Positions 1 to 64,000 of a stretch of 64,000 nt of DNA are shown one piece after another. Each line of letters opens with the position of its first letter. Within the stretch, counting starts at the first letter, position 1. The notes beneath the pieces are model-generated. The model worked only from the letters and a program-made list of their open reading frames with translations, was not told where the DNA came from and did no database searches. The stretch covers positions 186,001-250,000 of the forward strand of contig NZ_JAOWLB010000001.1 in assembly GCF_025751555.1 (NCBI RefSeq). Reading direction: 5' to 3'. The position numbers and the translations under genes were made by a program. Source of the DNA: Ruegeria aquimaris. Lineage in GTDB: Bacteria; Pseudomonadota; Alphaproteobacteria; Rhodobacterales; Rhodobacteraceae.

Positions 1-1409
1 GAATACGCTGCAAGCGCCCGCTTTCTGCCCGCATCCAGTGCAATTCCGGGTATTGGATAAGTCCCCTCCGGGCTCAGGCCCCAACCGCGTGGGATGGCAT
101 CGAAGAATTCCAAAGCCGTTGCCGCAGGGCGCGCCTGTCCTTCGGCGACCCAACGATTTACATAGGCGCCGTCAGGATCGAACTTCGCGGCCTGGGTTTC
201 AGGGTTGAACACCCGAAAGTAGGGTGCCGCATCGGGGCCAGATCCCGCAACCCACTGCCACCCCATGGCATTCGAAGCCGGATCCCAGTCGGTCAGGCAT
301 TCCGCGAACCAGTCCATCCCAAGTTTCCAGTGTATCATCAAGTGCTTGGTCAGATAACTTGCCGCGATCATCCGCGCCCTGTTGTGCATGCGTCCGGTCA
401 CATACATCTCGCGCATGGCGGCATCGACCATCGGGACACCAGTCTGTCCCCGGCACCAACGCACAAAGCCTGGATTTTCTGGGTCTTCGGACCACGGAAA
501 GTTATCCCATTCCTCCCGCCAGTTCCGATCGAGAATACGAGGGCTGTTGAACATCAGGTGATAGGCAAACTCACGCCAAACCAGTTCCTTTAGAAAGTGC
601 TCCGCGCCCGCAGACCCCGCGCGCATCGCCTCTTGCGCTCGATGCCAGGCGATCCGTGGGCTAAGCTCGCCGAGGCTGAAATGGTCGGACAGTTCCGAAG
701 TGGCATCCAGGGCCGGAAAATCCCGGTTGTTCTTGTAGCTGCCGATGCGGTCACCGATGAATCGATCCAGTTTGGCCAGAGCGGCAACTTCGCCGGGTGA
801 CTGATGTCTTCTCAAGATTGGGGCCGCACGATTGACGGGCGCGTCCATCTGCCATGAACTCAACGCCTCGGTCTCGGGCCAAAATGCCGGTTTCACGAAC
901 CGCGAAGGAGCCGGCAAAGCAGGGCCAACATCCCGCTGGCATACTGCCCGCCAGAAAGGCGAATAGACTTTGTAGTAGCCTCCAGTGACCGTCGTCACCT
1001 TCCAGGGTTCGAACAGCAGATGCCCCGGAAACGACCGGGCGTCGATGTCATTGCTATTGAACCATGTCTTCACGCCGGTATCACGATCAATGGTCACACT
1101 GTCATACCCGCGCGTCCACCAGACAGCTCCGGCGCCCGTTTCTTCGACCAACGCCTGAAGCGACTGTAAGGCGGGTCCGCGACGAAGGATCAGCGCGCTT
1201 CCCAGCCTCTCCAGTTCGGCAGCAAAAGCCGCGAGCCCCAGACCAAGTCGAAACTTGGGCGCGGCACCAAGCCGCTCGACCCCTTCGTCATGAAGGAATA
1301 CGGGGATCACCGGGCGGCCGGTCGCGCAAGCCGCGTGAAAGCCGGGATGGTCTGTGATCCTCAGATCACGGCGAAACCAGAAGATAATCGGACTGTCTGA
1401 ATTGGTCAT
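1..1409 (-). CDS. phrB: Deoxyribodipyrimidine photolyase (CPD photolyase), 3' end cut by window edge
   Basis: Light-driven repair enzyme that splits cyclobutane pyrimidine dimers using FAD. The minus-strand frame opens at an ATG at 1409 and stays open for about 469 codons to the window edge. The N-terminus has the photolyase signature FWFRRDLR, and the C-terminal half has the FAD-domain motif around GWQWVAGSGPDAAPYFRVFN. Class I photolyases are about 470-480 residues, so only a few residues should be missing. It lies 47 bp downstream of the cysteine-desulfurase-like gene and is probably co-transcribed with it. A cryptochrome is possible, but the motifs fit a bacterial CPD photolyase better. 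Confidence 0.9.
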   Translation of the reverse strand, partial: MTNSDSPIIFWFRRDLRITDHPGFHAACATGRPVIPVFLHDEGVERLGAAPKFRLGLGLAAFAAELERLGSALILRRGPALQSLQALVEETGAGAVWWTRGYDSVTIDRDTGVKTWFNSNDIDARSFPGHLLFEPWKVTTVTGGYYKVYSPFWRAVCQRDVGPALPAPSRFVKPAFWPETEALSSWQMDAPVNRAAPILRRHQSPGEVAALAKLDRFIGDRIGSYKNNRDFPALDATSELSDHFSLGELSPRIAWHRAQEAMRAGSAGAEHFLKELVWREFAYHLMFNSPRILDRNWREEWDNFPWSEDPENPGFVRWCRGQTGVPMVDAAMREMYVTGRMHNRARMIAASYLTKHLMIHWKLGMDWFAECLTDWDPASNAMGWQWVAGSGPDAAPYFRVFNPETQAAKFDPDGAYVNRWVAEGQARPAATALEFFDAIPRGWGLSPEGTYPIPGIALDAGRKRALAAY

Positions 1410-1456
1410 AGGCTGCCCCGGTCTTTTTCAGATTACGAGGCTGGCCTGTTCCTGGA

Positions 1457-2680
1457 TCACAATACCCGGTCAAGAGCCTGCAAAAGCTGGTCGATTTCTG
1501 ATTTTGCGGTGTAGTGGGTAAAGCTGAGCCGGAGAACACCCTGATCCGGATCGACCCCCATCCCCTGCAAGGCCCGCACGGCGTAGAAATCCCCGCCACC
1601 CGCCATCACGCCGTACTTCGCCAACTCGGCGGCGACCGGCTCTGCCGGACGGTTCAGCGCCAGCGCCACCGTCGGCGCGCGAAGCTCGGCCTTGTCTGGC
1701 CCGAGAAGACGGACCGAATTGCGGTCCGCGACTGCGTCGAGCAACGGTTGCAGCAGTTCCACTTCTTGCGCTCGCATCAGGTCATGGACAAAGGACGCCC
1801 GGGCCGTCGCATCAGCAGCCTTGCACCCATGGTGCGCCGCCAAGAGATCGACATAGTCGGCCATGCCCGCGCTTGCGGCCACCTGGGCGTGATCGGGACC
1901 TGCCGGGGTAAACCGCTTGTAGAGAACGTCACCGTTAAAATAGTGCCCCTGGTTCGGCAGCATGTTGCCCAGCGCACGCCGGATCACCATCACGCCCTGA
2001 TGCGGGCCATAGGTCTTGTAGGCCGAGAACAGGTAGATGTCCGGTCCCAGTTCTCCGACATTCGGAAAGCCATGCGGCGCATAGGACACGCCATCGACGC
2101 AAACAAAGGCACCGGCGGCATGGGCGATGGCGGTGATCTCGGTCACAGGGTTGATCTCGCCCACCACATTGGAACAATGCGGGAAGCAGACCAGCCGCAC
2201 GTTCTCGTCCAGCAGACTCTCCAGTTCCCCGGGATTCAGATGCCCCGTATCCGGGTCGATCTGCCATTCGCGTATCTCGATCCCCGCTTCGGCCAGCCGC
2301 CGCCAGGGGCCCGAGTTGGCCTCGTGATCCTGATTGGTGACGATAATTGCCTGCCCTGGTTGCATCCACTGCCGGAACGCCTGCGCCAGAACATAAGTGT
2401 TCTGCGAAGTCGAAGGGCCAAAGCTCACCTCGTCGGTCTCCACCCCCAGGATCGCCGCCATCCGCGCCCGCGCTTCATCCATCTCGGCGCCGGCGAGCTG
2501 GCTTGCCTCGTAAGGTGCATAGGGCTGTACCTTGCGCTGGGTGTAGAACCGGGTCAGGCGGTCGATCACCGGCTGACACGTATAGGATCCGCCGGCGTTC
2601 TCAAAGAACGCCTGGCCGTGCAGCGATGCTTCGGCGAATGCGGGAAACTGTTTGCGAACAAAGTCGATATCCAACGCCAT
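1457..2680 (-). CDS. Cysteine desulfurase-like PLP protein (class V aminotransferase fold)
   Basis: PLP-dependent fold-type I protein of the group annotated as cysteine desulfurase-like (TIGR01976 type), 407 residues from the ATG at 2680. That start has a GAGG ribosome site, and the upstream extension of the frame looks non-coding. The Schiff-base lysine is visible in FSAYKTYGPHQG and the cofactor-binding His/Asp in TNQDHEA and CVDGVSYAPH. The catalytic cysteine loop of true SufS/IscS enzymes is not recognisable: the equivalent C-terminal stretch reads VMAGGGDFYAVR. It may therefore be a lyase or epimerase rather than a sulfur donor. Gene pair with the photolyase; divergent from the VOC gene. 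Confidence 0.8.
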   Translation of the reverse strand: MALDIDFVRKQFPAFAEASLHGQAFFENAGGSYTCQPVIDRLTRFYTQRKVQPYAPYEASQLAGAEMDEARARMAAILGVETDEVSFGPSTSQNTYVLAQAFRQWMQPGQAIIVTNQDHEANSGPWRRLAEAGIEIREWQIDPDTGHLNPGELESLLDENVRLVCFPHCSNVVGEINPVTEITAIAHAAGAFVCVDGVSYAPHGFPNVGELGPDIYLFSAYKTYGPHQGVMVIRRALGNMLPNQGHYFNGDVLYKRFTPAGPDHAQVAASAGMADYVDLLAAHHGCKAADATARASFVHDLMRAQEVELLQPLLDAVADRNSVRLLGPDKAELRAPTVALALNRPAEPVAAELAKYGVMAGGGDFYAVRALQGMGVDPDQGVLRLSFTHYTAKSEIDQLLQALDRVL

Positions 2681-2808
2681 CTTGACCCTCGTATCTGTTG
2701 GCAAATGGATGCCCGCTGGCGGAGCGCGGGTCAAGGTCTCAGGCTGATGACAGAATTTGTCATCAACGTCGGTGATACAGTCCCCATCGAACACAACGAG
2801 GTAACCAG

Positions 2809-3192
2809 ATGAGCTATCAGCCCGAACATTTTCTGGTCTGGGGAGAATTGCCCGTGACCGACATGAATCGCAGCGTCGCGTTCTATGCCAAGGTCACCGG
2901 TGCCAAACTGACAATAGACACCGGCGGCCCGAACCCGATGGCGGTATTCAACCCCGCAGCGGTCGAAACCGGCGTTGCCCTGCATCTGTATCCCGGCACA
3001 CCGGCGGGCGACGGGCGTGGGCCGACCTTGCACCTGGCAGCCGAAGGTGCACTGGAAGACACCATGTCCCGCGTAACGCAGGCCGGGGGCGAAGTGATCT
3101 CACCCGTCGTCACCATCCCGGCCGGACGGTTCTTCTACGCCAAGGATCCCGACGGGAACTCCGTCGGTTTTTTTGAAACCCGAGCCAGTTGA
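2809..3192 (+). CDS. VOC/glyoxalase-like family protein
   Basis: A 127-residue single vicinal-oxygen-chelate domain protein. The N-terminus (FLVWGELPVTDMNRSVAFYAK) and C-terminus (FFYAKDPDGNSVGFFE) are typical of one VOC module built from two beta-alpha-beta units. Such small proteins usually dimerise and bind a divalent metal; the substrate cannot be told from the sequence. It is transcribed divergently from the PLP protein across 128 bp and converges on acuI, with a strong shared terminator between. Confidence 0.8.
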   Translation: MSYQPEHFLVWGELPVTDMNRSVAFYAKVTGAKLTIDTGGPNPMAVFNPAAVETGVALHLYPGTPAGDGRGPTLHLAAEGALEDTMSRVTQAGGEVISPVVTIPAGRFFYAKDPDGNSVGFFETRAS

Positions 3193-3199
3193 CGGAAAC

Positions 3200-3224
3200 G
3201 GCCCCCGGCGCTCTGCCGGGGGCC
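3200..3224. terminator. Bidirectional terminator between VOC gene and acuI
   Basis: A perfect 10-bp inverted repeat GGCCCCCGGC / GCCGGGGGCC with a 5-nt loop lies in the 50-bp gap between two convergent genes. A long U tract is absent on either side, so it may act as a stem barrier more than a classic intrinsic terminator. Confidence 0.65.
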
Positions 3225-3242
3225 GGACCAATTTCGACCGGA

Positions 3243-4235
3243 TCAGGCGTTGACGTCTACGACGACGCGGCCCTTGACCTGCCCCTTCAGGATATCACTG
3301 CCAAGCTTTGGCAGGTCCAACAGGGTTGCGGGCTGGATCATCGCCTCTAGCTTGTCCATCGGCAGATCCTTGGCAATACGCTCCCACGCGCGCTGCCTGT
3401 TGTCATAGGGCTGCATCACGCTGTCGATACCCAACAGGTTGACGCCGCGCAGCAGGAAGGGAACCACGGTCGCCGGCAGGCCGGCACCACCGGCCAGACC
3501 AACCGCAGCGACCGAGGCGCCATATTTCATCTGGCCCAGAACCCGCGCGAGCATGGCGCCGCCCACGGCATCCACGCATCCGGCCCAGGTCTCGGACTCG
3601 AGCGGACGTTTGACCGTTTCGTTCAGCTCTTCGCGCGGCACGATGATGGTCGCACCAAGCGACTTGAGATAGTCGGCGGTTTCCGGGCGCCCGGTTACAC
3701 CCGCAACTTCGTAACCCAGGTTGGCCAGAATGGCGGTCGCCACAGAACCGACGCCGCCCGCAGCGCCAGTCACCAGCACCGGTCCATGTCCCGGTTTCAG
3801 GCCGTGATCCTCCAGCGCCATGACGGCCAACATCGCTGTAAAGCCCGCGGTCCCCACCGCCATCGCCTGCCGGGTATCGAGCCCCTTTGGCAGCGGCACC
3901 AGCCAATCCGCCTTGACCCGCGCCTTTTGGGAGTATCCTCCCCAATGGGCCTCGCCCACACGCCAGCCGGTCAGAACGACCTTGTCGCCGGGCTTGTACC
4001 GGGTATCCGACGAGGCCTCGACGGTTCCGGCAAAGTCGATACCGGGAATATGAGGATACTTGCGCACCAGCCCGCCGCCGGGACCGATGCACAGACCATC
4101 CTTGTAGTTCACTGTCGAATACTCGACCGCGACCGTGACCTCGGCTTGTGGCAAATCATCCAGCCCGAGCTGTTTGACCTGAGCCTGAGTCTTGCCGCTT
4201 TCTTCGTCCTTTTCGACCACCAGTGCGTTGAACAT
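3243..4235 (-). CDS. acuI: Acryloyl-CoA reductase (NADPH), AcuI/YhdH family
   Basis: Medium-chain dehydrogenase/reductase of 330 residues that reduces toxic acryloyl-CoA to propionyl-CoA with NADPH. It acts in the DMSP cleavage and demethylation products' route. The GroES-like N-terminal half carries EYSTVNYKDGL and PGIDFAGTV; the nucleotide-binding motif is TGAAGGVGSVA; no zinc ligands are present, as expected for the YhdH group. The start is preceded by GGAAGGAGAAAG. It sits 101 bp downstream of dmdA, the order seen in other roseobacters, where acuI is usually co-transcribed with dmdA. Confidence 0.92.
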   Translation of the reverse strand: MFNALVVEKDEESGKTQAQVKQLGLDDLPQAEVTVAVEYSTVNYKDGLCIGPGGGLVRKYPHIPGIDFAGTVEASSDTRYKPGDKVVLTGWRVGEAHWGGYSQKARVKADWLVPLPKGLDTRQAMAVGTAGFTAMLAVMALEDHGLKPGHGPVLVTGAAGGVGSVATAILANLGYEVAGVTGRPETADYLKSLGATIIVPREELNETVKRPLESETWAGCVDAVGGAMLARVLGQMKYGASVAAVGLAGGAGLPATVVPFLLRGVNLLGIDSVMQPYDNRQRAWERIAKDLPMDKLEAMIQPATLLDLPKLGSDILKGQVKGRVVVDVNA

Positions 4236-4336
4236 CTCTTTCTCCTTCCGCGACCCAAATCAGGGCCATCGATTTCATAACCACAATAGGCCGCAGGCGC
4301 AGCGATCAGCGCGCGACAGCGCCGCGCCCTGCCCGT

Positions 4337-5440
4337 TCAGGCCCAGAATTTCTCCTGTACCGTTGCCGGACGCATGCCGGCCGGCGTCTCGACTTCCAGA
4401 CGTGTTCCGTCGGCCCAATGGCTGAGCCGGATCATACCGATGGCAACATTTGTCTGAAAATCGGGCGACCACGCGGCCGAGGTCACCTGACCCACCCGCT
4501 GGCCATCGGCGTAGCACGGCCAAACCCTGTCACATCCCGGGACGCGATCACCGCCAATGTCGATAGCGCGGATCTGCTGAACCGGGCCTTCCTTGGCCAC
4601 GCGCAACAGCGCATCCCGGCCGATACAGCCAATTGCGGTATGCGTGTTGCAAAACCGGCCCAGCCCGCATTCATGCGGGGTATTGTCGTCAGTCATGTCA
4701 TTGCCATAGGACAACAGACCACCTTCGATCCTCTCAATCAGGTTGGGACAGCCCGCGCGCACGTCCAGATCCTCACCCGCCGCCATCAAGGCATTCCAAA
4801 GCGGCATTCCCATGTCGCCACCTTCGACATAGATCTCGAAACCGCCCTGCTTGGAATAGCCCGACCGTGCAATAGCCATATCGCGCCCCTCGAAAGTGAA
4901 CATGCCAAACCGGAAGAAGCGGACATCGCGCACTCTGTCGCCGAATACACGCGCCATCAGGTCATCAGATTTTGGCCCCTGCACGGCCAGGGGCGAAACA
5001 TCCGGTTCGTCCACCAGAACATCCAACCGGTAGCCATTGGCAATGCCCTTGACCCAGAGCAGCAGGTCGCTGTCCGCAATCGAGATCCACCAGCGGTCTT
5101 CGGCCAGCTTGACGGCGACGGGATCGTTCAGCATGCCGCCGGTTTCGTCGACGATCGGAACGTAATAGCACTGCCCCGGCAACATGCCGCGCAGGTCGCG
5201 CGGGGTCAGCATCTGCATCAGCCGCGCAGCATCTGGTCCGCGCAACTCCACCTGCCGTTCACAGGCAACGTCCCAGACTTGCACCGATTTCTTCAAGTGG
5301 TGGTAATCCGCTTCGACGCTTTCAAAAACCGTCGGCAGTAGCATCCGGTTGTAAACCGTGTAGCCTTTGACACCGGCGGCTTCGACACCGTCGGAAAAGG
5401 GGGTGCGCCTGACCCGGCGCGAGGGAGAGATCATCGCCAT
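4337..5440 (-). CDS. dmdA: DMSP demethylase (tetrahydrofolate-dependent, GcvT-like)
   Basis: DmdA moves a methyl group from dimethylsulfoniopropionate to tetrahydrofolate, giving methylmercaptopropionate, the first step of the demethylation route. The protein is 367 residues, close to the usual 364-370. The N-terminus (PSRRVRRTPFSDGVEAAGVKGYTVYNRM), the segment QCYYVPIVDETGGMLNDPV and ARSGYSKQGGFEIYVEG match DmdA rather than ordinary GcvT. It starts at an ATG with GGAGG 11 nt upstream. It is followed by acuI and preceded by DUF1326 and DUF2182 genes, with a 163-bp gap that holds a palindrome. A GcvT-like paralogue of other function is unlikely but would be decided by phylogeny. Confidence 0.9.
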   Translation of the reverse strand: MAMISPSRRVRRTPFSDGVEAAGVKGYTVYNRMLLPTVFESVEADYHHLKKSVQVWDVACERQVELRGPDAARLMQMLTPRDLRGMLPGQCYYVPIVDETGGMLNDPVAVKLAEDRWWISIADSDLLLWVKGIANGYRLDVLVDEPDVSPLAVQGPKSDDLMARVFGDRVRDVRFFRFGMFTFEGRDMAIARSGYSKQGGFEIYVEGGDMGMPLWNALMAAGEDLDVRAGCPNLIERIEGGLLSYGNDMTDDNTPHECGLGRFCNTHTAIGCIGRDALLRVAKEGPVQQIRAIDIGGDRVPGCDRVWPCYADGQRVGQVTSAAWSPDFQTNVAIGMIRLSHWADGTRLEVETPAGMRPATVQEKFWA

Positions 5441-5471
5441 ATTAGGCGTCCTCCGGCATAAGTTTCGTTTC

Positions 5472-5502
5472 TTGATCCAACGGTCGGAACCGGTTGGACA
5501 AT
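5472..5502 (-). promoter_or_regulatory. Candidate operator upstream of dmdA
   Basis: Imperfect inverted repeat in the dmdA leader: TTGATCCAACGGT, 4 bp, then ACCGGTTGGACAA. The inner TCCAAC/GTTGGA arms match exactly. It lies 32-62 bp upstream of the dmdA start, where a regulator could act. The nearby GntR protein is one candidate, but its own promoter shows a different motif, so the link is only an inference. Confidence 0.4.
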
Positions 5503-5603
5503 ATCAGAACCCGGCTTGTGCTGCCTCCTGCAAAGGATTGCCGTCTGTTCGCCAGGCAAAGCTTGGTCAGGCGCAGCTGCGCCCAACCGGGTCGTTCAAA
5601 ACA

Positions 5604-6236
5604 TCAACGCGGGCCGTGCCAGTCGATCTGGCAGATTTCGGCGGAGCGACCATCGAAATCCCACACGCGACCATAGGCGCGCAGCTTGCCCTTGGAGGCA
5701 GTGGCTACCGTGATGTCCGGCCCCATCCAGTACTGGGTGTTGGTCACGACCAGATCCGTTTCGGGATCCTTTCCAGCAACCGGAGCTACGACACCCTGGA
5801 TCTTGCGGCCAACGGTAATGTGACGCGTCTTGCCCTCGGTCTCGTAGGTCACCGGTTGACGCTCGTGCCCCAGGATTTCACCGACGAGGATCTGGAACAG
5901 GCCTGTTGTCCCTTTGGCCGCACCCGAGAAGATCGCGACCAGCGCGTCGTATTGCGCATCCGTGGAACGGTCGTCGATGAACAACCCAACCTTCCAGTTG
6001 CCACGGCTCATCATACCCGGGATTTCGATCATCAGACCGATGTTCAGACCGCTGAGGTCAATGTCGCCATAAGCACCTTGGTCGATACGCACACCGCCCC
6101 AGGTCTGGCAGTGCCCCTCGGTCGGGGGATGTTTGCCCAGGCTGATCACGCAGGGACAGAACACCGTGCAGTTGCAGTTCAGGATCAGCTCTCCCTTGAC
6201 CGTCCAGGGCACCGTGCCCAATTCGTCCAAAGCCAT
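5604..6236 (-). CDS. DUF1326 protein with Cys-rich motif
   Basis: A 210-residue protein of the DUF1326 family, function unknown. The N-terminal region contains a conserved-looking cysteine cluster C21-x-C23-x3-C27-x-C29 followed by H42-C43, a plausible metal or cluster site. No signal peptide or membrane segment is seen. It follows the DUF2182 membrane protein by 18 bp, and the two families are often found as a pair, so they probably act together. It precedes dmdA by 163 bp, so read-through into dmdA is possible but not certain. Confidence 0.8.
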   Translation of the reverse strand: MALDELGTVPWTVKGELILNCNCTVFCPCVISLGKHPPTEGHCQTWGGVRIDQGAYGDIDLSGLNIGLMIEIPGMMSRGNWKVGLFIDDRSTDAQYDALVAIFSGAAKGTTGLFQILVGEILGHERQPVTYETEGKTRHITVGRKIQGVVAPVAGKDPETDLVVTNTQYWMGPDITVATASKGKLRAYGRVWDFDGRSAEICQIDWHGPR

Positions 6237-6254
6237 GTGATATCTCCCTTTTCC

Positions 6255-7025
6255 CTATATCGTCATCCAGATGATCCAACCTGCCCAGGCGAACAGGCCA
6301 TATCCCAGTGGCCGTGTTACATGGCGGCCAACATCGGGCAGCTTCTCCAGCACCATGATCACGGTGGCCAAGCCCATGAAGGCGAGGTTCATGACCCCGC
6401 CGACAAAAGCCAGCAGCATCAGCGCCCAGCAACAGCCAAGGCAAACCAGACCCAACCGAATACCGTTGCGCAACGGTCCCTCGTCCCAATACTGCATGAA
6501 GAAGGTCAGCGGTTGCCGACACTTGCTGAGACAGGCAGCCTTGATTGCCGTGAATTGATAGGTACCCGCGCCAATCAGCAGGCCCGCCGACAAAAGCGCC
6601 GACCGGCTGTCGCCAAAACCGCCCAGCAGTCCGGCACTGAACAAGGCGAACTGAATCCCGGCCGCCAATACAGAAAACCCCAGCCAGACCAGCAGATAAC
6701 CGCAAACCAGCGCGCCGAACCGCGTGCCCGGGGCGGAATGGGACAGATCCTCGTAAATGGCCAGCGCAGGCAGCGCAGTGGGGGCCATCATCGCAGCGGA
6801 CATAAGCGCCCACATGACAACCATTCGCCCAAACCCGGCCGCGTCGGGCGTCAGAGTGCAGAGGTCGCGCCAGAAATCCGCGCCATAGACAGCATCCGCA
6901 GCCCGCATTTCGGCAGGAATCGCCATCAGGAACAGAACCGACCATGCGGCTAGGACAAGAGCGAACAGGAAAACCCAGTGCCCTCCTGTCATCGATCTGA
7001 TCCGTTCGGCAACGATGGCTTTCAT
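6255..7025 (-). CDS. DUF2182 integral membrane protein (predicted metal-binding)
   Basis: A 256-residue membrane protein with about seven hydrophobic segments. It fits DUF2182, described as a predicted metal-binding membrane protein. Cysteine pairs C165-x3-C169 (CLSKC) and C195-x2-C198-C199 (CLGCC), and the family-like stretch MSAAMMAPTALPALAIYEDL, support the call. It is first of the leftward DUF2182-DUF1326 pair and divergent from the GntR regulator. Substrate unknown; the cysteines suggest a soft metal, but this is inference. Confidence 0.78.
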   Translation of the reverse strand: MKAIVAERIRSMTGGHWVFLFALVLAAWSVLFLMAIPAEMRAADAVYGADFWRDLCTLTPDAAGFGRMVVMWALMSAAMMAPTALPALAIYEDLSHSAPGTRFGALVCGYLLVWLGFSVLAAGIQFALFSAGLLGGFGDSRSALLSAGLLIGAGTYQFTAIKAACLSKCRQPLTFFMQYWDEGPLRNGIRLGLVCLGCCWALMLLAFVGGVMNLAFMGLATVIMVLEKLPDVGRHVTRPLGYGLFAWAGWIIWMTI

Positions 7026-7061
7026 TCCGCACTCCAGCTATCAGCTTAGGCGACTCGCGCG

Positions 7062-7096
7062 TTGACACCTAAATGTCAGACTTTTAAATGTCAGAC
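7062..7096 (+). promoter_or_regulatory. Promoter with embedded direct repeats upstream of the GntR gene
   Basis: A sigma-70-like promoter TTGACA (7062-7067), 17-bp spacer, TAAATG (7085-7090) faces the GntR gene. It overlaps two exact copies of the 12-mer TAAATGTCAGAC at 7070 and 7085 (period 15 bp), and TGACA-N6-TGTCA forms a small palindrome at 7063-7078. A regulator bound here would block its own promoter and could also control the divergent DUF2182-dmdA block. Confidence 0.5.
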
Positions 7097-7151
7097 AAAT
7101 AAAATGTTCCGACCGCGAAGATCCGCCTAGCCAGAACACCAGGAACGCGCC

Positions 7152-7898
7152 ATGAAAATCGACCCCAACAGTTCCGCCGATCTCTCGGCGCAGATTGCCC
7201 AGGCGATCAAGGATGCCATCGTCGAGGGTCGGTTGATCGTGGACGAGCGCCTGCCTTCGGAGGCGGAACTGGCTGACCAGTTCCAGGTCTCACGCCCCAC
7301 TGTGCGCGAAGCGCTCAAGCGGCTGGCGGCGCAATCGCTGATCCGGACCCAGCGCGGTGCGTTTGGCGGGGCCTTTGTCAACCGGATCAGTTTCGAGGAT
7401 GCCTATTCCCAGCAGATCACCACTTCGACCCTGCTCCTCTCGATGAACGCGGTCAGCTTCGACACCGCCTGCGAGGCGCGCTTTGCGCTGGAGCGCGCCT
7501 GCGCGCCCTTGTCGGCACAACGGCGCAGCCCGGATCACCTGGCCACCATGCGGGCCGAGATCGTACGCCAGAGCCAGCCGGGGCTGAGTGACGAGAGTTT
7601 CTGCGCCTCGGACGTCACCTTTCATCGGGCGCTGGTGGACGGGGCCGGAAACCCGGTGCTGTCCTACCAGCTGGCCGGAGCCGTCGAGGCCATGCAGCCG
7701 CTGATGAACATGATCACCTTCACCGCCCGCTCGCGCGAAGTGATCGTGGGGCTGCATACGCGGATTGCCGACGCGATCGAGGCCCGCGATGCCGCGGTCG
7801 CCGATGCGGCCCTGGTCGAACTGACCACTTATACAATGACCCTCAAGGACAGCGTCATGGCCGCGCGTGCGGCGGCACGCGGAACCCTGAGCGGCTGA
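7152..7898 (+). CDS. GntR-family (FadR subfamily) transcriptional regulator
   Basis: A 248-residue regulator. The N-terminal winged helix (residues about 10-75) contains LPSEAELADQFQVSRPTVREAL and the wing QRGAFGGAFVN. The C-terminal all-helical FCD ligand-binding domain has the expected metal-site His residues in the ASDVTFHRALVDGAGNPVL region. It is divergent from DUF2182-DUF1326-dmdA-acuI. Roseobacter dmdA genes commonly have a GntR neighbour, so control of DMSP genes is likely. Effector unknown. Confidence 0.85.
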   Translation: MKIDPNSSADLSAQIAQAIKDAIVEGRLIVDERLPSEAELADQFQVSRPTVREALKRLAAQSLIRTQRGAFGGAFVNRISFEDAYSQQITTSTLLLSMNAVSFDTACEARFALERACAPLSAQRRSPDHLATMRAEIVRQSQPGLSDESFCASDVTFHRALVDGAGNPVLSYQLAGAVEAMQPLMNMITFTARSREVIVGLHTRIADAIEARDAAVADAALVELTTYTMTLKDSVMAARAAARGTLSG

Positions 7899-7953
7899 TC
7901 CCCCCTGTTTAATCGCCGAGGCATGATTTCCGCCTGGGCAAGTCGGGATCCCG

Positions 7954-7981
7954 TTGCACTTGCGCACCAAGCGACTATATT
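7954..7981 (+). promoter_or_regulatory. ssrA promoter
   Basis: TTGCAC (7954-7959), 16-bp spacer, TATATT (7976-7981). The predicted start near 7988 falls just before the acceptor-piece hairpin GTTCCC-TC-GGGAAC. Confidence 0.55.
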
Positions 7982-7986
7982 CGGCA

Positions 7987-8297
7987 TGTTCCCTCGGGAA
8001 CTATGGACATAAACGCGCTCGTAATACGCGGATCGGACCCGGGGGCGGTACCCGGCGGCTCCACCAAGAACCCTCGTTGGGGGACAATGGGGCCGAAATA
8101 GGATCGACGGACGTCTAAAGGGGTTTGCTTTGTCTCGGCGGGGTACCACCGTTATCGGTCCGTAAAGCATAATTGCCAACGACAATCGTGCTCCGGTTGC
8201 TCTGGCTGCGTAAGCAGTCCGAAACACCGAAACTTAAGCCCTTGCGCCTAGCAGCGTAAGGCGGGGTTCGCAGGTACCTGGCAACAGAAACCTGCAT
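7987..8297 (+). ncRNA. ssrA: Transfer-messenger RNA, circularly permuted two-piece form
   Basis: tmRNA frees stalled ribosomes and adds a degradation tag. The gene is permuted as in alphaproteobacteria: the acceptor piece comes first and ends in GGCTCCACCA at 8066, a spacer of about 22 nt is removed, then the coding piece begins at 8089 with GGGGCCGAAATAGGATCGAC. GGGGCCG and CGGCTCC form the 7-bp acceptor stem with a G-U at the third pair, the alanine identity signal. The tag frame at 8175-8210 reads ANDNRAPVALAA and ends in TAA. End points of the mature pieces (about 7987 and 8297) are approximate. An 8-bp inverted repeat AACAGAAA/TTTCTGTT at 8283-8305 may serve as the terminator. Confidence 0.95.
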
Positions 8298-8399
8298 TTT
8301 CTGTTTATATGTTTGTACTTTTGGCCACTTATCCGACTATTGTTCAGTTTTCATTCATCATTTCCCCCAATGCTGTAGCTGTCAGCGATGGAGGATCAG

Positions 8400-8831
8400 A
8401 TGGACAAGTCCGAGTTGTTGAAGGAATGGTATTCCCAGGTTTGGGAGCAGGGAAACATCGACGCGATTGATGAGTTTTTCGCGGCCGACACGATGGCCGA
8501 CGGCTTGATTCCCGAGATGCAGGTTGGCGCCGACGATTTCAGGGATTTCGTTTCCGCCTTTAAATATCATCTGGGCGAAATTCGCGTGGATATCCCAAAG
8601 ATCATCGAGAACGGCGATTGGGCCAGTGCGATCTTGCATGTCCACACGTCAAGGGCCGACAACGGAGCGCCAATCGAGGTCACCGGTCAGGTCATGGTCC
8701 GGTACAAAGACGGCAAGATTGTCGAAGCATACAACCAGTTCGACCTGATCTCGCTGTTCGAACAACTGGGTCAGATGCCGGCCGACACACTACCGATCTG
8801 CATGACGGGTCAGCGCCTGGAGTGGGCATAG
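8400..8831 (+). CDS. SnoaL-like / NTF2-fold protein
   Basis: A 143-residue small protein of the SnoaL/ester-cyclase type NTF2 fold, seen from the N-terminal helix (LLKEWYSQVWEQGNIDAIDEFFAADTM) and the strand region VTGQVMVRYKDGKIVEAYNQFDLISLFEQLG. The ATG at 8400 is chosen over 8388 because GGAGG lies 5 nt before it. No catalytic residues can be assigned and the substrate is unknown. It stands alone between ssrA and the chromate genes. Confidence 0.75.
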   Translation: MDKSELLKEWYSQVWEQGNIDAIDEFFAADTMADGLIPEMQVGADDFRDFVSAFKYHLGEIRVDIPKIIENGDWASAILHVHTSRADNGAPIEVTGQVMVRYKDGKIVEAYNQFDLISLFEQLGQMPADTLPICMTGQRLEWA

Positions 8832-8971
8832 ACTGCTGCGGCGGCACTTGGCAGGTGCATTGACATCCCCTGCCGAGTTGCACTAGCGATAGGCTCATGG
8901 GGTCGCTTGCGAACGCCCCGTGAGGCCTCGGCCCAAGTTTCGCATGTATCCTTTGACGAGAGGAGCATGCC

Positions 8972-9787
8972 ATGGCTGCGCCAAGTGAAATCACCGTCCC
9001 CCAATTGCTGCGCCTGATAGGCACGCCGGATTGTCCGGTTCTGGTGGATATCTCCATAGATGCGGATTTCACCGAGGATCCGCTCCTGATTCCGGGCGCC
9101 TTCCGCCATCCGCACACAGACTATGCCGGTCTCGTCTCGCGTCTCGCCGGACGGCGCTGCGTTGTCATCTGCCAGCAGGGCATCAAGCTCAGCCAAGGTC
9201 TGGTCGCGCGCCTGCGCGACGACGGGCATTCGGCCGAGTACCTTCAGGGCGGCAACCATGGCTGGCGCGACAATCATGGCGCTCCCCGTATCCCCGCAAC
9301 AGCGATCCCTGCACCAGCAGAGGGCGCCACGCTCTGGGTCACCCGCCACCGGCCCAAGGTCGACCGGATTGCCTGCCCCTGGTTGATCCGGCGTTTCGTG
9401 GACCCTGCGGCGAGGTTTCTGTTCGTCTCGCCCGACCAGGTCCTGGGCGTCGCGGACCGCTACGGCGCAACACCGTTCGACGTGGAAAACGTCTTCTGGT
9501 CACACCGGGACGACAGATGCAGCTTCGACACCATGCTCGATGAATTCGGATTGCGAACCGCGGCGCTTGACCGGCTATCGCGAGTTGTGCGCGGCGCCGA
9601 CACCGACCGGCACCAAATCTCACCGCAGGCGGCAGGACTGCTTGCGATTTCGGTCGGATTGTCGCGTCAATTCCGCGACGATCACGACCAATTGGCCGCC
9701 GGTATGGTGCTTTATGACGCGCTCTATCGCTGGGCGCGCGATGGGCATAACGAAGGCCACGACTGGCCCGCGGACCGCCGGTCATGA
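8972..9787 (+). CDS. Rhodanese-ChrB fusion, chromate resistance protein
   Basis: A 271-residue protein with two domains. Residues about 5-100 form a rhodanese-like domain with a cysteine in VVICQQGIKLSQG at the active-site position. Residues about 115-265 match the C-terminal ChrB domain (RPKVDRIACPWLIRRFVDP, then WARDGHNEGHDW at the end). ChrB-type proteins accompany ChrA and act as regulator or accessory factor in chromate resistance. The stop overlaps the chrA start by 4 bp (ATGA), so they are one operon. The DNA-binding N-terminal part of classical ChrB is absent here. Confidence 0.85.
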   Translation: MAAPSEITVPQLLRLIGTPDCPVLVDISIDADFTEDPLLIPGAFRHPHTDYAGLVSRLAGRRCVVICQQGIKLSQGLVARLRDDGHSAEYLQGGNHGWRDNHGAPRIPATAIPAPAEGATLWVTRHRPKVDRIACPWLIRRFVDPAARFLFVSPDQVLGVADRYGATPFDVENVFWSHRDDRCSFDTMLDEFGLRTAALDRLSRVVRGADTDRHQISPQAAGLLAISVGLSRQFRDDHDQLAAGMVLYDALYRWARDGHNEGHDWPADRRS

Positions 9788-11031
9788 CGCCGTCGTGGTC
9801 GGAGCTTGTCCGGGTCTTTGGGCGGATCGGTTTGCTGTCCTTTGGCGGACCAGCCGCACAAATCGCCCTCATGCACCGGGAATTGGTTGAAACGCGACCC
9901 TGGCTGGATGAAAAGACGTTCCTGCGCGCGCTTTCGCTGTGCATGCTGCTGCCGGGGCCAGAGGCGATGCAGCTTGCCACCTATGCCGGTTGGCGGATGA
10001 GAGGCGTACCAGGCGGCCTGATCTCGGGCGGACTTTTCGTTTTGCCGGGTGCCGTTGTGATCTCGGCGCTTGTGGCGCTTTACGTATCCTTCGGCGATCT
10101 GCCTCTGGTTCAGTCGGCTTTTCTGGGAATCAAGGCTGCCGTGATCGTCATCGTCGTGCAGGCATTGCGCAAACTCAGTTCCAAAGCGCTGACAAGCCGT
10201 TCTGCATGGGTTATCGCGGGCCTTTCATTCTTCTCGATCTTTGCGCTTTCTCTGCCATTCCCCCTGATTGTCGGCGCCGCTGGCCTCTGGGGTTACCTGA
10301 GCGCCAAACCTGCCGACATCCCCCGCCCCCGATCCGAATGGCAGTACCCCGCGACCGGAACACTGGTCACCTGGCTGGTGCTGTGGCTGGGCCCCATTGT
10401 TGCGCTGACATTCCTTGGCCCGACCTTGTTGGCCGATCTTGGTTGGTTTTTCGTGAAGCTTGCGGTGGTTACTTTTGGCGGCGCTTATGCGGTCTTGGCA
10501 TATATGACGCAGACGGTCGTCGACCACCATCAATGGATTTCGACGACACAGATGATCGACGCCCTGGGACTGGCCGAAACCACACCGGGGCCTTTGATAC
10601 TGGTCACACAGTTCGTTGCCATGCTTGCCGGCTACATGGCTGACGGCCCGGCAATGGCGCTGGCCGCCGGTATTGTCGCCCTTTGGGCAACATTTGTACC
10701 CTGCTTTCTCTGGATCTTTTCCACCGCGCCCATCCTCGACCAGATCGCCGACCGGCCCAAACCCGCAGCTGCGCTGAAAGCCATTACCTCCGCCGTGGTC
10801 GGGGTCATCCTGAACCTCTCCTTGTGGTTCGGCATGCATGTGATTTTCGCTGAGGTCACGTTGTCAAGCCTTGGCCCGGCATCGTTCTGGTCTCCGGTCT
10901 GGGCGAGTTTCGACTTTCTGGCGGCCTTGTTGTCGGTGTTCGCCGCGACATTGATGTTCCTCTTCAAACGAGGAATCGGAGAGACCTTGATACTCATGAC
11001 TGCGGCAGGCATGGCCAGCTATCTCGTGTGA
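9784..11031 (+). CDS. chrA: Chromate efflux transporter ChrA
   Basis: A 415-residue CHR-family membrane transporter, long form with two repeated CHR domains. The first begins VFGRIGLLSFGGPAAQIALMH and the second FVKLAVVTFGGAYAVLAYM, each followed by the family pattern with PGP (LLPGPEAMQLATYAGW and ETTPGPLILVTQFV). It expels chromate (and possibly sulfate-like anions) from the cytoplasm. Coupled translationally to the rhodanese-ChrB gene. Confidence 0.92.
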   Translation: MTPSWSELVRVFGRIGLLSFGGPAAQIALMHRELVETRPWLDEKTFLRALSLCMLLPGPEAMQLATYAGWRMRGVPGGLISGGLFVLPGAVVISALVALYVSFGDLPLVQSAFLGIKAAVIVIVVQALRKLSSKALTSRSAWVIAGLSFFSIFALSLPFPLIVGAAGLWGYLSAKPADIPRPRSEWQYPATGTLVTWLVLWLGPIVALTFLGPTLLADLGWFFVKLAVVTFGGAYAVLAYMTQTVVDHHQWISTTQMIDALGLAETTPGPLILVTQFVAMLAGYMADGPAMALAAGIVALWATFVPCFLWIFSTAPILDQIADRPKPAAALKAITSAVVGVILNLSLWFGMHVIFAEVTLSSLGPASFWSPVWASFDFLAALLSVFAATLMFLFKRGIGETLILMTAAGMASYLV

Positions 11032-11111
11032 TCGAAAATAGCCGCGTGCAGTCTCTTTTGTTTCCGTCCGAATCTTTTATGCTGAAGCTCGATTTTGAAT
11101 GGGGACACAAC

Positions 11112-11567
11112 ATGTCGCGAGGCATCGACTACGGCAATCTGATGCATACCGCCATGCGCGGGCTGATCAAAACAGTCCTGAGCGACGTGGAACACAAAGG
11201 GCTTCCCGGGGCTCATCATTTTTTCATCACCTTCGATACCCGGCATCCCGATGCCGGTCTGGCAGACTGGCTATCCGATCGCTATCCCGGCGAGATGACG
11301 ATCGTGGTGCAGCACTGGTACGAAAACCTCCATGTCGACGACGACGGGTTCTCGATCACGCTGAACTTCGGGGATACCCCCGAACCGCTTTACATTCCTT
11401 ACGACGCGATCAAGACCTTTGTTGATCCATCGGTCGAGTTCGGTTTGCGTTTTGAAAGCCCGGACGCGGACGACTCCGATGAGATGGATGAAGACGAGCA
11501 GGATGACGACGAAGAACGCCATTCGGATGCCGAAGTGGTTTCTCTGGACAGTTTCCGCAAGCACTGA
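11112..11567 (+). CDS. sspB: SspB-family ClpXP adaptor
   Basis: A 151-residue protein of the alphaproteobacterial SspB family. SspB tethers ssrA-tagged proteins to ClpXP for degradation. The N-terminal domain (GIDYGNLMHTAMRGLIKTVL, HHFFITFDT, MTIVVQHWYENLHV) is followed by an acidic linker (residues about 115-140) and a short C-terminal tail, EVVSLDSFRKH, of the kind that binds ClpX. The ATG at 11112 with GGGGA upstream is preferred over the longer frame. It lies less than 3 kb from the ssrA gene whose products it handles. Confidence 0.85.
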   Translation: MSRGIDYGNLMHTAMRGLIKTVLSDVEHKGLPGAHHFFITFDTRHPDAGLADWLSDRYPGEMTIVVQHWYENLHVDDDGFSITLNFGDTPEPLYIPYDAIKTFVDPSVEFGLRFESPDADDSDEMDEDEQDDDEERHSDAEVVSLDSFRKH

Positions 11568-11627
11568 TCACTGCATATAGCCGGTACATGTATTGCCCCG
11601 GCCAATGCTTGCCGCACCGATCAGCCG

Positions 11628-12191
11628 CTATTGCTTTTGCAGAAAAGTTTCGACAGAGCGCTCCATGACGCCGTTCTTCAGCCGTGAAAACTTGAGCATC
11701 AATCCTCCATCAGCCAACGTCCTGTCGAACTGCTGCATCTCGTAACCACCGTCATCCGCTACGAAAAGCGAATAGACTGTCATGGTGTCACCGACGATCC
11801 GCCCCCAGACATAGGGTTCGCCCTTCATCGGGTCGAGTTGCACGGCATGGCCGAACACGTTCCGGGTCATGGCCGCTGAATAAATGCCCTCTCTGGAACT
11901 GGGCAGGAAATCGACCGAATAGTCGCTCTCCTTGATCCTGCCGTCCGGTTTCTGGATCGTCGTCGACCAACTGACGTTAAATCCGTCCTTGGTCTCTTGA
12001 ATGGAAACGCTCATGTCTCGGGGTTCGATACTGCCATCGGCGCGGATCAGGTCCGCATTGCCTTCGTACTCACCGACGAATTGTTCTATTTCGGCTGCCC
12101 TGACCGGATCGGGCACAAGCAATACGGACAGTGCTAAAAACGAAAGCAGCCATATCCTGCGGAATGGTAGGCTAAGGCTCACGGCGCGCAT
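11628..12191 (-). CDS. Exported hypothetical protein
   Basis: 187 residues with a clear Sec signal peptide (RRIWLLSFLALSVLLVPDPVRAAE; cleavage near residue 32). The mature part looks like a small beta-rich protein, with GEYEGNADLIRADGSIEPRDMSV and repeated short strands. I do not recognise a family. It faces leftward, converging with sspB and divergent from fumC, so it is likely monocistronic. Confidence 0.7.
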   Translation of the reverse strand: MRAVSLSLPFRRIWLLSFLALSVLLVPDPVRAAEIEQFVGEYEGNADLIRADGSIEPRDMSVSIQETKDGFNVSWSTTIQKPDGRIKESDYSVDFLPSSREGIYSAAMTRNVFGHAVQLDPMKGEPYVWGRIVGDTMTVYSLFVADDGGYEMQQFDRTLADGGLMLKFSRLKNGVMERSVETFLQKQ

Positions 12192-12366
12192 TGTTGCCTC
12201 CTACGGCTGACAGATCATCTCATATTAGCGCGCTCTGAGCAGGGAACAACGCATGAGTCTGCGCAGTCGGAAAAAACCTGTTTCGATCCCTGATGGTAAC
12301 CCTATCTCTCTTGCACCCAGGCAGAGACCGGTGAAATCTGAAGCGAACCCCAGATCGGAGGCACAC

Positions 12367-13761
12367 ATGACGGGAACGCGAATAGAAACAGACAGTTTTG
12401 GCCCGCTTGAGGTGCCGGCCGACCGGTATTGGGGGGCGCAGACCCAGCGCTCGATCCAGAATTTTCCCATCGGGTGGGAGCGTCAGCCCGTCGCTATCAT
12501 CCGGGCGCTGGGTGTGGTGAAACAGGCCTGCGCCCTGCGCAACCGCGAAACCGGCGCTTTGGCCCCGGACCTCGCGGATGCGATCATCGCCGCGGCGAGC
12601 GAAGTGATCGAGGGCAAGCTGGACAACCATTTTCCGCTTGTGGTCTGGCAGACCGGTTCCGGCACCCAGTCGAACATGAACGCCAACGAGGTGATCGCCA
12701 ACCGCGCCATCGAACTCTTGGGCGGCCAGCTGGGCAGCAAGGATCCGGTGCACCCGAACGACCATGTGAACATGGGGCAATCGTCGAACGACACCTTTCC
12801 CACCGCAATGCATGTGGCGGTGGCGATGACCGCGCGCGACATCCTGCTGCCGGGGTTGCGCGCCCTGTTGGCCGGGCTCGAACAGAAGGCCGAAGAATTC
12901 GGCGATATCATCAAGATCGGCCGCACTCATACCCAGGACGCAACGCCGCTGACCCTGGGACAGGAGTTTTCGGGCTATGCCCACCAGCTCCGCATGGGGC
13001 TGGCCAGGATCGAATTGGCCCTGCCCGGCATTTACGAGCTGGCCCAGGGCGGCACCGCCGTGGGCACCGGCCTGAACACACACGCGGGCTGGGCCGAGGC
13101 GGTCGCCGCCAACATGGCCCGGATCACCGGCCTGCCGCTGGTCACCGCGCCCAACAAGTTCGAGGCGCTGGCCGCCCATGACGCGATGGTCTTTCTGTCC
13201 GGCGCGCTCGCGACGGTGGCGGGAAGCTGCTACAAGATCGCCAACGATATCCGCTTTCTGGGTTCCGGCCCCCGCTCGGGCCTGGGGGAATTGGTCCTGC
13301 CGGAAAACGAACCCGGCAGTTCGATCATGCCCGGCAAGGTCAACCCGACCCAGGCCGAGGCGCTAACCCAGGTCGCTGCCCATGTGATGGGCAATGACGC
13401 GGCAATCAAGTTCGCAGGCTCGCAGGGGCATTTCGAACTCAATGTCTATAATCCAATGATGGCCTATAATCTGTTGCAATCCATGCAACTTCTAGGCGAT
13501 GCGACGGACAGTTTCACCCAGAGGATGCTACTGGGCATCCGCGCCAACACCGCCCGGATCGACCAGTTGATGCGCGAAAGCCTGATGCTGGTCACCGCGC
13601 TGGCGCCGACCATCGGCTATGACAACGCCACCACGGTCGCCAAGACCGCGCACAAGAACGGCACCACCCTGCGCGAAGAGGCGGTGCGGCTGGGCTTTGT
13701 CGACGCTGAGACCTTTGACCGGGTGGTACGCCCCGAACAGATGATCGGCCCGCGCGACTGA
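12367..13761 (+). CDS. fumC: Class II fumarate hydratase
   Basis: Converts fumarate to malate in the TCA cycle; iron-independent. It has 464 residues, near the usual 460-467. The superfamily signature [11 protein letters not shown] is present, with [14 protein letters not shown] and the catalytic region [16 protein letters not shown]. The ATG at 12367 follows GGAGG by 5 nt; the frame upstream is open but non-conserved-looking. It heads a chain fumC-DUF4169-RHH with overlapping ends (TGATG, then ATGA). Confidence 0.95.
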
Positions 13762-13937
13762 TGGGCAAGCCGGTCAACCTCAACCAGTTCCGCAAACAGA
13801 AGGCGCGCGCCGAGAAAAAGGCGCGTGCGGACGAGAACGCCGCGAAATTCGGCCGCAGCAAGGCCGCCAAACAGTTGGACCGCGCCCGTGCCGACAAGGC
13901 CCGGCGCGATCACGACGGCCACGAGGTCGAGGAATGA
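13761..13937 (+). CDS. DUF4169 small basic protein
   Basis: 58 residues, highly charged: [20 protein letters not shown] start, Lys/Arg/Ala/Asp-rich helix, then AAKFGRSKAAKQLDRARADK. It matches the small DUF4169 family that sits after fumC in many Rhodobacteraceae. Its ATG overlaps the fumC stop by one base (TGATG), which points to translational coupling. Function unknown; the length and charge pattern suggest a helical nucleic-acid- or protein-binding peptide. Confidence 0.8.
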   Translation: MGKPVNLNQFRKQKARAEKKARADENAAKFGRSKAAKQLDRARADKARRDHDGHEVEE

Positions 13938-14155
13938 GCGGCCGCCCCGTCAAACGCTCGCTGACGCTGAGAGGGCACCGCACCTCGGTCTCGCTCGAGG
14001 ATGCGTTCTGGCGGGCGTTTCGCGAAATTGCAAAAGAAAAAGATATACCAATCAACGTTCTGGCAGGCGATATTGATGCCGCGCGTGACCCCGAGACCGG
14101 CCTTGCCTCGGCCATCCGCGTCTATGTCCTGACCTGGTATCAAAGCCGGTGCTGA
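13934..14155 (+). CDS. Ribbon-helix-helix domain protein (RHH_4 type)
   Basis: 73 residues, overlapping the DUF4169 gene by 4 bp. The sequence KRSLTLRGHRTSVSLEDAFWRAFREIAKEKDIPINVLAGDID fits the ribbon-helix-helix family seen in alphaproteobacteria, with the beta strand (HRTSVSLE) as the DNA- or protein-contacting part. It is the third gene of the fumC chain and may be a regulator; the target is unknown. Confidence 0.8.
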   Translation: MSGRPVKRSLTLRGHRTSVSLEDAFWRAFREIAKEKDIPINVLAGDIDAARDPETGLASAIRVYVLTWYQSRC

Positions 14156-14162
14156 ACACGGG

Positions 14163-14218
14163 TTGACAAGATTAGGACGCTCGCCCTACAACCTCTAGGA
14201 CACGCATCCTAGAGGTTG
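14163..14218 (+). promoter_or_regulatory. tetR promoter with two TetR-type operators
   Basis: TTGACA (14163-14168), 18-bp spacer, TACAAC (14187-14192). Two related 16-bp sites, TAGGACGCTCGCCCTA (14173-14188, between the promoter elements) and TAGGACACGCATCCTA (14196-14211, over the start site), lie 23 bp apart. The second is inside a perfect 12-bp inverted repeat, CAACCTCTAGGA / TCCTAGAGGTTG, with a 6-bp spacer. This layout is typical of autorepression by the TetR protein encoded 4 bp further on. Confidence 0.75.
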
Positions 14219-14221
14219 GAT

Positions 14222-14797
14222 ATGGCACAGGCACAGACCCGCGAACAGATCGTCGCCGCCGCCGATGATCTGTTCTACCGGCAGGGTTTTGCGCAGACCT
14301 CATTCGCCGATATCGCAGCAGCGGTGGCTATCTCGCGCGGCAATTTCTATTATCACTTCAAGACCAAGGACGAGATTCTGGCCGAGGTGATCCAGTTGCG
14401 ACTGGCCCGCACCGCGCAGATGCTGGAAAATTGGCAGGGCGATGGTGACAGCCCCCGCGCCCGCATCGCCAGTTTCATCGACCTGATGATCATGAACCAG
14501 GCCAAGATCACCCGTTACGGCTGTCCAGTGGGCTCGCTCTGCACCGAACTCAGCAAGCTTGACCATTCCGCGCAGGGGCAGGCCAACGGGCTGTTCACCC
14601 TGTTTCGCAACTGGTTGCAGCGCCAGTTCGCCGAGGCCGGCCACAGCACAGAGGCACCCGCGCTGGCGATGCATCTGCTGGCGCGCAGCCAGGGTGCCGC
14701 CACGCTGGCGCAGAGCTTTCATGACGAGGGGTTCCTGCGCGCCGAGGTGGACGAAATGCACCGCTGGCTCGACAACACGCTTTCCAGGAAAACTTGA
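14222..14797 (+). CDS. TetR-family transcriptional regulator
   Basis: 191 residues from the ATG at 14222. The N-terminal TetR helix-turn-helix is clear (QIVAAADDLFYRQGFAQTSFADIAAAVAISRGNFYYHFKTKDEIL). The rest is a helical ligand-binding and dimerisation domain. First gene of a tight operon with a YciI-like gene (12-bp gap) and tag. Two palindromes overlap its promoter, so it probably represses itself and the two genes behind it. The inducer is unknown; the presence of tag hints at alkylation or electrophile stress. Confidence 0.88.
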   Translation: MAQAQTREQIVAAADDLFYRQGFAQTSFADIAAAVAISRGNFYYHFKTKDEILAEVIQLRLARTAQMLENWQGDGDSPRARIASFIDLMIMNQAKITRYGCPVGSLCTELSKLDHSAQGQANGLFTLFRNWLQRQFAEAGHSTEAPALAMHLLARSQGAATLAQSFHDEGFLRAEVDEMHRWLDNTLSRKT

Positions 14798-14809
14798 GGA
14801 AATGACCAG

Positions 14810-15109
14810 ATGTTTATGATATTTATGAAATTCTCGACCAACAAATCCCGCGCACCCGAGTTCATCGCAGGCCATGTGGACTGGCTGAAACAGGGGTTTG
14901 ACAACGGCGTCTTTGACATTGCGGGCAGCCTTCAGCCGCAACTGGGCGGCGGCATCCTTGCCCGTGCCGCCTCGCGGGCCGAGGTCGAGGCCCGCGTCGC
15001 CGCCGATCCGTTTGTAATCGAGGATGTGGTGAGTGCCGAGATCCTCGAACTCACCCCGTCACGCACCAGCGCCGATTTTGCCTTTCTGCTGCCCGGTGCG
15101 GCGGCATGA
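14810..15109 (+). CDS. YciI-like protein
   Basis: 99 residues, ferredoxin-like fold of the YciI-related group, judged from MFMIFMKFSTNKSRAPEFIAGHVDWLKQGFDNG and the DPFVIEDVVSAEILEL strand near the C-terminus. Such proteins are small enzymes or stress-linked dimers of unknown reaction. Second in the tetR operon; overlaps tag by 4 bp. The call is from overall pattern, not a decisive motif. Confidence 0.65.
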   Translation: MFMIFMKFSTNKSRAPEFIAGHVDWLKQGFDNGVFDIAGSLQPQLGGGILARAASRAEVEARVAADPFVIEDVVSAEILELTPSRTSADFAFLLPGAAA

Positions 15110-15714
15110 GCACCACCATCCCCGGCCCTGACGGGCAGCCGCGCTGTCGCTGGTGCAATGCGGCGCCGGAATTCTTCGACTATCACGACCGCGAATGGGG
15201 CTATCCGGTGGGTGAAGACCAGCGCCTGTTCGAAAAGCTCTGCCTTGAAAGCTTTCAATCCGGCCTCAGTTGGCGCACCATCCTCGCCAAGCGCGAGAAT
15301 TTCCGCGCCGCGTTCGACGGGTTCGACTGGACCCGCATCGCCGCCTATGACGACACGGATATCACCCGGCTGCTGGGCAATGCCGGTATCATCCGTCATC
15401 GCGGCAAGATCGAGGCGGTGATCAACAATGCCCGCCGGATGGGCGATCTGCTGGCCGAACATGGCAGTCTGGCGGCCTATGTCTGGTCCTATGAGCCTGC
15501 GCCCGAGGACCTGCCCGAGCCGCAGACAGCCAGCATCATCCCCGCCTCGACCGCATTGTCAAAGGACCTGAAGAAACGCGGCTGGAAATTCGTGGGCCCC
15601 ACCACGGTGTTCGCCTTCATGCAGGCCATGGGGCTGGTCAACGACCATGCGAGCGGCTGCGTCATGCGGGACAAGGCGGCGCGGATGCGGGCCGAATTCA
15701 CGCCGCCCAAATGA
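15106..15714 (+). CDS. tag: DNA-3-methyladenine glycosylase I
   Basis: Removes 3-methyladenine from alkylated DNA. It has 202 residues (family about 187-200). The N-terminus RCRWCNAAPEFFDYHDREWGYPV holds the zinc Cys and the conserved Tyr/His/Trp of Tag; LCLESFQSGLSWRTILAKRENFR forms the base pocket; and the C-terminal zinc ligands appear in NDHASGCVM. Last gene of the tetR operon. Confidence 0.93.
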   Translation: MSTTIPGPDGQPRCRWCNAAPEFFDYHDREWGYPVGEDQRLFEKLCLESFQSGLSWRTILAKRENFRAAFDGFDWTRIAAYDDTDITRLLGNAGIIRHRGKIEAVINNARRMGDLLAEHGSLAAYVWSYEPAPEDLPEPQTASIIPASTALSKDLKKRGWKFVGPTTVFAFMQAMGLVNDHASGCVMRDKAARMRAEFTPPK

Positions 15715-15717
15715 AAA

Positions 15718-15739
15718 CGGGCCGCGATGTCGCGGCCCG
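15718..15739. terminator. Terminator between tag and the aldolase gene
   Basis: Perfect 10-bp stem CGGGCCGCGA / TCGCGGCCCG with a 2-nt loop. On the minus strand it is followed by TTTTC, so it fits best as the terminator of the aldolase gene; it may also stop tag. Confidence 0.7.
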
Positions 15740-15759
15740 GTTCCCGTATTTCGCGGCTC

Positions 15760-16641
15760 TTACAGCGAGGCGCGATAGATCTTGTCGATATTGCTGCCCA
15801 GGGCCGCGTTGAACTCGGCATCCGACTGCTGTTTCGAGAGGCCTTCGGTCAGCGCGCGCGAGAAGGAGGCGATCATCTTGCCGTTCCGGCTGAGCAGGTC
15901 GCAGGCCTGATCGGTGGAATAGCCGCCGGACAGCGCCACCACCCGCACAACACGGGGATGATCGGCCAGCGCGTCATACAGGTTGGCGGTGCTGGGAATG
16001 GTCAGCTTCAGCATCACGTCCTGCCCTTCGGCGAGCGTATCGAGATGTTTCAGGATTTCCTCCTTCAGCATCTCCTCGGCCTGCGCCTTGGTGGTCGAGT
16101 GAATGTTCACCTCGGGCTCGACAATCGGCACCATGCCGGCGGCGATCACCTCACGCGCCACGTCGAACTGCTGCGCCACCACGGCGGCGATGCCTTCGGC
16201 ATTGGCCTCGTGGATGACCGAGCGTTCCTTGGTGCCGAATACGCCTTCGGCCTTGGCCAGGGTCGCGGCCAGACCCGGGATCGGCTTCATCAGCTGCACG
16301 CCGTTGGCCTCGTCCTCAAGCCCCTTGTCGATCTTGAGGAAGGGCACGACACCTTTGACGTTCCACAGGTAATCGGCAACCTTACGGCCCTCGATGCTCT
16401 CGCCCAGGGTGCGTTCGAACAGGATCGCGCCGATCACCTTCTTGCTGGTGAAATCGTCGGCCAGGATGATCCGGGCGCGCATGCGCTGGATCTCGGCGAA
16501 CATCTCTTCCTCGGATCCGTATTGCGCCGCGTCCACACCATAAAGCGCCAGCGCCTTGGGGGTCGATCCGCCGCTCTGATCCAGGGCCGCGATAAAACCC
16601 GCACCGTTTGCCATCTGTTCGTGCATTTGTGCCTTGGACAT
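15760..16641 (-). CDS. Fructose-bisphosphate aldolase, class I
   Basis: 293 residues from the ATG at 16641. Schiff-base aldolase cleaving fructose-1,6-bisphosphate to glyceraldehyde-3-phosphate and dihydroxyacetone phosphate. Visible signatures are FIAALDQSGGSTPKAL, VVPFLKIDKGL, the MVPIVEPEVNI strand and VVALSGGYST. It resembles the bacterial class I group rather than the zinc class II enzymes. Single gene; converges on tag. It joins fumC, tkt and gap as central carbon genes in this window. Confidence 0.9.
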   Translation of the reverse strand: MSKAQMHEQMANGAGFIAALDQSGGSTPKALALYGVDAAQYGSEEEMFAEIQRMRARIILADDFTSKKVIGAILFERTLGESIEGRKVADYLWNVKGVVPFLKIDKGLEDEANGVQLMKPIPGLAATLAKAEGVFGTKERSVIHEANAEGIAAVVAQQFDVAREVIAAGMVPIVEPEVNIHSTTKAQAEEMLKEEILKHLDTLAEGQDVMLKLTIPSTANLYDALADHPRVVRVVALSGGYSTDQACDLLSRNGKMIASFSRALTEGLSKQQSDAEFNAALGSNIDKIYRASL

Positions 16642-16709
16642 ATGTCTTTCCCGTCTAAATGATTCCGTTTGGCACGGCATATATCATGGTTCTGACGGAT
16701 GGTAGGATG

Positions 16710-18062
16710 TTAGCGCTCAAGGACGCGCAGCCAGATACCATCCGCGGCCCGCACGGTCAGATGCGCCACCGGAACCGGCTCGCGCCCCGCGATCCGCTCG
16801 AACCGGAACCGGCTGAGCAGCATCGACAGGATCAACGGCCCCTCGACCATGGCAAACCCCGCCCCGGTGCAGACACGCGGCCCGGCCGAAAACGGCATAT
16901 AGGCAGTGCGCTGGCAGGTCTTGCCATTCTCGGTCTGCCAGCGGGTGGGGTCGAAGTCGTCGGGCCGCTCCCACAGGCGCTCATGCCGGTGCAGGTGCCA
17001 GGGGCTGAGCACGATCTGCGCGCCCTTGGGCACATCGCGGTCACGAAAGTGCTCAGCGCAAGTCGTCTCGCGCACCATCATCGGCACCGGCGGATACAGG
17101 CGCAGCGCCTCCCGGAACACATCGCGGCTGAGGCGCAGTTTCGACATCACGCTGAAATCCGGCGCGCCGTCCAGTACCCGCGCCTCCTCCGCCAGTTTCT
17201 CCTGCCAGTCAGGGTAAAGCGCCATCAGGTACAGCGTCCAGGCAAGCGCCGAGGCGCTGGTTTCATGCCCGGCCAGGAAAAAGATCGCCACCTGATCGAC
17301 CATCTCGTCCGTGTCGAACCGGTCGCCGGTCTGCGGATCGGTTGTGGTCATGATCTTGGTGGCCAGATCGTCGGGCGCGGTACCGGCGTGGATCTCCTCC
17401 ATCCGGGTATCGGTCAACTGCCGGATCAGCCCCCGGATCACCGCCGCGTTCCGTCGGGTCTCTCGCGAATGGAACCGGGGCACCCAGCGCGGTACCGGCA
17501 CAAAGGCCGCAAGGTTCAGCAGCGGCTGCGCCCGCTGATAGGCCCGAAACCGGGTGAACACCTGCGCCGCCACCTCATGTTCGATCGGGATCGAGAACAG
17601 GGTGCGGAAAATCACATCCGCCGCCGCGTGGCTGGTGACCTCTTCGATCTCGGTCTCCTGTCCGGCTTGTTCCGCCAGCCGGTTCACCGCCGCCTCGGAC
17701 GCCGCCCACATAGCGGGAAAGGTATCGCGCAGGCGCCCGCCCTCAAATGCCGGGTCGATGATGCGCCGCTGGCGTTTCCAGGTCGCGCCATTGGTCAGAA
17801 AGACCGAATTGCCCAACAGCGGCCGCAACCCTTCGCTGATGCGGTTGGATTTGGGAAAATCGTCAGGCCGCCCCTTCAGCACCGTGTCCACCAGATCGGG
17901 CTGGTTCACCAGATACGAGCGAAAGAAGGGAGTGCGGAACTCGGCCATCCAGGCGCGGTAAAGCCGCGCGGGCTGCGCCGACAACAGGTCCTGGCGGAAC
18001 AGTTTCAGGTACCGCCAGAGCGACACCTTGTCCGGACGCGCGGGGGGTTTGGGCGGGATCAT
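16710..18062 (-). CDS. Cytochrome P450
   Basis: A 450-residue soluble P450. Heme-thiolate Cys398 lies in FSAGPRVCTG. The I-helix oxygen-binding motif AGHET is at 264-268. The ExxR pair is E318/R321 in EALRLYPPV, and the PERF-like region is around RPDDFDPTRW. No membrane anchor. It starts 4 bp inside the end of the upstream membrane hydrolase-like gene, so they are co-transcribed. No ferredoxin or reductase gene is adjacent, so electrons must come from elsewhere. Substrate unknown; the sequence style is that of fatty-acid-type bacterial P450s. Confidence 0.93.
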   Translation of the reverse strand: MIPPKPPARPDKVSLWRYLKLFRQDLLSAQPARLYRAWMAEFRTPFFRSYLVNQPDLVDTVLKGRPDDFPKSNRISEGLRPLLGNSVFLTNGATWKRQRRIIDPAFEGGRLRDTFPAMWAASEAAVNRLAEQAGQETEIEEVTSHAAADVIFRTLFSIPIEHEVAAQVFTRFRAYQRAQPLLNLAAFVPVPRWVPRFHSRETRRNAAVIRGLIRQLTDTRMEEIHAGTAPDDLATKIMTTTDPQTGDRFDTDEMVDQVAIFFLAGHETSASALAWTLYLMALYPDWQEKLAEEARVLDGAPDFSVMSKLRLSRDVFREALRLYPPVPMMVRETTCAEHFRDRDVPKGAQIVLSPWHLHRHERLWERPDDFDPTRWQTENGKTCQRTAYMPFSAGPRVCTGAGFAMVEGPLILSMLLSRFRFERIAGREPVPVAHLTVRAADGIWLRVLER

Positions 18063-19291
18063 GCGGCGCCCATATCGGTATACTTGCTCACCGCCCGGTC
18101 GATCAGCGATTTCGACGGCGCCCGGTTGCGATAGCGCGTGGCCAAAGTCTCCGGCCCGGCGGTGATGCGGAAATAGTCGTAATCCCCAACCCGGTCAAAG
18201 GCGCAGAGATACTGAAAATGCAGCCGGAAAAAGCGCCAGCGCAGCTCGGACCAACGGGCCGGGCTGAGCGTCTGAGTAAAGGCCGCCGACAGCACCAGCG
18301 GCCAGCGCTTGCCCGTTACCGGGGCAACGCCGCTGACCGCAACCGGATCACACAGCGCGAATGCACAACCATCGCCCGGGGCCGAGACATCGACCCAGGC
18401 CAGCTCGTCGCGGGTGCAGAGAAAGTGCAGATCGGCGCGCAGCCGCTGCGCCTCGGGCAGGAACGACACCATCGGCACCACCTGCCCCAGGGTCAGAAAC
18501 CCCAGCGCCGGACCGTCCGCGGGCACCCTTCCCGCGCGGATCAGATCGGCCAGCACCGACACGCCCACATGCGCGCCCGAGGAATGACCCACCACCAGCA
18601 CCTCGTCCACATCGCTGGCCAGCGCCCCGGCGATCCGCTCGGCGAAATCACCGATCCGCGCCTCCAGTTCGGGCGGGTTGGCACCGCGCCAGCGCGCCGA
18701 ATAGGCATAGTCATGCATCAGGTAATAGGCAAAGAAGGTGCCGTCCTTGGATCGAAACCAGCGCAGCAGGTAGACCCCCGCGCCCGCGCCAGCTGCCATA
18801 CCGGCCAGTGCGGCAAACGGCCATCCGGTCACCCCGCCCAGCCGCCAACCCAGCCAGACCAGCAGCAGCGCCGCCAGTAGCTGCGCCAAGAGCATCCCGA
18901 CCGGGTAAAGCGCGGCAATCACCGGCCCCTTCCGCAGCCGCATCAACCGCCACAGCACGCCCGAGGCGATATAGGTCCAAGCGGTGCGGGCCAGCTGCGC
19001 ATAGGTGGCCGGGATCGAGTTCGACATGCTGCCCCGCACGATATCGGACCAGACCAGCACCTCCACATCCGCCTCAACCGCCCCACCCTCCTGTTCGGAG
19101 CTGACATGCCAGCCATAAGGACCCTTGGTGGTCTTGGGCTTCAGCGTCACGGAATAACCCGAGATCCGCGCCTGCTCGGCGCTTTCCTTGCGATAGAGCT
19201 CGCGATAACGGCGGGGATGAATCGGATCGTAGCCGGGGATATAGAACACCCGGCGTCGGCGCACCTGACCTGCGGATGGAACACTGCTCAT
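18059..19291 (-). CDS. Membrane protein with serine-hydrolase-like GHSSG motif
   Basis: 410 residues. The N-terminal VFYIPGYDPIHPRRYRELYRKE and the nucleophile-elbow motif GHSSG (Ser237) indicate an alpha/beta-hydrolase-like protein. Two hydrophobic segments (about 126-148 and 157-178) lie between the first strand and the elbow, so the catalytic part would be split by a membrane hairpin. Its role is not known. The 4-bp overlap with the P450 gene suggests a shared pathway, for instance on a lipid substrate, but this is inference. Confidence 0.7.
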   Translation of the reverse strand: MSSVPSAGQVRRRRVFYIPGYDPIHPRRYRELYRKESAEQARISGYSVTLKPKTTKGPYGWHVSSEQEGGAVEADVEVLVWSDIVRGSMSNSIPATYAQLARTAWTYIASGVLWRLMRLRKGPVIAALYPVGMLLAQLLAALLLVWLGWRLGGVTGWPFAALAGMAAGAGAGVYLLRWFRSKDGTFFAYYLMHDYAYSARWRGANPPELEARIGDFAERIAGALASDVDEVLVVGHSSGAHVGVSVLADLIRAGRVPADGPALGFLTLGQVVPMVSFLPEAQRLRADLHFLCTRDELAWVDVSAPGDGCAFALCDPVAVSGVAPVTGKRWPLVLSAAFTQTLSPARWSELRWRFFRLHFQYLCAFDRVGDYDYFRITAGPETLATRYRNRAPSKSLIDRAVSKYTDMGAA

Positions 19292-19360
19292 GGCTCGACC
19301 TCTTTGGTCCGAGCCTAGCCGATCACTGGGGCAAGATTAAGCCCACGCGGTGACAATCCT

Positions 19361-19440
19361 GCTGCTTCTTTCTGGTTGCAAGTACTCTCGGGGGGCGGCG
19401 GGCCAACGGCCCGACGGCGGGGGGCAGACAGCCCCCCGGC
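19361..19440 (-). repeat. Intergenic palindromic element, copy 1 (after ccdA)
   Basis: On the minus strand, starting 6 nt after the ccdA stop codon: two GC hairpins (GGGGGGC-N5-GCCCCCC at 19419-19437 and CGGGCC-AAC-GGCCCG at 19399-19413), then CCCCCCGAGAGTACTTGCAA and an AGAAAGAAGCAG tail. The block GAGTAYTTxxA followed by an A/G-rich tail returns at 38514-38580 after ccmE. Similar elements recur after genes in roseobacter genomes, to my recollection. It may act as a terminator or an mRNA 3'-end stabiliser. Confidence 0.6.
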
Positions 19441-19445
19441 CCCGC

Positions 19446-20198
19446 TCAGCCCAGCACCGCCAACGCCGGAAAGGTCTCCAGTAGCCACCAGCTGAACTGG
19501 GTGAAGAGGCCCGTGACCAGCATGATGCCGACAAACAGCAACAGCCCGCCCATCACCTTTTCGATCAGCCCCATATGCGGCTTGATCCGGTTCATCACCG
19601 CCATTGAGCGGCTGAGGAACATGGCCGCCAGCAAGAATGGCACCCCCAGCCCCGCCGCATAAACACCCAGCAACAGCGTGCCGCGCGCCACCGAGGCCTC
19701 GGACGCCGCCAGCGACAGGATCGCGCCCAGCTGCGGCCCGATACAGGGGGTCCAGCCAAAGGCAAAGGCAAGACCCAGCACATAGGCCCCAAACACCGAA
19801 CCACCGGCATCGCCGGTCTGCATCCGCGCTTCGCGATCCAGCAACGGAATGCGAAAGACACTCAGGAAGTGCAGGCCAAAGACGATGACCACCACGCCCG
19901 AGACCTTTGCGAACAGTTCCTGATTGGACAGCACAAAGGCACCAAAGGCCGAAGCCGTGAACCCCAAGAGCAGAAAGACGGTCGACAGGCCCAACACAAA
20001 GAACAGCGCCGCCAGCGTCGCCTTGCGCCGGGCGGCAGCCTGATCCTGAATCTCGCCCAGGCTTACCCCGCTCATATAGGCCAGATAGGGCGGCACGATG
20101 GGCAGCACACAGGGGCTGAGAAAGCTGACGATCCCGCCAAGGAGCGCCACGAACATGGCGGGCAATAGCCCCGCATCGATGATCTCTATTCCAAACAT
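19446..20198 (-). CDS. ccdA: Cytochrome c biogenesis protein CcdA
   Basis: A membrane thiol-disulfide transporter that passes electrons from cytoplasmic thioredoxin to the periplasm for heme-site reduction of apocytochrome c. It has 250 residues with six hydrophobic helices. The paired cysteines are in SFLSPCVLPIVPPYL (helix 1) and GWTPCIGPQLG (helix 4). The ATG at 20198 gives the usual N-terminus MFGIEIIDAG; an upstream ATG at 20249 with a GAGG site would add 17 residues. Divergent from the TusA-like gene. Confidence 0.92.
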   Translation of the reverse strand: MFGIEIIDAGLLPAMFVALLGGIVSFLSPCVLPIVPPYLAYMSGVSLGEIQDQAAARRKATLAALFFVLGLSTVFLLLGFTASAFGAFVLSNQELFAKVSGVVVIVFGLHFLSVFRIPLLDREARMQTGDAGGSVFGAYVLGLAFAFGWTPCIGPQLGAILSLAASEASVARGTLLLGVYAAGLGVPFLLAAMFLSRSMAVMNRIKPHMGLIEKVMGGLLLFVGIMLVTGLFTQFSWWLLETFPALAVLG

Positions 20199-20323
20199 GA
20201 TCTGCACATAAGGTATCGCGCGCGCCACGTCACGGGGCCATGCGGTCACATCCTCGTGGCCAATATGTTTCAGCTTAACACCCGGCGCTGGACAGGCGCG
20301 CGGGCCGGGCGTATCTGCTAAGC

Positions 20324-20557
20324 ATGACCGAAGAAATCGAGACCCTCGACGCGCTCGGGTTGCTCTGCCCCCTGCCCGTGCTCAAGGCCCGCAAGCGGCT
20401 GAAATCCATGGCGCCGGGCGCGGTGCTGCGGCTGTTGGCCGACGACCCGGCTGCGGTGATCGACGTGCCGCATTTCTGCACCGAAGCGGGTCATGTGCTG
20501 ATCGCACAGGACGAGTCTTCCGGTCACCAAGTATATCTGATCCGCCGGGCGGAATGA
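20324..20557 (+). CDS. TusA-family sulfurtransferase
   Basis: 77 residues with the TusA motif LCPLPVLKARKRL, whose cysteine carries persulfide sulfur between donors and acceptors (tRNA thiolation, molybdenum cofactor or sulfur oxidation). Single-domain form. It neighbours ccdA (divergent) and rne (convergent), which does not define the pathway. Confidence 0.88.
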   Translation: MTEEIETLDALGLLCPLPVLKARKRLKSMAPGAVLRLLADDPAAVIDVPHFCTEAGHVLIAQDESSGHQVYLIRRAE

Positions 20558-20558
20558 A

Positions 20559-20584
20559 AAAGGCGGGCCCGAGAGCCCGCCTTT
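20559..20584. terminator. Bidirectional terminator between tusA-like gene and rne
   Basis: AAAGGCGGGC - CCGAGA - GCCCGCCTTT, perfect 10-bp stem, A-rich on the left and T-rich on the right, so it can end both convergent transcripts. Confidence 0.85.
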
Positions 20585-20590
20585 GCAGTC

Positions 20591-23422
20591 TTATTGGCCC
20601 AGAGACCACCACCCACGCCGTTTGGGTTTCGGCGGGCTCTCGGGTTCAGCTTCAGCTTCGGCCGCAACCAGCTCCGGCTCAGCCTGTTCCTCTTTCGCGA
20701 TGACCGGTTCGGCAGATGCCGCCGGAGCGTCTCCGGTAGGCTGTGATACATCTTCCGCCAGAACTTCGGCAGGAGCCGCAACGGGTTCCGGCGCGGAGGT
20801 TGCCTCGACAGTTTCGGTCCCGGACGCGGTCGGTTCCAACGCGGCCTCGACAACCGGCGGTTCATCGGCCTCGGTCTCGCCCGCTGGGGTTTCGACCACG
20901 GCATTCTGTTCGACCGACGCCGGTTCCACGGGGGCCTCAACCGCCGCGTCTGCATCATCGGCTCCCGCCGGGGTCTCTGCCTTCTTGCTGCTGCGTGGTT
21001 TGCGCGGCTTGGCGGGTTTCTTCGCAGGCTTGGGCGCGGCCTCCTCTTCGACCTCGGTATTTGCCGCGATCGCGGCCTCCTCCGTCACTGCCTCGTCAAC
21101 CGCTGCTTCGGCCTTGGTCGATTTCTTGCGGCTGCGGGTACGTTTGCGCGGCGCCGTGGTCTTGCTTTCGACGGTGTCGTCTGTGCCCGATGTGGCATCC
21201 AACCCGGTCTCTGCTTCAGCCGCTTCGCCTTCGGCCTCAATCTCAGAGCTTGCACCTACGTCCTCGCTCTCGTCGTCACCGTTTTCTGTTTCGGAAGTGC
21301 TGTCTTCATTCCCGTTGCCACCGCTCTTGCGCCGACGCCGCCGACGCCGTTTGCGCTTGGGTTTGCCTTCGCTGTCCCCTTCGCCCGGTGTTTCGGTCCG
21401 CACTTCGTCGTTGTCGTCCTCGTCCTCGGCGGCCTCGTCCGCGTCGATCTGCTCCATCAGCCTGGTATCGACCGAAACGACCGGCGCCTGCACCTGTGGT
21501 ACCGCCCGGGTCGCGGTCTTGAACTTCTCAAGGCTGAAATCCGGACTGACCAGATGCGGATCGCCTTCGATGCGCACGGACATGCCATAGCGCGCCTCGA
21601 TCTGCGCAATATGCTCGCGCTTCTGGTTCATCAGGAAGTTGGCAATGCCAACGGGGCAACGCACCAGCACCTCGCGCGAGCGGCGGCGGGTGCCTTCCTC
21701 TTCGATCTGACGCAGAATGCTCAGCGCCATATTGTCGTCGGAACGGATCAGTCCGGTGCCGTGACACGAAGGGCACGGCTGCGTCGTGGCCTCGATCATG
21801 CCGGGGCGCAGACGCTGGCGGCTCATCTCCAAGAGACCAAAGCCCGATATCCGGCCCACCTGAATGCGGGCACGGTCGGATTTAAGCTTGTCCTTCAGGC
21901 GCTTTTCGACGGCGGCGTTGTTCTTGCGCTCGTCCATGTCGATGAAGTCGATCACGATCAGACCGGCCAGATCGCGCAGGCGCAATTGGCGGGCCACTTC
22001 GTCAGCAGCCTCCAGGTTGGTCTTGAGCGCGGTCTCCTCGATCGAACCCTCCTTGGTGGCCCGGCCAGAGTTGACGTCAATCGCCACCAGCGCCTCGGTC
22101 ACGCCGATCACGATATAGCCACCGGATTTCAACTGCACCGTCGGGTTGAACATCGAGTTCAGGTAGCTTTCCACCTGGAAGCGCGCGAACAGCGGCAACT
22201 GATCCTCGTACCGCTGCACGTTCTTGGCGTGGCTCGGCATGATCATCTTCATGAAGTCCTTGGCGATGCGGTAGCCGCCTTCGCCCTCGACCAGAACCTC
22301 GTCGATATCGCGGTTGTAAAGGTCGCGGATCGAACGCTTGATCAGGTCGCCCTCTTCATAGATCTTGGCGGGCGCAATGGATTTCAGCGTCAGTTCGCGG
22401 ATCTGTTCCCACATCCGCTGAAGGTATTCATAATCACGCTTGATCTCGGCCTTGGTGCGCTTGGCGCCCGCGGTCCGCACGATCAGGCCCGCGCCCTGGG
22501 GCACGTCCATCTCGGCGGCGATCTCTTTCAGTTTCTTGCGATCAACGGCATTGGTGATCTTGCGGCTGATCCCGCCGCCGCGCGCCGTGTTCGGCATCAG
22601 GACGCAATAGCGGCCTGCCAAAGACAGGTATGTCGTCAGCGCGGCACCCTTGTTTCCGCGCTCTTCCTTGACCACCTGTACCAGCATGACCTGGCGGACC
22701 TTGATCACTTCCTGAATCTTGTACTTGCGCGGGCGCGGTTTGCGCGGCGGGCGCAGGTCTTCGACATCATCCTCTTCCGCGATGGATTCGATGCTGTCAT
22801 CCTTTGAGGCGGCGTCCGACGGGGCCTGGCCCTCGTCGGCATCGTGATCGTCCTCGGTGTCTTCGACGTCGCGCGCATCGGCGCCAGCGTCTTCCGGTTC
22901 CTCGACCGGGGTTTCTGCCACACGCTCCATCGGCGACTCGCCCTCGGGCACGTCGATCTCGTCGGTGCCCTCGTCGCTCAGGTCGATGGTTTCCATGCCG
23001 CTGATTTCGGCCTCGGCCAGTTCCATGACCTCGACCGGGTCGTCGGATTTTACAGCAGCGGCCTTGCTGCGCGACCGGCTGCGGCTGCGCTTGGGCTTGT
23101 CCTCGTCCTCGTCGCGGGCGCGCTGCGCCTCGGCATAGGCGCGCTCCTCTTCCATCAGGGCCTGACGGTCGGCGACCGGAATCTGATAGTAGTCAGGATG
23201 GATTTCAGAGAAGGCCAGAAAGCCATGGCGATTTCCGCCATAGTCTACAAATGCGGCCTGAAGCGAGGGTTCGACCCGCGTTACTTTTGCCAGATAGATA
23301 TTGCCAGCTAGCTGACGTTTGTTTTCGGATTCAAAATCGAACTCTTCGACCTTGTTTCCATCAACCACCACAACCCGGGTCTCTTCCGAGTGGGTGGCAT
23401 CGATAAGCATCTTCTTTGCCAT
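20591..23422 (-). CDS. rne: Ribonuclease E
   Basis: Essential endonuclease for mRNA decay and rRNA/tRNA processing; 943 residues from the ATG at 23422 (AAGGA 5 nt upstream). The usual N-terminus MAKKMLIDATHSEETRVVVV leads into the S1 domain, which is split by an acidic, low-complexity insertion of about 170 residues (roughly 90-260) before resuming at YKIQEVIKVRQVMLVQVVKEERGNKG. The catalytic DNase I-like part (SGRATKEGSIEETALKTNLEAADE, IVIDFIDM) and zinc-link CPSCHGTG follow. The C-terminal about 270 residues are Ala/Glu/Pro-rich with Arg/Lys clusters, the scaffold for the degradosome. Confidence 0.97.
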   Translation of the reverse strand: MAKKMLIDATHSEETRVVVVDGNKVEEFDFESENKRQLAGNIYLAKVTRVEPSLQAAFVDYGGNRHGFLAFSEIHPDYYQIPVADRQALMEEERAYAEAQRARDEDEDKPKRSRSRSRSKAAAVKSDDPVEVMELAEAEISGMETIDLSDEGTDEIDVPEGESPMERVAETPVEEPEDAGADARDVEDTEDDHDADEGQAPSDAASKDDSIESIAEEDDVEDLRPPRKPRPRKYKIQEVIKVRQVMLVQVVKEERGNKGAALTTYLSLAGRYCVLMPNTARGGGISRKITNAVDRKKLKEIAAEMDVPQGAGLIVRTAGAKRTKAEIKRDYEYLQRMWEQIRELTLKSIAPAKIYEEGDLIKRSIRDLYNRDIDEVLVEGEGGYRIAKDFMKMIMPSHAKNVQRYEDQLPLFARFQVESYLNSMFNPTVQLKSGGYIVIGVTEALVAIDVNSGRATKEGSIEETALKTNLEAADEVARQLRLRDLAGLIVIDFIDMDERKNNAAVEKRLKDKLKSDRARIQVGRISGFGLLEMSRQRLRPGMIEATTQPCPSCHGTGLIRSDDNMALSILRQIEEEGTRRRSREVLVRCPVGIANFLMNQKREHIAQIEARYGMSVRIEGDPHLVSPDFSLEKFKTATRAVPQVQAPVVSVDTRLMEQIDADEAAEDEDDNDEVRTETPGEGDSEGKPKRKRRRRRRRKSGGNGNEDSTSETENGDDESEDVGASSEIEAEGEAAEAETGLDATSGTDDTVESKTTAPRKRTRSRKKSTKAEAAVDEAVTEEAAIAANTEVEEEAAPKPAKKPAKPRKPRSSKKAETPAGADDADAAVEAPVEPASVEQNAVVETPAGETEADEPPVVEAALEPTASGTETVEATSAPEPVAAPAEVLAEDVSQPTGDAPAASAEPVIAKEEQAEPELVAAEAEAEPESPPKPKRRGWWSLGQ

Positions 23423-23884
23423 GTGTCCTTGATGCACCCGGTCACAACTGAACGCCCGGGCGGCCTTGCGGTTGCCAAGCGAACAATGTCTGAGGGGTGT
23501 CTTGTCTGGGCGATAAGCGACCGCGCGCGGCAAGGTATTGCCGTGAGGCCCCCTGCTGGTCCATTGACTCTTCGCGCGCGCGTCATCGCGGTTCTTCTCC
23601 GACAGGCCGGAACATTCCAGACCCGCCCGTTAATTCCCGTCACCCGATTTCTGGGCGAAGGTATTTGCACGCCCCTTCACGGGGCCAATCGGTCTGCTTT
23701 GTCTCCGGGATCTGTGCCAACGGGGGCAGAGCAGCGAAACTCTCAGGGTGCGGGCGCGTGGTCTCAAAGCGCCCGGCCCGTCCGACCACATTAAAAGCAG
23801 AGCTGTGGAAAAGACAATGGGCAAAGTGCATCTTTGCATCGACGCCCGCTTGACCCGGGCAGACTCTCGGACAAGCATGGGGCG
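23423..23884. other. 462-bp gene-free stretch: rne 5' leader
   Basis: No plausible gene on either strand. On the minus strand it is the leader of rne and contains a 5-bp GC hairpin (GCCCC-N5-GGGGC, 23671-23685) and patches of alternating CG around 23575. A long leader is expected for rne, which is autoregulated through its 5' UTR in studied bacteria; I cannot identify the promoter with confidence. Confidence 0.5.
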
Positions 23885-24628
23885 ATGGACCGAAGATCGG
23901 TTATTGTTACCGGGGCCGCCGCGCTGGTCCTGCCGCGCCTGCCTCGCGCAATGGCGCCCGTCGAGATTGTTCTTGTCCACGGCGCCTGGGTTGGCGGTTG
24001 GTACTGGCAACCGGTAGAGGCACGCCTGAACGCGCGCGGGATCGCCACCCATGCCCCGGATCTACCGGCGACAGATGCTGCAATCGGCGTTGACGCTTTG
24101 GCGGATCGACTGGCGCGGGTCATCAAGGCTGCCGGCGGGCCGGTTGTTCTGGCGGCCCATAGCGCCGGGGTGCGCATCGCAACCGCAGCCTGGGACCGGA
24201 CGCGCGCCACTGTCCGTTCGGTCGTCATGATCGAGGGGCCGTTGCCGATTGCCTCGCCACCCAAGGTGATCCCGGCCGATACGCAAACGCTGGAGTACCT
24301 GGTCGTCAACGCCCCGGGTATCGTCGACGCCGGTCTGTGGCCCGCCCCGGCGGCGTTGCGCAACCGCTATGGCGACCGGATCCGGCCGCAAAGCCTGGCC
24401 AGTCTCACGGGGGCCGTCGTTTTGATCAACGGCGCCCTCCCGCCCGAACCGGCGCGCTACGCGGTATCAATGAGCGACAGCCCGCTGGCGGGACTGGCGC
24501 GCAACGCCCAGGGGATTGCTGGTTGGACCCATCTGACTCTGCCGGGCACCCATGATGTGGCGAACAGCGCCCCGGATGCTCTGACTGACCTCCTTGAAGC
24601 CGTCGCCGAAGGCGCTGGTCAGAGGTAG
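23885..24628 (+). CDS. Alpha/beta hydrolase, probably exported
   Basis: 247 residues from the ATG at 23885. The N-terminus MDRRSVIVTGAAALVLPRL has an Arg pair before a hydrophobic stretch, so it may be a Tat or Sec signal. The fold shows VLVHGAWVGGWYWQPVEARL (oxyanion region), the nucleophile elbow AAHSAG and a C-terminal His in PGTHDVANSAP. It resembles small esterases of the EstC/pyrethroid-hydrolase type. Substrate unknown. It overlaps the end of the convergent dctD-like gene by 10 bp. Confidence 0.75.
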   Translation: MDRRSVIVTGAAALVLPRLPRAMAPVEIVLVHGAWVGGWYWQPVEARLNARGIATHAPDLPATDAAIGVDALADRLARVIKAAGGPVVLAAHSAGVRIATAAWDRTRATVRSVVMIEGPLPIASPPKVIPADTQTLEYLVVNAPGIVDAGLWPAPAALRNRYGDRIRPQSLASLTGAVVLINGALPPEPARYAVSMSDSPLAGLARNAQGIAGWTHLTLPGTHDVANSAPDALTDLLEAVAEGAGQR

Positions 24629-25953
24629 TCTGACCGCTGCAAACCGTATTTCGCCATCTTTTCGTTCAGCGTCCGGCGCGGCAGGCACAATTCGTCCATC
24701 ACCGCCGCGATCGAGCCCTTGTGGCGGCGCATCGTATTGTCGATCAGCATGCGCTCGAAGGCCTCAACATACTCCTTGAGCGGCTTGCCCTCCGTCGTCA
24801 TCACCGGCTGCATGTCCTCGTGATCGGACATCAGAAGCGAGGCGATTGTCCCCGAGCCACGCCGCGCCTGCAACACAGCACGTTCCGCGATGTTGATCAG
24901 CTGGCGCACGTTACCCGGCCAGGGGGCCTGCAACAGCTGCGCGGCCTCCTGCGCGCTGACCTGCGGCGCGTCACAGCCGTATTCCTCGGCGAACTGCTCG
25001 CTGAGCCGGGTGAATAGCGTCAGGATATCCTCGCCCCGCTGGCGCAGCGGCGGCATCGTCAGGCGCAGCGCCGCAAGCCGGTAGAACAGATCCGGACGCA
25101 ACACATCCTCGCTGGTCTTTCCGGCCTCTTGCAGGTTCGAAATCGCGATGATCCGTGTCTCGGCGGGGGTCCCTTGCTCGTTCATCACCGACAAGAGCTT
25201 AGCCTGAAGCGTATCGCTCAAGGATTCCACGTCTTCCAGCACCAGCGTTCCACCGCGCGCTTCCTCGATCGCCGGCAATTGCGCGTCCTCCGGGTTCATC
25301 GGGCCGAACAGCCGCTTTGCCAATGCCTCTTCTTCGAGAGCAGCACAGGAAACCAGAACGAATTTCTTGCCCGCCCGGCTGCCCACGGCATGCAGCGCAT
25401 GGGCCACCAGCGTCTTGCCGGTCCCGGTCTCGCCGTCGATCAGCACATGGCCATCAGCCTGCCCCAGGTCCAGGATATCCTCGCGCAGACGCTCCATCAC
25501 GGGGCTGGTCCCGATCAGCTTCTTGATGATCTGGGACCCGTCGCTCAGCTCTCGCCGCAGTGCCCGGTTGTCCAGTGTCAGCCGACGGGCATTGCTGGCG
25601 CGCTTGGCCAGGTCCGACATCCGATCCGGATTGAACGGTTTTTCCAGAAAATCGAACGCGCCCACGCGCATCGCCTCGACCGCCATCGGAACATCGCCGT
25701 GACCGGTGATCATGATGACCGGCAGCGAGCTGTCGGCGCCCATCAGCTTGCGCAGGAACTGCATCCCGTCCATCCCGGGCATCTTGATGTCCGAGATCAC
25801 GATCCCCGGATAATCCGGACCAAGAATCTTCAGCGCCTCTTCGGCGCTGGCAAAGGTTTCGGTGTCGTATCCCGACAGGGCCAGCCACTGGCTGATCGAC
25901 TGGCGCATATCCTGCTCGTCATCGACAATCGCAATCTTCATGGCCTGTGCCAT
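24619..25953 (-). CDS. DctD-like response regulator lacking the GAFTGA loop
   Basis: 444 residues from the ATG at 25953 (GAGG 8 nt upstream). Domains: receiver (phospho-acceptor Asp55 in ISDIKMPGMDG), AAA+ domain with Walker A GETGTGKT (174-181), and a C-terminal Fis-type helix-turn-helix (GSIAAVMDELCLPRRTLNEKM). The sigma-54 contact loop GAFTGA is missing: after LFG the sequence is PMNPEDAQLPAIEEARGGT. The Walker B region reads LVLEDV rather than LFLDEI. It is therefore unlikely to activate sigma-54 promoters in the usual way. It follows the DctB-like kinase by 13 bp; no DctP/Q/M transporter is adjacent. Confidence 0.85.
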   Translation of the reverse strand: MAQAMKIAIVDDEQDMRQSISQWLALSGYDTETFASAEEALKILGPDYPGIVISDIKMPGMDGMQFLRKLMGADSSLPVIMITGHGDVPMAVEAMRVGAFDFLEKPFNPDRMSDLAKRASNARRLTLDNRALRRELSDGSQIIKKLIGTSPVMERLREDILDLGQADGHVLIDGETGTGKTLVAHALHAVGSRAGKKFVLVSCAALEEEALAKRLFGPMNPEDAQLPAIEEARGGTLVLEDVESLSDTLQAKLLSVMNEQGTPAETRIIAISNLQEAGKTSEDVLRPDLFYRLAALRLTMPPLRQRGEDILTLFTRLSEQFAEEYGCDAPQVSAQEAAQLLQAPWPGNVRQLINIAERAVLQARRGSGTIASLLMSDHEDMQPVMTTEGKPLKEYVEAFERMLIDNTMRRHKGSIAAVMDELCLPRRTLNEKMAKYGLQRSDYL

Positions 25954-25966
25954 CGCTGTTACCTCG

Positions 25967-27739
25967 TCATTCTGCGGCCTCGAGACCGTCTTCCAGGATC
26001 GGGAGCTGCATTTCGAAAACCGCGCCCCCATGCTGCCCGTTGCGCGCCGTCAGTCGGCCACCAAGGTCGTTGACGATCCCCGAAGAGATTGCAAGCCCCA
26101 GACCGACTCCGTCGCCCGGCTGCTTGGTCGTGTAGAACGGCTCGAAAATATTTTCGAAATCCTTGATGCCATCGCCATTGTCCCGCACCGTCAGGGTCGC
26201 GGTTTCACCTGCGGCCAGAATGATCTCGACCTCGGGATTACGAACCGATTTGGTGGCATCCAGAGCGTTCCGCAAGAGGTTCACCATCACCTGTTCGATC
26301 CGCATCCGATCCCCCATGACCAGCACAGGGCGATCCGGCAGGATCTGGGTGATCTGCACCTGTCTCTGGCGGAGCTGCGGTTCCATCATCGACAGCGATG
26401 TGGTCAATGCCTCACCCATGTTTATTGGCGAAAACGCTTCCTGCCCCTTGCGCGCGTATGACTTCAATTGCCGGGTGATCGCGCCCATGCGCTCGATCAG
26501 GTCGTCGATGCGGCCAAAGCTGGCCAGGGCTTCCTCAGGCCGGTTGCGGCGCAGCAGCAGGCGGGCACCCGCCAGATAGGTTTTCATCGCCGCCAGCGGT
26601 TGGTTCAACTCGTGGCTGACCGCCGCCGACATCTCACCCAGGGCCGCCAGTTTCGAACTTTGTGCCAGCGTCTGCTCGGCGACTTCCAGTGTCTTTTGCA
26701 CTCGTTCGCGCTCGGCGATTTCCCGCTGTAGCCGCGCATTAAGCGCGCGAAGCTCCGCCGACTCGCGCTGGAACAGCGCCATGCGAAACGCGGTGCGGCG
26801 ACTGAGTGCATAGAAGCTGAGCGCCAGAAGAATCGCGAATCCCATGATCTCAAGCGCCAGCACGCCGTTCACCCGCTCCCGGATCGACGAGTAGGTCGAA
26901 AACGACGTCATCTGCCAGCCCCGAAATGGAATACGGCTGTCCATCCGCATCACCGCCTCGCCGCGCAGATAGGCATCGGGCGGCAGCGCGGTCCAATCCG
27001 CCGTAACCCGTATCGCCCGCTCGATTGCATTCTCCGGCGTCTGGCGGCGCAGCGCCTCGGTCTCTTTCAGGCCACGCCAGCGGGGTTCGGTGGACAGGAT
27101 GATGGTGCCTTCGGTATTGGTCACAAACACCGCGTCCGAAATCCCGGACCAGGCGCGCTCGAATTTTTGCAGGTCCACTTCAACGACGATGACACCAAGA
27201 ACTTCGGAACTGTCTTCGAGCCTGCGGGAATAGGTGAACCGGTATCCTCCCGCCTCGTGTTGATAGGCGGTAAAAACCGTCGCGTTCGAGCGCACCGGCT
27301 CAACAAAATAGGCAGCGGAGCGATGCAGTTCTCCCAACCGGTTGCGGTCGGTGGCGGCAACCGCGCGCCCGTCCCGGTCGAGAAGCATCAACGAAGCGGC
27401 ACCGATCTCCTCGACAAAGGAAATCAGGCGCTGTGTGGACTGCGAGTAATTGCTGGATTGCAGCGCCGAGATCAGCGTCGGATCTCGCGCCAGCAGCTGG
27501 GGCACGATGGCGTTGCGGCGCAATTCGCTCAGCAGGTTGCCTGAATAGAGCGCAAGTCGCAGTTCGGCCCGATTGCGGGTGCTTTCGGTAAAACGGTCGG
27601 TCAACAGCCGGTTGGTGACCCAAACCGTAGCAGTGGCGGACACCAGCAGAAACACCAATGCAAGCCGAACCCGCCAGCTAAGCTGACCGGAGCGAATCCA
27701 GCTGGTGTTGTCACCATTTGGACGGTGTGGCTTGTTCAT
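25967..27739 (-). CDS. DctB-like sensor histidine kinase
   Basis: 590 residues. TM1 (about 22-46) and TM2 (about 292-315) flank a 245-residue periplasmic double-Cache-like sensor (MLLDRDGRAVAATDRNRLGELHRSAAYF). A short coiled coil follows, then the HisKA domain with phospho-acceptor His376 in AVSHELNQPLAAMKTYL and a HATPase domain (VMVNLLRNALDATKS, VRDNGDGI, GVGLGLAIS). In rhizobia DctB senses C4-dicarboxylates for DctD; here the periplasmic ligand is unproven. One transcription unit with the regulator. Confidence 0.88.
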   Translation of the reverse strand: MNKPHRPNGDNTSWIRSGQLSWRVRLALVFLLVSATATVWVTNRLLTDRFTESTRNRAELRLALYSGNLLSELRRNAIVPQLLARDPTLISALQSSNYSQSTQRLISFVEEIGAASLMLLDRDGRAVAATDRNRLGELHRSAAYFVEPVRSNATVFTAYQHEAGGYRFTYSRRLEDSSEVLGVIVVEVDLQKFERAWSGISDAVFVTNTEGTIILSTEPRWRGLKETEALRRQTPENAIERAIRVTADWTALPPDAYLRGEAVMRMDSRIPFRGWQMTSFSTYSSIRERVNGVLALEIMGFAILLALSFYALSRRTAFRMALFQRESAELRALNARLQREIAERERVQKTLEVAEQTLAQSSKLAALGEMSAAVSHELNQPLAAMKTYLAGARLLLRRNRPEEALASFGRIDDLIERMGAITRQLKSYARKGQEAFSPINMGEALTTSLSMMEPQLRQRQVQITQILPDRPVLVMGDRMRIEQVMVNLLRNALDATKSVRNPEVEIILAAGETATLTVRDNGDGIKDFENIFEPFYTTKQPGDGVGLGLAISSGIVNDLGGRLTARNGQHGGAVFEMQLPILEDGLEAAE

Positions 27740-27775
27740 ATGCCCAAGCTACGCCTGCACGGGGCGCATCTCAAG

Positions 27776-28444
27776 TCATGCGGGCGTGAGCACGCCTGCC
27801 AGTGCGCGGAAGAGCGCCGCTCCGTCCGTGCCACCGTGGCCGACATCCGCCGCCCGTTCGGGATGCGGCATCATTCCCAGCACCCGGCGGTTTTCGGACA
27901 GGATACCGGCGATATCCCCGCGCGAGCCATTGGGGTTCTCGGCATAGGTAAACGCTACGCGATCCTGATCGCGCAGCATCGCCAACGTCTTGTCGTCAGC
28001 ATAATAGTTGCCGTCATGATGTGCGATCGGAATACCGATTACGTCGCCCGCATTGTAGCCCTGAGTGAACGCACTGTCCGAGGTCGCGACTTTCAGCCCG
28101 ACAGTCTTGCAGATGTATTTCAGGCCAGCATTACGCAGCAAAGCACCCGGCAGGATGCCCGTCTCGGTCAGGATCTGGAAACCGTTGCAGACGCCGATGG
28201 CGTAACCGCCACGTTCGGTATGCTCGACAACGGCCTTGCAGATCGGAGATTGGGCCGCGATGGCACCGCAACGCAGATAGTCGCCATAGCTGAAACCGCC
28301 GGGCACCCCGACGATATCGAGCCCCGCCGGAAGGCTGGCATCCTTATGCCACACCATGGTGACATCGAATCCGGCCTGTTCAAAGGCCACGGCCAAGTCC
28401 CGGTCACAGTTCGATCCGGGGAAAACGACAACAGCAGCACGCAT
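27776..28444 (-). CDS. purQ: Phosphoribosylformylglycinamidine synthase, glutaminase subunit
   Basis: Supplies ammonia to PurL in step four of purine synthesis. 222 residues, class I glutaminase: nucleophile Cys86 in [11 protein letters not shown], His/Glu in MMPHPER. It forms a complex with PurS and PurL. It is the last gene of purC-purS-adh-purQ on the minus strand; purL itself lies 20 kb away (48218-50377). Confidence 0.95.
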
Positions 28445-28456
28445 GAGCGGGACCTC

Positions 28457-29500
28457 CTAGGTCTGAAAATCGGTAATGACCGCAACGCCCGGCGGGGCGG
28501 GACGGTCAAAGGCGGCAAGCTCGTCGCTTGCCTGGGACAAGGTGATGGTGCGGGTCACCAGCGGTGACAGATCCAGATGACCGCCCTCAATCAAAGAGAG
28601 CAGCGAGGGATAGCGCCAGGCCGGCATGCCGCGGGTGCCTTGCAGGGTCAGTTGCCCGGAATAGAGCACATCCATCGGCAGGGTCATGGCCGTATGCTCG
28701 CCGGCCGGCATGCCGATCATCACCAGCCGGCCCAGCTTGCGCAGGGCCCGCATGGCGCCGGTCATGGTGGCGGCGATCCCCAGCGCCTCGATGGCGACAT
28801 GGGCGCCGCCGCCGGTCAGGTCGCGCACCGCCTGCGCGGCGTCGACGTCCGACGCGTTGATCACGGCATCCGCGCCCAGAGCGCTGGCATAGGCCAGCTT
28901 CTCGGGTACCACGTCGACCATCGCGACACGCGCACCAAGTGCGCGGCCCAGAAGCAATGCCGAAATCCCGACACCGCCCGCACCAAACACCGCCAGCCAT
29001 TCGCCCGGACGCAACTCCGCCCGGCCCACCAGCGCTTGCCAGGCGGTGGTGACGCGACACCCGAGGCCCGCGGCAACATGGGGCAGCAAGCTGTCGGGCA
29101 GTGCGGTGAGGTTGGTATCGGCAAAGGGAACCGCGATGAACTCGGCAAAGGCACCGTCGCGGGTGAACCCCGGAACCTGCTGATTGGCGCAGATGGTCTG
29201 ATGCCCCGCCGCGCAGTCACCGCAGCGGCCACAGGCCAGGATGAAGGGGGCGATCACCCGGTCCCCCAAGCGCCAGCGCGTGACATCGGTGCCCGTTGCA
29301 ACCACCTCGCCGCAGAACTCATGCCCCGGCACCATCGGCAATACCACATCGGGATCCGAACCCGTCCAGGCATGCCAGTCCGACCGACAGACGCCGCAGG
29401 CCAGAACGCGCAACACGACCTCGCCCTTGCCCGGCGTCGGGTCGGGAAGCGTGGTCAGCGCCAGCGGCTGGCGCCATGCGGTCAGCTGCGCGGCGCGCAT
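28457..29500 (-). CDS. Zinc-dependent alcohol dehydrogenase, inserted between purS and purQ
   Basis: 347 residues, medium-chain zinc dehydrogenase. Catalytic zinc ligands C38 and the GHE motif H60-E61; structural zinc Cys90, 93, 96 and 104 (CGRCGDC...C); NAD-binding GAGGVGISAL. It starts 3 bp after purS and ends 12 bp before purQ, so it must share their transcript. It has no known role in purine synthesis. Substrate unknown. Confidence 0.9.
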   Translation of the reverse strand: MRAAQLTAWRQPLALTTLPDPTPGKGEVVLRVLACGVCRSDWHAWTGSDPDVVLPMVPGHEFCGEVVATGTDVTRWRLGDRVIAPFILACGRCGDCAAGHQTICANQQVPGFTRDGAFAEFIAVPFADTNLTALPDSLLPHVAAGLGCRVTTAWQALVGRAELRPGEWLAVFGAGGVGISALLLGRALGARVAMVDVVPEKLAYASALGADAVINASDVDAAQAVRDLTGGGAHVAIEALGIAATMTGAMRALRKLGRLVMIGMPAGEHTAMTLPMDVLYSGQLTLQGTRGMPAWRYPSLLSLIEGGHLDLSPLVTRTITLSQASDELAAFDRPAPPGVAVITDFQT

Positions 29501-29503
29501 CGG

Positions 29504-29734
29504 TCAGACCAGCTCGATCTCGTAACGTTCGATGACAGTGTTGGCGAGAAGCTTCTCGCACATTTCGGTCACGTCGGCCTCGGTTGCGCCGTCTGCCAGT
29601 TCAAGGTCAATCACCTTTCCCTGCCGTACACCTGTCACCTTGTCGAACCCCATCGCCCCCAACGCGTGGCGCACCGCCTCGCCTTGCGGATCGAGAACCC
29701 CGTTCTTGAGCATCACATGCACGCGTGCCTTCAT
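29504..29734 (-). CDS. purS: Phosphoribosylformylglycinamidine synthase subunit PurS
   Basis: 76 residues, full-length PurS: KARVHVMLKNGVLDPQGEAVRHAL and KVIDLELADGATEADVTEMCEKLLAN. It bridges PurQ and the small-type PurL. It lies 84 bp downstream of purC and 3 bp upstream of the alcohol dehydrogenase gene. Confidence 0.93.
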   Translation of the reverse strand: MKARVHVMLKNGVLDPQGEAVRHALGAMGFDKVTGVRQGKVIDLELADGATEADVTEMCEKLLANTVIERYEIELV

Positions 29735-29818
29735 CTCGTCCTATTCCCCGGTGTTGCGTGCCGGACCACCCGCCCGGCGTATGAAAGGTAGAACCAGCCC
29801 AGATCCCGGGCGGTGATT

Positions 29819-30577
29819 TCAATTGATCAGCGTCGGCTTGATCACGTTGGCGGTCTTGGGGATCACCCCGAGCCTGCGTGCCACTTCGGAATAGGCATCC
29901 GTCAGGCTGCCCAGATCGCGGCGGAACACGTCCTTGTCCAGCTTCTGTCCGGTCTCGATATCCCACAGACGGCAGCTGTCCGGGCTGATCTCGTCGGCGA
30001 CGATCAGGCGGGGATAGTCGTTTTCATAGACCCGGCCGATCTCGATCTTGAAGTCGATCAGCTTGATGCCGACGCCATACATCAGCCCCGACATATAGTC
30101 GTTTACGCGCAGCGCCAGGCTGAGGATATCGTCCATATCCTGCTGGCTGGCCCAGCCAAAGGCGGCGATATGCTCTTCGGTCACCAGCGGGTCGCCCAGT
30201 TCGTCGTTCTTGAAACAGTACTCGACGATCGGACGCGGCAATTGGGTGCCTTCTTCGATTCCCAGGCGCTTGGACATCGAGCCCGCGGCAAAATTGCGCA
30301 CGATGATTTCCAGCGGAATGATCTCGCAGGCACGCACCAGTTGCTCGCGCATGTTGAGGCGGCGAATGAAATGGGTCGGCACACCGATCTGGTTCAGACC
30401 GGTCATGAAAAACTCGCTGAGGCGGTTGTTCAACACGCCCTTGCCTTCGATCACATCCTTCTTCTGGGCGTTGAAGGCGGTGGCGTCATCCTTGAAATAC
30501 TGGACGATGGTACCCGGCTCGGGGCCTTCGTAGAGGATCTTGGCCTTGCCCTCGTAAATCTTGTTGCGACGCGCCAT
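29819..30577 (-). CDS. purC: SAICAR synthetase
   Basis: Phosphoribosylaminoimidazole-succinocarboxamide synthase, step seven of the purine route. 252 residues from ATG 30577; the N-terminus [20 protein letters not shown] and the motifs [30 protein letters not shown] and [10 protein letters not shown] are diagnostic. First gene of the pur operon; divergent from the ATPase zeta gene across 160 bp. Confidence 0.96.
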
Positions 30578-30737
30578 GTGCGACCTTTCCAGGCTGGGAC
30601 GGGGGAATGAGTCCCCCCTCATGGCGCCCTCATAAGGCAAGCGCCGCAGTGTCGCAAGCATACCACTGCCTCTTGCGGTTCCGGCGGTCGGGCGGCATAT
30701 CAGAAAAGAACGACACTTCATGCAGGGGACGCAACCC

Positions 30738-31058
30738 ATGACCACCTTCGACGATCGCGAACACGCATTCGAAGCCAAATTCGCTCATGACGAGGAAATG
30801 CAGTTCAAGGCGCAAGCCCGCTGCAACAAGATGCTCGGCCTCTGGGCTGCGGGCCTGATGGGCAAGTCCGAAGCGGAAGCCGCGGAATATGCCAAATCCG
30901 TGGTTCTGGCAGATTTCGAGGAAGCTGGCCACGAAGACGTGGTGCGCAAGGTCGCAAAGGATCTTGAGGGCGTGGTGGATGCCGATACCGTTCGCGCCAA
31001 GATGGCCGAGCTGCTGCCCGCGGCCAAGGCCCAGATCATGAGCGAAGCCGGCAACTGA
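30738..31058 (+). CDS. ATPase inhibitor subunit zeta (DUF1476)
   Basis: 106 residues, four-helix DUF1476 protein: [37 protein letters not shown] start and [20 protein letters not shown]. In Paracoccus the homologue is the zeta subunit, which blocks reverse rotation (ATP hydrolysis) of F1Fo-ATPase through its N-terminal segment. The ATG at 30738 is preceded by AGGGGA. Followed by a clear terminator. Confidence 0.9.
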
Positions 31059-31083
31059 ATCGCCTCACATGGCCGATTGACAG

Positions 31084-31118
31084 AAAACCCGCGGACAGAC
31101 CTTTGCGGGTTTTCCTTT
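31084..31118 (+). terminator. Terminator after the zeta subunit gene
   Basis: AAAACCCGC - 12-nt loop - GCGGGTTTT then CCTTTTTG; a classic intrinsic terminator 25 bp after the stop codon. Confidence 0.85.
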
Positions 31119-31304
31119 TTGCGCATTGCGCAGGCGTCCGTGAAACGGCACCGCACGCCAGCAGGATGGTGGGTGCAACACAGCGGGCTGAACCCGTTTC
31201 ATCATCATGATGAGAAGTTTGCGTTTGCCTCTTTCACGCATTCGTGACACAGGTTCCTGTCTGATCGCGCCGCGCCGGCGCCGTGGAAATGGAACTTGAA
31301 CGAC

Positions 31305-32321
31305 ATGACCAACGCCTTTTCTGCAATGCTCTCCAGCCATGACGTGATCCTCGCCGACGGGGCCACCGGCACGAACCTGTTCAAGATGGGTTTGCAATCG
31401 GGTGACGCGCCTGAGTTGTGGAACACAACGGAACAGGACAAGATCCGCGCGCTGTACAAGGGCTCTGTCGACGCAGGCAGCGACCTGTTCCTGACCAATA
31501 CCTTTGGCGGAACGGCGGCGCGGCTCAAGCTGCACGATGCGCAGGGGCGTGTGCGCGAACTTAACCGGGCCGGAGCGGAACTGGGCCGCGAGATCGCGGA
31601 CAAGGCGGGCCGCAAGGTGATCGTTGCCGGTTCGGTCGGCCCCACCGGCGAGATCATGCAGCCCGTCGGCAACCTGAGCCATGCCGCAGCGGTCGAGATG
31701 TTTCACGAGCAGGCCGAAGGCTTGAAAGAAGGCGGTGTCGATGTCCTGTGGCTGGAAACGATTTCCGCCCCCGAGGAATACCGCGCCGCGGCCGAGGCCT
31801 TTGCGCTGGCGGACATGCCCTGGTGCGGCACGATGAGTTTCGACACCGCCGGCCGCACCATGATGGGCGTAACCTCGGCCGATATGGTCCAGTTGGTTGA
31901 AAGTCTCCCCAACCCGCCGCTGGCCTTTGGTGCGAATTGTGGCACCGGGGCGTCAGACATCCTGCGCACCGTTCTGGGGTTCGCGGCCCAGGGGACCGAG
32001 CGGCCGATCATTTCCAAGGGCAACGCAGGCATCCCAAAATATGTTGATGGCCATATTCACTATGACGGCACGCCGGATCTGATGGCGGTCTATGCCACCA
32101 TGGCCCGCGATGCCGGGGCCAAGATCATCGGCGGCTGCTGTGGCACCATGCCCGAGCATCTGGTCAAGATGCGGGCCGCGCTTGATTCAACCCCGCGCGG
32201 CGAGCGGCCCACGCTGGAGCAGATTGTCGAAGCGCTGGGCGCCTTCACCTCCGCCTCGGACGGCACCGGCGATGATGGTGGCGAACGACGCGCCCGCGGC
32301 GGACGCCGCCGCCGCGCCTGA
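31305..32321 (+). CDS. Betaine-homocysteine S-methyltransferase
   Basis: 338 residues; transfers a methyl group from glycine betaine to homocysteine, giving methionine and dimethylglycine. The homocysteine-binding TIM barrel shows ILADGATGTNLFKMGL, and zinc ligands occur in FGANCGTGASDIL and IIGGCCGTMPEHL. The tail after residue 310 is a low-complexity Arg-rich end (GGERRARGGRRRRA). The ATG at 31305 is taken over an in-frame TTG at 31296. The 246-bp leader was checked for known SAM/SAH riboswitch patterns without a convincing match. Confidence 0.88.
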   Translation: MTNAFSAMLSSHDVILADGATGTNLFKMGLQSGDAPELWNTTEQDKIRALYKGSVDAGSDLFLTNTFGGTAARLKLHDAQGRVRELNRAGAELGREIADKAGRKVIVAGSVGPTGEIMQPVGNLSHAAAVEMFHEQAEGLKEGGVDVLWLETISAPEEYRAAAEAFALADMPWCGTMSFDTAGRTMMGVTSADMVQLVESLPNPPLAFGANCGTGASDILRTVLGFAAQGTERPIISKGNAGIPKYVDGHIHYDGTPDLMAVYATMARDAGAKIIGGCCGTMPEHLVKMRAALDSTPRGERPTLEQIVEALGAFTSASDGTGDDGGERRARGGRRRRA

Positions 32322-32323
32322 GC

Positions 32324-33877
32324 TTATCGAGAGGGCGCTGTCAACAGCACCCTCACCTCGGCCACCGGCACGCCCAGGTTCGAGCCGCCGAAATCCGGCA
32401 GTATGGCCGTGTTGACCGCCACCACCTGCCCTTGCAGGTTCAGGACCGGTCCGCCGCTGCCACCATGCGTGGTTTCGGCGTCATATACGACCGAGGCCTG
32501 GGTTATCTGCCCAACGATCCCCCGGCTCGACAACGGCCACATCAGACCGGCGGCCGCCAGTTGCTCGGCCACTTCCCAGAACCCCGTCCGCCCGGAGAGG
32601 CGCATTTCCTCGACAAATTGCTCGCCGGACCGCGCGAGCATCGACATCAGCCCGGTCGGATAACCCATCACCAGCACTTCCTGACCCGGCACCGGCAGCG
32701 TTCCGGCCAGATCCAACCCATCGGGCAAGGACGACACGTCCGTGGGCACCACCAGGGCCAGATCCGCAGTGTCGCTGAGCGCGAGTATGGAAAGATTGAT
32801 CGCGTCAGGTCGGCCGGGCATATAGCCGATAAACCGGGTCAGCACCGGCTCCAACGTATCACCACCAAACTGAAGCGCCGAATTCTGCTCCCACGGGGCG
32901 GCGACATGCCGGTTGGTTACAATCACCCCTGCCCCGCGCAGGACAAAGCCGGTCCCGGTCACCTGGGCCTCGGCCACCGGGCCCTCGCCGTCCGGCGAAA
33001 GCACAGGCTGGCCATTGGGGTAAATCAACCGGTTTCCGTCCCGGCCCAGGACATGCCGCAGCATCTGCCCGGTCTCCCGCACCCGCAGCCCATATCCACC
33101 TTGCAGGAACACCACCGATCCGGTTGCCAGAGAGACGACCCGCGTCCCGGCGGTGGATTGATCCTCGAGCGTGTCGATCCGTTCTGCGTTCAGGCGCAGG
33201 CGAACCCCGATCTCGTCCTGAAGCGCGTTCAGATCGCCGGGCCGGATCGCCTCTCGTTGGGCTTTTTCCAGGGCCGAGGCCAAAGCATCGACCTGAAGGC
33301 GCCCGCCTTCGATCTGCTCCTGCAAGGCTCGACCCGAAACGTACTGCCACCCAGCCGATACCGCGAGGACGCCAAGCGTGATCAGAACCCCGATGCGGAA
33401 CAGGATTGACGGGCTGCCGAGGGCGCGGCTAAGCGTCATTCCAGCGGCCCGGGACAGTCGGCGCAAGAGCGGGCGCCGACTGGTCCGCAGATAGCTTGCG
33501 GCGTCGCCCAGGATATCGTTCAGAGAGATTTGCCGATGGTGCTGGGCATCGTAGATGCGAATGCGCGAAAGCGGTCCGTGTTCCTCGAACTCTATGACGT
33601 CGCCCTGGCTCAGGTCGACGGCCTCGACCTGCTGCCGGTTGACCCAGATCCGGGCACCGGGTGCCGCGACCAGATGAAACCCGTTCTTTTGCCTCAGAAT
33701 GCGGGCGACGACCTGTCCCGAGACCCGGATATCGCCCGCGGCCAGCGCGCGTAAGATCCCGTCGTCATCCAGCATGATATCGACCGCATCCGAGGTGATC
33801 CAGGAATACAGTCCCCGATTGCGTCCTGTCAGATGTTCAAGGACGGCAGCATCCGGGTGTTGGGTTGGCGCGCTCAT
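32324..33877 (-). CDS. Membrane-anchored trypsin-like serine protease with cytoplasmic FHA-like domain
   Basis: 517 residues from ATG 33877. Residues about 45-112 look FHA-like (VSGQVVARILRQKNGFHLV, IWVNRQQVEAVDLSQGDVIEF). One transmembrane helix is at about 158-180, then a coiled coil (185-235) and an extracytoplasmic trypsin-like domain with His324 (TNRHVAA), Asp372 (DTADLALV) and Ser474 (THGGSGGPV). This layout would link an inner phosphopeptide-type module to an outer protease. No PDZ domain. Convergent with the betaine methyltransferase (2-bp gap). Confidence 0.8.
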   Translation of the reverse strand: MSAPTQHPDAAVLEHLTGRNRGLYSWITSDAVDIMLDDDGILRALAAGDIRVSGQVVARILRQKNGFHLVAAPGARIWVNRQQVEAVDLSQGDVIEFEEHGPLSRIRIYDAQHHRQISLNDILGDAASYLRTSRRPLLRRLSRAAGMTLSRALGSPSILFRIGVLITLGVLAVSAGWQYVSGRALQEQIEGGRLQVDALASALEKAQREAIRPGDLNALQDEIGVRLRLNAERIDTLEDQSTAGTRVVSLATGSVVFLQGGYGLRVRETGQMLRHVLGRDGNRLIYPNGQPVLSPDGEGPVAEAQVTGTGFVLRGAGVIVTNRHVAAPWEQNSALQFGGDTLEPVLTRFIGYMPGRPDAINLSILALSDTADLALVVPTDVSSLPDGLDLAGTLPVPGQEVLVMGYPTGLMSMLARSGEQFVEEMRLSGRTGFWEVAEQLAAAGLMWPLSSRGIVGQITQASVVYDAETTHGGSGGPVLNLQGQVVAVNTAILPDFGGSNLGVPVAEVRVLLTAPSR

Positions 33878-33926
33878 GCTGACATGATGCCGCCTCACGC
33901 CCCTGTCTTGTCAACTCGGCGATTGG

Positions 33927-34703
33927 TCACCGGCCTTCAAACTTCGCGGCACGCTTCTCCATGAAGGCAACCACGCCTTCCTGAAAGTCGCGCGTGCGTC
34001 CGCACTCGCCTTGCAAATGCGCCTCGGACGCGAGTTGATCCGGCAGCGACTTGCCAAAGCTCGACCGGATCGCCTTTTTGATATTGGCAAACGCCGCAGT
34101 CGGCCCGTCGGCCAGATAGGCCGCGCGCTTGCGCCAATGGGCGTCGAACTCGTCATCGGCGACCGCTTCCCAGATCATGCCCCAGCTTTCGGCCTGACGC
34201 GCGGTGATCTTGTCGGCAAACAGAGCCGCCCCCATCGCCTTGGCCAGTCCCATCTGCCGTGGCAGGAACCAGGTGCCACCGGCATCGGGCATCAGGCCGA
34301 TCCGTGCAAAGGCTTGCAAGAAATAGGCGCTTTCGGTCGCGATCACCACGTCGGCGCACAGCGCAAGGTTGGCCCCCGCCCCCGCCGCCGGGCCGTTGAC
34401 CGCAGCGATGGTCGGCACCGGGCAATCATAGATCGCCTCCAGCATGGGGTTGTATTCGTCGCGCAGGGTCCGTTCCAGGTCGATCTTGCCCGAACTGGCG
34501 GCATCGCCCAGGTCCTGCCCGGTACAGAAGGCACGCCCCGATCCGGTCAGCACGACGGCGCGTGCCTCTTTTGCCGCCGCCCGCATGGCAAAAGTGATTT
34601 CCGCCCGCATCCGACCGGTCAAGGCGTTCATCTTGTCCGGGCGATTCAGGGTCAAGACCGCAAGGCCATCGGCGATGTCCAATTTTATCGTATCGTATTC
34701 CAT
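33927..34703 (-). CDS. Enoyl-CoA hydratase/isomerase (PaaG-like)
   Basis: 258 residues, crotonase fold: RAFCTGQDLGD and PTIAAVNGPAAGAGANLALCADVVIA (oxyanion hole), and ARIGLMPDAGGTWFLPR. These resemble PaaG-type isomerases of phenylacetate degradation, but no other paa gene is here. The start at 34703 is chosen for homology; its ribosome site is weak. It lies 76 bp downstream of ccmH on the same strand. Confidence 0.85.
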   Translation of the reverse strand: MEYDTIKLDIADGLAVLTLNRPDKMNALTGRMRAEITFAMRAAAKEARAVVLTGSGRAFCTGQDLGDAASSGKIDLERTLRDEYNPMLEAIYDCPVPTIAAVNGPAAGAGANLALCADVVIATESAYFLQAFARIGLMPDAGGTWFLPRQMGLAKAMGAALFADKITARQAESWGMIWEAVADDEFDAHWRKRAAYLADGPTAAFANIKKAIRSSFGKSLPDQLASEAHLQGECGRTRDFQEGVVAFMEKRAAKFEGR

Positions 34704-34779
34704 TTCCGTGGCCCTCGGTCGCAGCTTCAATATCGGCAAACTGGCGTATCTCGGACCGCTCGAAAAGGGAAACCGCGCG

Positions 34780-35232
34780 TCACTCGCCGAGAATACGACG
34801 CAGACGCTCCTGTTCGTCGGTGCTCAGCGCCTCTTCGGCGGAGGTCGTCGCGGTCGATCTGTTCCGCACAAAGGCCCAGCCCATGCCGGCAGCCGTCAGC
34901 AACATCAAGGGCCCGGCCAGCCACAACAGCCAGTTCGCGCCAGATGTCGTGGGTTTCAGCAGCACATACTCGCCATACCGGTCGACGATATAGTCAATGG
35001 CCTGCGTATCACTATCCCCGGCCACCAGACGCTCGCGCAGCAGCAGCCGCAGGTCACGGGCGAGGTCGGCATTCGATTCGTCGATGCTCTCGTTTCGGCA
35101 AACCAGACAGCGCAACTCCTTGCTCAGTTCCCGTGCCCGCGATTCCAGCGCCGGGTCATCCAGCACTTCGTCGGGTTGCACCGCCCAGAGTGGGGCCGCA
35201 AATAGCGACAGGATCACAATCAGCCGCTTCAT
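34780..35232 (-). CDS. ccmH: Cytochrome c maturation protein CcmH
   Basis: 150 residues: signal peptide (MKRLIVILSLFAAPLWAVQPDE), the redox motif LRCLVCRNESIDES that reduces apocytochrome c, and a C-terminal membrane helix (WLLWLAGPLMLLTAAGMGWAFV). Starts 4 bp inside the end of ccmF. Confidence 0.95.
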   Translation of the reverse strand: MKRLIVILSLFAAPLWAVQPDEVLDDPALESRARELSKELRCLVCRNESIDESNADLARDLRLLLRERLVAGDSDTQAIDYIVDRYGEYVLLKPTTSGANWLLWLAGPLMLLTAAGMGWAFVRNRSTATTSAEEALSTDEQERLRRILGE

Positions 35233-37193
35233 TCTGCCGGCACTCCGCCTGTGGGTGCCTTGCGCGCGCCTGCGGCCACCCGGAACCGCCGGTCGCTGAG
35301 GCTAAGCAGCCCACCGATTGCCATCAACAGCGACCCGGCCCAGATCCAGTTCGCAAAGGGTTTGATATAGGTCCGCATGGTCCAACCGCCGTCATCCTGA
35401 CGATCGCCGATCACCACATAGACATCCCGCAGGAAACGGTAGTCGATAGCAGCCTCGGTCGTGGGCATCCGGGACACCGGATACTCGCGCTTCTCAGGAT
35501 GCAGGAGCGCCACCTGGCGGCCATCCTTCTCCAGTCGGACGGTGGCCATGGTCGAGAAGTAATTGGGCCCGGGCACCCGCTCGACCGCGTCCAGCGTCAA
35601 TGTGAACCCGCCCACCTGGAACGACTCGCCGATGCGCGTGACGCGAATGTCTTCGACTTCCCAGGCCATCAGCCCGGCAATGGCGAACATCGTGACGCCG
35701 AGACCGGTATGGGCAACCGCCTTGCCCCAATCCGCGCGAGGAAGCCGCAGAACCCTGGCAAACTTGCCGGTTCGCCCGGTGCGACTCCACAGGTCGACAA
35801 AGGCTCCGAACGTAATCCACGCTCCCAGGAACAGACCCACGGGCCCCAAGGCGCTGCGCCCCGTCTGCATCGCCCAGACCAGCATGGCCAGCGCAAGTGC
35901 CAGAAAGAAGGCGAACCTCAGGCTGTAAGCCGCACGCGCCAGCTTGCCACGCTTCCACGGCAGGATGGCGCCAATAGGCAGCGCCAGCCCCAGAACCACC
36001 ATGAAGGGTGTAAAGGCCGCATTGAAGAACGGCGCGCCAACCGAGAGTTTGCGATCAAAGAACATCTCGGCGACGATCGGCCAGAGGGTCCCAAAGAACA
36101 CCACGAACGACCCGACCGCCAGCAGGATATTGTTCAGGACCAGCGCGCTTTCGCGGCTGACGACCGAGAACACGCCCTTGGCCTCCATCACTTGCGCCCG
36201 CGCGGCAAAGAGCGTCAGCGCCCCGCCGGTAAACACGCCGAGGATGATCAGGATGAAAACCCCCCGCTCGGGGTCGTTTGCAAAGGCGTGCACGCTGGTC
36301 AAAAGGCCGGAGCGCACGATGAAGGTCCCGATCAGCGAGAAACCAAAGGCCAGGATCGCCAGCAGGATGGTCCAGCTTTTCAACGCCTCGCGCTTTTCCA
36401 CCACAATGGACGAATGCAATAGCGCCGCAGCCAGCAACCAGGGCATGAACGAGGCATTTTCCACCGGATCCCAGAACCAGAAGCCGCCCCAGCCCAGTTC
36501 GTAATAGGCCCACCAGGACCCCAGCGCGATGCCGATGGTCAGGAAAATCCACGCCGCCAGCGTCCAGGGCCGCACCCAGCGCCCCCAGGCGGCGTCGACG
36601 CGCCCCTCGATCAGGGCGGCCACGGCAAAGGAGAACGCCATGCTGAGGCCAACATAACCGAGATAGAGGAAGGGCGGATGGAATGCGAGGCCCGGATCCT
36701 GCAACAGCGGGTTCAGATCCTGCCCGTCAAACGGCGGCACGGCCAGCCGCAGGAACGGGTTGGATGTGAACAGGATGAAGGCGAAAAACGCGACGGCGAT
36801 GGCCGATTGCACCGCCAATACCCGGGCCTTGAGCGCGGGCGGCAATCCGCCGCCGAACCAGGCCGCCATGGCGCCAAAGAGGGTGACGATCAGCACCCAG
36901 AGCAGCATCGAGCCTTCGTGATTGCCCCATGTACCACTGATCTTGTACAGCATCGGTTTCGCCGAATGGCTGTTCAGGGTCACTACGCGAAGCGAAAAAT
37001 CCGAGGTCGCAAAAGACCAGACCAGCGCGGCGAACGCAAAAGCAGTCAGCAGGAACTGGATTCCCGCAGCCGGTTCGGCAACCGCCATCCACGAAGTCCA
37101 GCGTTTCTGAGCGCCAACCAAAGGCACCACCATCTGTACGATGGCAACCATGAAGGCGAGGATGAGGGCAAAGTGACCGAGTTCCGTAATCAT
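35229..37193 (-). CDS. ccmF: Cytochrome c heme lyase CcmF
   Basis: 654 residues from ATG 37193, about 13-15 membrane helices. The WWD domain is visible as GWGGFWFWDPVENASFMPWL, with YLGYVGLSMAFSFAVAALIEG before it. It takes heme from holo-CcmE and attaches it to apocytochrome c together with CcmH. It follows the holin gene by 75 bp, an unusual upstream neighbour. Confidence 0.96.
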   Translation of the reverse strand: MITELGHFALILAFMVAIVQMVVPLVGAQKRWTSWMAVAEPAAGIQFLLTAFAFAALVWSFATSDFSLRVVTLNSHSAKPMLYKISGTWGNHEGSMLLWVLIVTLFGAMAAWFGGGLPPALKARVLAVQSAIAVAFFAFILFTSNPFLRLAVPPFDGQDLNPLLQDPGLAFHPPFLYLGYVGLSMAFSFAVAALIEGRVDAAWGRWVRPWTLAAWIFLTIGIALGSWWAYYELGWGGFWFWDPVENASFMPWLLAAALLHSSIVVEKREALKSWTILLAILAFGFSLIGTFIVRSGLLTSVHAFANDPERGVFILIILGVFTGGALTLFAARAQVMEAKGVFSVVSRESALVLNNILLAVGSFVVFFGTLWPIVAEMFFDRKLSVGAPFFNAAFTPFMVVLGLALPIGAILPWKRGKLARAAYSLRFAFFLALALAMLVWAMQTGRSALGPVGLFLGAWITFGAFVDLWSRTGRTGKFARVLRLPRADWGKAVAHTGLGVTMFAIAGLMAWEVEDIRVTRIGESFQVGGFTLTLDAVERVPGPNYFSTMATVRLEKDGRQVALLHPEKREYPVSRMPTTEAAIDYRFLRDVYVVIGDRQDDGGWTMRTYIKPFANWIWAGSLLMAIGGLLSLSDRRFRVAAGARKAPTGGVPAE

Positions 37194-37268
37194 GGTCCGA
37201 GATATAGACCCCGGTCCCGGCACCGCCAATCCCTTTTGGTCGGATCGGCGGCGCATAGTGTCGCGCCG

Positions 37269-37847
37269 TCAGGCCCGCTTCAGGCTGCGCCACGCCTCCA
37301 GCGCGGGGTTTGCCTCGGGCGTGGCCGCGGCCAGCGCCAGCCGCGCGTCGGGTCCAACATCCGCAACACCAGGGCTGTCGTGGCGCAGCGCGCGCAGGGC
37401 GCGGATGTTCTCGACCGCCTGCGGGACACGAGCCATGGTGCTGGCCAGGTCACGCTGGAAGTCCTGCGCTTTGGCCTGATGCCGGGCACCAAAATAGAAC
37501 GACACGACGACCCCCAACAGCCACCAAAGCGGTTCCGGCACCAGGGCGAGGCCCTGCATCCGCTCGGCAAACCAGATCGGGTCGGTCATCGCCGCGACGA
37601 ACAGGCCCAGCGTCCCCAAGGCCAGCGCCGGGCGCGGCAGCCGGTTCAGCCCATCCATGAACCGGTCGAACCCGCCCCGCCGGGACACGGTAAACTCAGC
37701 CGCAAACTGGTCCAGCGCGCCCATCTGCACATCGCGCGCCCGTTCGGCCCCGGCCTCGGCATTCTCGCGAAATACTTCTGCGGTCTCGCGCACCACATTG
37801 CGCCCGCCACCGAACAACAGCTCGATCAACCCACCGATCAGACCCAT
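37269..37847 (-). CDS. Holin (3-TM type, gene-transfer-agent release family)
   Basis: 192 residues. The N-terminal GLIGGLIELLFGGGRNVVRET, a helical stretch, then two strong membrane segments (about 74-92 and 105-123) and a soluble tail match the family described as holin of 3 TMs for gene-transfer release. In Rhodobacter capsulatus a holin of this type, paired with an endolysin, releases GTA particles by lysis. It overlaps the endolysin gene by 10 bp and is embedded between ccmE and ccmF. Confidence 0.82.
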   Translation of the reverse strand: MGLIGGLIELLFGGGRNVVRETAEVFRENAEAGAERARDVQMGALDQFAAEFTVSRRGGFDRFMDGLNRLPRPALALGTLGLFVAAMTDPIWFAERMQGLALVPEPLWWLLGVVVSFYFGARHQAKAQDFQRDLASTMARVPQAVENIRALRALRHDSPGVADVGPDARLALAAATPEANPALEAWRSLKRA

Positions 37848-38449
37848 CCCGATACCCTCCGCTGAAACTCGGCTTCGCTCATGTGATAGGTCGGCGAGAT
37901 GAATTCCTCCGCCCGGATGATCCAGCCACCCTTGCCCCCTTTGCGGCTGCGAGCGTACTTGCGGCTGGCCGGGCGCCGGTCGGCCAGACGGAAGTAGTAG
38001 TTCCGCCGCGCCACCCCATAGGCATCGCGCAGCGCCTCGGGACGCGGAACCGCCGCATCCTGCGCCGCGCGCAGGGTCTGCGGCCCGATTGCGCCATCCA
38101 CCGCCACATCATAGCCCATGTCGCGCAAGAGCCGTTGCAGGATCTTCACAGCATTGCCGCCCGCGTTCACATACATATCGAACAGCGACGCCTGCACGGC
38201 CTCGGGCATGTCGCCGATCCGCGGGCGGGCATAGTAGTGGGTCAGGAAAATCTCGACCGCCTGCTCCCGGCTCAGCCCCCGCACATCCGCCACATCCACG
38301 GCGCCGTCACCAGTCACATCCAGGCCCAACCGCCGCATCGTGTGGATCGTCACCCCAAAATTGGTCGCCCCGCCCGGGTCATCGGGATCGTTCACGAACC
38401 CTCCTTCACGCGCCACGATCTCCTGGGCGATCTGTCGTACCGTCTGCAT
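37838..38449 (-). CDS. GH108 endolysin (GTA/phage-type muramidase)
   Basis: 203 residues. The GH108 catalytic motif REGGFVNDPDDPGGATNFGVT has the catalytic Glu at residue 15. A calcium-loop-like insertion DVTGDGAVDVADVRGL follows, and a C-terminal PG_binding_3 domain shows GYDVAVDGAIGPQTLRAA. It degrades peptidoglycan; with the overlapping holin gene it forms a lysis cassette like that of the Rhodobacter GTA. No signal peptide, so export depends on the holin. The core GTA capsid genes are not in this window. Confidence 0.88.
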   Translation of the reverse strand: MQTVRQIAQEIVAREGGFVNDPDDPGGATNFGVTIHTMRRLGLDVTGDGAVDVADVRGLSREQAVEIFLTHYYARPRIGDMPEAVQASLFDMYVNAGGNAVKILQRLLRDMGYDVAVDGAIGPQTLRAAQDAAVPRPEALRDAYGVARRNYYFRLADRRPASRKYARSRKGGKGGWIIRAEEFISPTYHMSEAEFQRRVSGWV

Positions 38450-38513
38450 TGGCCTCGACCTCCATCAGAACCGTCCTGATGAGGCGACAAAAGAATTAAG
38501 CCTGCGAAACACC

Positions 38514-38580
38514 AAAGGGCGCCGCTTGCGCAACGCCCCTGTCTTCATTTCGCTTCAAATACTCCCGCCGGAGGCGCGCG
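38514..38580 (-). repeat. Intergenic palindromic element, copy 2 (after ccmE)
   Basis: On the minus strand it begins 1 nt after the ccmE stop: CGCGCCTCCGGCGGGAG, then GGGAGTATTTGAAGC, an A/G-rich tail GAAATGAAGACAG, then GGGCG...CGCCC, which can pair. The middle block and tail align with copy 1 at 19361-19440 in the same position and orientation. Confidence 0.55.
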
Positions 38581-38581
38581 T

Positions 38582-39025
38582 TCAGCTTTCCGGCGCCTGA
38601 TAGACGCCCTGCTCCTTGAGCGCGTCCATCACCTCTTTCGGCATATAGGTTTCGTCATGTTTAGCAAGTATTTCAGAGGCTTCAAATACACCGTTAATGT
38701 AGCGTCCGGTTCCGATCATGCCCTGGTTCTCGCCAAACAAATCCGGCAGCACGCCGGTAAACGTAACCGGCACGCTCTCGCCGCCATCCGTCACAGAGAA
38801 CCGCACCGTTTCGCCCTGCCCACGGACCAAGGTTCCTTCCTCGACCAATCCCCCAAGGCGAAACACCTCGGTTTCCGCCGGTGGTTCAGCGATCACCTGG
38901 CTGGGCGCGCGAAAGAAGTTGATGCCGTCCCGCATGGCATATCCGATAAGGCCCGTCGCCAGGACCAAAGCAACGGCAGCCACGGCGATAACCTGTATGC
39001 GGCGTTGTTTCTTGAGCGATTTCAT
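38582..39025 (-). CDS. ccmE: Heme chaperone CcmE
   Basis: 147 residues. One N-terminal membrane anchor (IQVIAVAAVALVLATGLIGYAM) and an OB-fold periplasmic domain. The covalent heme site HxxxY is in LAKHDETYMPKE. Holo-CcmE hands heme to CcmF, whose gene lies 1.4 kb downstream, separated by the lysis cassette. Confidence 0.95.
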   Translation of the reverse strand: MKSLKKQRRIQVIAVAAVALVLATGLIGYAMRDGINFFRAPSQVIAEPPAETEVFRLGGLVEEGTLVRGQGETVRFSVTDGGESVPVTFTGVLPDLFGENQGMIGTGRYINGVFEASEILAKHDETYMPKEVMDALKEQGVYQAPES

Positions 39026-39198
39026 AGCGTCCTCACCAGAAAGAGCGGGCCATCGTCAGACCGGTTGCATGTCGTTCAACTAACATCGAACTGGCGCAGT
39101 ACAAGGTCTTGCGCCTGCTACCTTTTGTCAGCGGCCATGGTTACACGAAAACACTGGTCCTCAATAGGCGTTAAAGCCACCGACCGCCTTGACCGAAG

Positions 39199-40008
39199 TC
39201 AGGCGGCCTGAAACTCGATCTTGCGCCGAAGGAACTGGGTTGCGCGGCTGCCAACTGTCGCGGGTTTGCCCGTCGTCAGATAGCCGCCCTTACCAGCGCC
39301 CAACATGTTGGGATGGCGTTGCAGGTAGTCGGCCAGGCTTGCCGCCACCAGATCGCCCTGACTGTATACGGTCACCTCGGGTCCCAGCGCGTCCTGAAAA
39401 GCCTCGGCCATCAACGGATAATGGGTGCACCCCAGAATGGCCGCCTGCGGACTGGGCATCTTGCGTTTCAATGCGTCCACATGGCTGCGCACCAATGCCT
39501 CGGCCAGTATCAGATCGCCCTCTTCGATGGCATCGACCACCCCGCCACAGGCCTGCGCCTCGACATCCACGCCGATGGCGCGAAAGGCAAGCTCGCGCTG
39601 AAACGCGCGGCTGGCCACCGTTGCGGGCGTTGCAAACAGGGCGACGTTCTTGACCTCGACCTCGCGCGGGGGGCTGTTGTCACCCCACTGCCGCTCGGTC
39701 AGCGCCTCGATCAGCGGCACGAAGACGCCCAGCACCCGCTTGCCCGGCGGCACGCCCTCTTCCTGCATCCGCCGCAGCGCGGCGGCGCTGGCGGTGTTGC
39801 AGGCCAGGATCACCAGGTCACAGCCCCGGTTCCACAGATCATGCACCGCCGCTCGCGTCAGCTGAAAGATATCCTCGGGCGTGCGCACCCCATAAGGCGC
39901 ATGGGCGCTGTCGGCATAGTAGAGGAACTCTACCTCCGGCAACCGTTTCTGCGCCGCTTCCAGCACGGTCAGGCCACCCAGGCCCGAATCGAATATCCCT
40001 ACTGCCAT
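39199..40008 (-). CDS. murI: Glutamate racemase
   Basis: Makes D-glutamate for peptidoglycan. 269 residues with the two catalytic cysteines in [11 protein letters not shown] and LGCTHYPLM, and the N-terminal [13 protein letters not shown]. It lies 8 bp downstream of the acyltransferase gene, so the two share a transcript. Confidence 0.95.
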
Positions 40009-40016
40009 CTTTCCCT

Positions 40017-40895
40017 TCAGGCGCGATGCCGTTCCTCGAATTCATAGCCGTAGTCATAGGACTTGAGCGGCGTCGGAGACAGCTCATACGTCGCCTTGCG
40101 CAGAAAATCCATCATCTTGCGCGTGTCCCGGGCCAGTGGGTCCAGAATGTCGCGCCCAATCGGCTGGCCCACCACCACCCGCACCGGCGTATCCACCCGC
40201 TTGCGGAACTCCTTGATCAACAGGCCCATGCGCAGGGTCGAATGCAGGTGGCTGGCGATCTGGAACAAGCGGCTGGTATGGCCGTCAAAGAACAGCGGCA
40301 CCACCACCGCGTTGGATTTCGCCACCATGCGCGCGGTGAAACCGCGCCAGCCCGGATCCATCGGATGCGAGAACGGGTGCAGCCCGGTCGAGACGGTGCC
40401 GCCGGGAAAGATGCCGATCGCGCCGCCCTGCCCCAGATAGTTCAGCGCCTGACGACGGGTATCGAGGTTCAGCTGCACCGCCTCGCGGGTCTCGTCGAAC
40501 GAGATCGGCAGGATGATCCGGTTGATATCCTCGGCCTTGCGGAACACCCGATGCGCCATGATGCGGAATTCGCCGCGTGTCTGCGCCAGGATATGCCCCA
40601 TCATCAGCCCGTCGAGGATGCCATAAGGGTGATTGGCGATCAGGATCAGCGGACCGTCCTGCGGGATGTTGCTCAGTGCGCCCCCCACCACATCCAGCGT
40701 GAGACCATATCGCTCGACCATGACGGCCCAGAAATCGCGCCCCCGGGCGACTTCGTGCTCGTATCCTTGCGCCCGTCGGATCAGGCCCAGACGTCCCGTG
40801 GTGTTCTCCATCAGGCGGATCACCGCCCGACCTCCCTTGGTCGCGGCGGAATGGGCATAGCTGATATCGCGGGCGATATGGCGCTGTGCGGTCAT
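40017..40895 (-). CDS. Lysophospholipid-type acyltransferase (PlsC/hemolysin-like)
   Basis: 292 residues from ATG 40895 (GGAG 8 nt upstream). An acyltransferase fold is indicated by [13 protein letters not shown] and [11 protein letters not shown]. The catalytic pair is spaced H-x5-D rather than the usual H-x4-D, and the acceptor motif is FPGG rather than FPEG. It may acylate a lipid other than lysophosphatidate, for example an aminolipid of the roseobacter envelope. Not enough to name it SalA or OlsA. Confidence 0.78.
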
Positions 40896-40974
40896 GAATA
40901 GCTCCGAAAAAACTGCCCCTGAAATAGGGGCAGTCCTCGATTTTGCATAGAGCCTGTAACAGGCAAATGACGCG

Positions 40975-43900
40975 TTATTCCGCCGCTTTTGCCAGAGCCG
41001 GTCCACCTTGGCGAATTACCGCCAGAAGCTCCTCGCGCCGTTTGGCGGCCTTGGCCTCGTTTGCCAGTTTCACCGGCCCAAATCCGCGGATATCCAGCGG
41101 CAGCCGTGCCAGCGCCACGATGGCATCGCGGGTACGGCCGTCGAGTTTCGGCAGCACCTCGCGCAGGTCCTGTTCATATTGCCGGATCAGCGCCCGCTCC
41201 ATCTTGCGCTCGGCGGTATAGCCGAACAGGTCCAGAGGCGTACCGCGCAGTCCCTTCATCCGCGCCAACAGCTTGAAGATCCCCAGCCAGCGCTCGGAAA
41301 ACTCACGCTTTTTCGGGCGACCATCGGCATCCTTGCCGCCCAGGATCGGTGGCGACAGGTGCAGGGTCAGCTTCAGATCGCCATCGAACTCGGCCGCCGC
41401 CTTGTCGCGGCTGTCAAGCAGCAGGCGCGCCACCTCGTATTCATCCTTGTAGGACAACAGCTTGTGATAACCCTCGGCCACCGCCGCGCGCAGATCGCCG
41501 TCCTCGATCGCGTCGACCAGCTTGCGATAGCGCTTGGCCAGACGCGCGCCCTGATAGGCGGTCAGATGTTCGGCGCGATAGGCGATCTTGTCCTCGGGCG
41601 ATTTCGGCAGCTCGACCACACCGGGCCGGATCAGCCGCGCGGCCTCGTCCGGGTGCAGCACCGCCCAGCGGCCAATGTCAAAGGCGCGCTTGTTGCGTTC
41701 GACCGCGGCGCCGTTCAGCTCGATCGCCTGCATGATGGCCTCGTGGCTGACCGGCAGCAGCCCGCGCTGCCAGGCGGCGCCGAACACCATCATGTTGGAA
41801 TAGATCGAATCGCCCATCACCGCGCGCGCCAGCTCTGATGCATCGAACAGGTCCAGCCGCTCTTTCAATCGAGCCTCCAGCGCAAGGCTCAGCCGGTCGG
41901 CGGGGATGGTGAAATCGGTGTTGCGGGTGAAATCACCGGTGATGATCTCATGGCTGTTGACCACGGCGCCTGTGGTTCCGGTACGGGTCAGGCCCAGCGT
42001 CTTGGCCCCGGCGCTGACCACCAGATCGCCGCCGATCAGCGCATGCGCCTCGCCGGTTGCGACGCGGATGGCGCTGATATCCTCGGGTCGGTTGGCGATG
42101 CGGCAATGGATGTGCACGGCACCGCCCTTTTGCGCCAGCCCCGCCATTTCCATCATGCCCGCGCCTTTGCCGTCGATCTGGGCAGCCTGCGCCAGTACCG
42201 CGCCGATGGTCACCACGCCGGTGCCGCCGACACCGGTGATCACCACGTTATGGGTGCCGGTGATGGCGGGCAGGTCCGGCATCGGCAGATGCGGCAGGTC
42301 GATCTCGGCGGTGGCCTCCTTGCGGATCTTGGCGCCCTGCACCGTCACGAAGGACGGGCAGAACCCTTTGACGCAGGAGAAATCCTTGTTGCACGAGGAT
42401 TGGTCGATCGCCCGCTTGCGGCCCAGTTCGGTTTCCTTGGGCACGATCGAGACACAGTTCGACTGCACCCCGCAATCGCCACAGCCCTCGCAGATATCGG
42501 TGTTGATGAACACCCGCTTGTCCGGGTCGGGGAAGGTGCCGCGCTTGCGCCGGCGGCGCTTCTCGGCGGCGCAGGTCTGGATATAGACGATGGCGCTGAC
42601 GCCCTCGATCTCGCGGAACCGTTTTTGCACCTGCATAAGCTCGGCGCGCTCGTGAAACGGTACGCCCGAGGGGAACTGCGAGCGGTCCACATCCTCCTTG
42701 TCGTCATAGACAACGGCCAGTTCCTTGACGCCCATCGCCTTCAACTCGGCCACGATGCGGGGCGCGGTCAGATCGCCTTCGTTCTCCTGTCCGCCGGTCA
42801 TTGCGACCGCGTCGTTGAACAGGATCTTGTAGGTGATGTTGGTGCCAGCCGCCAAGGCGGCGCGGATCGCTTGCACGCCCGAATGGTTATAAGTGCCATC
42901 GCCCAGGTTCTGGAACACGTGCTTGGTCTTGGAAAACGGCGCCTCGCCGATCCAGTTCGCCCCTTCACCGCCCATATGGGTGAACCCTTGGGTGTTCCGG
43001 TCCATCCACTGCACCATATAGTGACAGCCGATCCCGGCATAGGCGCGGCTGCCATCGGGCACCTTGGTCGAGCTGTTATGCGGGCAACCCGAGCAGAAAT
43101 ACGGCAGGCGCGAGGCGATTTCCTGCGCATTGTCGTTGCGCCGCGCATCGGCCAGCGCGTTCAGTCCGGCACGGATCCCATCGGTCTCGCGCCCCTCTTC
43201 GATAAAGATCGCGCCAAGTTTCTCGGCGATCAGGATCGGGTCCAGCGCACCACGGGTCGGGAACAGTTCCTCGCGGTGCATCGCCCCGGCACCGCCCTTG
43301 TACCAGCCATAGACGCGGCGACCCTGACGGTCGTCAAAGATCGCCTCCTTGACCTGCACCTCGATCAGCTTGCGCTTTTCCTCAACGATCACCACCAGTT
43401 CGAGATCTTCGGCCCAGTCGTGGAAACTCTGCATGTCCAGCGGAAAGGTCTGGCCGATTTTGTAGGTGGTGATACCCAGACGCTCGGCCTCGTTCTCGTC
43501 GATGTTCAAGAGCGACATGGCGTGTACAAGGTCGAGCCAGTTCTTGCCCGCCGCGGCGATGCCGATCTTGGCGCCCGGCTTGCCCCAGACCCGCATGTCC
43601 ATCCGGTTGGCGCGGCTGAACGCCTCGGCGGCAAAGCGTTTATAGTCGATGATCCGCCCCTCTTGCAGGTGCGGCGTGTCGCCCAGACGGATGTTCAACC
43701 CGCCCTCGGGCATTTCGAAATCTGGGGTCACCAGTTGCATCCGGTCGGGACGGCCATCCACGACCGAGGTCACCTCGATCGTATCCTTCATGGTCTTGAG
43801 GCCAACCCAGAGACCAGAGAACCGGCTCAGGGCATAACCATAGATGCCGTAGTCCAGAATCTCTTGCACACCTGCCGGGCTGACAACGGGCATGTACATG

Positions 43901-44394
43901 TCCACCAGCGCCCATTCCGACTGATGCAGCACAGTCGAGCTTTCGCCGGTATGGTCGTCTCCCATCGCCATCAGCACGCCGCCATGCCTGGCGGTACCGG
44001 CCATATTGGCGTGGCGCATCACGTCGCCTGAGCGGTCGACTCCCGGCCCCTTGCCGTACCAAAGACCAAAGACGCCATCATACTTGCCATCGCCGCGCAG
44101 TCCCGCCTGCTGGCTGCCCCACAGCGCGGTGGCCGCCAGATCCTCGTTCAACCCAAACTGAAAGGTGACGTCAGCGGCACTGAGCTGCTTCTTCGCCCGG
44201 CTCATCTGCAAATCGACCGCGCCCAGCGGCGAGCCGCGATAGCCGGTGACCAGACCGGCCGTGTTCAATCCGGCGGCGGCATCGCGCGCTTTCTGCATCA
44301 ACATCAGGCGAACCAGGGCCTGAGTGCCATTCAACAGCACCGAGCTCTTCTCCAGATCGAACTTGTCGTTTAGCGTGAGTTTGGGTTGGCTCAT
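40975..44394 (-). CDS. Indolepyruvate:ferredoxin oxidoreductase, fused alpha-beta form
   Basis: 1139 residues, the fused bacterial form: N-terminal thiamine-diphosphate pyrimidine/PP domains (LVTGYRGSPLGAVD, GIGCHYMVQWMDRNTQGFTHMGGEG), a ferredoxin-like cysteine region (ICEGCGDCGVQSNC) and the gamma domain (VVITGVGGTGVVTIGAVLAQAAQIDG). It oxidatively decarboxylates aryl- or branched-chain 2-oxo acids to acyl-CoA with ferredoxin. Divergent from a LysR gene that probably controls it. Single gene. Confidence 0.93.
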   Translation of the reverse strand: MSQPKLTLNDKFDLEKSSVLLNGTQALVRLMLMQKARDAAAGLNTAGLVTGYRGSPLGAVDLQMSRAKKQLSAADVTFQFGLNEDLAATALWGSQQAGLRGDGKYDGVFGLWYGKGPGVDRSGDVMRHANMAGTARHGGVLMAMGDDHTGESSTVLHQSEWALVDMYMPVVSPAGVQEILDYGIYGYALSRFSGLWVGLKTMKDTIEVTSVVDGRPDRMQLVTPDFEMPEGGLNIRLGDTPHLQEGRIIDYKRFAAEAFSRANRMDMRVWGKPGAKIGIAAAGKNWLDLVHAMSLLNIDENEAERLGITTYKIGQTFPLDMQSFHDWAEDLELVVIVEEKRKLIEVQVKEAIFDDRQGRRVYGWYKGGAGAMHREELFPTRGALDPILIAEKLGAIFIEEGRETDGIRAGLNALADARRNDNAQEIASRLPYFCSGCPHNSSTKVPDGSRAYAGIGCHYMVQWMDRNTQGFTHMGGEGANWIGEAPFSKTKHVFQNLGDGTYNHSGVQAIRAALAAGTNITYKILFNDAVAMTGGQENEGDLTAPRIVAELKAMGVKELAVVYDDKEDVDRSQFPSGVPFHERAELMQVQKRFREIEGVSAIVYIQTCAAEKRRRRKRGTFPDPDKRVFINTDICEGCGDCGVQSNCVSIVPKETELGRKRAIDQSSCNKDFSCVKGFCPSFVTVQGAKIRKEATAEIDLPHLPMPDLPAITGTHNVVITGVGGTGVVTIGAVLAQAAQIDGKGAGMMEMAGLAQKGGAVHIHCRIANRPEDISAIRVATGEAHALIGGDLVVSAGAKTLGLTRTGTTGAVVNSHEIITGDFTRNTDFTIPADRLSLALEARLKERLDLFDASELARAVMGDSIYSNMMVFGAAWQRGLLPVSHEAIMQAIELNGAAVERNKRAFDIGRWAVLHPDEAARLIRPGVVELPKSPEDKIAYRAEHLTAYQGARLAKRYRKLVDAIEDGDLRAAVAEGYHKLLSYKDEYEVARLLLDSRDKAAAEFDGDLKLTLHLSPPILGGKDADGRPKKREFSERWLGIFKLLARMKGLRGTPLDLFGYTAERKMERALIRQYEQDLREVLPKLDGRTRDAIVALARLPLDIRGFGPVKLANEAKAAKRREELLAVIRQGGPALAKAAE

Positions 44395-44440
44395 CAGACG
44401 TCTCCCCTGCGCCGGACCGGCTTGAAAGTGATGCCCGAAT

Positions 44441-44540
44441 ATAGGTCACAATTGCTGACCTGCATAGGTGATTTTTTCACCACCAAGCGCAGTTGTATTC
44501 CGTTCCCTGTGGAAATTGTCATGTGTTTCATATAGGTGAT
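44441..44540. promoter_or_regulatory. Candidate LysR binding region between the oxidoreductase and LysR genes
   Basis: ATAGGTGAT occurs exactly at 44464-44472 and 44532-44540, with a variant ATAGGTCAC at 44441-44449 (23 bp before the first). The first copy is part of GGTGA-TTTTT-TCACC, an inverted repeat of LysR type. Lies in the 171-bp divergent gap. Confidence 0.45.
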
Positions 44541-44565
44541 CGGGCGCATAAAGAAAGTTGCGGAT

Positions 44566-45471
44566 ATGGACTGGGACAAGCTTCGGATATTTCATGCGGT
44601 TGCCGACGCGGGCAGCCTGACCCATGCGGGAGACAAGCTGAATCTGTCTCAGTCGGCGGTCAGCAGACAGATCCGTGGCCTTGAGGAATCGCTGAACGCG
44701 ACACTTTTTCACCGCCATGCGCGTGGCCTGATTCTGACCGAACAAGGCGAACTTCTGTTCGACGCCACAAAATCCATGGCCAAGCGCCTGGACGCCGCTG
44801 CCGCCCGTATCCGTGACAGCGAGGAGGAAGTGTTCGGCGAGTTGCGGGTAACAACCACCTTTGGCTTCGGCACCCTCTGGCTGGCGCCGCGCCTGACGGC
44901 GCTCTATCAGAAGTATCCCGATCTCAAGGTCGATCTCATGCTCGAAGAACGGGTGCTCGATCTGCCCATGCGCGAGGCCGACGTTGCCATCCGCATGAAA
45001 GAGCCCAGCCAGGCCGATCTGATCCGCAAGCGATTGATGACCGTCGAGATGAAGCTTTACGCCACCCGCGCCTATCTCGACTCGGCCGGCACCCCCCAGG
45101 ATATCAGCGACATCAGCGACCACCGGCTGATTTGCCAGAACACCAATGCCGCGCAAGTCGGCGCCAGCGTGGTTCTGGCCCAGCACCTGCTGGCCTACAA
45201 CCCCTCGTCGCTGTTGACGGTGAACAACTATTTCGGCGTACTTCAGGGGGTATTGCACAATCTGGGCATCGGTGTGCTGCCCGACTACGTGACCCAGGAT
45301 TTCCCCGACCTCATTCACGTCCTGCCTGATATCAAATCGGCACAGGTGCCGGTTTACCTGGCCTATCCAGAGGAACTGCGCCATTCCCAGCGGGTCGCGG
45401 CCTTCCGTGACTTTGTACAGGAAGAAATCATCGCGCACCGCAAACAGCTGAAAGAACTTGGAATTCTATGA
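44566..45471 (+). CDS. LysR-family regulator
   Basis: 301 residues. Winged helix at the N-terminus (LRIFHAVADAGSLTHAGDKLNLSQSAVSRQIRGLEESL) and a periplasmic-binding-like effector domain (GELRVTTTFGFGTLWLAPRL). The ATG at 44566 is chosen over a GTG at 44536. Divergent from the indolepyruvate oxidoreductase gene, its likely target. A perfect hairpin GCTATGCA-N5-TGCATAGC lies 10 bp after the stop, without a U tract. Confidence 0.88.
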   Translation: MDWDKLRIFHAVADAGSLTHAGDKLNLSQSAVSRQIRGLEESLNATLFHRHARGLILTEQGELLFDATKSMAKRLDAAAARIRDSEEEVFGELRVTTTFGFGTLWLAPRLTALYQKYPDLKVDLMLEERVLDLPMREADVAIRMKEPSQADLIRKRLMTVEMKLYATRAYLDSAGTPQDISDISDHRLICQNTNAAQVGASVVLAQHLLAYNPSSLLTVNNYFGVLQGVLHNLGIGVLPDYVTQDFPDLIHVLPDIKSAQVPVYLAYPEELRHSQRVAAFRDFVQEEIIAHRKQLKELGIL

Positions 45472-45566
45472 CAGCCAGAAAGCTATGCAACAACTGCATA
45501 GCGGAAATGCTGCACCTGCGACATCAAAGTTCTTGAAGAAAGCGCCGGTGCCTCCTAAATCAGCTC

Positions 45567-45650
45567 TCGAAGGCGATGATGCTTAGACGCTCATCATCTT
45601 CATACCTCCCTGTTGGACTACGGCCGAGCTTAGTGCTCGGCCTTTTTTTT
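45567..45650 (+). ncRNA. Candidate small RNA with CCTCCC anti-Shine-Dalgarno loop
   Basis: A promoter TTGAAG-N17-TAAATC (45533-45561), a hairpin GATGATG-N10-CATCATC (45575-45598), a single-stranded stretch with CCTCCCTGTTGG (45605-45616) and a perfect terminator with eight T (45622-45650) make a unit of about 84 nt. No reading frame of interest. Exposed CCUCCC between two hairpins is the hallmark of alphaproteobacterial sRNAs that pair with ribosome sites. The exact family is not identified. Confidence 0.55.
45622..45650 (+). terminator. Intrinsic terminator of the candidate sRNA
   Basis: GGCCGAGC-TTAGT-GCTCGGCC followed by TTTTTTTT: perfect 8-bp stem and strong U tract, the best terminator in the window. 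It is 150 bp after the LysR stop, more fitting to a separate short transcript. Confidence 0.92.
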
Positions 45651-45746
45651 GCTTTCGCCCGGAACCGCTCTCTTTCCGGTGAAACTGTTTGAGTTCACGC
45701 CAACGCAAGGTAGAAAGAAGACATACAAAAAATACGAGGGCAATTC

Positions 45747-48011
45747 ATGAAACCGCTTTTCAAGGTGTTGGCCCTGTTGGCCGCCCTGTTCTGCATATCC
45801 GTTCCGTTGGCGGCCCAGGTTCCGACCCCTTCGGGAAGCCCACAGGCGACGACTCCGACAGTTCCCGATGATCTGACACCCGACCAGGTCGACGATCTGG
45901 TCGCCCGTCTGTCAGACGACCAGGTCCGCGCCCTGCTGTTGGAGCGTTTGGACGCGGTGGCGCAAGCCGCGAAAGCACCTGCGGAACCGCGCAAAGGCCC
46001 CATCGCCCGGGCCGGTGACGCCGCCAAAGCGCTGGTCGCCTCATGGTTGGACGCCCTGAGCAAGGTTCCTGTGCTGGTAACAAAGCAGGCCGAAGCGCTC
46101 TCGAATTTCGCAACCGCGCTCGGCACCGCGGGCATGGCAACGCTGTTTGGCTATACACTGCTGGCGCTCGCCATTGGCTACGCTGCCGAGAAAGTCGCGG
46201 TTTACATCACACGCTCATGGATCAAGGCCGACCCCGCCAGCGCCTCGGACGACCTGCGTGGTGCGGTTGGCTATCTGTTCCGGCGGTTCTGCCGCGAGGT
46301 TCTGGGTCTGGTCGTGTTCTACTACACCCTCGTCTTTGTTGGACGCCGCCTGCTGGAGCCCGAGCAGATCGCCTATGCGGCGCCCTTCGTGCTCTACCTG
46401 ATCTGGTTGCCGCGTCTGGGGGCGGCGATCTCGCGCTTTGTGCTTGCGCCGAACCGGCCCGACCTTCGGCTGGTCAATGCCGATGACCATTGGGCGCGCT
46501 ATCTGCATCGCAACCAGATCGGCCTGTTCCTGCTGATCGGCTTCACCCTGTTCATCGTCACCTTCAATGATCTCAACGGTGTTGCGATGGGCGATATGAG
46601 GCTGGGGTTCTGGCTGAACAGTTCGATCCACATCTATATTGCGCTGATCGCCTGGACCGCGCGCAGCGGCCTGACCGAGATGATGCGGGGCAATGATCCC
46701 GACCGCACCGAATTCGACGAGAAGGTCGCGACCTACTACCCATATTTCGCCATCGCAGTCTCGGCCGCTGTCTGGCTGATCGTGGAATACTTCGTGGCGA
46801 TCCGCGACATGGCGGTGCTGGCCAATATCGGCGCGGGCGCCCATTACGTGACCATGTTCTGGCTGCTGATGGCCCCGGCCATCGACACGCTGATCCGGGG
46901 GCTGGTGCGGCATCTGCAACCGCCGATGATCGGTACCGGCGCCATCGCTGAAAAGGCCTACCGCTCGACCAAACGCAGCTATATCCGCATTGGCCGCGTC
47001 CTCGCGGGTATCTTTGTCGTCTTGATGATCGCCAATGCCTGGGAGATCGACCTGCGGCAGGTGGCGGGTGCCGGATCCGATGTCGGGGGGGCCGTCATCC
47101 AGTTCCTGATCATCATTGCAGTCGGCTACATCCTGGACGAGGTCATCTCGCTCTGGATCAACCGCCGACTGGCAAAGGAACAGACAGCGATAGACCAAAG
47201 CCCCGACGAGGAAGCGGGAGAAGGCGGTGGCGCCGGAGGCTCGCGCCTGGTGACTGTTCTGCCGTTGCTTCGCGTCACGGCGCAGGTCGCCATCGCGGTG
47301 ATCTTCGGCCTGCTGGCGCTGGGGGCGCTGGGGCTGGACATCACGCCGCTGCTGGCGGGCGCAGGGATCCTGGGTCTGGCCATCGGTTTCGGGGCCCAGA
47401 AGCTGGTCGCCGATATCGTGGGCGGTGTGTTCTTCCTGATCGACGACGCGTTCCGTGTGGGCGAATATGTTGATGTGGGCGGCACCACCGGCACGGTCGA
47501 GAAAATCTCGATCCGCTCGATGCAGCTGCGCCACCACCGCGGCCCGGTGCACACGATCCCCTATGGCGAGATCGCCAAGCTGACAAACTACAGCCGCGAC
47601 TGGGTGATCATGAAACTGAAGTTCACCGTGCCGTTCGACACCGACCCCAACAAGGTCAAGAAGATCTTCAAGAAGATCGGCGCCGAGATGATGGCGGACC
47701 CGGTGCATGCCGAAGGCTTCCTGCAACCGTTCAAATCGCAGGGTGTGTTCGATTTCGACGACGTCGGCATGATCATCCGGGGCAAGTTCATGGCCAAGCC
47801 CGGCAAGCAGTTCACCCTGCGCAAGGAGATCTTCAACAAGGTCAAGGCCGAGTTCAAGGCCAATGGCATCGACTTTGCCCGCCGCGAGGTGCGCGTGGCC
47901 ATTCCCGGTCTCGACGAGGCCGAACATTTGACGCCCGATCAGAAAACAGCGGTGGCCGCAGCAGCAGCGCAGGCCGCCAACGAGCAATCGCAACAAGGCG
48001 GTGGCGAATAG
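45747..48011 (+). CDS. MscS-family mechanosensitive ion channel (long form)
   Basis: 754 residues: signal peptide (residues 1-24), a periplasmic Ala/Pro/Asp-rich region, then many membrane helices and the MscS core near residues 510-640 (LAIGFGAQKLVADIVGGVFFLIDDAFRVGEYV, then RHHRGPVHTIPYGEI). The extended N-terminal part is like YbiO/MscK channels. It protects against hypo-osmotic shock. Single gene with its own terminator at 48045-48071. Confidence 0.92.
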   Translation: MKPLFKVLALLAALFCISVPLAAQVPTPSGSPQATTPTVPDDLTPDQVDDLVARLSDDQVRALLLERLDAVAQAAKAPAEPRKGPIARAGDAAKALVASWLDALSKVPVLVTKQAEALSNFATALGTAGMATLFGYTLLALAIGYAAEKVAVYITRSWIKADPASASDDLRGAVGYLFRRFCREVLGLVVFYYTLVFVGRRLLEPEQIAYAAPFVLYLIWLPRLGAAISRFVLAPNRPDLRLVNADDHWARYLHRNQIGLFLLIGFTLFIVTFNDLNGVAMGDMRLGFWLNSSIHIYIALIAWTARSGLTEMMRGNDPDRTEFDEKVATYYPYFAIAVSAAVWLIVEYFVAIRDMAVLANIGAGAHYVTMFWLLMAPAIDTLIRGLVRHLQPPMIGTGAIAEKAYRSTKRSYIRIGRVLAGIFVVLMIANAWEIDLRQVAGAGSDVGGAVIQFLIIIAVGYILDEVISLWINRRLAKEQTAIDQSPDEEAGEGGGAGGSRLVTVLPLLRVTAQVAIAVIFGLLALGALGLDITPLLAGAGILGLAIGFGAQKLVADIVGGVFFLIDDAFRVGEYVDVGGTTGTVEKISIRSMQLRHHRGPVHTIPYGEIAKLTNYSRDWVIMKLKFTVPFDTDPNKVKKIFKKIGAEMMADPVHAEGFLQPFKSQGVFDFDDVGMIIRGKFMAKPGKQFTLRKEIFNKVKAEFKANGIDFARREVRVAIPGLDEAEHLTPDQKTAVAAAAAQAANEQSQQGGGE

Positions 48012-48044
48012 CCCTGTCTGCAAAAAGCCATCAGGCCCACTGAT

Positions 48045-48071
48045 CCCCGTCGCGCCGGCGACGGGGTTTTT
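48045..48071 (+). terminator. Terminator after the MscS gene
   Basis: CCCCGTCG-CGCCGG-CGACGGGG followed by TTTTTC. Confidence 0.88.
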
Positions 48072-48217
48072 CTTTGCAACCGTTCAAAAACACGTTTCGC
48101 GCCGCCTATTCGCAAGAGTGCCAGTTGCTCCGACAATCTGCGCCCTCTTGCCTCTTTCCCCCGGCGCGGCCTTGCCCTAAAAGGCGCGCAACATCGGCCA
48201 GCTTGGGAACACCACAG

Positions 48218-50377
<2,160 letters not shown>

Positions 50378-50484
50378 TTCCGACAGATTGCAAAATCTAC
50401 GGCGCACCACATTGGTGCGCCGCTCCCTTGCACGTAGGGACGCATCGCTCTACATCTGAGAGCAAGATATCCGGAGTTTATCAT

Positions 50485-50721
50485 ATGGCCATGGAAGCCC
50501 ATGAAATCGAAGCGCTGATCCGCGCCAGCTTTCCGCAGGCAAAGATTACCATCACCGACCTTGCAGGTGACGGCAACCACTGGGCCGCCGAGGTCATCGA
50601 TGCAAGCTTCAAGGGGCAGAGCCGTGTTCAGCAGCAGCGGGCGGTAAACGCCGCCGTCAGGCCCGAGATCGACAGCGGTAAACTGCATGCGCTTGCCTTG
50701 ACGACCAAGGCACCCGAGTAG
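50485..50721 (+). CDS. BolA-family protein
   Basis: 78 residues: EAHEIEALIRASFPQAKITITDLAGDGNHWAAEVIDASFKG and RAVNAAVRPEIDSGKLHALALTTKAP, with the conserved His used for 2Fe-2S sharing. GGAG site 9 nt before the ATG. It lies 102 bp upstream of the monothiol glutaredoxin; BolA and Grx4 form a heterodimer that carries an iron-sulfur cluster. Confidence 0.93.
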   Translation: MAMEAHEIEALIRASFPQAKITITDLAGDGNHWAAEVIDASFKGQSRVQQQRAVNAAVRPEIDSGKLHALALTTKAPE

Positions 50722-50823
50722 AACCGAAAGACTGAACCGATGCCTCGAGCGAACTGTGAGGCCGCATAAACCAGTTATCCACATGCCAGACGGTTGACCG
50801 TTGGCGAAACAGGAAACGAAACA

Positions 50824-51186
50824 ATGACCGACGCAAAGTCCCGCATCGACGAAACCGTAAAAGCCAACGACGTGGTCCTTTACATGAAGGGGACCAAGGA
50901 GATGCCGCAATGTGGCTTCTCATCGCGCGTGGCCGGTGTTCTGAACTACATGGGCGTCGCATACAAGGACGTCAACGTTCTGGCTGACGACGAGATCCGG
51001 CAGGGCATCAAGGACTACTCCGACTGGCCGACCATCCCACAGCTCTATGTAAAGGGCGAGTTCGTCGGCGGTTGCGACATCATCACCGAAATGACCCTGT
51101 CCGGGGAACTCGATACCCTGTTCGAGGATAACGGCGTTTCCTACGACAAGGACGCCGCCGACAAGATCCGCGCGGCCAACGCCTGA
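50824..51186 (+). CDS. grxD: Monothiol glutaredoxin (Grx4 type)
   Basis: 120 residues with the CGFS active site ([16 protein letters not shown]), cis-proline in [11 protein letters not shown] and the glutathione-binding GGCDIITEM. Binds a bridging 2Fe-2S cluster with glutathione or with the BolA partner encoded just upstream. Followed by the hairpin array. Confidence 0.95.
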
Positions 51187-51211
51187 GCGTTGCCGACGCA
51201 GCAAGCGCGAG

Positions 51212-51308
51212 CAAGGTCTTACAAAGACCTTGTTGACAGGATTTTGGAAAATCCTGAAAAAAGGGCGCCCCAAGTGGCGCCCTTTTTCAAGATGTTTCCA
51301 ACATCTTG
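51212..51308. repeat. Array of four perfect hairpins between grxD and zapA
   Basis: Four back-to-back perfect inverted repeats in 97 bp: CAAGGTCTT-ACA-AAGACCTTG (51212-51232), CAGGATTTT-GG-AAAATCCTG (51237-51256), AAAAAGGGCGCC-N6-GGCGCCCTTTTT (51258-51287) and CAAGATGTT-TCC-AACATCTTG (51288-51308). The third is a bidirectional terminator for the convergent genes. The other three share a CAAG/CAGG start and 9-bp arms with 2-3-nt loops. Confidence 0.85.
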
Positions 51309-51326
51309 GCCCGATCCCGCGAGGTA

Positions 51327-51722
51327 TTATCCTGCGGCTTTCTCCTCGACCTGATCCGCCAACGCCTCGGCGCGCGCGGCGAGCTCAGCTAGCGTATCGG
51401 TGACAGAGGGTGGAATAACCGCGATCTCGACCCGTTCTGGCTCTGGCGCCGGCGCATTGCGCAGACTGGCGATCTCGGCATCTCGTTCGGCAAGTTTGGC
51501 TTCGACAACCTTGATTTTATCTTCAACCGCAGCCGTCTTGTCGGCGAGCATCAGCCCGGCCATCAGCAGCATACGTGCCTCTGGCATTCGGCCGATCTGA
51601 TCAGACAGAACCTGCGCCTCGTCGTCGAGCATCTTCGCTGCCGCTTGCAGGTAGCTTTCCTCGCCATCCTGACACGATACCTCGAATCCCCGGCCCCCGA
51701 TGTGGATCGTCACCTCCGGCAT
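51327..51722 (-). CDS. zapA: Cell division protein ZapA
   Basis: 131 residues. The N-terminal domain PEVTIHIGGRGFEVSCQDGEESYLQAAAKMLDDEAQ and the coiled coil (residues about 65-90) are typical of ZapA, which cross-links FtsZ filaments. The ATG at 51722 overlaps the upstream stop by one base (TGATG), so translation is coupled with the coiled-coil gene. Confidence 0.85.
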   Translation of the reverse strand: MPEVTIHIGGRGFEVSCQDGEESYLQAAAKMLDDEAQVLSDQIGRMPEARMLLMAGLMLADKTAAVEDKIKVVEAKLAERDAEIASLRNAPAPEPERVEIAVIPPSVTDTLAELAARAEALADQVEEKAAG

Positions 51723-52579
51723 CACTCATCCTCTCCTTCTGCCAGGTTGGCCGCGGACAACAGCGGCCCCAGTTTGCTCAGGACCGCATGTACCTCGGAC
51801 GCGTCCGTCGCCCGTTGCGCCCGCAGCGCCTCCAACTCGGCCAGCATCGCGCTGTTGATCAGGTGCGGTTCTCCCACTCCAGCCTCATTGGCCGTTCTCA
51901 GTTCGGATACGACCTTTCGCAACTGATCGTTTGCCTTGCGCAGGCGTTGCAGATCTCCGTCGAGCCGCGACATCGCCTCTCCGTGACTGACCCGCTCTGC
52001 GCGCAGCATCTCCAACTCGGCCAGCAGATCGGACAGACGCTCGGAATTGCTCAACTCGGCCTTGAGTGCGGCATTCTCCTCACGCAACTGGTCCACCAGC
52101 TCCGGGTTGACAGTCTGAGACCTGAGCTGTTCCAGTTCAGCCTTGAGCGGCGCGATATCCTCGGCGCTTTCGACCTGGGCGCGAAGTGCCTCGATCTCCG
52201 CTTGCATTGCCGCGCGATCTTCCGCCTCTTGCTCGGATGCGGCCGCCTCCAGCTTTGACTGTGCCTCGGACAACGCGCGCCTAACCTCATCCAGTTCGCT
52301 GCGCAAACGGTCCAGTTCGCCCGCGTCTGCCGACCCGTCGTCTTGCGATGTCAGGGCTTCGATCTCGGCCGCATGCTTGGCCTTTATGGATCTCAGGCGC
52401 TCTTCAAGCTGGGCATTGGCAAGCCGCTCGTCCTCGAGCTGTGCAAGCAGATCGGCATCCGGCTCCGCATCTTCTGTCGCGGCAACAACCGGTTGCGGTT
52501 TGCCAAGACTTTCGACGCCAGCGCTGATCCGCTCCATCGCGGCCGAGATACGGCCCTGTAGTTCCTCAATCTGGCTCAT
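51722..52579 (-). CDS. Coiled-coil protein co-operonic with zapA
   Basis: 285 residues, nearly all heptad-repeat coiled coil, rich in Glu, Leu, Ala and Arg (for example RLRSELDEVRRALSEAQSKLEAAASEQEAEDRAAMQ). No membrane helix or enzyme motif. Coupled to zapA, so a scaffold or ZapB-like partner in division is a reasonable inference. Divergent from tkt. Confidence 0.75.
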   Translation of the reverse strand: MSQIEELQGRISAAMERISAGVESLGKPQPVVAATEDAEPDADLLAQLEDERLANAQLEERLRSIKAKHAAEIEALTSQDDGSADAGELDRLRSELDEVRRALSEAQSKLEAAASEQEAEDRAAMQAEIEALRAQVESAEDIAPLKAELEQLRSQTVNPELVDQLREENAALKAELSNSERLSDLLAELEMLRAERVSHGEAMSRLDGDLQRLRKANDQLRKVVSELRTANEAGVGEPHLINSAMLAELEALRAQRATDASEVHAVLSKLGPLLSAANLAEGEDE

Positions 52580-52831
52580 GCCCCTCACCTTCGTGTGACG
52601 CGTTTTTTGTTCTCTGCCCGGCTACCGGTCCCGAATTGGTCCGAATCGGGTGCTGGGATGAATAGATGTAGTCTAACCAAATGACACCCTAAATACCCCT
52701 ATCATTGCTTTCAATCACTTGGAGGCCACTTCTGATCCGACTCTTCGCCGCATCGGCCCGTTCTGCTTGAACTTTGAGGGGTGAGTGGTATTGAGCGCGC
52801 AATCCGCCCGAAACCCAAAGGACAAAGCCTC

Positions 52832-54856
52832 GTGGACCTGACTGCGCTGCGCACTGCGAACCCCGACCACTGGACCAAGGCCACCGCCATCCGCGCCCTG
52901 ACGCTGGATGCCATCGCGGCGGCAAATTCCGGCCATTCCGGCATGCCGATGGGCATGGCCGATGTCGCCACCGTGCTGTTTGAAAAGCACCTGAAATTCG
53001 ATGCCGCCAACCCCACATGGCCCGACCGCGACCGGTTCATCCTGTCGGCCGGCCATGGTTCGATGCTGCTCTATTCGCTGCTGTATCTCACCAGCAATCC
53101 CGAGATCACGCTGGAGGAGATCAAGAACTTCCGCCAGATGGGTGCAAAGACCGCCGGCCACCCCGAGAATTTCCTCGCCAAGGGGATCGAGACCACCACC
53201 GGCCCGCTGGGTCAGGGCATCTCGAACGCCGTGGGCTTTGCCATCGCCGAGGAAATCCAGCGCGCGCAATACGGCAAGAAGGTCGTCGACCATTACACCT
53301 ATGTGATCGCCGGTGACGGCTGCCTGATGGAGGGCGTCAGCCAGGAGGCCATCGGCCTTGCCGGGCGTCTGGAGCTGAGCAAGCTCGTCGTCCTGTGGGA
53401 CAACAACAACATCACCATCGACGGTACCGTCGATATCGCCGACCGCACCGACCAGGTCCGTCGCTTTGCCGCCTCGGGCTGGCATGTGATCGAGATCGAC
53501 GGCCATGACCCGGCCGCCATCGACGCCGCCCTGACCCAGGCCAAGGGCTCGAAAAAGCCCACGATGATCGCCTGCAAGACCCATATCGCGCTGGGCCACG
53601 CGGCACAGGACACCTCCAAGGGCCATGGCGCGCTCACCGATCAGGGGCAGCTTCTGGCCGCGAAAGAGGCCTATGGCTGGGCACATGGACCCTTCGAGGT
53701 GCCTTCGGACGTGAAATCCGCCTGGGAGGCCATCGGCAGCCGTGGCGCCGCCGAGCGGGCCGCCTGGGAGACCCGCTTTGCCGAGCTGAGCGAGCGCAAG
53801 CAGGCCGAGTTCACCCGCGCCTATGCGTTCGAGGCGCCCAAGAAGCTGGCCGGTGCCATCCGCGCGCTGAAAAAGCAGGTCTCGGAAGAGCAACCCAAAT
53901 GGGCCACCCGCAAAAGCTCGGAAGAAGTGCTGAAGGTCGTCAACCCGATCATGACCGAGACCGTCGGCGGCTCGGCCGACCTGACCGGCTCGAACAACAC
54001 CAAGACCGCCGATCTGGGTATCTTCCTGCCGGAAAACCGCAAGGGCCGCTATATCCACTGGGGGATCCGCGAACATGGCATGGCGGCGGCGATGAACGGC
54101 ATGGCGCTGCATGGAGGCATCCGCCCCTATGGCGGCACCTTCATGTGCTTCACCGACTATGCCCGCCCGGCGATGCGCCTGGCCGCGCTGATGAAGATCC
54201 CGTCGGTCTTTGTGATGACGCATGACTCAATCGGCCTGGGCGAGGACGGTCCGACCCACCAGCCGGTGGAGCATCTGGCGATCAGCCGGGCCACGCCCAA
54301 CACCTATGTGTTCCGCCCCGCCGATACGGTGGAAACCGCCGAGGCCTGGGAATTGGCGCTGACCTTCCAGCAGAGCCCCTCGGTCCTGTCGCTGACGCGC
54401 CAGAACCTGCCCACCCTGCGCACCGAGCACAAGACCAAGAACCTGACCGCCCAGGGCGCCTATGTGCTGGCCGACGCCAGCGCGGGCAAACGTCAGGTGA
54501 TCCTGATCGCCACCGGCTCCGAAGTCGAGATCGCCATGCAGGCCCGCGCGGCGCTGGAGGCCGATGGAATTGGCACCCGCGTGGTCTCGATGCCCTGCAT
54601 GGAACTTTTTGCCGAGCAGGACGAAGCCTATCGCAAGCGCGTCCTGCCTGCCGGTCCCGTCCGAGTGGGCATCGAGGCCGCGATGCGCGCAGGCGGCTGG
54701 GATCGCTGGCTGCTGGGTGAGCGCGGGCGCGAGGCCAAGGCGGGCTTCATCGGCATGACCGGCTTCGGTGCCTCTGCTCCGGCCGAAGAACTCTACGAGA
54801 AGTTCGGCATCACTGCGGCGGCGACCGTGGCCAAGGCCAAGGAACTGCTGGGCTGA
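52832..54856 (+). CDS. tkt: Transketolase
   Basis: 674 residues from a GTG at 52832 (AAGGA 10 nt upstream), giving the usual [14 protein letters not shown] start; the frame is open further upstream but non-conserved. Thiamine-diphosphate motif [13 protein letters not shown]...NNN, catalytic His in [10 protein letters not shown] and [12 protein letters not shown]. Works in the pentose phosphate route and sugar interconversion. Followed by gap 1.2 kb on, with DUF808 on the opposite strand between. Confidence 0.95.
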
Positions 54857-54879
54857 GTTCGACAGTCAATCTGATCTGG

Positions 54880-54905
54880 AAAGGGCGGCCATGTGCCGCC
54901 CTTTT
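54880..54905. terminator. Terminator between tkt and DUF808 gene
   Basis: AAAGGGCGGC-CATGT-GCCGCCCTTTT; perfect 10-bp stem usable from both strands. Confidence 0.85.
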
Positions 54906-54910
54906 CGTTG

Positions 54911-55882
54911 TTAATGTGTGTGCTTTTTGCCGATGACTGCCGACAGCACCGGCGCGATGACTTTTGTCGCCAAAGGGATCAACAGAATGCCGAGCGCCAG
55001 CCCAAAGACGCCATCCATGGCGGCCTTGGCGATCCATTCCACCGGCCCGGTCCACGCCGCAGGAACCAAATGACCCACGGCATAGGCCCAGTCGTGGATG
55101 TGATGACCCAGCCAGCCAAAGCCCAACTCTTCCATGCCATGAATGACGATCGACCCGCCAACCCACAGCATCGCCGCTGTGCCCACCACAGTCAGCAGAT
55201 ACATGAAACGCGGCATTCCCCGCACCAGCCCCCTGCCAAAGGCACGTGTTGCCCCCAGACGTCCGTTTTCTGCCAGAAACAGGCCAAAGTCGTCGGCCTT
55301 CACGATCAAAGCCACAGATCCGTAGACCGCAATTGTGATGCCGATCCCGGCCACGGCCAGTGTCGCCGCCTCCATCCAGAATCCGCTTTCGGGAATGGCG
55401 GCCAGAATGATGGTCATGATCTCGGCCGACAGGATGAAATCGGTCTTGATGGCACCGGCGGCCTTCTGCTCTTCCAGATGCAGCGGATCGCCCGGTTCGT
55501 CCTCCTTGAACACATGGCTGGTGTCATGCGGTACAAGCGCGTGATAGACTTTTTCCGCGCCCTCGAAACACAGATAGGCGCCACCCAGCATCAACAACGG
55601 CGCGATCAGCCAGGGTGCGAAATTCGCGAGGATCAGCGCTGCAGGCAGCAGAATAAGCAGCTTGTTGCGGATCGAGCCACGGGCAATCTTCCAGATGATC
55701 GGCAATTCGCGCGCGGGTGCGAATCCATGCACATATTTCGGGGTCACCGCCGCATCGTCGATCACGGCACCCGCCGCCTTGGCACCCGCCTTGGCCGCCT
55801 GCGCCGCCACATCGTCGACCGAGGCCGCCGCGACCTTGGCAATTCCCGCAACATCGTCGAGAAGGGCCAGCAATCCGCTCAT
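54911..55882 (-). CDS. DUF808 (YedI-like) membrane protein
   Basis: 323 residues. N-terminal MSGLLALLDDVAGIAKVAAASVDDVAAQAAKAGAKAAGAVIDD and GAYLCFEGAEKVYHAL are family marks; about five to six membrane helices, and a His-rich end (KKHTH). Function unknown in the family. Single gene between tkt and gap. Confidence 0.88.
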   Translation of the reverse strand: MSGLLALLDDVAGIAKVAAASVDDVAAQAAKAGAKAAGAVIDDAAVTPKYVHGFAPARELPIIWKIARGSIRNKLLILLPAALILANFAPWLIAPLLMLGGAYLCFEGAEKVYHALVPHDTSHVFKEDEPGDPLHLEEQKAAGAIKTDFILSAEIMTIILAAIPESGFWMEAATLAVAGIGITIAVYGSVALIVKADDFGLFLAENGRLGATRAFGRGLVRGMPRFMYLLTVVGTAAMLWVGGSIVIHGMEELGFGWLGHHIHDWAYAVGHLVPAAWTGPVEWIAKAAMDGVFGLALGILLIPLATKVIAPVLSAVIGKKHTH

Positions 55883-56066
55883 GCCCGCATCCTTTCATCC
55901 TGCCCGCATCTTAGGTCACCCTAGCGTAACGCCCGCTGGCTGCAAGCGTTAGCGCAACCGGGTCAAGTTTGCGCTAACACACTCAAAATAAATCGGTTTT
56001 GCCCTTTCTGACACTGTCAGCGCCGTCTATATGGCGGGACAAATTCACGTCTGTCGGAGTTTCACA

Positions 56067-57068
56067 ATGACGATCAAGGTTGGTATCAACGGATTTGGCC
56101 GCATCGGTCGGTGCACCCTGTCGCATATCGCAGCCTCGGGCCGCGACGATATCGAGGTGATCAAGGTCAACGCCACCGGTCCGCTGGAAACCGCCGCCCA
56201 CCTGATCAAATATGACAGCGTGCATGGCCGTTTTCCGGGTGAGGTCAGCATCGGCGACGGCACCATGAACCTCGGTCGCGGCGACATGCAAATGTTCTCG
56301 ACCTATGATCTGAACGAGCTTGACTGGTCGGGCTGCGACGTGGTGCTGGAATGCACCGGCAAATTCAACGATGGCGCCAAGGCCAAGGTGCATCTGGAGC
56401 GTGGCGCCAAGAAGGTGCTGCTATCCGCCCCCGGCAAGAACGTGGACAAAACCATCGTGTTCGGCGTCAACGACGACCAGCTGACCGCCGCCGACACCAT
56501 GATCTCGAACGGCTCCTGCACCACCAACTGCCTGGCGCCACTGGCCAAGGTGCTGGACGAGGCCTTTGGCATCGAACACGGCATCATGACCACGATCCAC
56601 GCCTATACCGGCGACCAGCCGACGCTGGACCGCCGCCACAAGGACCTCTATCGCGCCCGTGCCGCCGCGATGTCGATGATCCCCACCTCGACCGGGGCCG
56701 CCAAGGCACTGGGTGAGGTGCTGCCGAACCTCAAGGGCCGACTGGACGGATCTGCGATCCGGGTGCCGACACCCAATGTCTCGGCCGTTGACCTGACCTT
56801 CCGCGCCGGGCGCGACGTGACCGCAGACGAGGTGAACGCCGCCGTGCAGGCCGCCGCCACAGGCCCGATGAAAGGCGTGCTGGGCTACGAGCCCGCGCCG
56901 CTGGTGTCGACCGATTTCAATCACACCCCCGAAAGCTCGATCTTTGCCCCCGACCAGACCCGCGTGGTGGAAAACCGCATGGTGCGCGTGCTGGCCTGGT
57001 ATGACAATGAATGGGGCTTTTCGGTCCGTATGGCCGACGTTGCCGTGGCCATGGGCAAGCTTGGCTGA
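56067..57068 (+). CDS. gap: Glyceraldehyde-3-phosphate dehydrogenase, type I
   Basis: 333 residues from ATG 56067 (GGAG 7 nt upstream). NAD site VGINGFGRIGR, catalytic Cys in SNGSCTTNCLAP, and phosphate-binding STGAAKALGEVLP. Acts in glycolysis and gluconeogenesis. Strong terminator 25 bp after the stop. Confidence 0.96.
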   Translation: MTIKVGINGFGRIGRCTLSHIAASGRDDIEVIKVNATGPLETAAHLIKYDSVHGRFPGEVSIGDGTMNLGRGDMQMFSTYDLNELDWSGCDVVLECTGKFNDGAKAKVHLERGAKKVLLSAPGKNVDKTIVFGVNDDQLTAADTMISNGSCTTNCLAPLAKVLDEAFGIEHGIMTTIHAYTGDQPTLDRRHKDLYRARAAAMSMIPTSTGAAKALGEVLPNLKGRLDGSAIRVPTPNVSAVDLTFRAGRDVTADEVNAAVQAAATGPMKGVLGYEPAPLVSTDFNHTPESSIFAPDQTRVVENRMVRVLAWYDNEWGFSVRMADVAVAMGKLG

Positions 57069-57093
57069 TTTGCGCCGACCCACTTGAGAAGAT

Positions 57094-57125
57094 ACGCCCG
57101 CTCAGGTTATCTGAGCGGGCGTTTT
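57094..57125 (+). terminator. Terminator after gap
   Basis: Perfect 12-bp stem ACGCCCGCTCAG-GTTAT-CTGAGCGGGCGT followed by TTT. Confidence 0.9.
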
Positions 57126-57143
57126 CGTCGGAGCCGACCTTAC

Positions 57144-57287
57144 ATGACCAACCAGATCGCCCTTTGGCTCGGCATCTTTCTCCTGGGCGGGATGATGTTG
57201 GATTTTGCGATGTTCGGAACCGAGCACATCCTCTTTCTCGGCAAGAAGCTATTCGATCTGCTTGAATGGATGGCATTCTGGCGGTGA
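57144..57287 (+). CDS. 47-residue membrane microprotein
   Basis: MTNQIALWLGIFLLGGMMLD start, one membrane helix (about 4-24), then a short amphipathic end GKKLFDLLEWMAFWR. GGAG lies 10 nt before the ATG. It starts just after the gap terminator and converges on coaD. I do not know its function; the shape matches small conserved membrane peptides of Rhodobacteraceae. Confidence 0.65.
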   Translation: MTNQIALWLGIFLLGGMMLDFAMFGTEHILFLGKKLFDLLEWMAFWR

Positions 57288-57304
57288 CACCTGCCACCTC
57301 GGCG

Positions 57305-57802
57305 TTACTTCACGGAAAGTCGCTCTTTCAACGCTTCGTTGACCAGCGGTGTCACGAACTTGGACACATCACCACCCAGACGCGCGATTTCCTTGACCAG
57401 CTTCGAGGCGATCGCCTGTCGGCGCGCATCAGCCATGAGGAACACCGTCTCGATCTTGTCGTCGAGCGCCCGGTTCATGCCAACCATCTGGAATTCATAT
57501 TCAAAATCGGCAACAGCGCGCAGGCCCCGAACGATGATCTGAGCCCCAACATCCCGGGCGCAATCAATCAGCAGATTCTCGAAAGGATGGGCCACGATCT
57601 CGGTCTCTGTTTCGGCGCTGAGCTTGGCGCACTCGGCCTCGATCATCGCAACCCGCTCTTCCAGGTTGAAGAGAGGCCCCTTGTCCCGGTTGATGGCGAC
57701 ACCAATGACCAGCTTGTCCACCAGAGCAGAGGCGCGCCGGATGATGTCGATATGCCCCAGAGTAATCGGGTCGAAGGTTCCGGGATACAATGCAACTCTC
57801 AT
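57305..57802 (-). CDS. coaD: Phosphopantetheine adenylyltransferase
   Basis: 165 residues; makes dephospho-CoA from phosphopantetheine. Nucleotidyltransferase motif GTFDPITLGHIDII, the LIVRGLRAVADFEYEFQM segment and KLVKEIARLGGDVSKFV. GGAGGGCGCC precedes the ATG at 57802. Confidence 0.95.
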   Translation of the reverse strand: MRVALYPGTFDPITLGHIDIIRRASALVDKLVIGVAINRDKGPLFNLEERVAMIEAECAKLSAETETEIVAHPFENLLIDCARDVGAQIIVRGLRAVADFEYEFQMVGMNRALDDKIETVFLMADARRQAIASKLVKEIARLGGDVSKFVTPLVNEALKERLSVK

Positions 57803-57895
57803 GGCGCCCTCCTGCGCAATATTATTGCTGCGCAAGCAAACATATCTTCGCCGCAGGTGCAAGACCGGCAGCCTGCGGCGAAAAAAAATGGCGGA

Positions 57896-58330
57896 TCAGT
57901 GCCCCATGATCATGCTTTCAAGGGCATCCTTTTCCATCGCCAGTTCCGACAGCTGCGCCTTGACCACATCGCCCAGCGTGACGATACCGATCAGCTTGCC
58001 CTCCTCGACGACCGGCATGTGCCGGAACCGCCGCTCGGTCATCTGTGTCAAGACGTTCTGGACAGACGAATCGCGGGTGCAGGTCACCAAGTCGGCCGTC
58101 ATGTATTCGCTTACGCTTTGTGTCAGGCAGCCACTTCCGCTGGCCGCAAGCTCGCGCACGATGTCGCGTTCCGACAGGATGCCCAGAGCTGTGACACCGT
58201 CATCGGACACAACTACCGTTCCGATCCGCTTTTCCGCCAGGATCGCCGCCGCTTCCGAGACCGTTGCCGATGCCGGAACGGTGACAACACCGTCGCTTGC
58301 CTTTGACTTCAGAATGGCCTGAACAAGCAT
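57896..58330 (-). CDS. Tandem CBS domain protein
   Basis: 144 residues made of two CBS motifs (VPASATVSEAAAILAEKRIGTVVVSDDG...GILSERDIV and TCTRDSSVQNVLTQMTERRFRHMPVVEEGKLIGIVTLGDV). Binds adenine nucleotides or similar; partner unknown. GGAGGAG site before ATG 58330. Confidence 0.88.
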   Translation of the reverse strand: MLVQAILKSKASDGVVTVPASATVSEAAAILAEKRIGTVVVSDDGVTALGILSERDIVRELAASGSGCLTQSVSEYMTADLVTCTRDSSVQNVLTQMTERRFRHMPVVEEGKLIGIVTLGDVVKAQLSELAMEKDALESMIMGH

Positions 58331-58391
58331 TCGCAACTCCTCCGAAAATATCTTCTCACTTTCCAAAGCGTTGCGTTAAAGGCTGATCCTG

Positions 58392-59294
58392 TCAAGACGC
58401 ACCATGACCTTCCAGCCGTGCCACCTCGTCGCGGATGCCGCGCGACAACGCCTCGGCAAACCGGTTCAGGCGCTCGCTGCGCTGATCTCCCTGATGCCGT
58501 ACCAGATAAAACGAACGCGTCAGACTGATCCGGTCGGTCAGAATCTGGCGCAGATTGCCATGAAAAGGCAGCGTGAAGTCATGCGCGACGCAAACCCCCG
58601 ACCCGTGAGAGGCATGTCGTAGCTGAACCGATACCGAGTTCGACGACAGCGCAACCCGTTCAACGCCGATATCATTCAGGTAATCCAGTTCCCGGTCAAA
58701 GATCATGTCGGGAATATAGCCGATCATCCGATGCCCCTTCAGGTCCTCGACCTTCTCGATGGGTGCGTGGCGCCGCAGATACTGGCGCGCCGCAACCAGG
58801 TGCAGCTTGTAATCGGTGATCTTCTGTACCAGCAGATGCCCGGCGGTCGGGGCACTCACGGTAATCGCCATGTCTGCCTCGCGCCGCGACAGGTTGATGA
58901 TGCGCGGTAAGGCCAGGATCTGAATGTCCAGATCCGGGTTCTCGTCGCTGATCTGCGCGCAGACCTGCGGCAGCAGGTAGTTGGCGCTCCCGTCCGGTGC
59001 ACCTATGCGAATCTGGCCGGTCAAACCTTCGGTTGTGCCCGCCAGTGCTTCGGATGCGCTGCGCATCGCAGCCTCGGCCTGTTCCCCATGCGCCAACAGC
59101 CGCTCTCCGGCCGCTGTCATCGTGTAGCCCTGTGGCGACTTGGCAAAAAGCGGCGCGTCATAGGCCGCCTCCAGCCGAGCGATGCGTCGGCCGACCGTAG
59201 CCGGATCGAGTTTCAGCAACCGCCCCGCCCCGGAAAGACTTTCCTCGCGCGCAACGGCCAGAAACACCTTCATATCATCCCAATGCGGTTCCAT
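58392..59294 (-). CDS. LysR-family regulator
   Basis: 300 residues. DNA-binding N-terminus (WDDMKVFLAVAREESLSGAGRLLKLDPATVGRRIARLEAAY) and effector domain (GQIRIGAPDGSANYLLPQV). Divergent from mmsA over 106 bp, so it is the likely regulator of that gene. Confidence 0.88.
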   Translation of the reverse strand: MEPHWDDMKVFLAVAREESLSGAGRLLKLDPATVGRRIARLEAAYDAPLFAKSPQGYTMTAAGERLLAHGEQAEAAMRSASEALAGTTEGLTGQIRIGAPDGSANYLLPQVCAQISDENPDLDIQILALPRIINLSRREADMAITVSAPTAGHLLVQKITDYKLHLVAARQYLRRHAPIEKVEDLKGHRMIGYIPDMIFDRELDYLNDIGVERVALSSNSVSVQLRHASHGSGVCVAHDFTLPFHGNLRQILTDRISLTRSFYLVRHQGDQRSERLNRFAEALSRGIRDEVARLEGHGAS

Positions 59295-59400
59295 CCCCAA
59301 CCCCACTACTGCATTCTTGCAAAACGACTTTGAAATCTTGCCTCTTTTCTCGGGATTTTCGCAAGCCTAAAGTGCCGCCAGCCAATCCGGAGGAGATCCC

Positions 59401-60900
59401 ATGCAGGAACTGACCCACTACATCAACGGCGAACATGTCAAAGGCACCTCGGGCCGCTTTGCCGATGTCTTCAACCCCGCCACCGGCGAAGTGCAGGCCA
59501 AATGCCCGCTGGCCTCGACCGAGGAAATGGCCCGCGCAGTTGAAATCGCCGCCGCCGCCCAGCCGGCCTGGGCCGCCGTCAACCCGCAGCGCCGCGCGCG
59601 GGTGATGATGAAATTCGTCGACCTTCTGAACCGCGACATGGACAAGCTGGCCGAGGCGCTGAGCCGCGAGCACGGCAAGACCCTGCCCGACGCCGCAGGC
59701 GACGTGCAGCGCGGTTTGGAAGTGGTGGAATACTGCATCGGCGCGCCGCACATGCTGAAGGGCGAGTTCACCGACAGCGCCGGCCCCGGCATCGACATGT
59801 ACTCGATGCGCCAGCCGCTGGGCGTCACCGCCGGCATCACGCCGTTCAACTTCCCCGCCATGATTCCGATGTGGATGTTCGCGCCCGCCATCGCCTGCGG
59901 CAACGCCTTCATCCTGAAGCCGTCCGAGCGTGATCCGTCGGTGCCGCTGATGCTGGCCGAACTGATGGAAGAGGCCGGGCTGCCCAAGGGCATCCTTCAG
60001 GTCGTCAACGGCGACAAGGAAGCGGTCGACGCAATCCTGTACAACCCGGTGATCCAGTCGGTGGGCTTTGTCGGCTCGACCCCGATCGCCGAATACATCT
60101 ATGGCACCGGTTGTTCCCAGGGCAAGCGCGTGCAGTGTTTCGGCGGCGCCAAGAACCACATGATCATCATGCCAGACGCCGACATGGACCAGGCCGCCGA
60201 CGCGCTGGTGGGTGCCGGTTACGGCGCCGCGGGCGAACGCTGCATGGCCATTTCGGTTGCCGTGCCGGTGGGGGACGAAACCGCCGACCGCCTGATCGAG
60301 AAGCTGGTGCCCCGCATCGAAAAGCTGAAGGTCGGCCCCTATACCGCCGGTAAGGATGTCGATTACGGCCCCGTTGTCACCGCCGCCGCCAAGGAGAACA
60401 TCCTGCGCCTGGTGAACTCGGGCGTGGAACAGGGCGCCAAGCTGGTGGTCGATGGCCGCGATTTCAGCCTGCAAGGCTACGAGGACGGCTTCTTTGTCGG
60501 CCCGCATCTCTTTGACCATGTCACTCCCGACATGGACATCTACAAGAAAGAGATCTTTGGCCCGGTCCTCAGCACCGTGCGCGCCAAGACCTATGAAGAG
60601 GCGCTTGGCCTGGCCATGGACCACGAATATGGCAACGGGACCGCGATCTTTACCCGTGACGGCGACGCCGCGCGCGATTTCGCCAACCGGATCAATATCG
60701 GCATGGTCGGCGTCAACGTGCCGATCCCGGTGCCGCTGGCCTATCACACCTTCGGCGGTTGGAAGAAGTCGGCCTTCGGCGACCTGAACCAGCATGGCCC
60801 CGACGCGTTCAAGTTCTACACTCGGACCAAGACCGTCACCGCCCGCTGGCCCTCGGGCATCAAGGAAGGTGGCGAATTCTCCATTCCGGTGATGGAATAA
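59401..60900 (+). CDS. mmsA: Methylmalonate-semialdehyde dehydrogenase (CoA-acylating)
   Basis: 499 residues; oxidises methylmalonate or malonate semialdehyde to propionyl-CoA or acetyl-CoA in valine, inositol and 3-hydroxypropionate catabolism. Catalytic Cys in AAGERCMAISV; cofactor region TPFNFPAMIPMWMFAPAIACGNAFILKPSERDPS, with the MmsA-specific form lacking the usual general-base Glu (GGAKNHMIIMPDAD). It could serve 3-carbon products of DMSP breakdown. Confidence 0.95.
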   Translation: MQELTHYINGEHVKGTSGRFADVFNPATGEVQAKCPLASTEEMARAVEIAAAAQPAWAAVNPQRRARVMMKFVDLLNRDMDKLAEALSREHGKTLPDAAGDVQRGLEVVEYCIGAPHMLKGEFTDSAGPGIDMYSMRQPLGVTAGITPFNFPAMIPMWMFAPAIACGNAFILKPSERDPSVPLMLAELMEEAGLPKGILQVVNGDKEAVDAILYNPVIQSVGFVGSTPIAEYIYGTGCSQGKRVQCFGGAKNHMIIMPDADMDQAADALVGAGYGAAGERCMAISVAVPVGDETADRLIEKLVPRIEKLKVGPYTAGKDVDYGPVVTAAAKENILRLVNSGVEQGAKLVVDGRDFSLQGYEDGFFVGPHLFDHVTPDMDIYKKEIFGPVLSTVRAKTYEEALGLAMDHEYGNGTAIFTRDGDAARDFANRINIGMVGVNVPIPVPLAYHTFGGWKKSAFGDLNQHGPDAFKFYTRTKTVTARWPSGIKEGGEFSIPVME

Positions 60901-60909
60901 TCTCGGAAA

Positions 60910-60937
60910 ACGCCCCGGCCCCGCCGGGGCGTTTTTC
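60910..60937 (+). terminator. Terminator after mmsA
   Basis: ACGCCCCGGC-CCC-GCCGGGGCGT followed by TTTTC. Confidence 0.9.
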
Positions 60938-61058
60938 TTTCGGCAGTTCCTTGCCGAGTTCGTCAAACACTCACAAATTGTTCAAAGGACACCACTGGAA
61001 GGGTCAGGGGCAAAGCCCTATGTTGCACGAAAATTTGTTCAGAAAGAGCAGGAGACCT

Positions 61059-61658
61059 ATGACCCAGCCTCGCCTGACCCGCCGTGCGACCCTTTTGGGC
61101 TTTGCAGCCAGCCTTGCCGCGCCCGCGATCGCCCGCGCGCAGTCCACCGATGCCTTTCCGACCAACGAAGAGGTCATCCGCGACCAGGTCGCCGTGCGGC
61201 GGAACATCTCGGCATTCAGCCAGCAGAACTGGCAGGACCATTTCGATGCCATCGGGGTCGGCTGTTTGCTGGCGGATATCTCCAGCCGGGCGGTGCATTA
61301 CTGGGCGCCGGACGGCACTTACAAGCTCTACCCCTCCTCGGTCCCGATGACCGAGGAACTGACGCGCCGCGGATACACCGAGGTCGTGCGCAAGACGGAG
61401 AACCCAAGCTGGACTCCAACCGCCTCGATGCGTGAGCGCGACCCAACCCTACCCCAGCGCATCGAAGGCGGTGTGCCCGGTAACCCCTTGGGAACACGGG
61501 CAATGTATCTGGATTGGCCCGCTTATCTGGTGCATGGCACCCACGACACCCGCAAGATCGGTCGGCAAAGTTCGTCCGGGTGCATCGGGCTCTACAACCA
61601 GCATGTCGAAGAACTCTATCCGATGGTACAGATCGGAACCAAGGTTCGGCTGCTCTAG
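61059..61658 (+). CDS. L,D-transpeptidase (YkuD), Tat-type signal
   Basis: 199 residues. RLTRRATLLGFAASLAAPAIARA is a twin-arginine-like signal. The YkuD catalytic block VHGTHDTRKIGRQSSSGCIGLYNQHVEEL has the Cys in SSGC (Ser replaces the common His before Gly). It cross-links peptidoglycan or attaches proteins. Its TAG stop lies in a CTAG whose complement is the stop of the next, convergent gene. Confidence 0.9.
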   Translation: MTQPRLTRRATLLGFAASLAAPAIARAQSTDAFPTNEEVIRDQVAVRRNISAFSQQNWQDHFDAIGVGCLLADISSRAVHYWAPDGTYKLYPSSVPMTEELTRRGYTEVVRKTENPSWTPTASMRERDPTLPQRIEGGVPGNPLGTRAMYLDWPAYLVHGTHDTRKIGRQSSSGCIGLYNQHVEELYPMVQIGTKVRLL

Positions 61659-62125
61659 TTCAGCGGAAAAGTCAGGCCATAGGTCAGGGTGGCATCGACC
61701 GCGTTGCCGCCCCCTGGCAAAGCCTGAATGAACAGATTGCGATAGCGCATCTGCACGCCACCCAGCGGTACCATGTCGTCCACGGCGTGGTTAAACTGGT
61801 CTCCGTTGCCGGGATACCAGGCAAGGCCGGCGAACAGATCGAACCCCCAGTTCTCGGTCCGGTACAGCGGATATGCCCCCGACACGGCAATAGAGCCGTC
61901 ACCATAGCTGTTGCGAAATGCCCCTACAGTCAGATCAACGCGCTGACCGATCGCCACCTCGGTCCAGGTCAGGAACAGCCCGGGATTGACCTCTTCGAAC
62001 GAGCGGGTCGCGCCAACATGATGCGACCCCAGCAGGATCGAAACCTGGTCAGGACCGGCAACCGCAAAGTTGGATGAAACTGCGAAAGCCATTGAAAGCA
62101 TGGCTGTTTTGGCACTCTTTTGCAT
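61655..62125 (-). CDS. Exported beta-rich protein, paralogue A
   Basis: 156 residues with an N-terminal signal (about 1-23, ...AVSSNFAVAG). Alternating strands (VDLTVGAFRNSYGDGSIAVSGAYPLY, MRYRNLFIQALPGG) end in an aromatic-hydrophobic strand GLTFPLN, as in small outer-membrane barrels or phage-like accessory proteins. Similar in plan to the next gene downstream on this strand's 5' side. Function unknown. Confidence 0.7.
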   Translation of the reverse strand: MQKSAKTAMLSMAFAVSSNFAVAGPDQVSILLGSHHVGATRSFEEVNPGLFLTWTEVAIGQRVDLTVGAFRNSYGDGSIAVSGAYPLYRTENWGFDLFAGLAWYPGNGDQFNHAVDDMVPLGGVQMRYRNLFIQALPGGGNAVDATLTYGLTFPLN

Positions 62126-62180
62126 AGATTTGAATTCTGTCCTTTTGCGGAAATGTGTCAGGCGCGATGCGCCGAAGCGG

Positions 62181-62624
62181 TTATTTGAGCGGTATGGTCA
62201 GACCAAAGTTCAACCTGGTCTCGGCATCCAGCGCCTCACTTGGCACGGCCCGCAGATAGGCGTTGCGATAGCGCGCCTCCAGCGCCGCCACCGGGGCCAC
62301 GGCGCCAAGGGAATACCGCGATTTCTGCGCCAGATCGGCATCCCAGGCCAGCGCGCCGACGAAGGAAAACCGTATGCCTCGGGTGTCGACAAATGGAACC
62401 GCGGCGCTCAGGGCAAAGGGTCCTGCTTTGCTGCCGTTCGGCAAGGCGCCCGCGCTCAGATCGACACGGTTGCCCAAGGCCGTTTCCGCCCAGATCAGGG
62501 GATCGAACCGCTTTGTGGTGGAGGTTTGGCCGGATTTGACAGGCTGGGTTTCGTCCGCCAATGCGGCGCCGGAAAGCCCCAACCCGGCAGAAAGCGCAAA
62601 GATCAGAACCGTCACACGCATCAT
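62181..62624 (-). CDS. Exported beta-rich protein, paralogue B
   Basis: 147 residues from ATG 62624 (GAGAGGG upstream). Signal peptide ends near ALADE. Shared blocks with paralogue A: NRVDLSAGALPNGS versus QRVDLTVGAFRNSY, EARYRNAYLRAVP versus QMRYRNLFIQALP, and LNFGLTIPLK versus LTYGLTFPLN. It lies 55 bp upstream of A in the same direction, so the pair arose by tandem duplication. Confidence 0.7.
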   Translation of the reverse strand: MMRVTVLIFALSAGLGLSGAALADETQPVKSGQTSTTKRFDPLIWAETALGNRVDLSAGALPNGSKAGPFALSAAVPFVDTRGIRFSFVGALAWDADLAQKSRYSLGAVAPVAALEARYRNAYLRAVPSEALDAETRLNFGLTIPLK

Positions 62625-62755
62625 GCCGTCCCTCTCCAATCTTGTTGGATTGTACCCGAAATTGACCGTTTTGCTCAGGGCCTCAGCCCCGTTTGTTCCG
62701 TTTTGTACAGGGTCGCACCGAAATTGGACAAGATTGTGGCAAGCCCGGAAACAGT

Positions 62756-63673
62756 TCAGATCTTGCGGATCCAGAAGGATTGCGCCCGCCCCTGCCCCAG
62801 GAACGGCAGCGCCGCCACAGCATCAGGTCGCGCGCGTTGCAGGTAGTAACCGGGCCAGAGGATGTCATACCCGCCCGATTGGATCAGCGCATGCAGGACA
62901 TACTGTTCCGCCCAGGAGGGGCAGTCATAAAAGAACCGCTTGGGGTATTCATAGGGCAGGAACACGTCATGCACATGGATCACCACGCCCGGTGCCAGCG
63001 CCGGGATGATCCGGCAGAAGAGATGCGCGACATCGTTGCTCATCCGCACCTGGTGGCTTGAATCGATGAACAGGATGTCGCCTGCACCCAGTGCGGCGAA
63101 CAGGGCCGGATCGACCTCTTCCAGACGTTTCTGCTCGAACTGGTCGACCACATGCGCGATGTCGGCGCGCGGCCAGGGGTCTATGGCGGTAATCGTGGTG
63201 GCCAGCCCGCCGTCCAGAATGGCCTGACGGGTGATCCGGGTCGAGTTGCCGCAGCCAACCTCGATCACCTGGCGCGGCTGATAGCGGCGGACCATCAGAT
63301 AGAGCGCCTCGGCATCCGGCGTGTCATAATAGCCGTTATTGTTGCGATAGCCGGTCTGGTTCCGCTCTGGGTCGTGCAGCGCGGCAAGGGCATCGGCATG
63401 GGTCTGGTATTCTCCGGCCAGTTGGCCGATATCGAACCCGTCCATCCCCGGGCTGAGCGCATAGGCGATATCGTCAAGGCCGCCGCACGCTTCGAAGTCG
63501 CGCAGCCGCTGTTGCTCGGCAAGCCCTTCGCGGGCATCGACAAGCGCCATCCCCCACCGGGACAGCAACGCGTTGGCCTTTGGAAACTTCCGCTTTTTCA
63601 CCGCTTTCACCTGTTGTCCGTCCTCTGGTTCAGCCCGTTGCATAACCGGCCCGCGCCCGCGATCCAATGGCAT
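62756..63673 (-). CDS. Class I SAM-dependent methyltransferase (Methyltransf_24 type)
   Basis: 305 residues. SAM-binding motif I is [17 protein letters not shown], the acidic loop [11 protein letters not shown], and [20 protein letters not shown] follows as in the cephalosporin-hydroxylase-like/Methyltransf_24 group. The basic N-terminus ([15 protein letters not shown]) is not a signal. Substrate unknown, perhaps a surface glycan. Divergent from the next gene. Confidence 0.8.
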
Positions 63674-63736
63674 TCCTGCTTGAGAAACGGGTCCGATGCC
63701 TGTTCACTGGTCCAACACGGCCAAACGGGAGGCACC

Positions 63737-64000
63737 ATGCAGACGGAATACACGCTTGGGATCGAAGAGGAATACCTGCTGGTTGACCGCGACAGCCTGC
63801 AACTGGCCGAGGCGCCCGCCGCTTTGATGGAGGCTTGTCAGGCCGATTTCGAAGGCCAGGTCAGCCCCGAGTTCCTGCAATGCCAGATCGAGGTGGGCAC
63901 CCGCCCGCATACCACCATCGCCGCCGCCCGCGAGGATCTGAAACGTCTGCGCGCCTGTGTGTCGAAACGGGCGGGAGAGCATAATCTGGCGCCGATTGCT
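63737..64000 (+). CDS. YbdK-type glutamate-cysteine ligase/carboxylate-amine ligase, 3' end outside window
   Basis: First 88 residues only. [23 protein letters not shown] and [26 protein letters not shown] are the start of the GCS2 family (YbdK). GGGAGG lies 4 nt before the ATG. Cut by the right edge of the window. Confidence 0.9.

Follow-up and report, generated by a model that had tools for sequence, protein, structure and literature searches.

SorY, which limits nutrient import during oxidative stress, has been studied in the photo-oxidative stress response of Rhodobacter, AbcR has been studied in rhizobial symbiosis and Brucella virulence, and the two stand as separate Rfam families. RNAs of the cuckoo/CcsR type carry a CCUCCC-type motif. 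In R. sphaeroides, SorY (RSs1543, RF02651) is reported to have its own mapped start, at position 1,632,642 (PMC6238624), to be unprocessed (PMC6238624, PMC8307010), to depend on RpoHI/RpoHII (PMC5036791, PMC8307010), and to bind Hfq and repress takP (PMC5036791, PMC6238624, PMC8307010). Cuckoo/CcsR RNAs accompany DUF1127 genes and arise by processing of a common transcript (PMC10253847). AbcR RNAs, known from Rhizobiaceae and Brucella, are described with three hairpins (PMC3712013) and two motifs, the first being M1 (CUCCCA) and the other M2 (GUUCCC; PMC5461406). S. meliloti AbcR1 needs LsrB, which binds its box in gel shifts, and removal of that box cut abcR1 promoter activity, while AbcR2 depends on RpoH1, for which the consensus CTTGAA-N16-CCTATAT is given, and is independent of LsrB (PMC8844928). 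An earlier report conflicts with this, finding LsrB not involved in S. meliloti AbcR expression (PMC7486931). A VtlR box, GCAT-N3-TG-N3-T, has been published (PMC7486931, PMC8844928), and trxB is reported to be a conserved neighbor of vtlR across the class (PMC7486931).

The window analyzed here, a stretch of 64,000 nt from Ruegeria aquimaris, contains what is very probably a genuine small regulatory RNA gene at 45567-45650 (Table 1), and its conservation in relatives marks the feature as real as far as sequence can tell. The best explanation, in which we have considerable confidence, is that this is a SorY gene whose RNA of about 84 nt has its own RpoH-type promoter, that it belongs to an lsrB/vtlR-operator-sRNA locus recurring across Alphaproteobacteria, and that it works in the way proposed below. 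The novelty lies in the surroundings of the RNA, a regulator-operator-sRNA cassette with a parallel in the AbcR system; the RNA itself is of an already known kind. SorY would gain a candidate second regulator, of the LsrB/VtlR type, and the role of LsrB/VtlR would reach far beyond the Rhizobiales, to which a 2025 paper calls LsrB unique (PMC11975290), with many unstudied families carrying a predicted transporter-silencing RNA. SorY and AbcR, studied separately, lie in cassettes of one kind that share an operator palindrome, which suggests that the two systems are related. No link between SorX/SorY and AbcR was found in the literature searched, which excluded the primary descriptions of SorY, SorX and the cuckoo RNAs.

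Table 1. Features of the SorY locus, numbered from the first letter of the window
Feature	Position	Strand	Basis or detail
LysR-type regulator, LsrB/VtlR ortholog	44536-45471	+	conserved MDWDKLR start at 44566
ATGC-N7-GCAT palindrome (T-N11-A LysR box), proposed LsrB-type operator	45485-45499	+	conservation
GCATAGCGGAAAT, VtlR box with one change (T to G)	45496-45508	+	compared with GCAT-N3-TG-N3-T
Second, imperfect palindrome ATGCTGCACCTGCGACAT	45507-45524	+	just 5' of the -35; consensus of 78 relatives
RpoH-type promoter CTTGAA-N16-CCTAAAT	45532-45560	+	CTTGAA 45532-45537, CCTAAAT 45554-45560
SorY-type sRNA, about 84 nt	45567-45650	+	projected SorY TSS, RF02651 match 45570-45650, fold
5' hairpin	45569-45601	+	structure kept, sequence not
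Linker ACCTCCCTGTTGGACT, conserved 16-nt form ACCUCCCUGUUGGACU	45604-45619	+	proposed mRNA-pairing seed
Intrinsic terminator, 8-bp GC-rich stem and U8	45622-45650	+	stem 45622-45642, T8 45643-45650

The unit begins six nucleotides after CCTAAAT, and its 84-nt RNA has a folding energy of -33 kcal/mol (z -4.4), matched by 1 of 200 shuffles. The 7-bp hairpin described in an earlier note on this DNA is present, as GATGATG (45575-45581) pairs with CATCATC (45592-45598), and it forms part of a longer hairpin. The same note had placed an exposed CCTCCC loop between two hairpins; the exposed anti-Shine-Dalgarno stretch is there (mean unpaired probability of the first 12 linker bases, 0.74), not as a hairpin loop but as the linker that joins the hairpins. 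The terminator had been called the strongest in the window, and in fact ranks third by hairpin energy among the 44 T-run sites scored (-19.0 kcal/mol, against -21.4 and -20.2 for the two stronger sites), with the longest U tract among the 12 best of them. We found no ORF of at least 60 aa overlapping the RNA, so the supposed lack of a reading frame holds above that length; short ORFs do overlap, for example one of 38 aa (ATG 45576-45692) that continues through the terminator.

Searches with Rfam covariance models identified the RNA. The SorY model (RF02651) matches with 55.6 bits (E 1.6e-10) and the SorX model (RF02784) matches the same stretch with 46.1 bits (E 4.2e-10), neither reaching its curated cut-off at 45567-45650 (111 and 46.6 bits, respectively). 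Only 1 of 120 family genomes passes the SorY cut-off (the R. sphaeroides-type genome G051), and the cut-off therefore excludes nearly all relatives; matches with E up to 0.001 occur in 110 of the 120, some of them elsewhere in the genome and possibly SorX. We accordingly claim the window RNA as a SorY ortholog and do not claim Rfam membership. The same genome has a separate SorX above the cut-off (G000:C22:408079-408150, 86.6 bits), and the window copy is therefore the SorY one. In G051 the SorY match starts at C4:1632645, and the published start site projects onto window position 45567, where the earlier note had expected transcription to begin. The window RNA and R. sphaeroides SorY have in common the linker, the terminator, a 5' hairpin, the RpoH-type promoter and the LysR gene upstream (74.8% identity between the window and the R. 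sphaeroides-type locus L009), and differ in the sequence of the 5' hairpin. With SorX (RSs2461) the window RNA shares ACCUCCCUGUUGGAC and the terminator, but SorX is derived from the 3'-UTR of an OmpR-family gene (PMC6238624).

Further SorX-like units occur in the same genome. Two are SorX-like terminator units, one at G000:C4:64888-64969 (L041; UUCCUCCCUGUCAGACUGGCC..., SorX model 33.2 bits) and one at G000:C9:24816-24875 (L043; ACCUCCCCGACUGGCC..., 23.2 bits). Another SorX-model match, at G000:C11:3337-3394 (L042; 30.6 bits), is without CCUCCC and follows an ORF whose end we take to resemble a DUF1127 protein; it is possibly the cuckoo-type locus of this genome.

Within the Rhodobacteraceae the RNA is well conserved. 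Of 91 distinct family loci, a set not selected for the exact word, 81 carry the linker ACCUCCCUGUUGGACU unchanged, in keeping with the expectation that the CCTCCC stretch would be conserved, and 84 have CCTCCCTGT followed by a T run. Measured against mononucleotide shuffles, the 5' hairpin has a negative z in all 80 relatives (mean -3.4), with 78 of them under -1. The GATGATG stem is thus preserved as a hairpin and not as a sequence. In an 80-row alignment, three pairs of the terminator stem show changes on both sides, and RNAalifold recovers, besides the terminator, only a pairing of 2 bp within the linker. The 5' hairpin is missing from that structure because the 5' hairpins of relatives do not align, and single-sequence folds with mononucleotide shuffles were used for this reason. 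Alignment A2 is made up of exact-word loci only, so that its lack of variation in the first nine linker letters is a product of that choice; four early-branching variants (L129-L132) and L138, which is the same place as L024, were left out. The 80 named loci are the best-scoring ones retained, and the 30 family loci L009-L038 are those with the best SorY scores and not a random sample. The earlier proposal of a trans-acting-type sRNA unit was sound, and the R1 match described below (E 3.9e-10) puts the unit beyond chance.

The promoter is conserved as well. Of 80 relatives, 68 contain the fixed pattern CTTG-N18-NNTANNT (shuffle mean 0.28), and a 16-nt spacer scores best in 62 of 78 when the best-scoring of several spacers is taken. 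The conserved form, CTTGA(A/T)-N16-CCTAAAT, agrees with the RpoH1 consensus published for abcR2 (PMC8844928). The heat-shock-like promoter suggested earlier, TTGAAG-17-TAAATC, is the same element read in another register. A sigma-70 consensus scan of 44500-46500 found no promoter, which fits the RpoH type. Upstream, ATGC-N7-GCAT precedes the RNA in 53 of 80 family members (shuffle mean 0.8, maximum 4), in 27 of 41 class loci that have the RNA (mean 0.4, maximum 3) and in 9 of 34 class loci that do not (mean 0.4, maximum 2). It also precedes the lsrB-proximal ar15 copy in two of three Rhizobiaceae loci (S. meliloti and R. leguminosarum, not Shinella), where it overlaps the published LsrB box. 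Of the 80 relatives, 49 carry the overlapping VtlR box in its GG form (shuffle mean 0.84) and 8 in its published TG form (shuffle mean 1.42, maximum 4). A longer GG-containing operator pattern has a single exact match in the window, and with one mismatch allowed has 7, which is at chance level. The second palindrome, ATGCTGCACCTGCGACAT, may also have a regulatory role. Genome-wide, ATGC-N7-GCAT-N2-CGG gives 7 hits against 1 for the control, six of them outside the window (L185-L188, L190, L191).

We infer from these elements an LsrB-type control of SorY by the neighboring LysR protein. With an RpoH-type core and an LsrB-type site in one region, the Rhodobacteraceae locus seems to combine on one RNA the RpoH input of AbcR2 and the LsrB input of AbcR1, which in S. 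meliloti are split between two genes (PMC8844928). On the other hand, the core of the promoter is similar to the one of abcR2, reported as LsrB-independent (PMC8844928), and LsrB control may therefore have been lost here.

The LysR gene itself is an ortholog of lsrB/vtlR. Its closest solved relative is PDB 9HH1 (E 6.2e-71; the next solved LysR protein, 1e-27), which is A. tumefaciens LsrB (PMC11975290). With 9HH1 as query, the window LysR ranks first in this genome (241 bits against 124 for the next), making the two reciprocal best matches, with the A. tumefaciens side represented by the PDB chain alone; the LsrB and window LysR queries choose the same best gene in 77 of 78 class genomes. At E 1e-60 the window LysR finds a single gene per genome, in 116 of the 120 family genomes and in 78 of 142 class genomes. 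The protein has only one cysteine, Cys200, which makes redox sensing of the rhizobial LsrB kind doubtful.

Regulator and RNA keep company across the family. Of the 30 family loci with the best scores, 28 have a LysR relative adjoining the RNA, and a SorY match lies 90-558 nt downstream of LysR on the same strand (median 118) in at least 103 of 116 family genomes, a lower bound counted among the matches listed, with 15 of these omitted, none of them within 700 nt of a LysR gene. In the other 13 genomes no SorY match lies within 700 nt of LysR among the matches listed; seven of these keep CCTCCCTGT and a T run downstream of LysR, one of them 1.5 kb on, and six are without CCTCCCTGT there, including one at a contig end and one in which the RNA has moved. 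Of 79 usable loci from named records, which include Ruegeria, Phaeobacter, Leisingera and Roseovarius, 69 have CCTCCCTGT and a T run within 700 nt downstream of LysR, 68 of them with the exact 16-mer; L194, of 157 nt, is excluded from the 79. In genome G034 the SorY match (C1:956748, L012) and LysR (C1:1130946, L135) are about 174 kb apart, and the RNA there is still highly SorY-like (78.6 bits). The gene on the other side of LysR differs between family and class: trxB is directly upstream of LysR in 26 of 28 class loci and in none of 28 family loci or 80 named loci, the window included, so that by gene order the trxB linkage is lost in the Rhodobacteraceae. The mechanosensitive-channel gene downstream of the RNA was considered as part of the unit and discarded, as it is present in only 5 of 30 family loci besides the window copies L001 and L040 (counted in family loci with 1.5 kb on each side).

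Other readings of the unit account for part of these observations. A cuckoo/CcsR-type RNA, bearing CUCCUCCC and linked to DUF1127, was what the earlier note had in mind in describing a new copy of that type, and the CCUCCC stretch, the RpoH-type promoter and the alphaproteobacterial host would all suit it, the CcsR operon likewise having an RpoHI/RpoHII promoter (PMC10253847). However, the conserved word is ACCUCCCUGUUGGACU and not CUCCUCCC, the flanking genes encode a LysR regulator and a mechanosensitive channel, and the SorX/SorY scores at this stretch are specific; with these scores and no adjacent DUF1127 gene we reject the cuckoo/CcsR identity as very improbable and regard the unit as an ortholog of the named RNA SorY. 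The unit is indeed not tied to a DUF1127 gene, as had been remarked, but neither is it unattached, since the LsrB/VtlR-type gene is directly upstream. Alternatively, the RNA could be mainly the processed 3' end of the lysR mRNA, with the upstream palindrome acting as an RNA hairpin and not as an operator. The lysR stop codon is just 95 nt from the start site, the palindrome could form a hairpin after it, and SorX itself is 3'-UTR-derived (PMC6238624). We consider this improbable: R. sphaeroides SorY is reported with its own start and as unprocessed (PMC6238624, PMC8307010), the -35 and -10 are conserved in relatives, and across 27 class loci the distance of the palindrome has a standard deviation of 62 nt to the lysR stop and of 25 nt to the RNA word. 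No T run follows the palindrome, which also rules it out as the intrinsic terminator of lysR. A short protein-coding gene or a chance arrangement has next to no likelihood. The 38-aa ORF does overlap the hairpin, but the sequence around its ATG at 45576 is unconserved in relatives where the hairpin is conserved, it passes through the terminator, and the R1 match falls at the unit; the coding reading is rejected with the overlapping ORFs being short and unconserved.

The SorY unit, taken as such, has counterparts outside the family. Exact CCTCCCTGT lies within 500 nt downstream on the gene strand in 41 of 75 LsrB-type loci outside the Rhodobacteraceae (dinucleotide shuffles, 0.2%) and on the other strand in none of the 75; the remaining 34 are without the exact word. 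The 75 are the loci with enough DNA, L123 being excluded as having no stop codon at a contig end. The usual class RNA consists of ACGUC-UCCCA-GACGU, GAAG and CCUCCCUGUU, then a terminator, and CTCCCA precedes CCTCCCTGT in 30 of the 75 loci. A covariance model, R1, was built from the 41 class loci with no Rhodobacteraceae member; it has only 6 base pairs, from RNAalifold, and is therefore mostly a sequence model. In the 64-kb window R1 matches 45579-45650 (E 3.9e-10; next hit E 1.1). It finds every one of the 30 family loci with the best scores and some of the 34 in which the exact word is absent, and it also matches the SorX of this genome (1.7e-10) and the third copy, L041 (6e-7). In the other direction, the Rfam SorX model matches 12 of 18 class loci with E up to 0.1, ten of them up to 4e-4. 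We take these matches to mean that SorX, SorY and the class RNA have a 3' module in common and most likely belong to one family.

The relation to AbcR is less direct. The window RNA lies, as AbcR does, directly downstream of lsrB/vtlR; AbcR1/AbcR2 also share with it the operator palindrome (in two of three loci), anti-Shine-Dalgarno motifs and transporter targets, and AbcR2 in addition its RpoH1 dependence (PMC8844928), comparable to the RpoH-type SorY promoter. AbcR differs in its three hairpins (PMC3712013) and M2 (PMC5461406), and the sequence models do not cross-detect between AbcR and the window or class RNA. No ar15 (RF02345) match is listed up to E 10 at 45300-45800, so the window RNA is not placed in ar15, and no R1 match was found in the S. 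meliloti, R. leguminosarum and Shinella loci (L276-L278), which have two ar15 copies each after LsrB. Searches for ar15 in 18 class loci (E 0.1, permissive filters) and in 142, then 385 class genomes gave no match; the controls were equally silent, and the genome-search null therefore does not show absence. The best LsrB identity in the class sample is 54%, barring one partial match of 63%, so that the sample seems to be without a close Agrobacterium relative. Given this and the silent controls, we examined named loci from a plasmid collection. LsrB-type loci of Methylobacterium, Microvirga, Tistrella and Azospirillum (L279-L282) have neither ar15 nor R1 matches. As to M1, which AbcR carries in the first hairpin, no second CTCCC is found within 60 nt upstream of the window linker, and one is found in 1 of 81 family loci with the exact linker. 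The M1 motif CUCCCA does recur in the hairpin of the class RNA. In the RNAs of L057 and L093, a UCCUCCC loop like that of AbcR is combined with a 3' part of the SorY-like or class type; in L057 the loop CUUCCUCCCAGUU resembles UUCUCCUCCCAGU of AbcR1 and the 3' part ACCUCCCUGUUAGACUU is like SorY. Rfam suhB, of the clan (CL00108) that also holds ar15, reaches at most 35.1 bits (E 0.0017) in class loci, under its cut-off of 41. At L057 (G160:C3), 150-750 nt downstream of LysR, several CUCCC units stand in a row, with AbcR-like loops and a SorY-like linker, a natural multi-copy array that is a candidate AbcR/SorY intermediate.

We give slightly better than an even chance to the view that SorY, SorX, AbcR and the unnamed class RNA (a hairpin ACGUC-UCCCA-GACGU, then the linker GAAGCCUCCCUGUU and a terminator) make up a single ancient family of the Alphaproteobacteria. 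It would have arisen next to LsrB/VtlR as a regulator-operator-sRNA cassette that restrains the uptake of solutes. In the Rhodobacteraceae the two inputs known from rhizobia, LsrB acting on AbcR1 and RpoH1 on AbcR2, would then have merged into one promoter region, with loss of the M1 hairpin and with the linker frozen as a 16-nt seed. The common descent of SorY and AbcR within this view rests on locus, operator and layout, and its probability is put at a little over one half; the odds of homology were lowered slightly because L279-L282 are without either RNA and the published form of the box is rare here. SorY and AbcR may instead be non-homologous, as different anti-Shine-Dalgarno RNAs that came to one LsrB-type operator, or as the result of a replacement, with their likeness a convergence on GGAGG. 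The silence of ar15 in the 385 class genomes (where the controls are silent too) and in the 18 class loci, and that of R1 in the three Rhizobiaceae loci with two ar15 each, would be expected on this account, which we hold to be possible, if short of probable. Against it stand the identical place of SorY and AbcR after the same regulator and operator, CUCCCA (PMC5461406) in the class RNA hairpin and before CCTCCCTGT, the composite RNAs of L057 and L093, and the suhB scores, under cut-off as they are.

In the working proposed for the SorY cassette, stress acting through RpoH and the neighboring LsrB/VtlR-type regulator at ATGC-N7-GCAT would set the level of the RNA. The linker ACCUCCCUGUUGGACU would pair, presumably with Hfq, with GGGAG ribosome-binding sites and mask them; the main targets would be mRNAs of TRAP/ABC solute-binding proteins, with a predicted AACAGGGAG at the ribosome-binding site, and nutrient uptake would be lowered under oxidative or related stress. 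In G051 one gene matches PDB 2HZK, which we take to be TakP, at E 4e-229. The pairing of its ribosome-binding site with the linker (-24.2 kcal/mol) is the best of nine TRAP (DctP) binding-protein genes in that genome and second of nine once the CCUCCC core is discounted, and takP is a published SorY target (PMC6238624). In contrast to R. sphaeroides, the takP-like gene of the window genome (L290) is not clearly a TakP ortholog and pairs less well. The pattern ACAGGGAG-N3-10-ATG occurs 47 times in this genome versus 3 times for the reversed pattern, a control that leaves in place a general preference for GGGAG at starts. Thirty of the 47 sites were taken in contig order, of which two are antisense to SorY and SorX, three are without an ORF of at least 100 aa, and 25 have such an ORF starting at the site. 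Nine of these 25 are solute-binding proteins (seven from solute-binding Pfam families and two NMT1-type), and one further ORF is an oligopeptide-type ABC ATPase. Solute-binding proteins number 0 among 46 window ORFs (Fisher 2.7e-5; 3.8e-4 when the comparison is restricted to the 29 that have a Pfam hit), with Pfam limits of 1e-5 and 1e-10 in this comparison. TRAP genes pair better with the linker than window genes do (P 6e-6), and they also have stronger Shine-Dalgarno (GGGAG) sites overall (P 1.3e-6); the pairing gain beyond CCUCCC is suggestive only (P 0.06). The target evidence is confounded because TRAP genes carry strong GGGAG sites regardless. A background count of NNNGGGAG was too small and consisted mostly of antisense SorY.

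Elsewhere the window holds two ordinary RNA features, a tmRNA of the alphaproteobacterial type at 7949-8298 and, at 8894-8974, a chrB-a RNA motif that lies upstream of a chrB-like gene and a gene for a chromate transporter.
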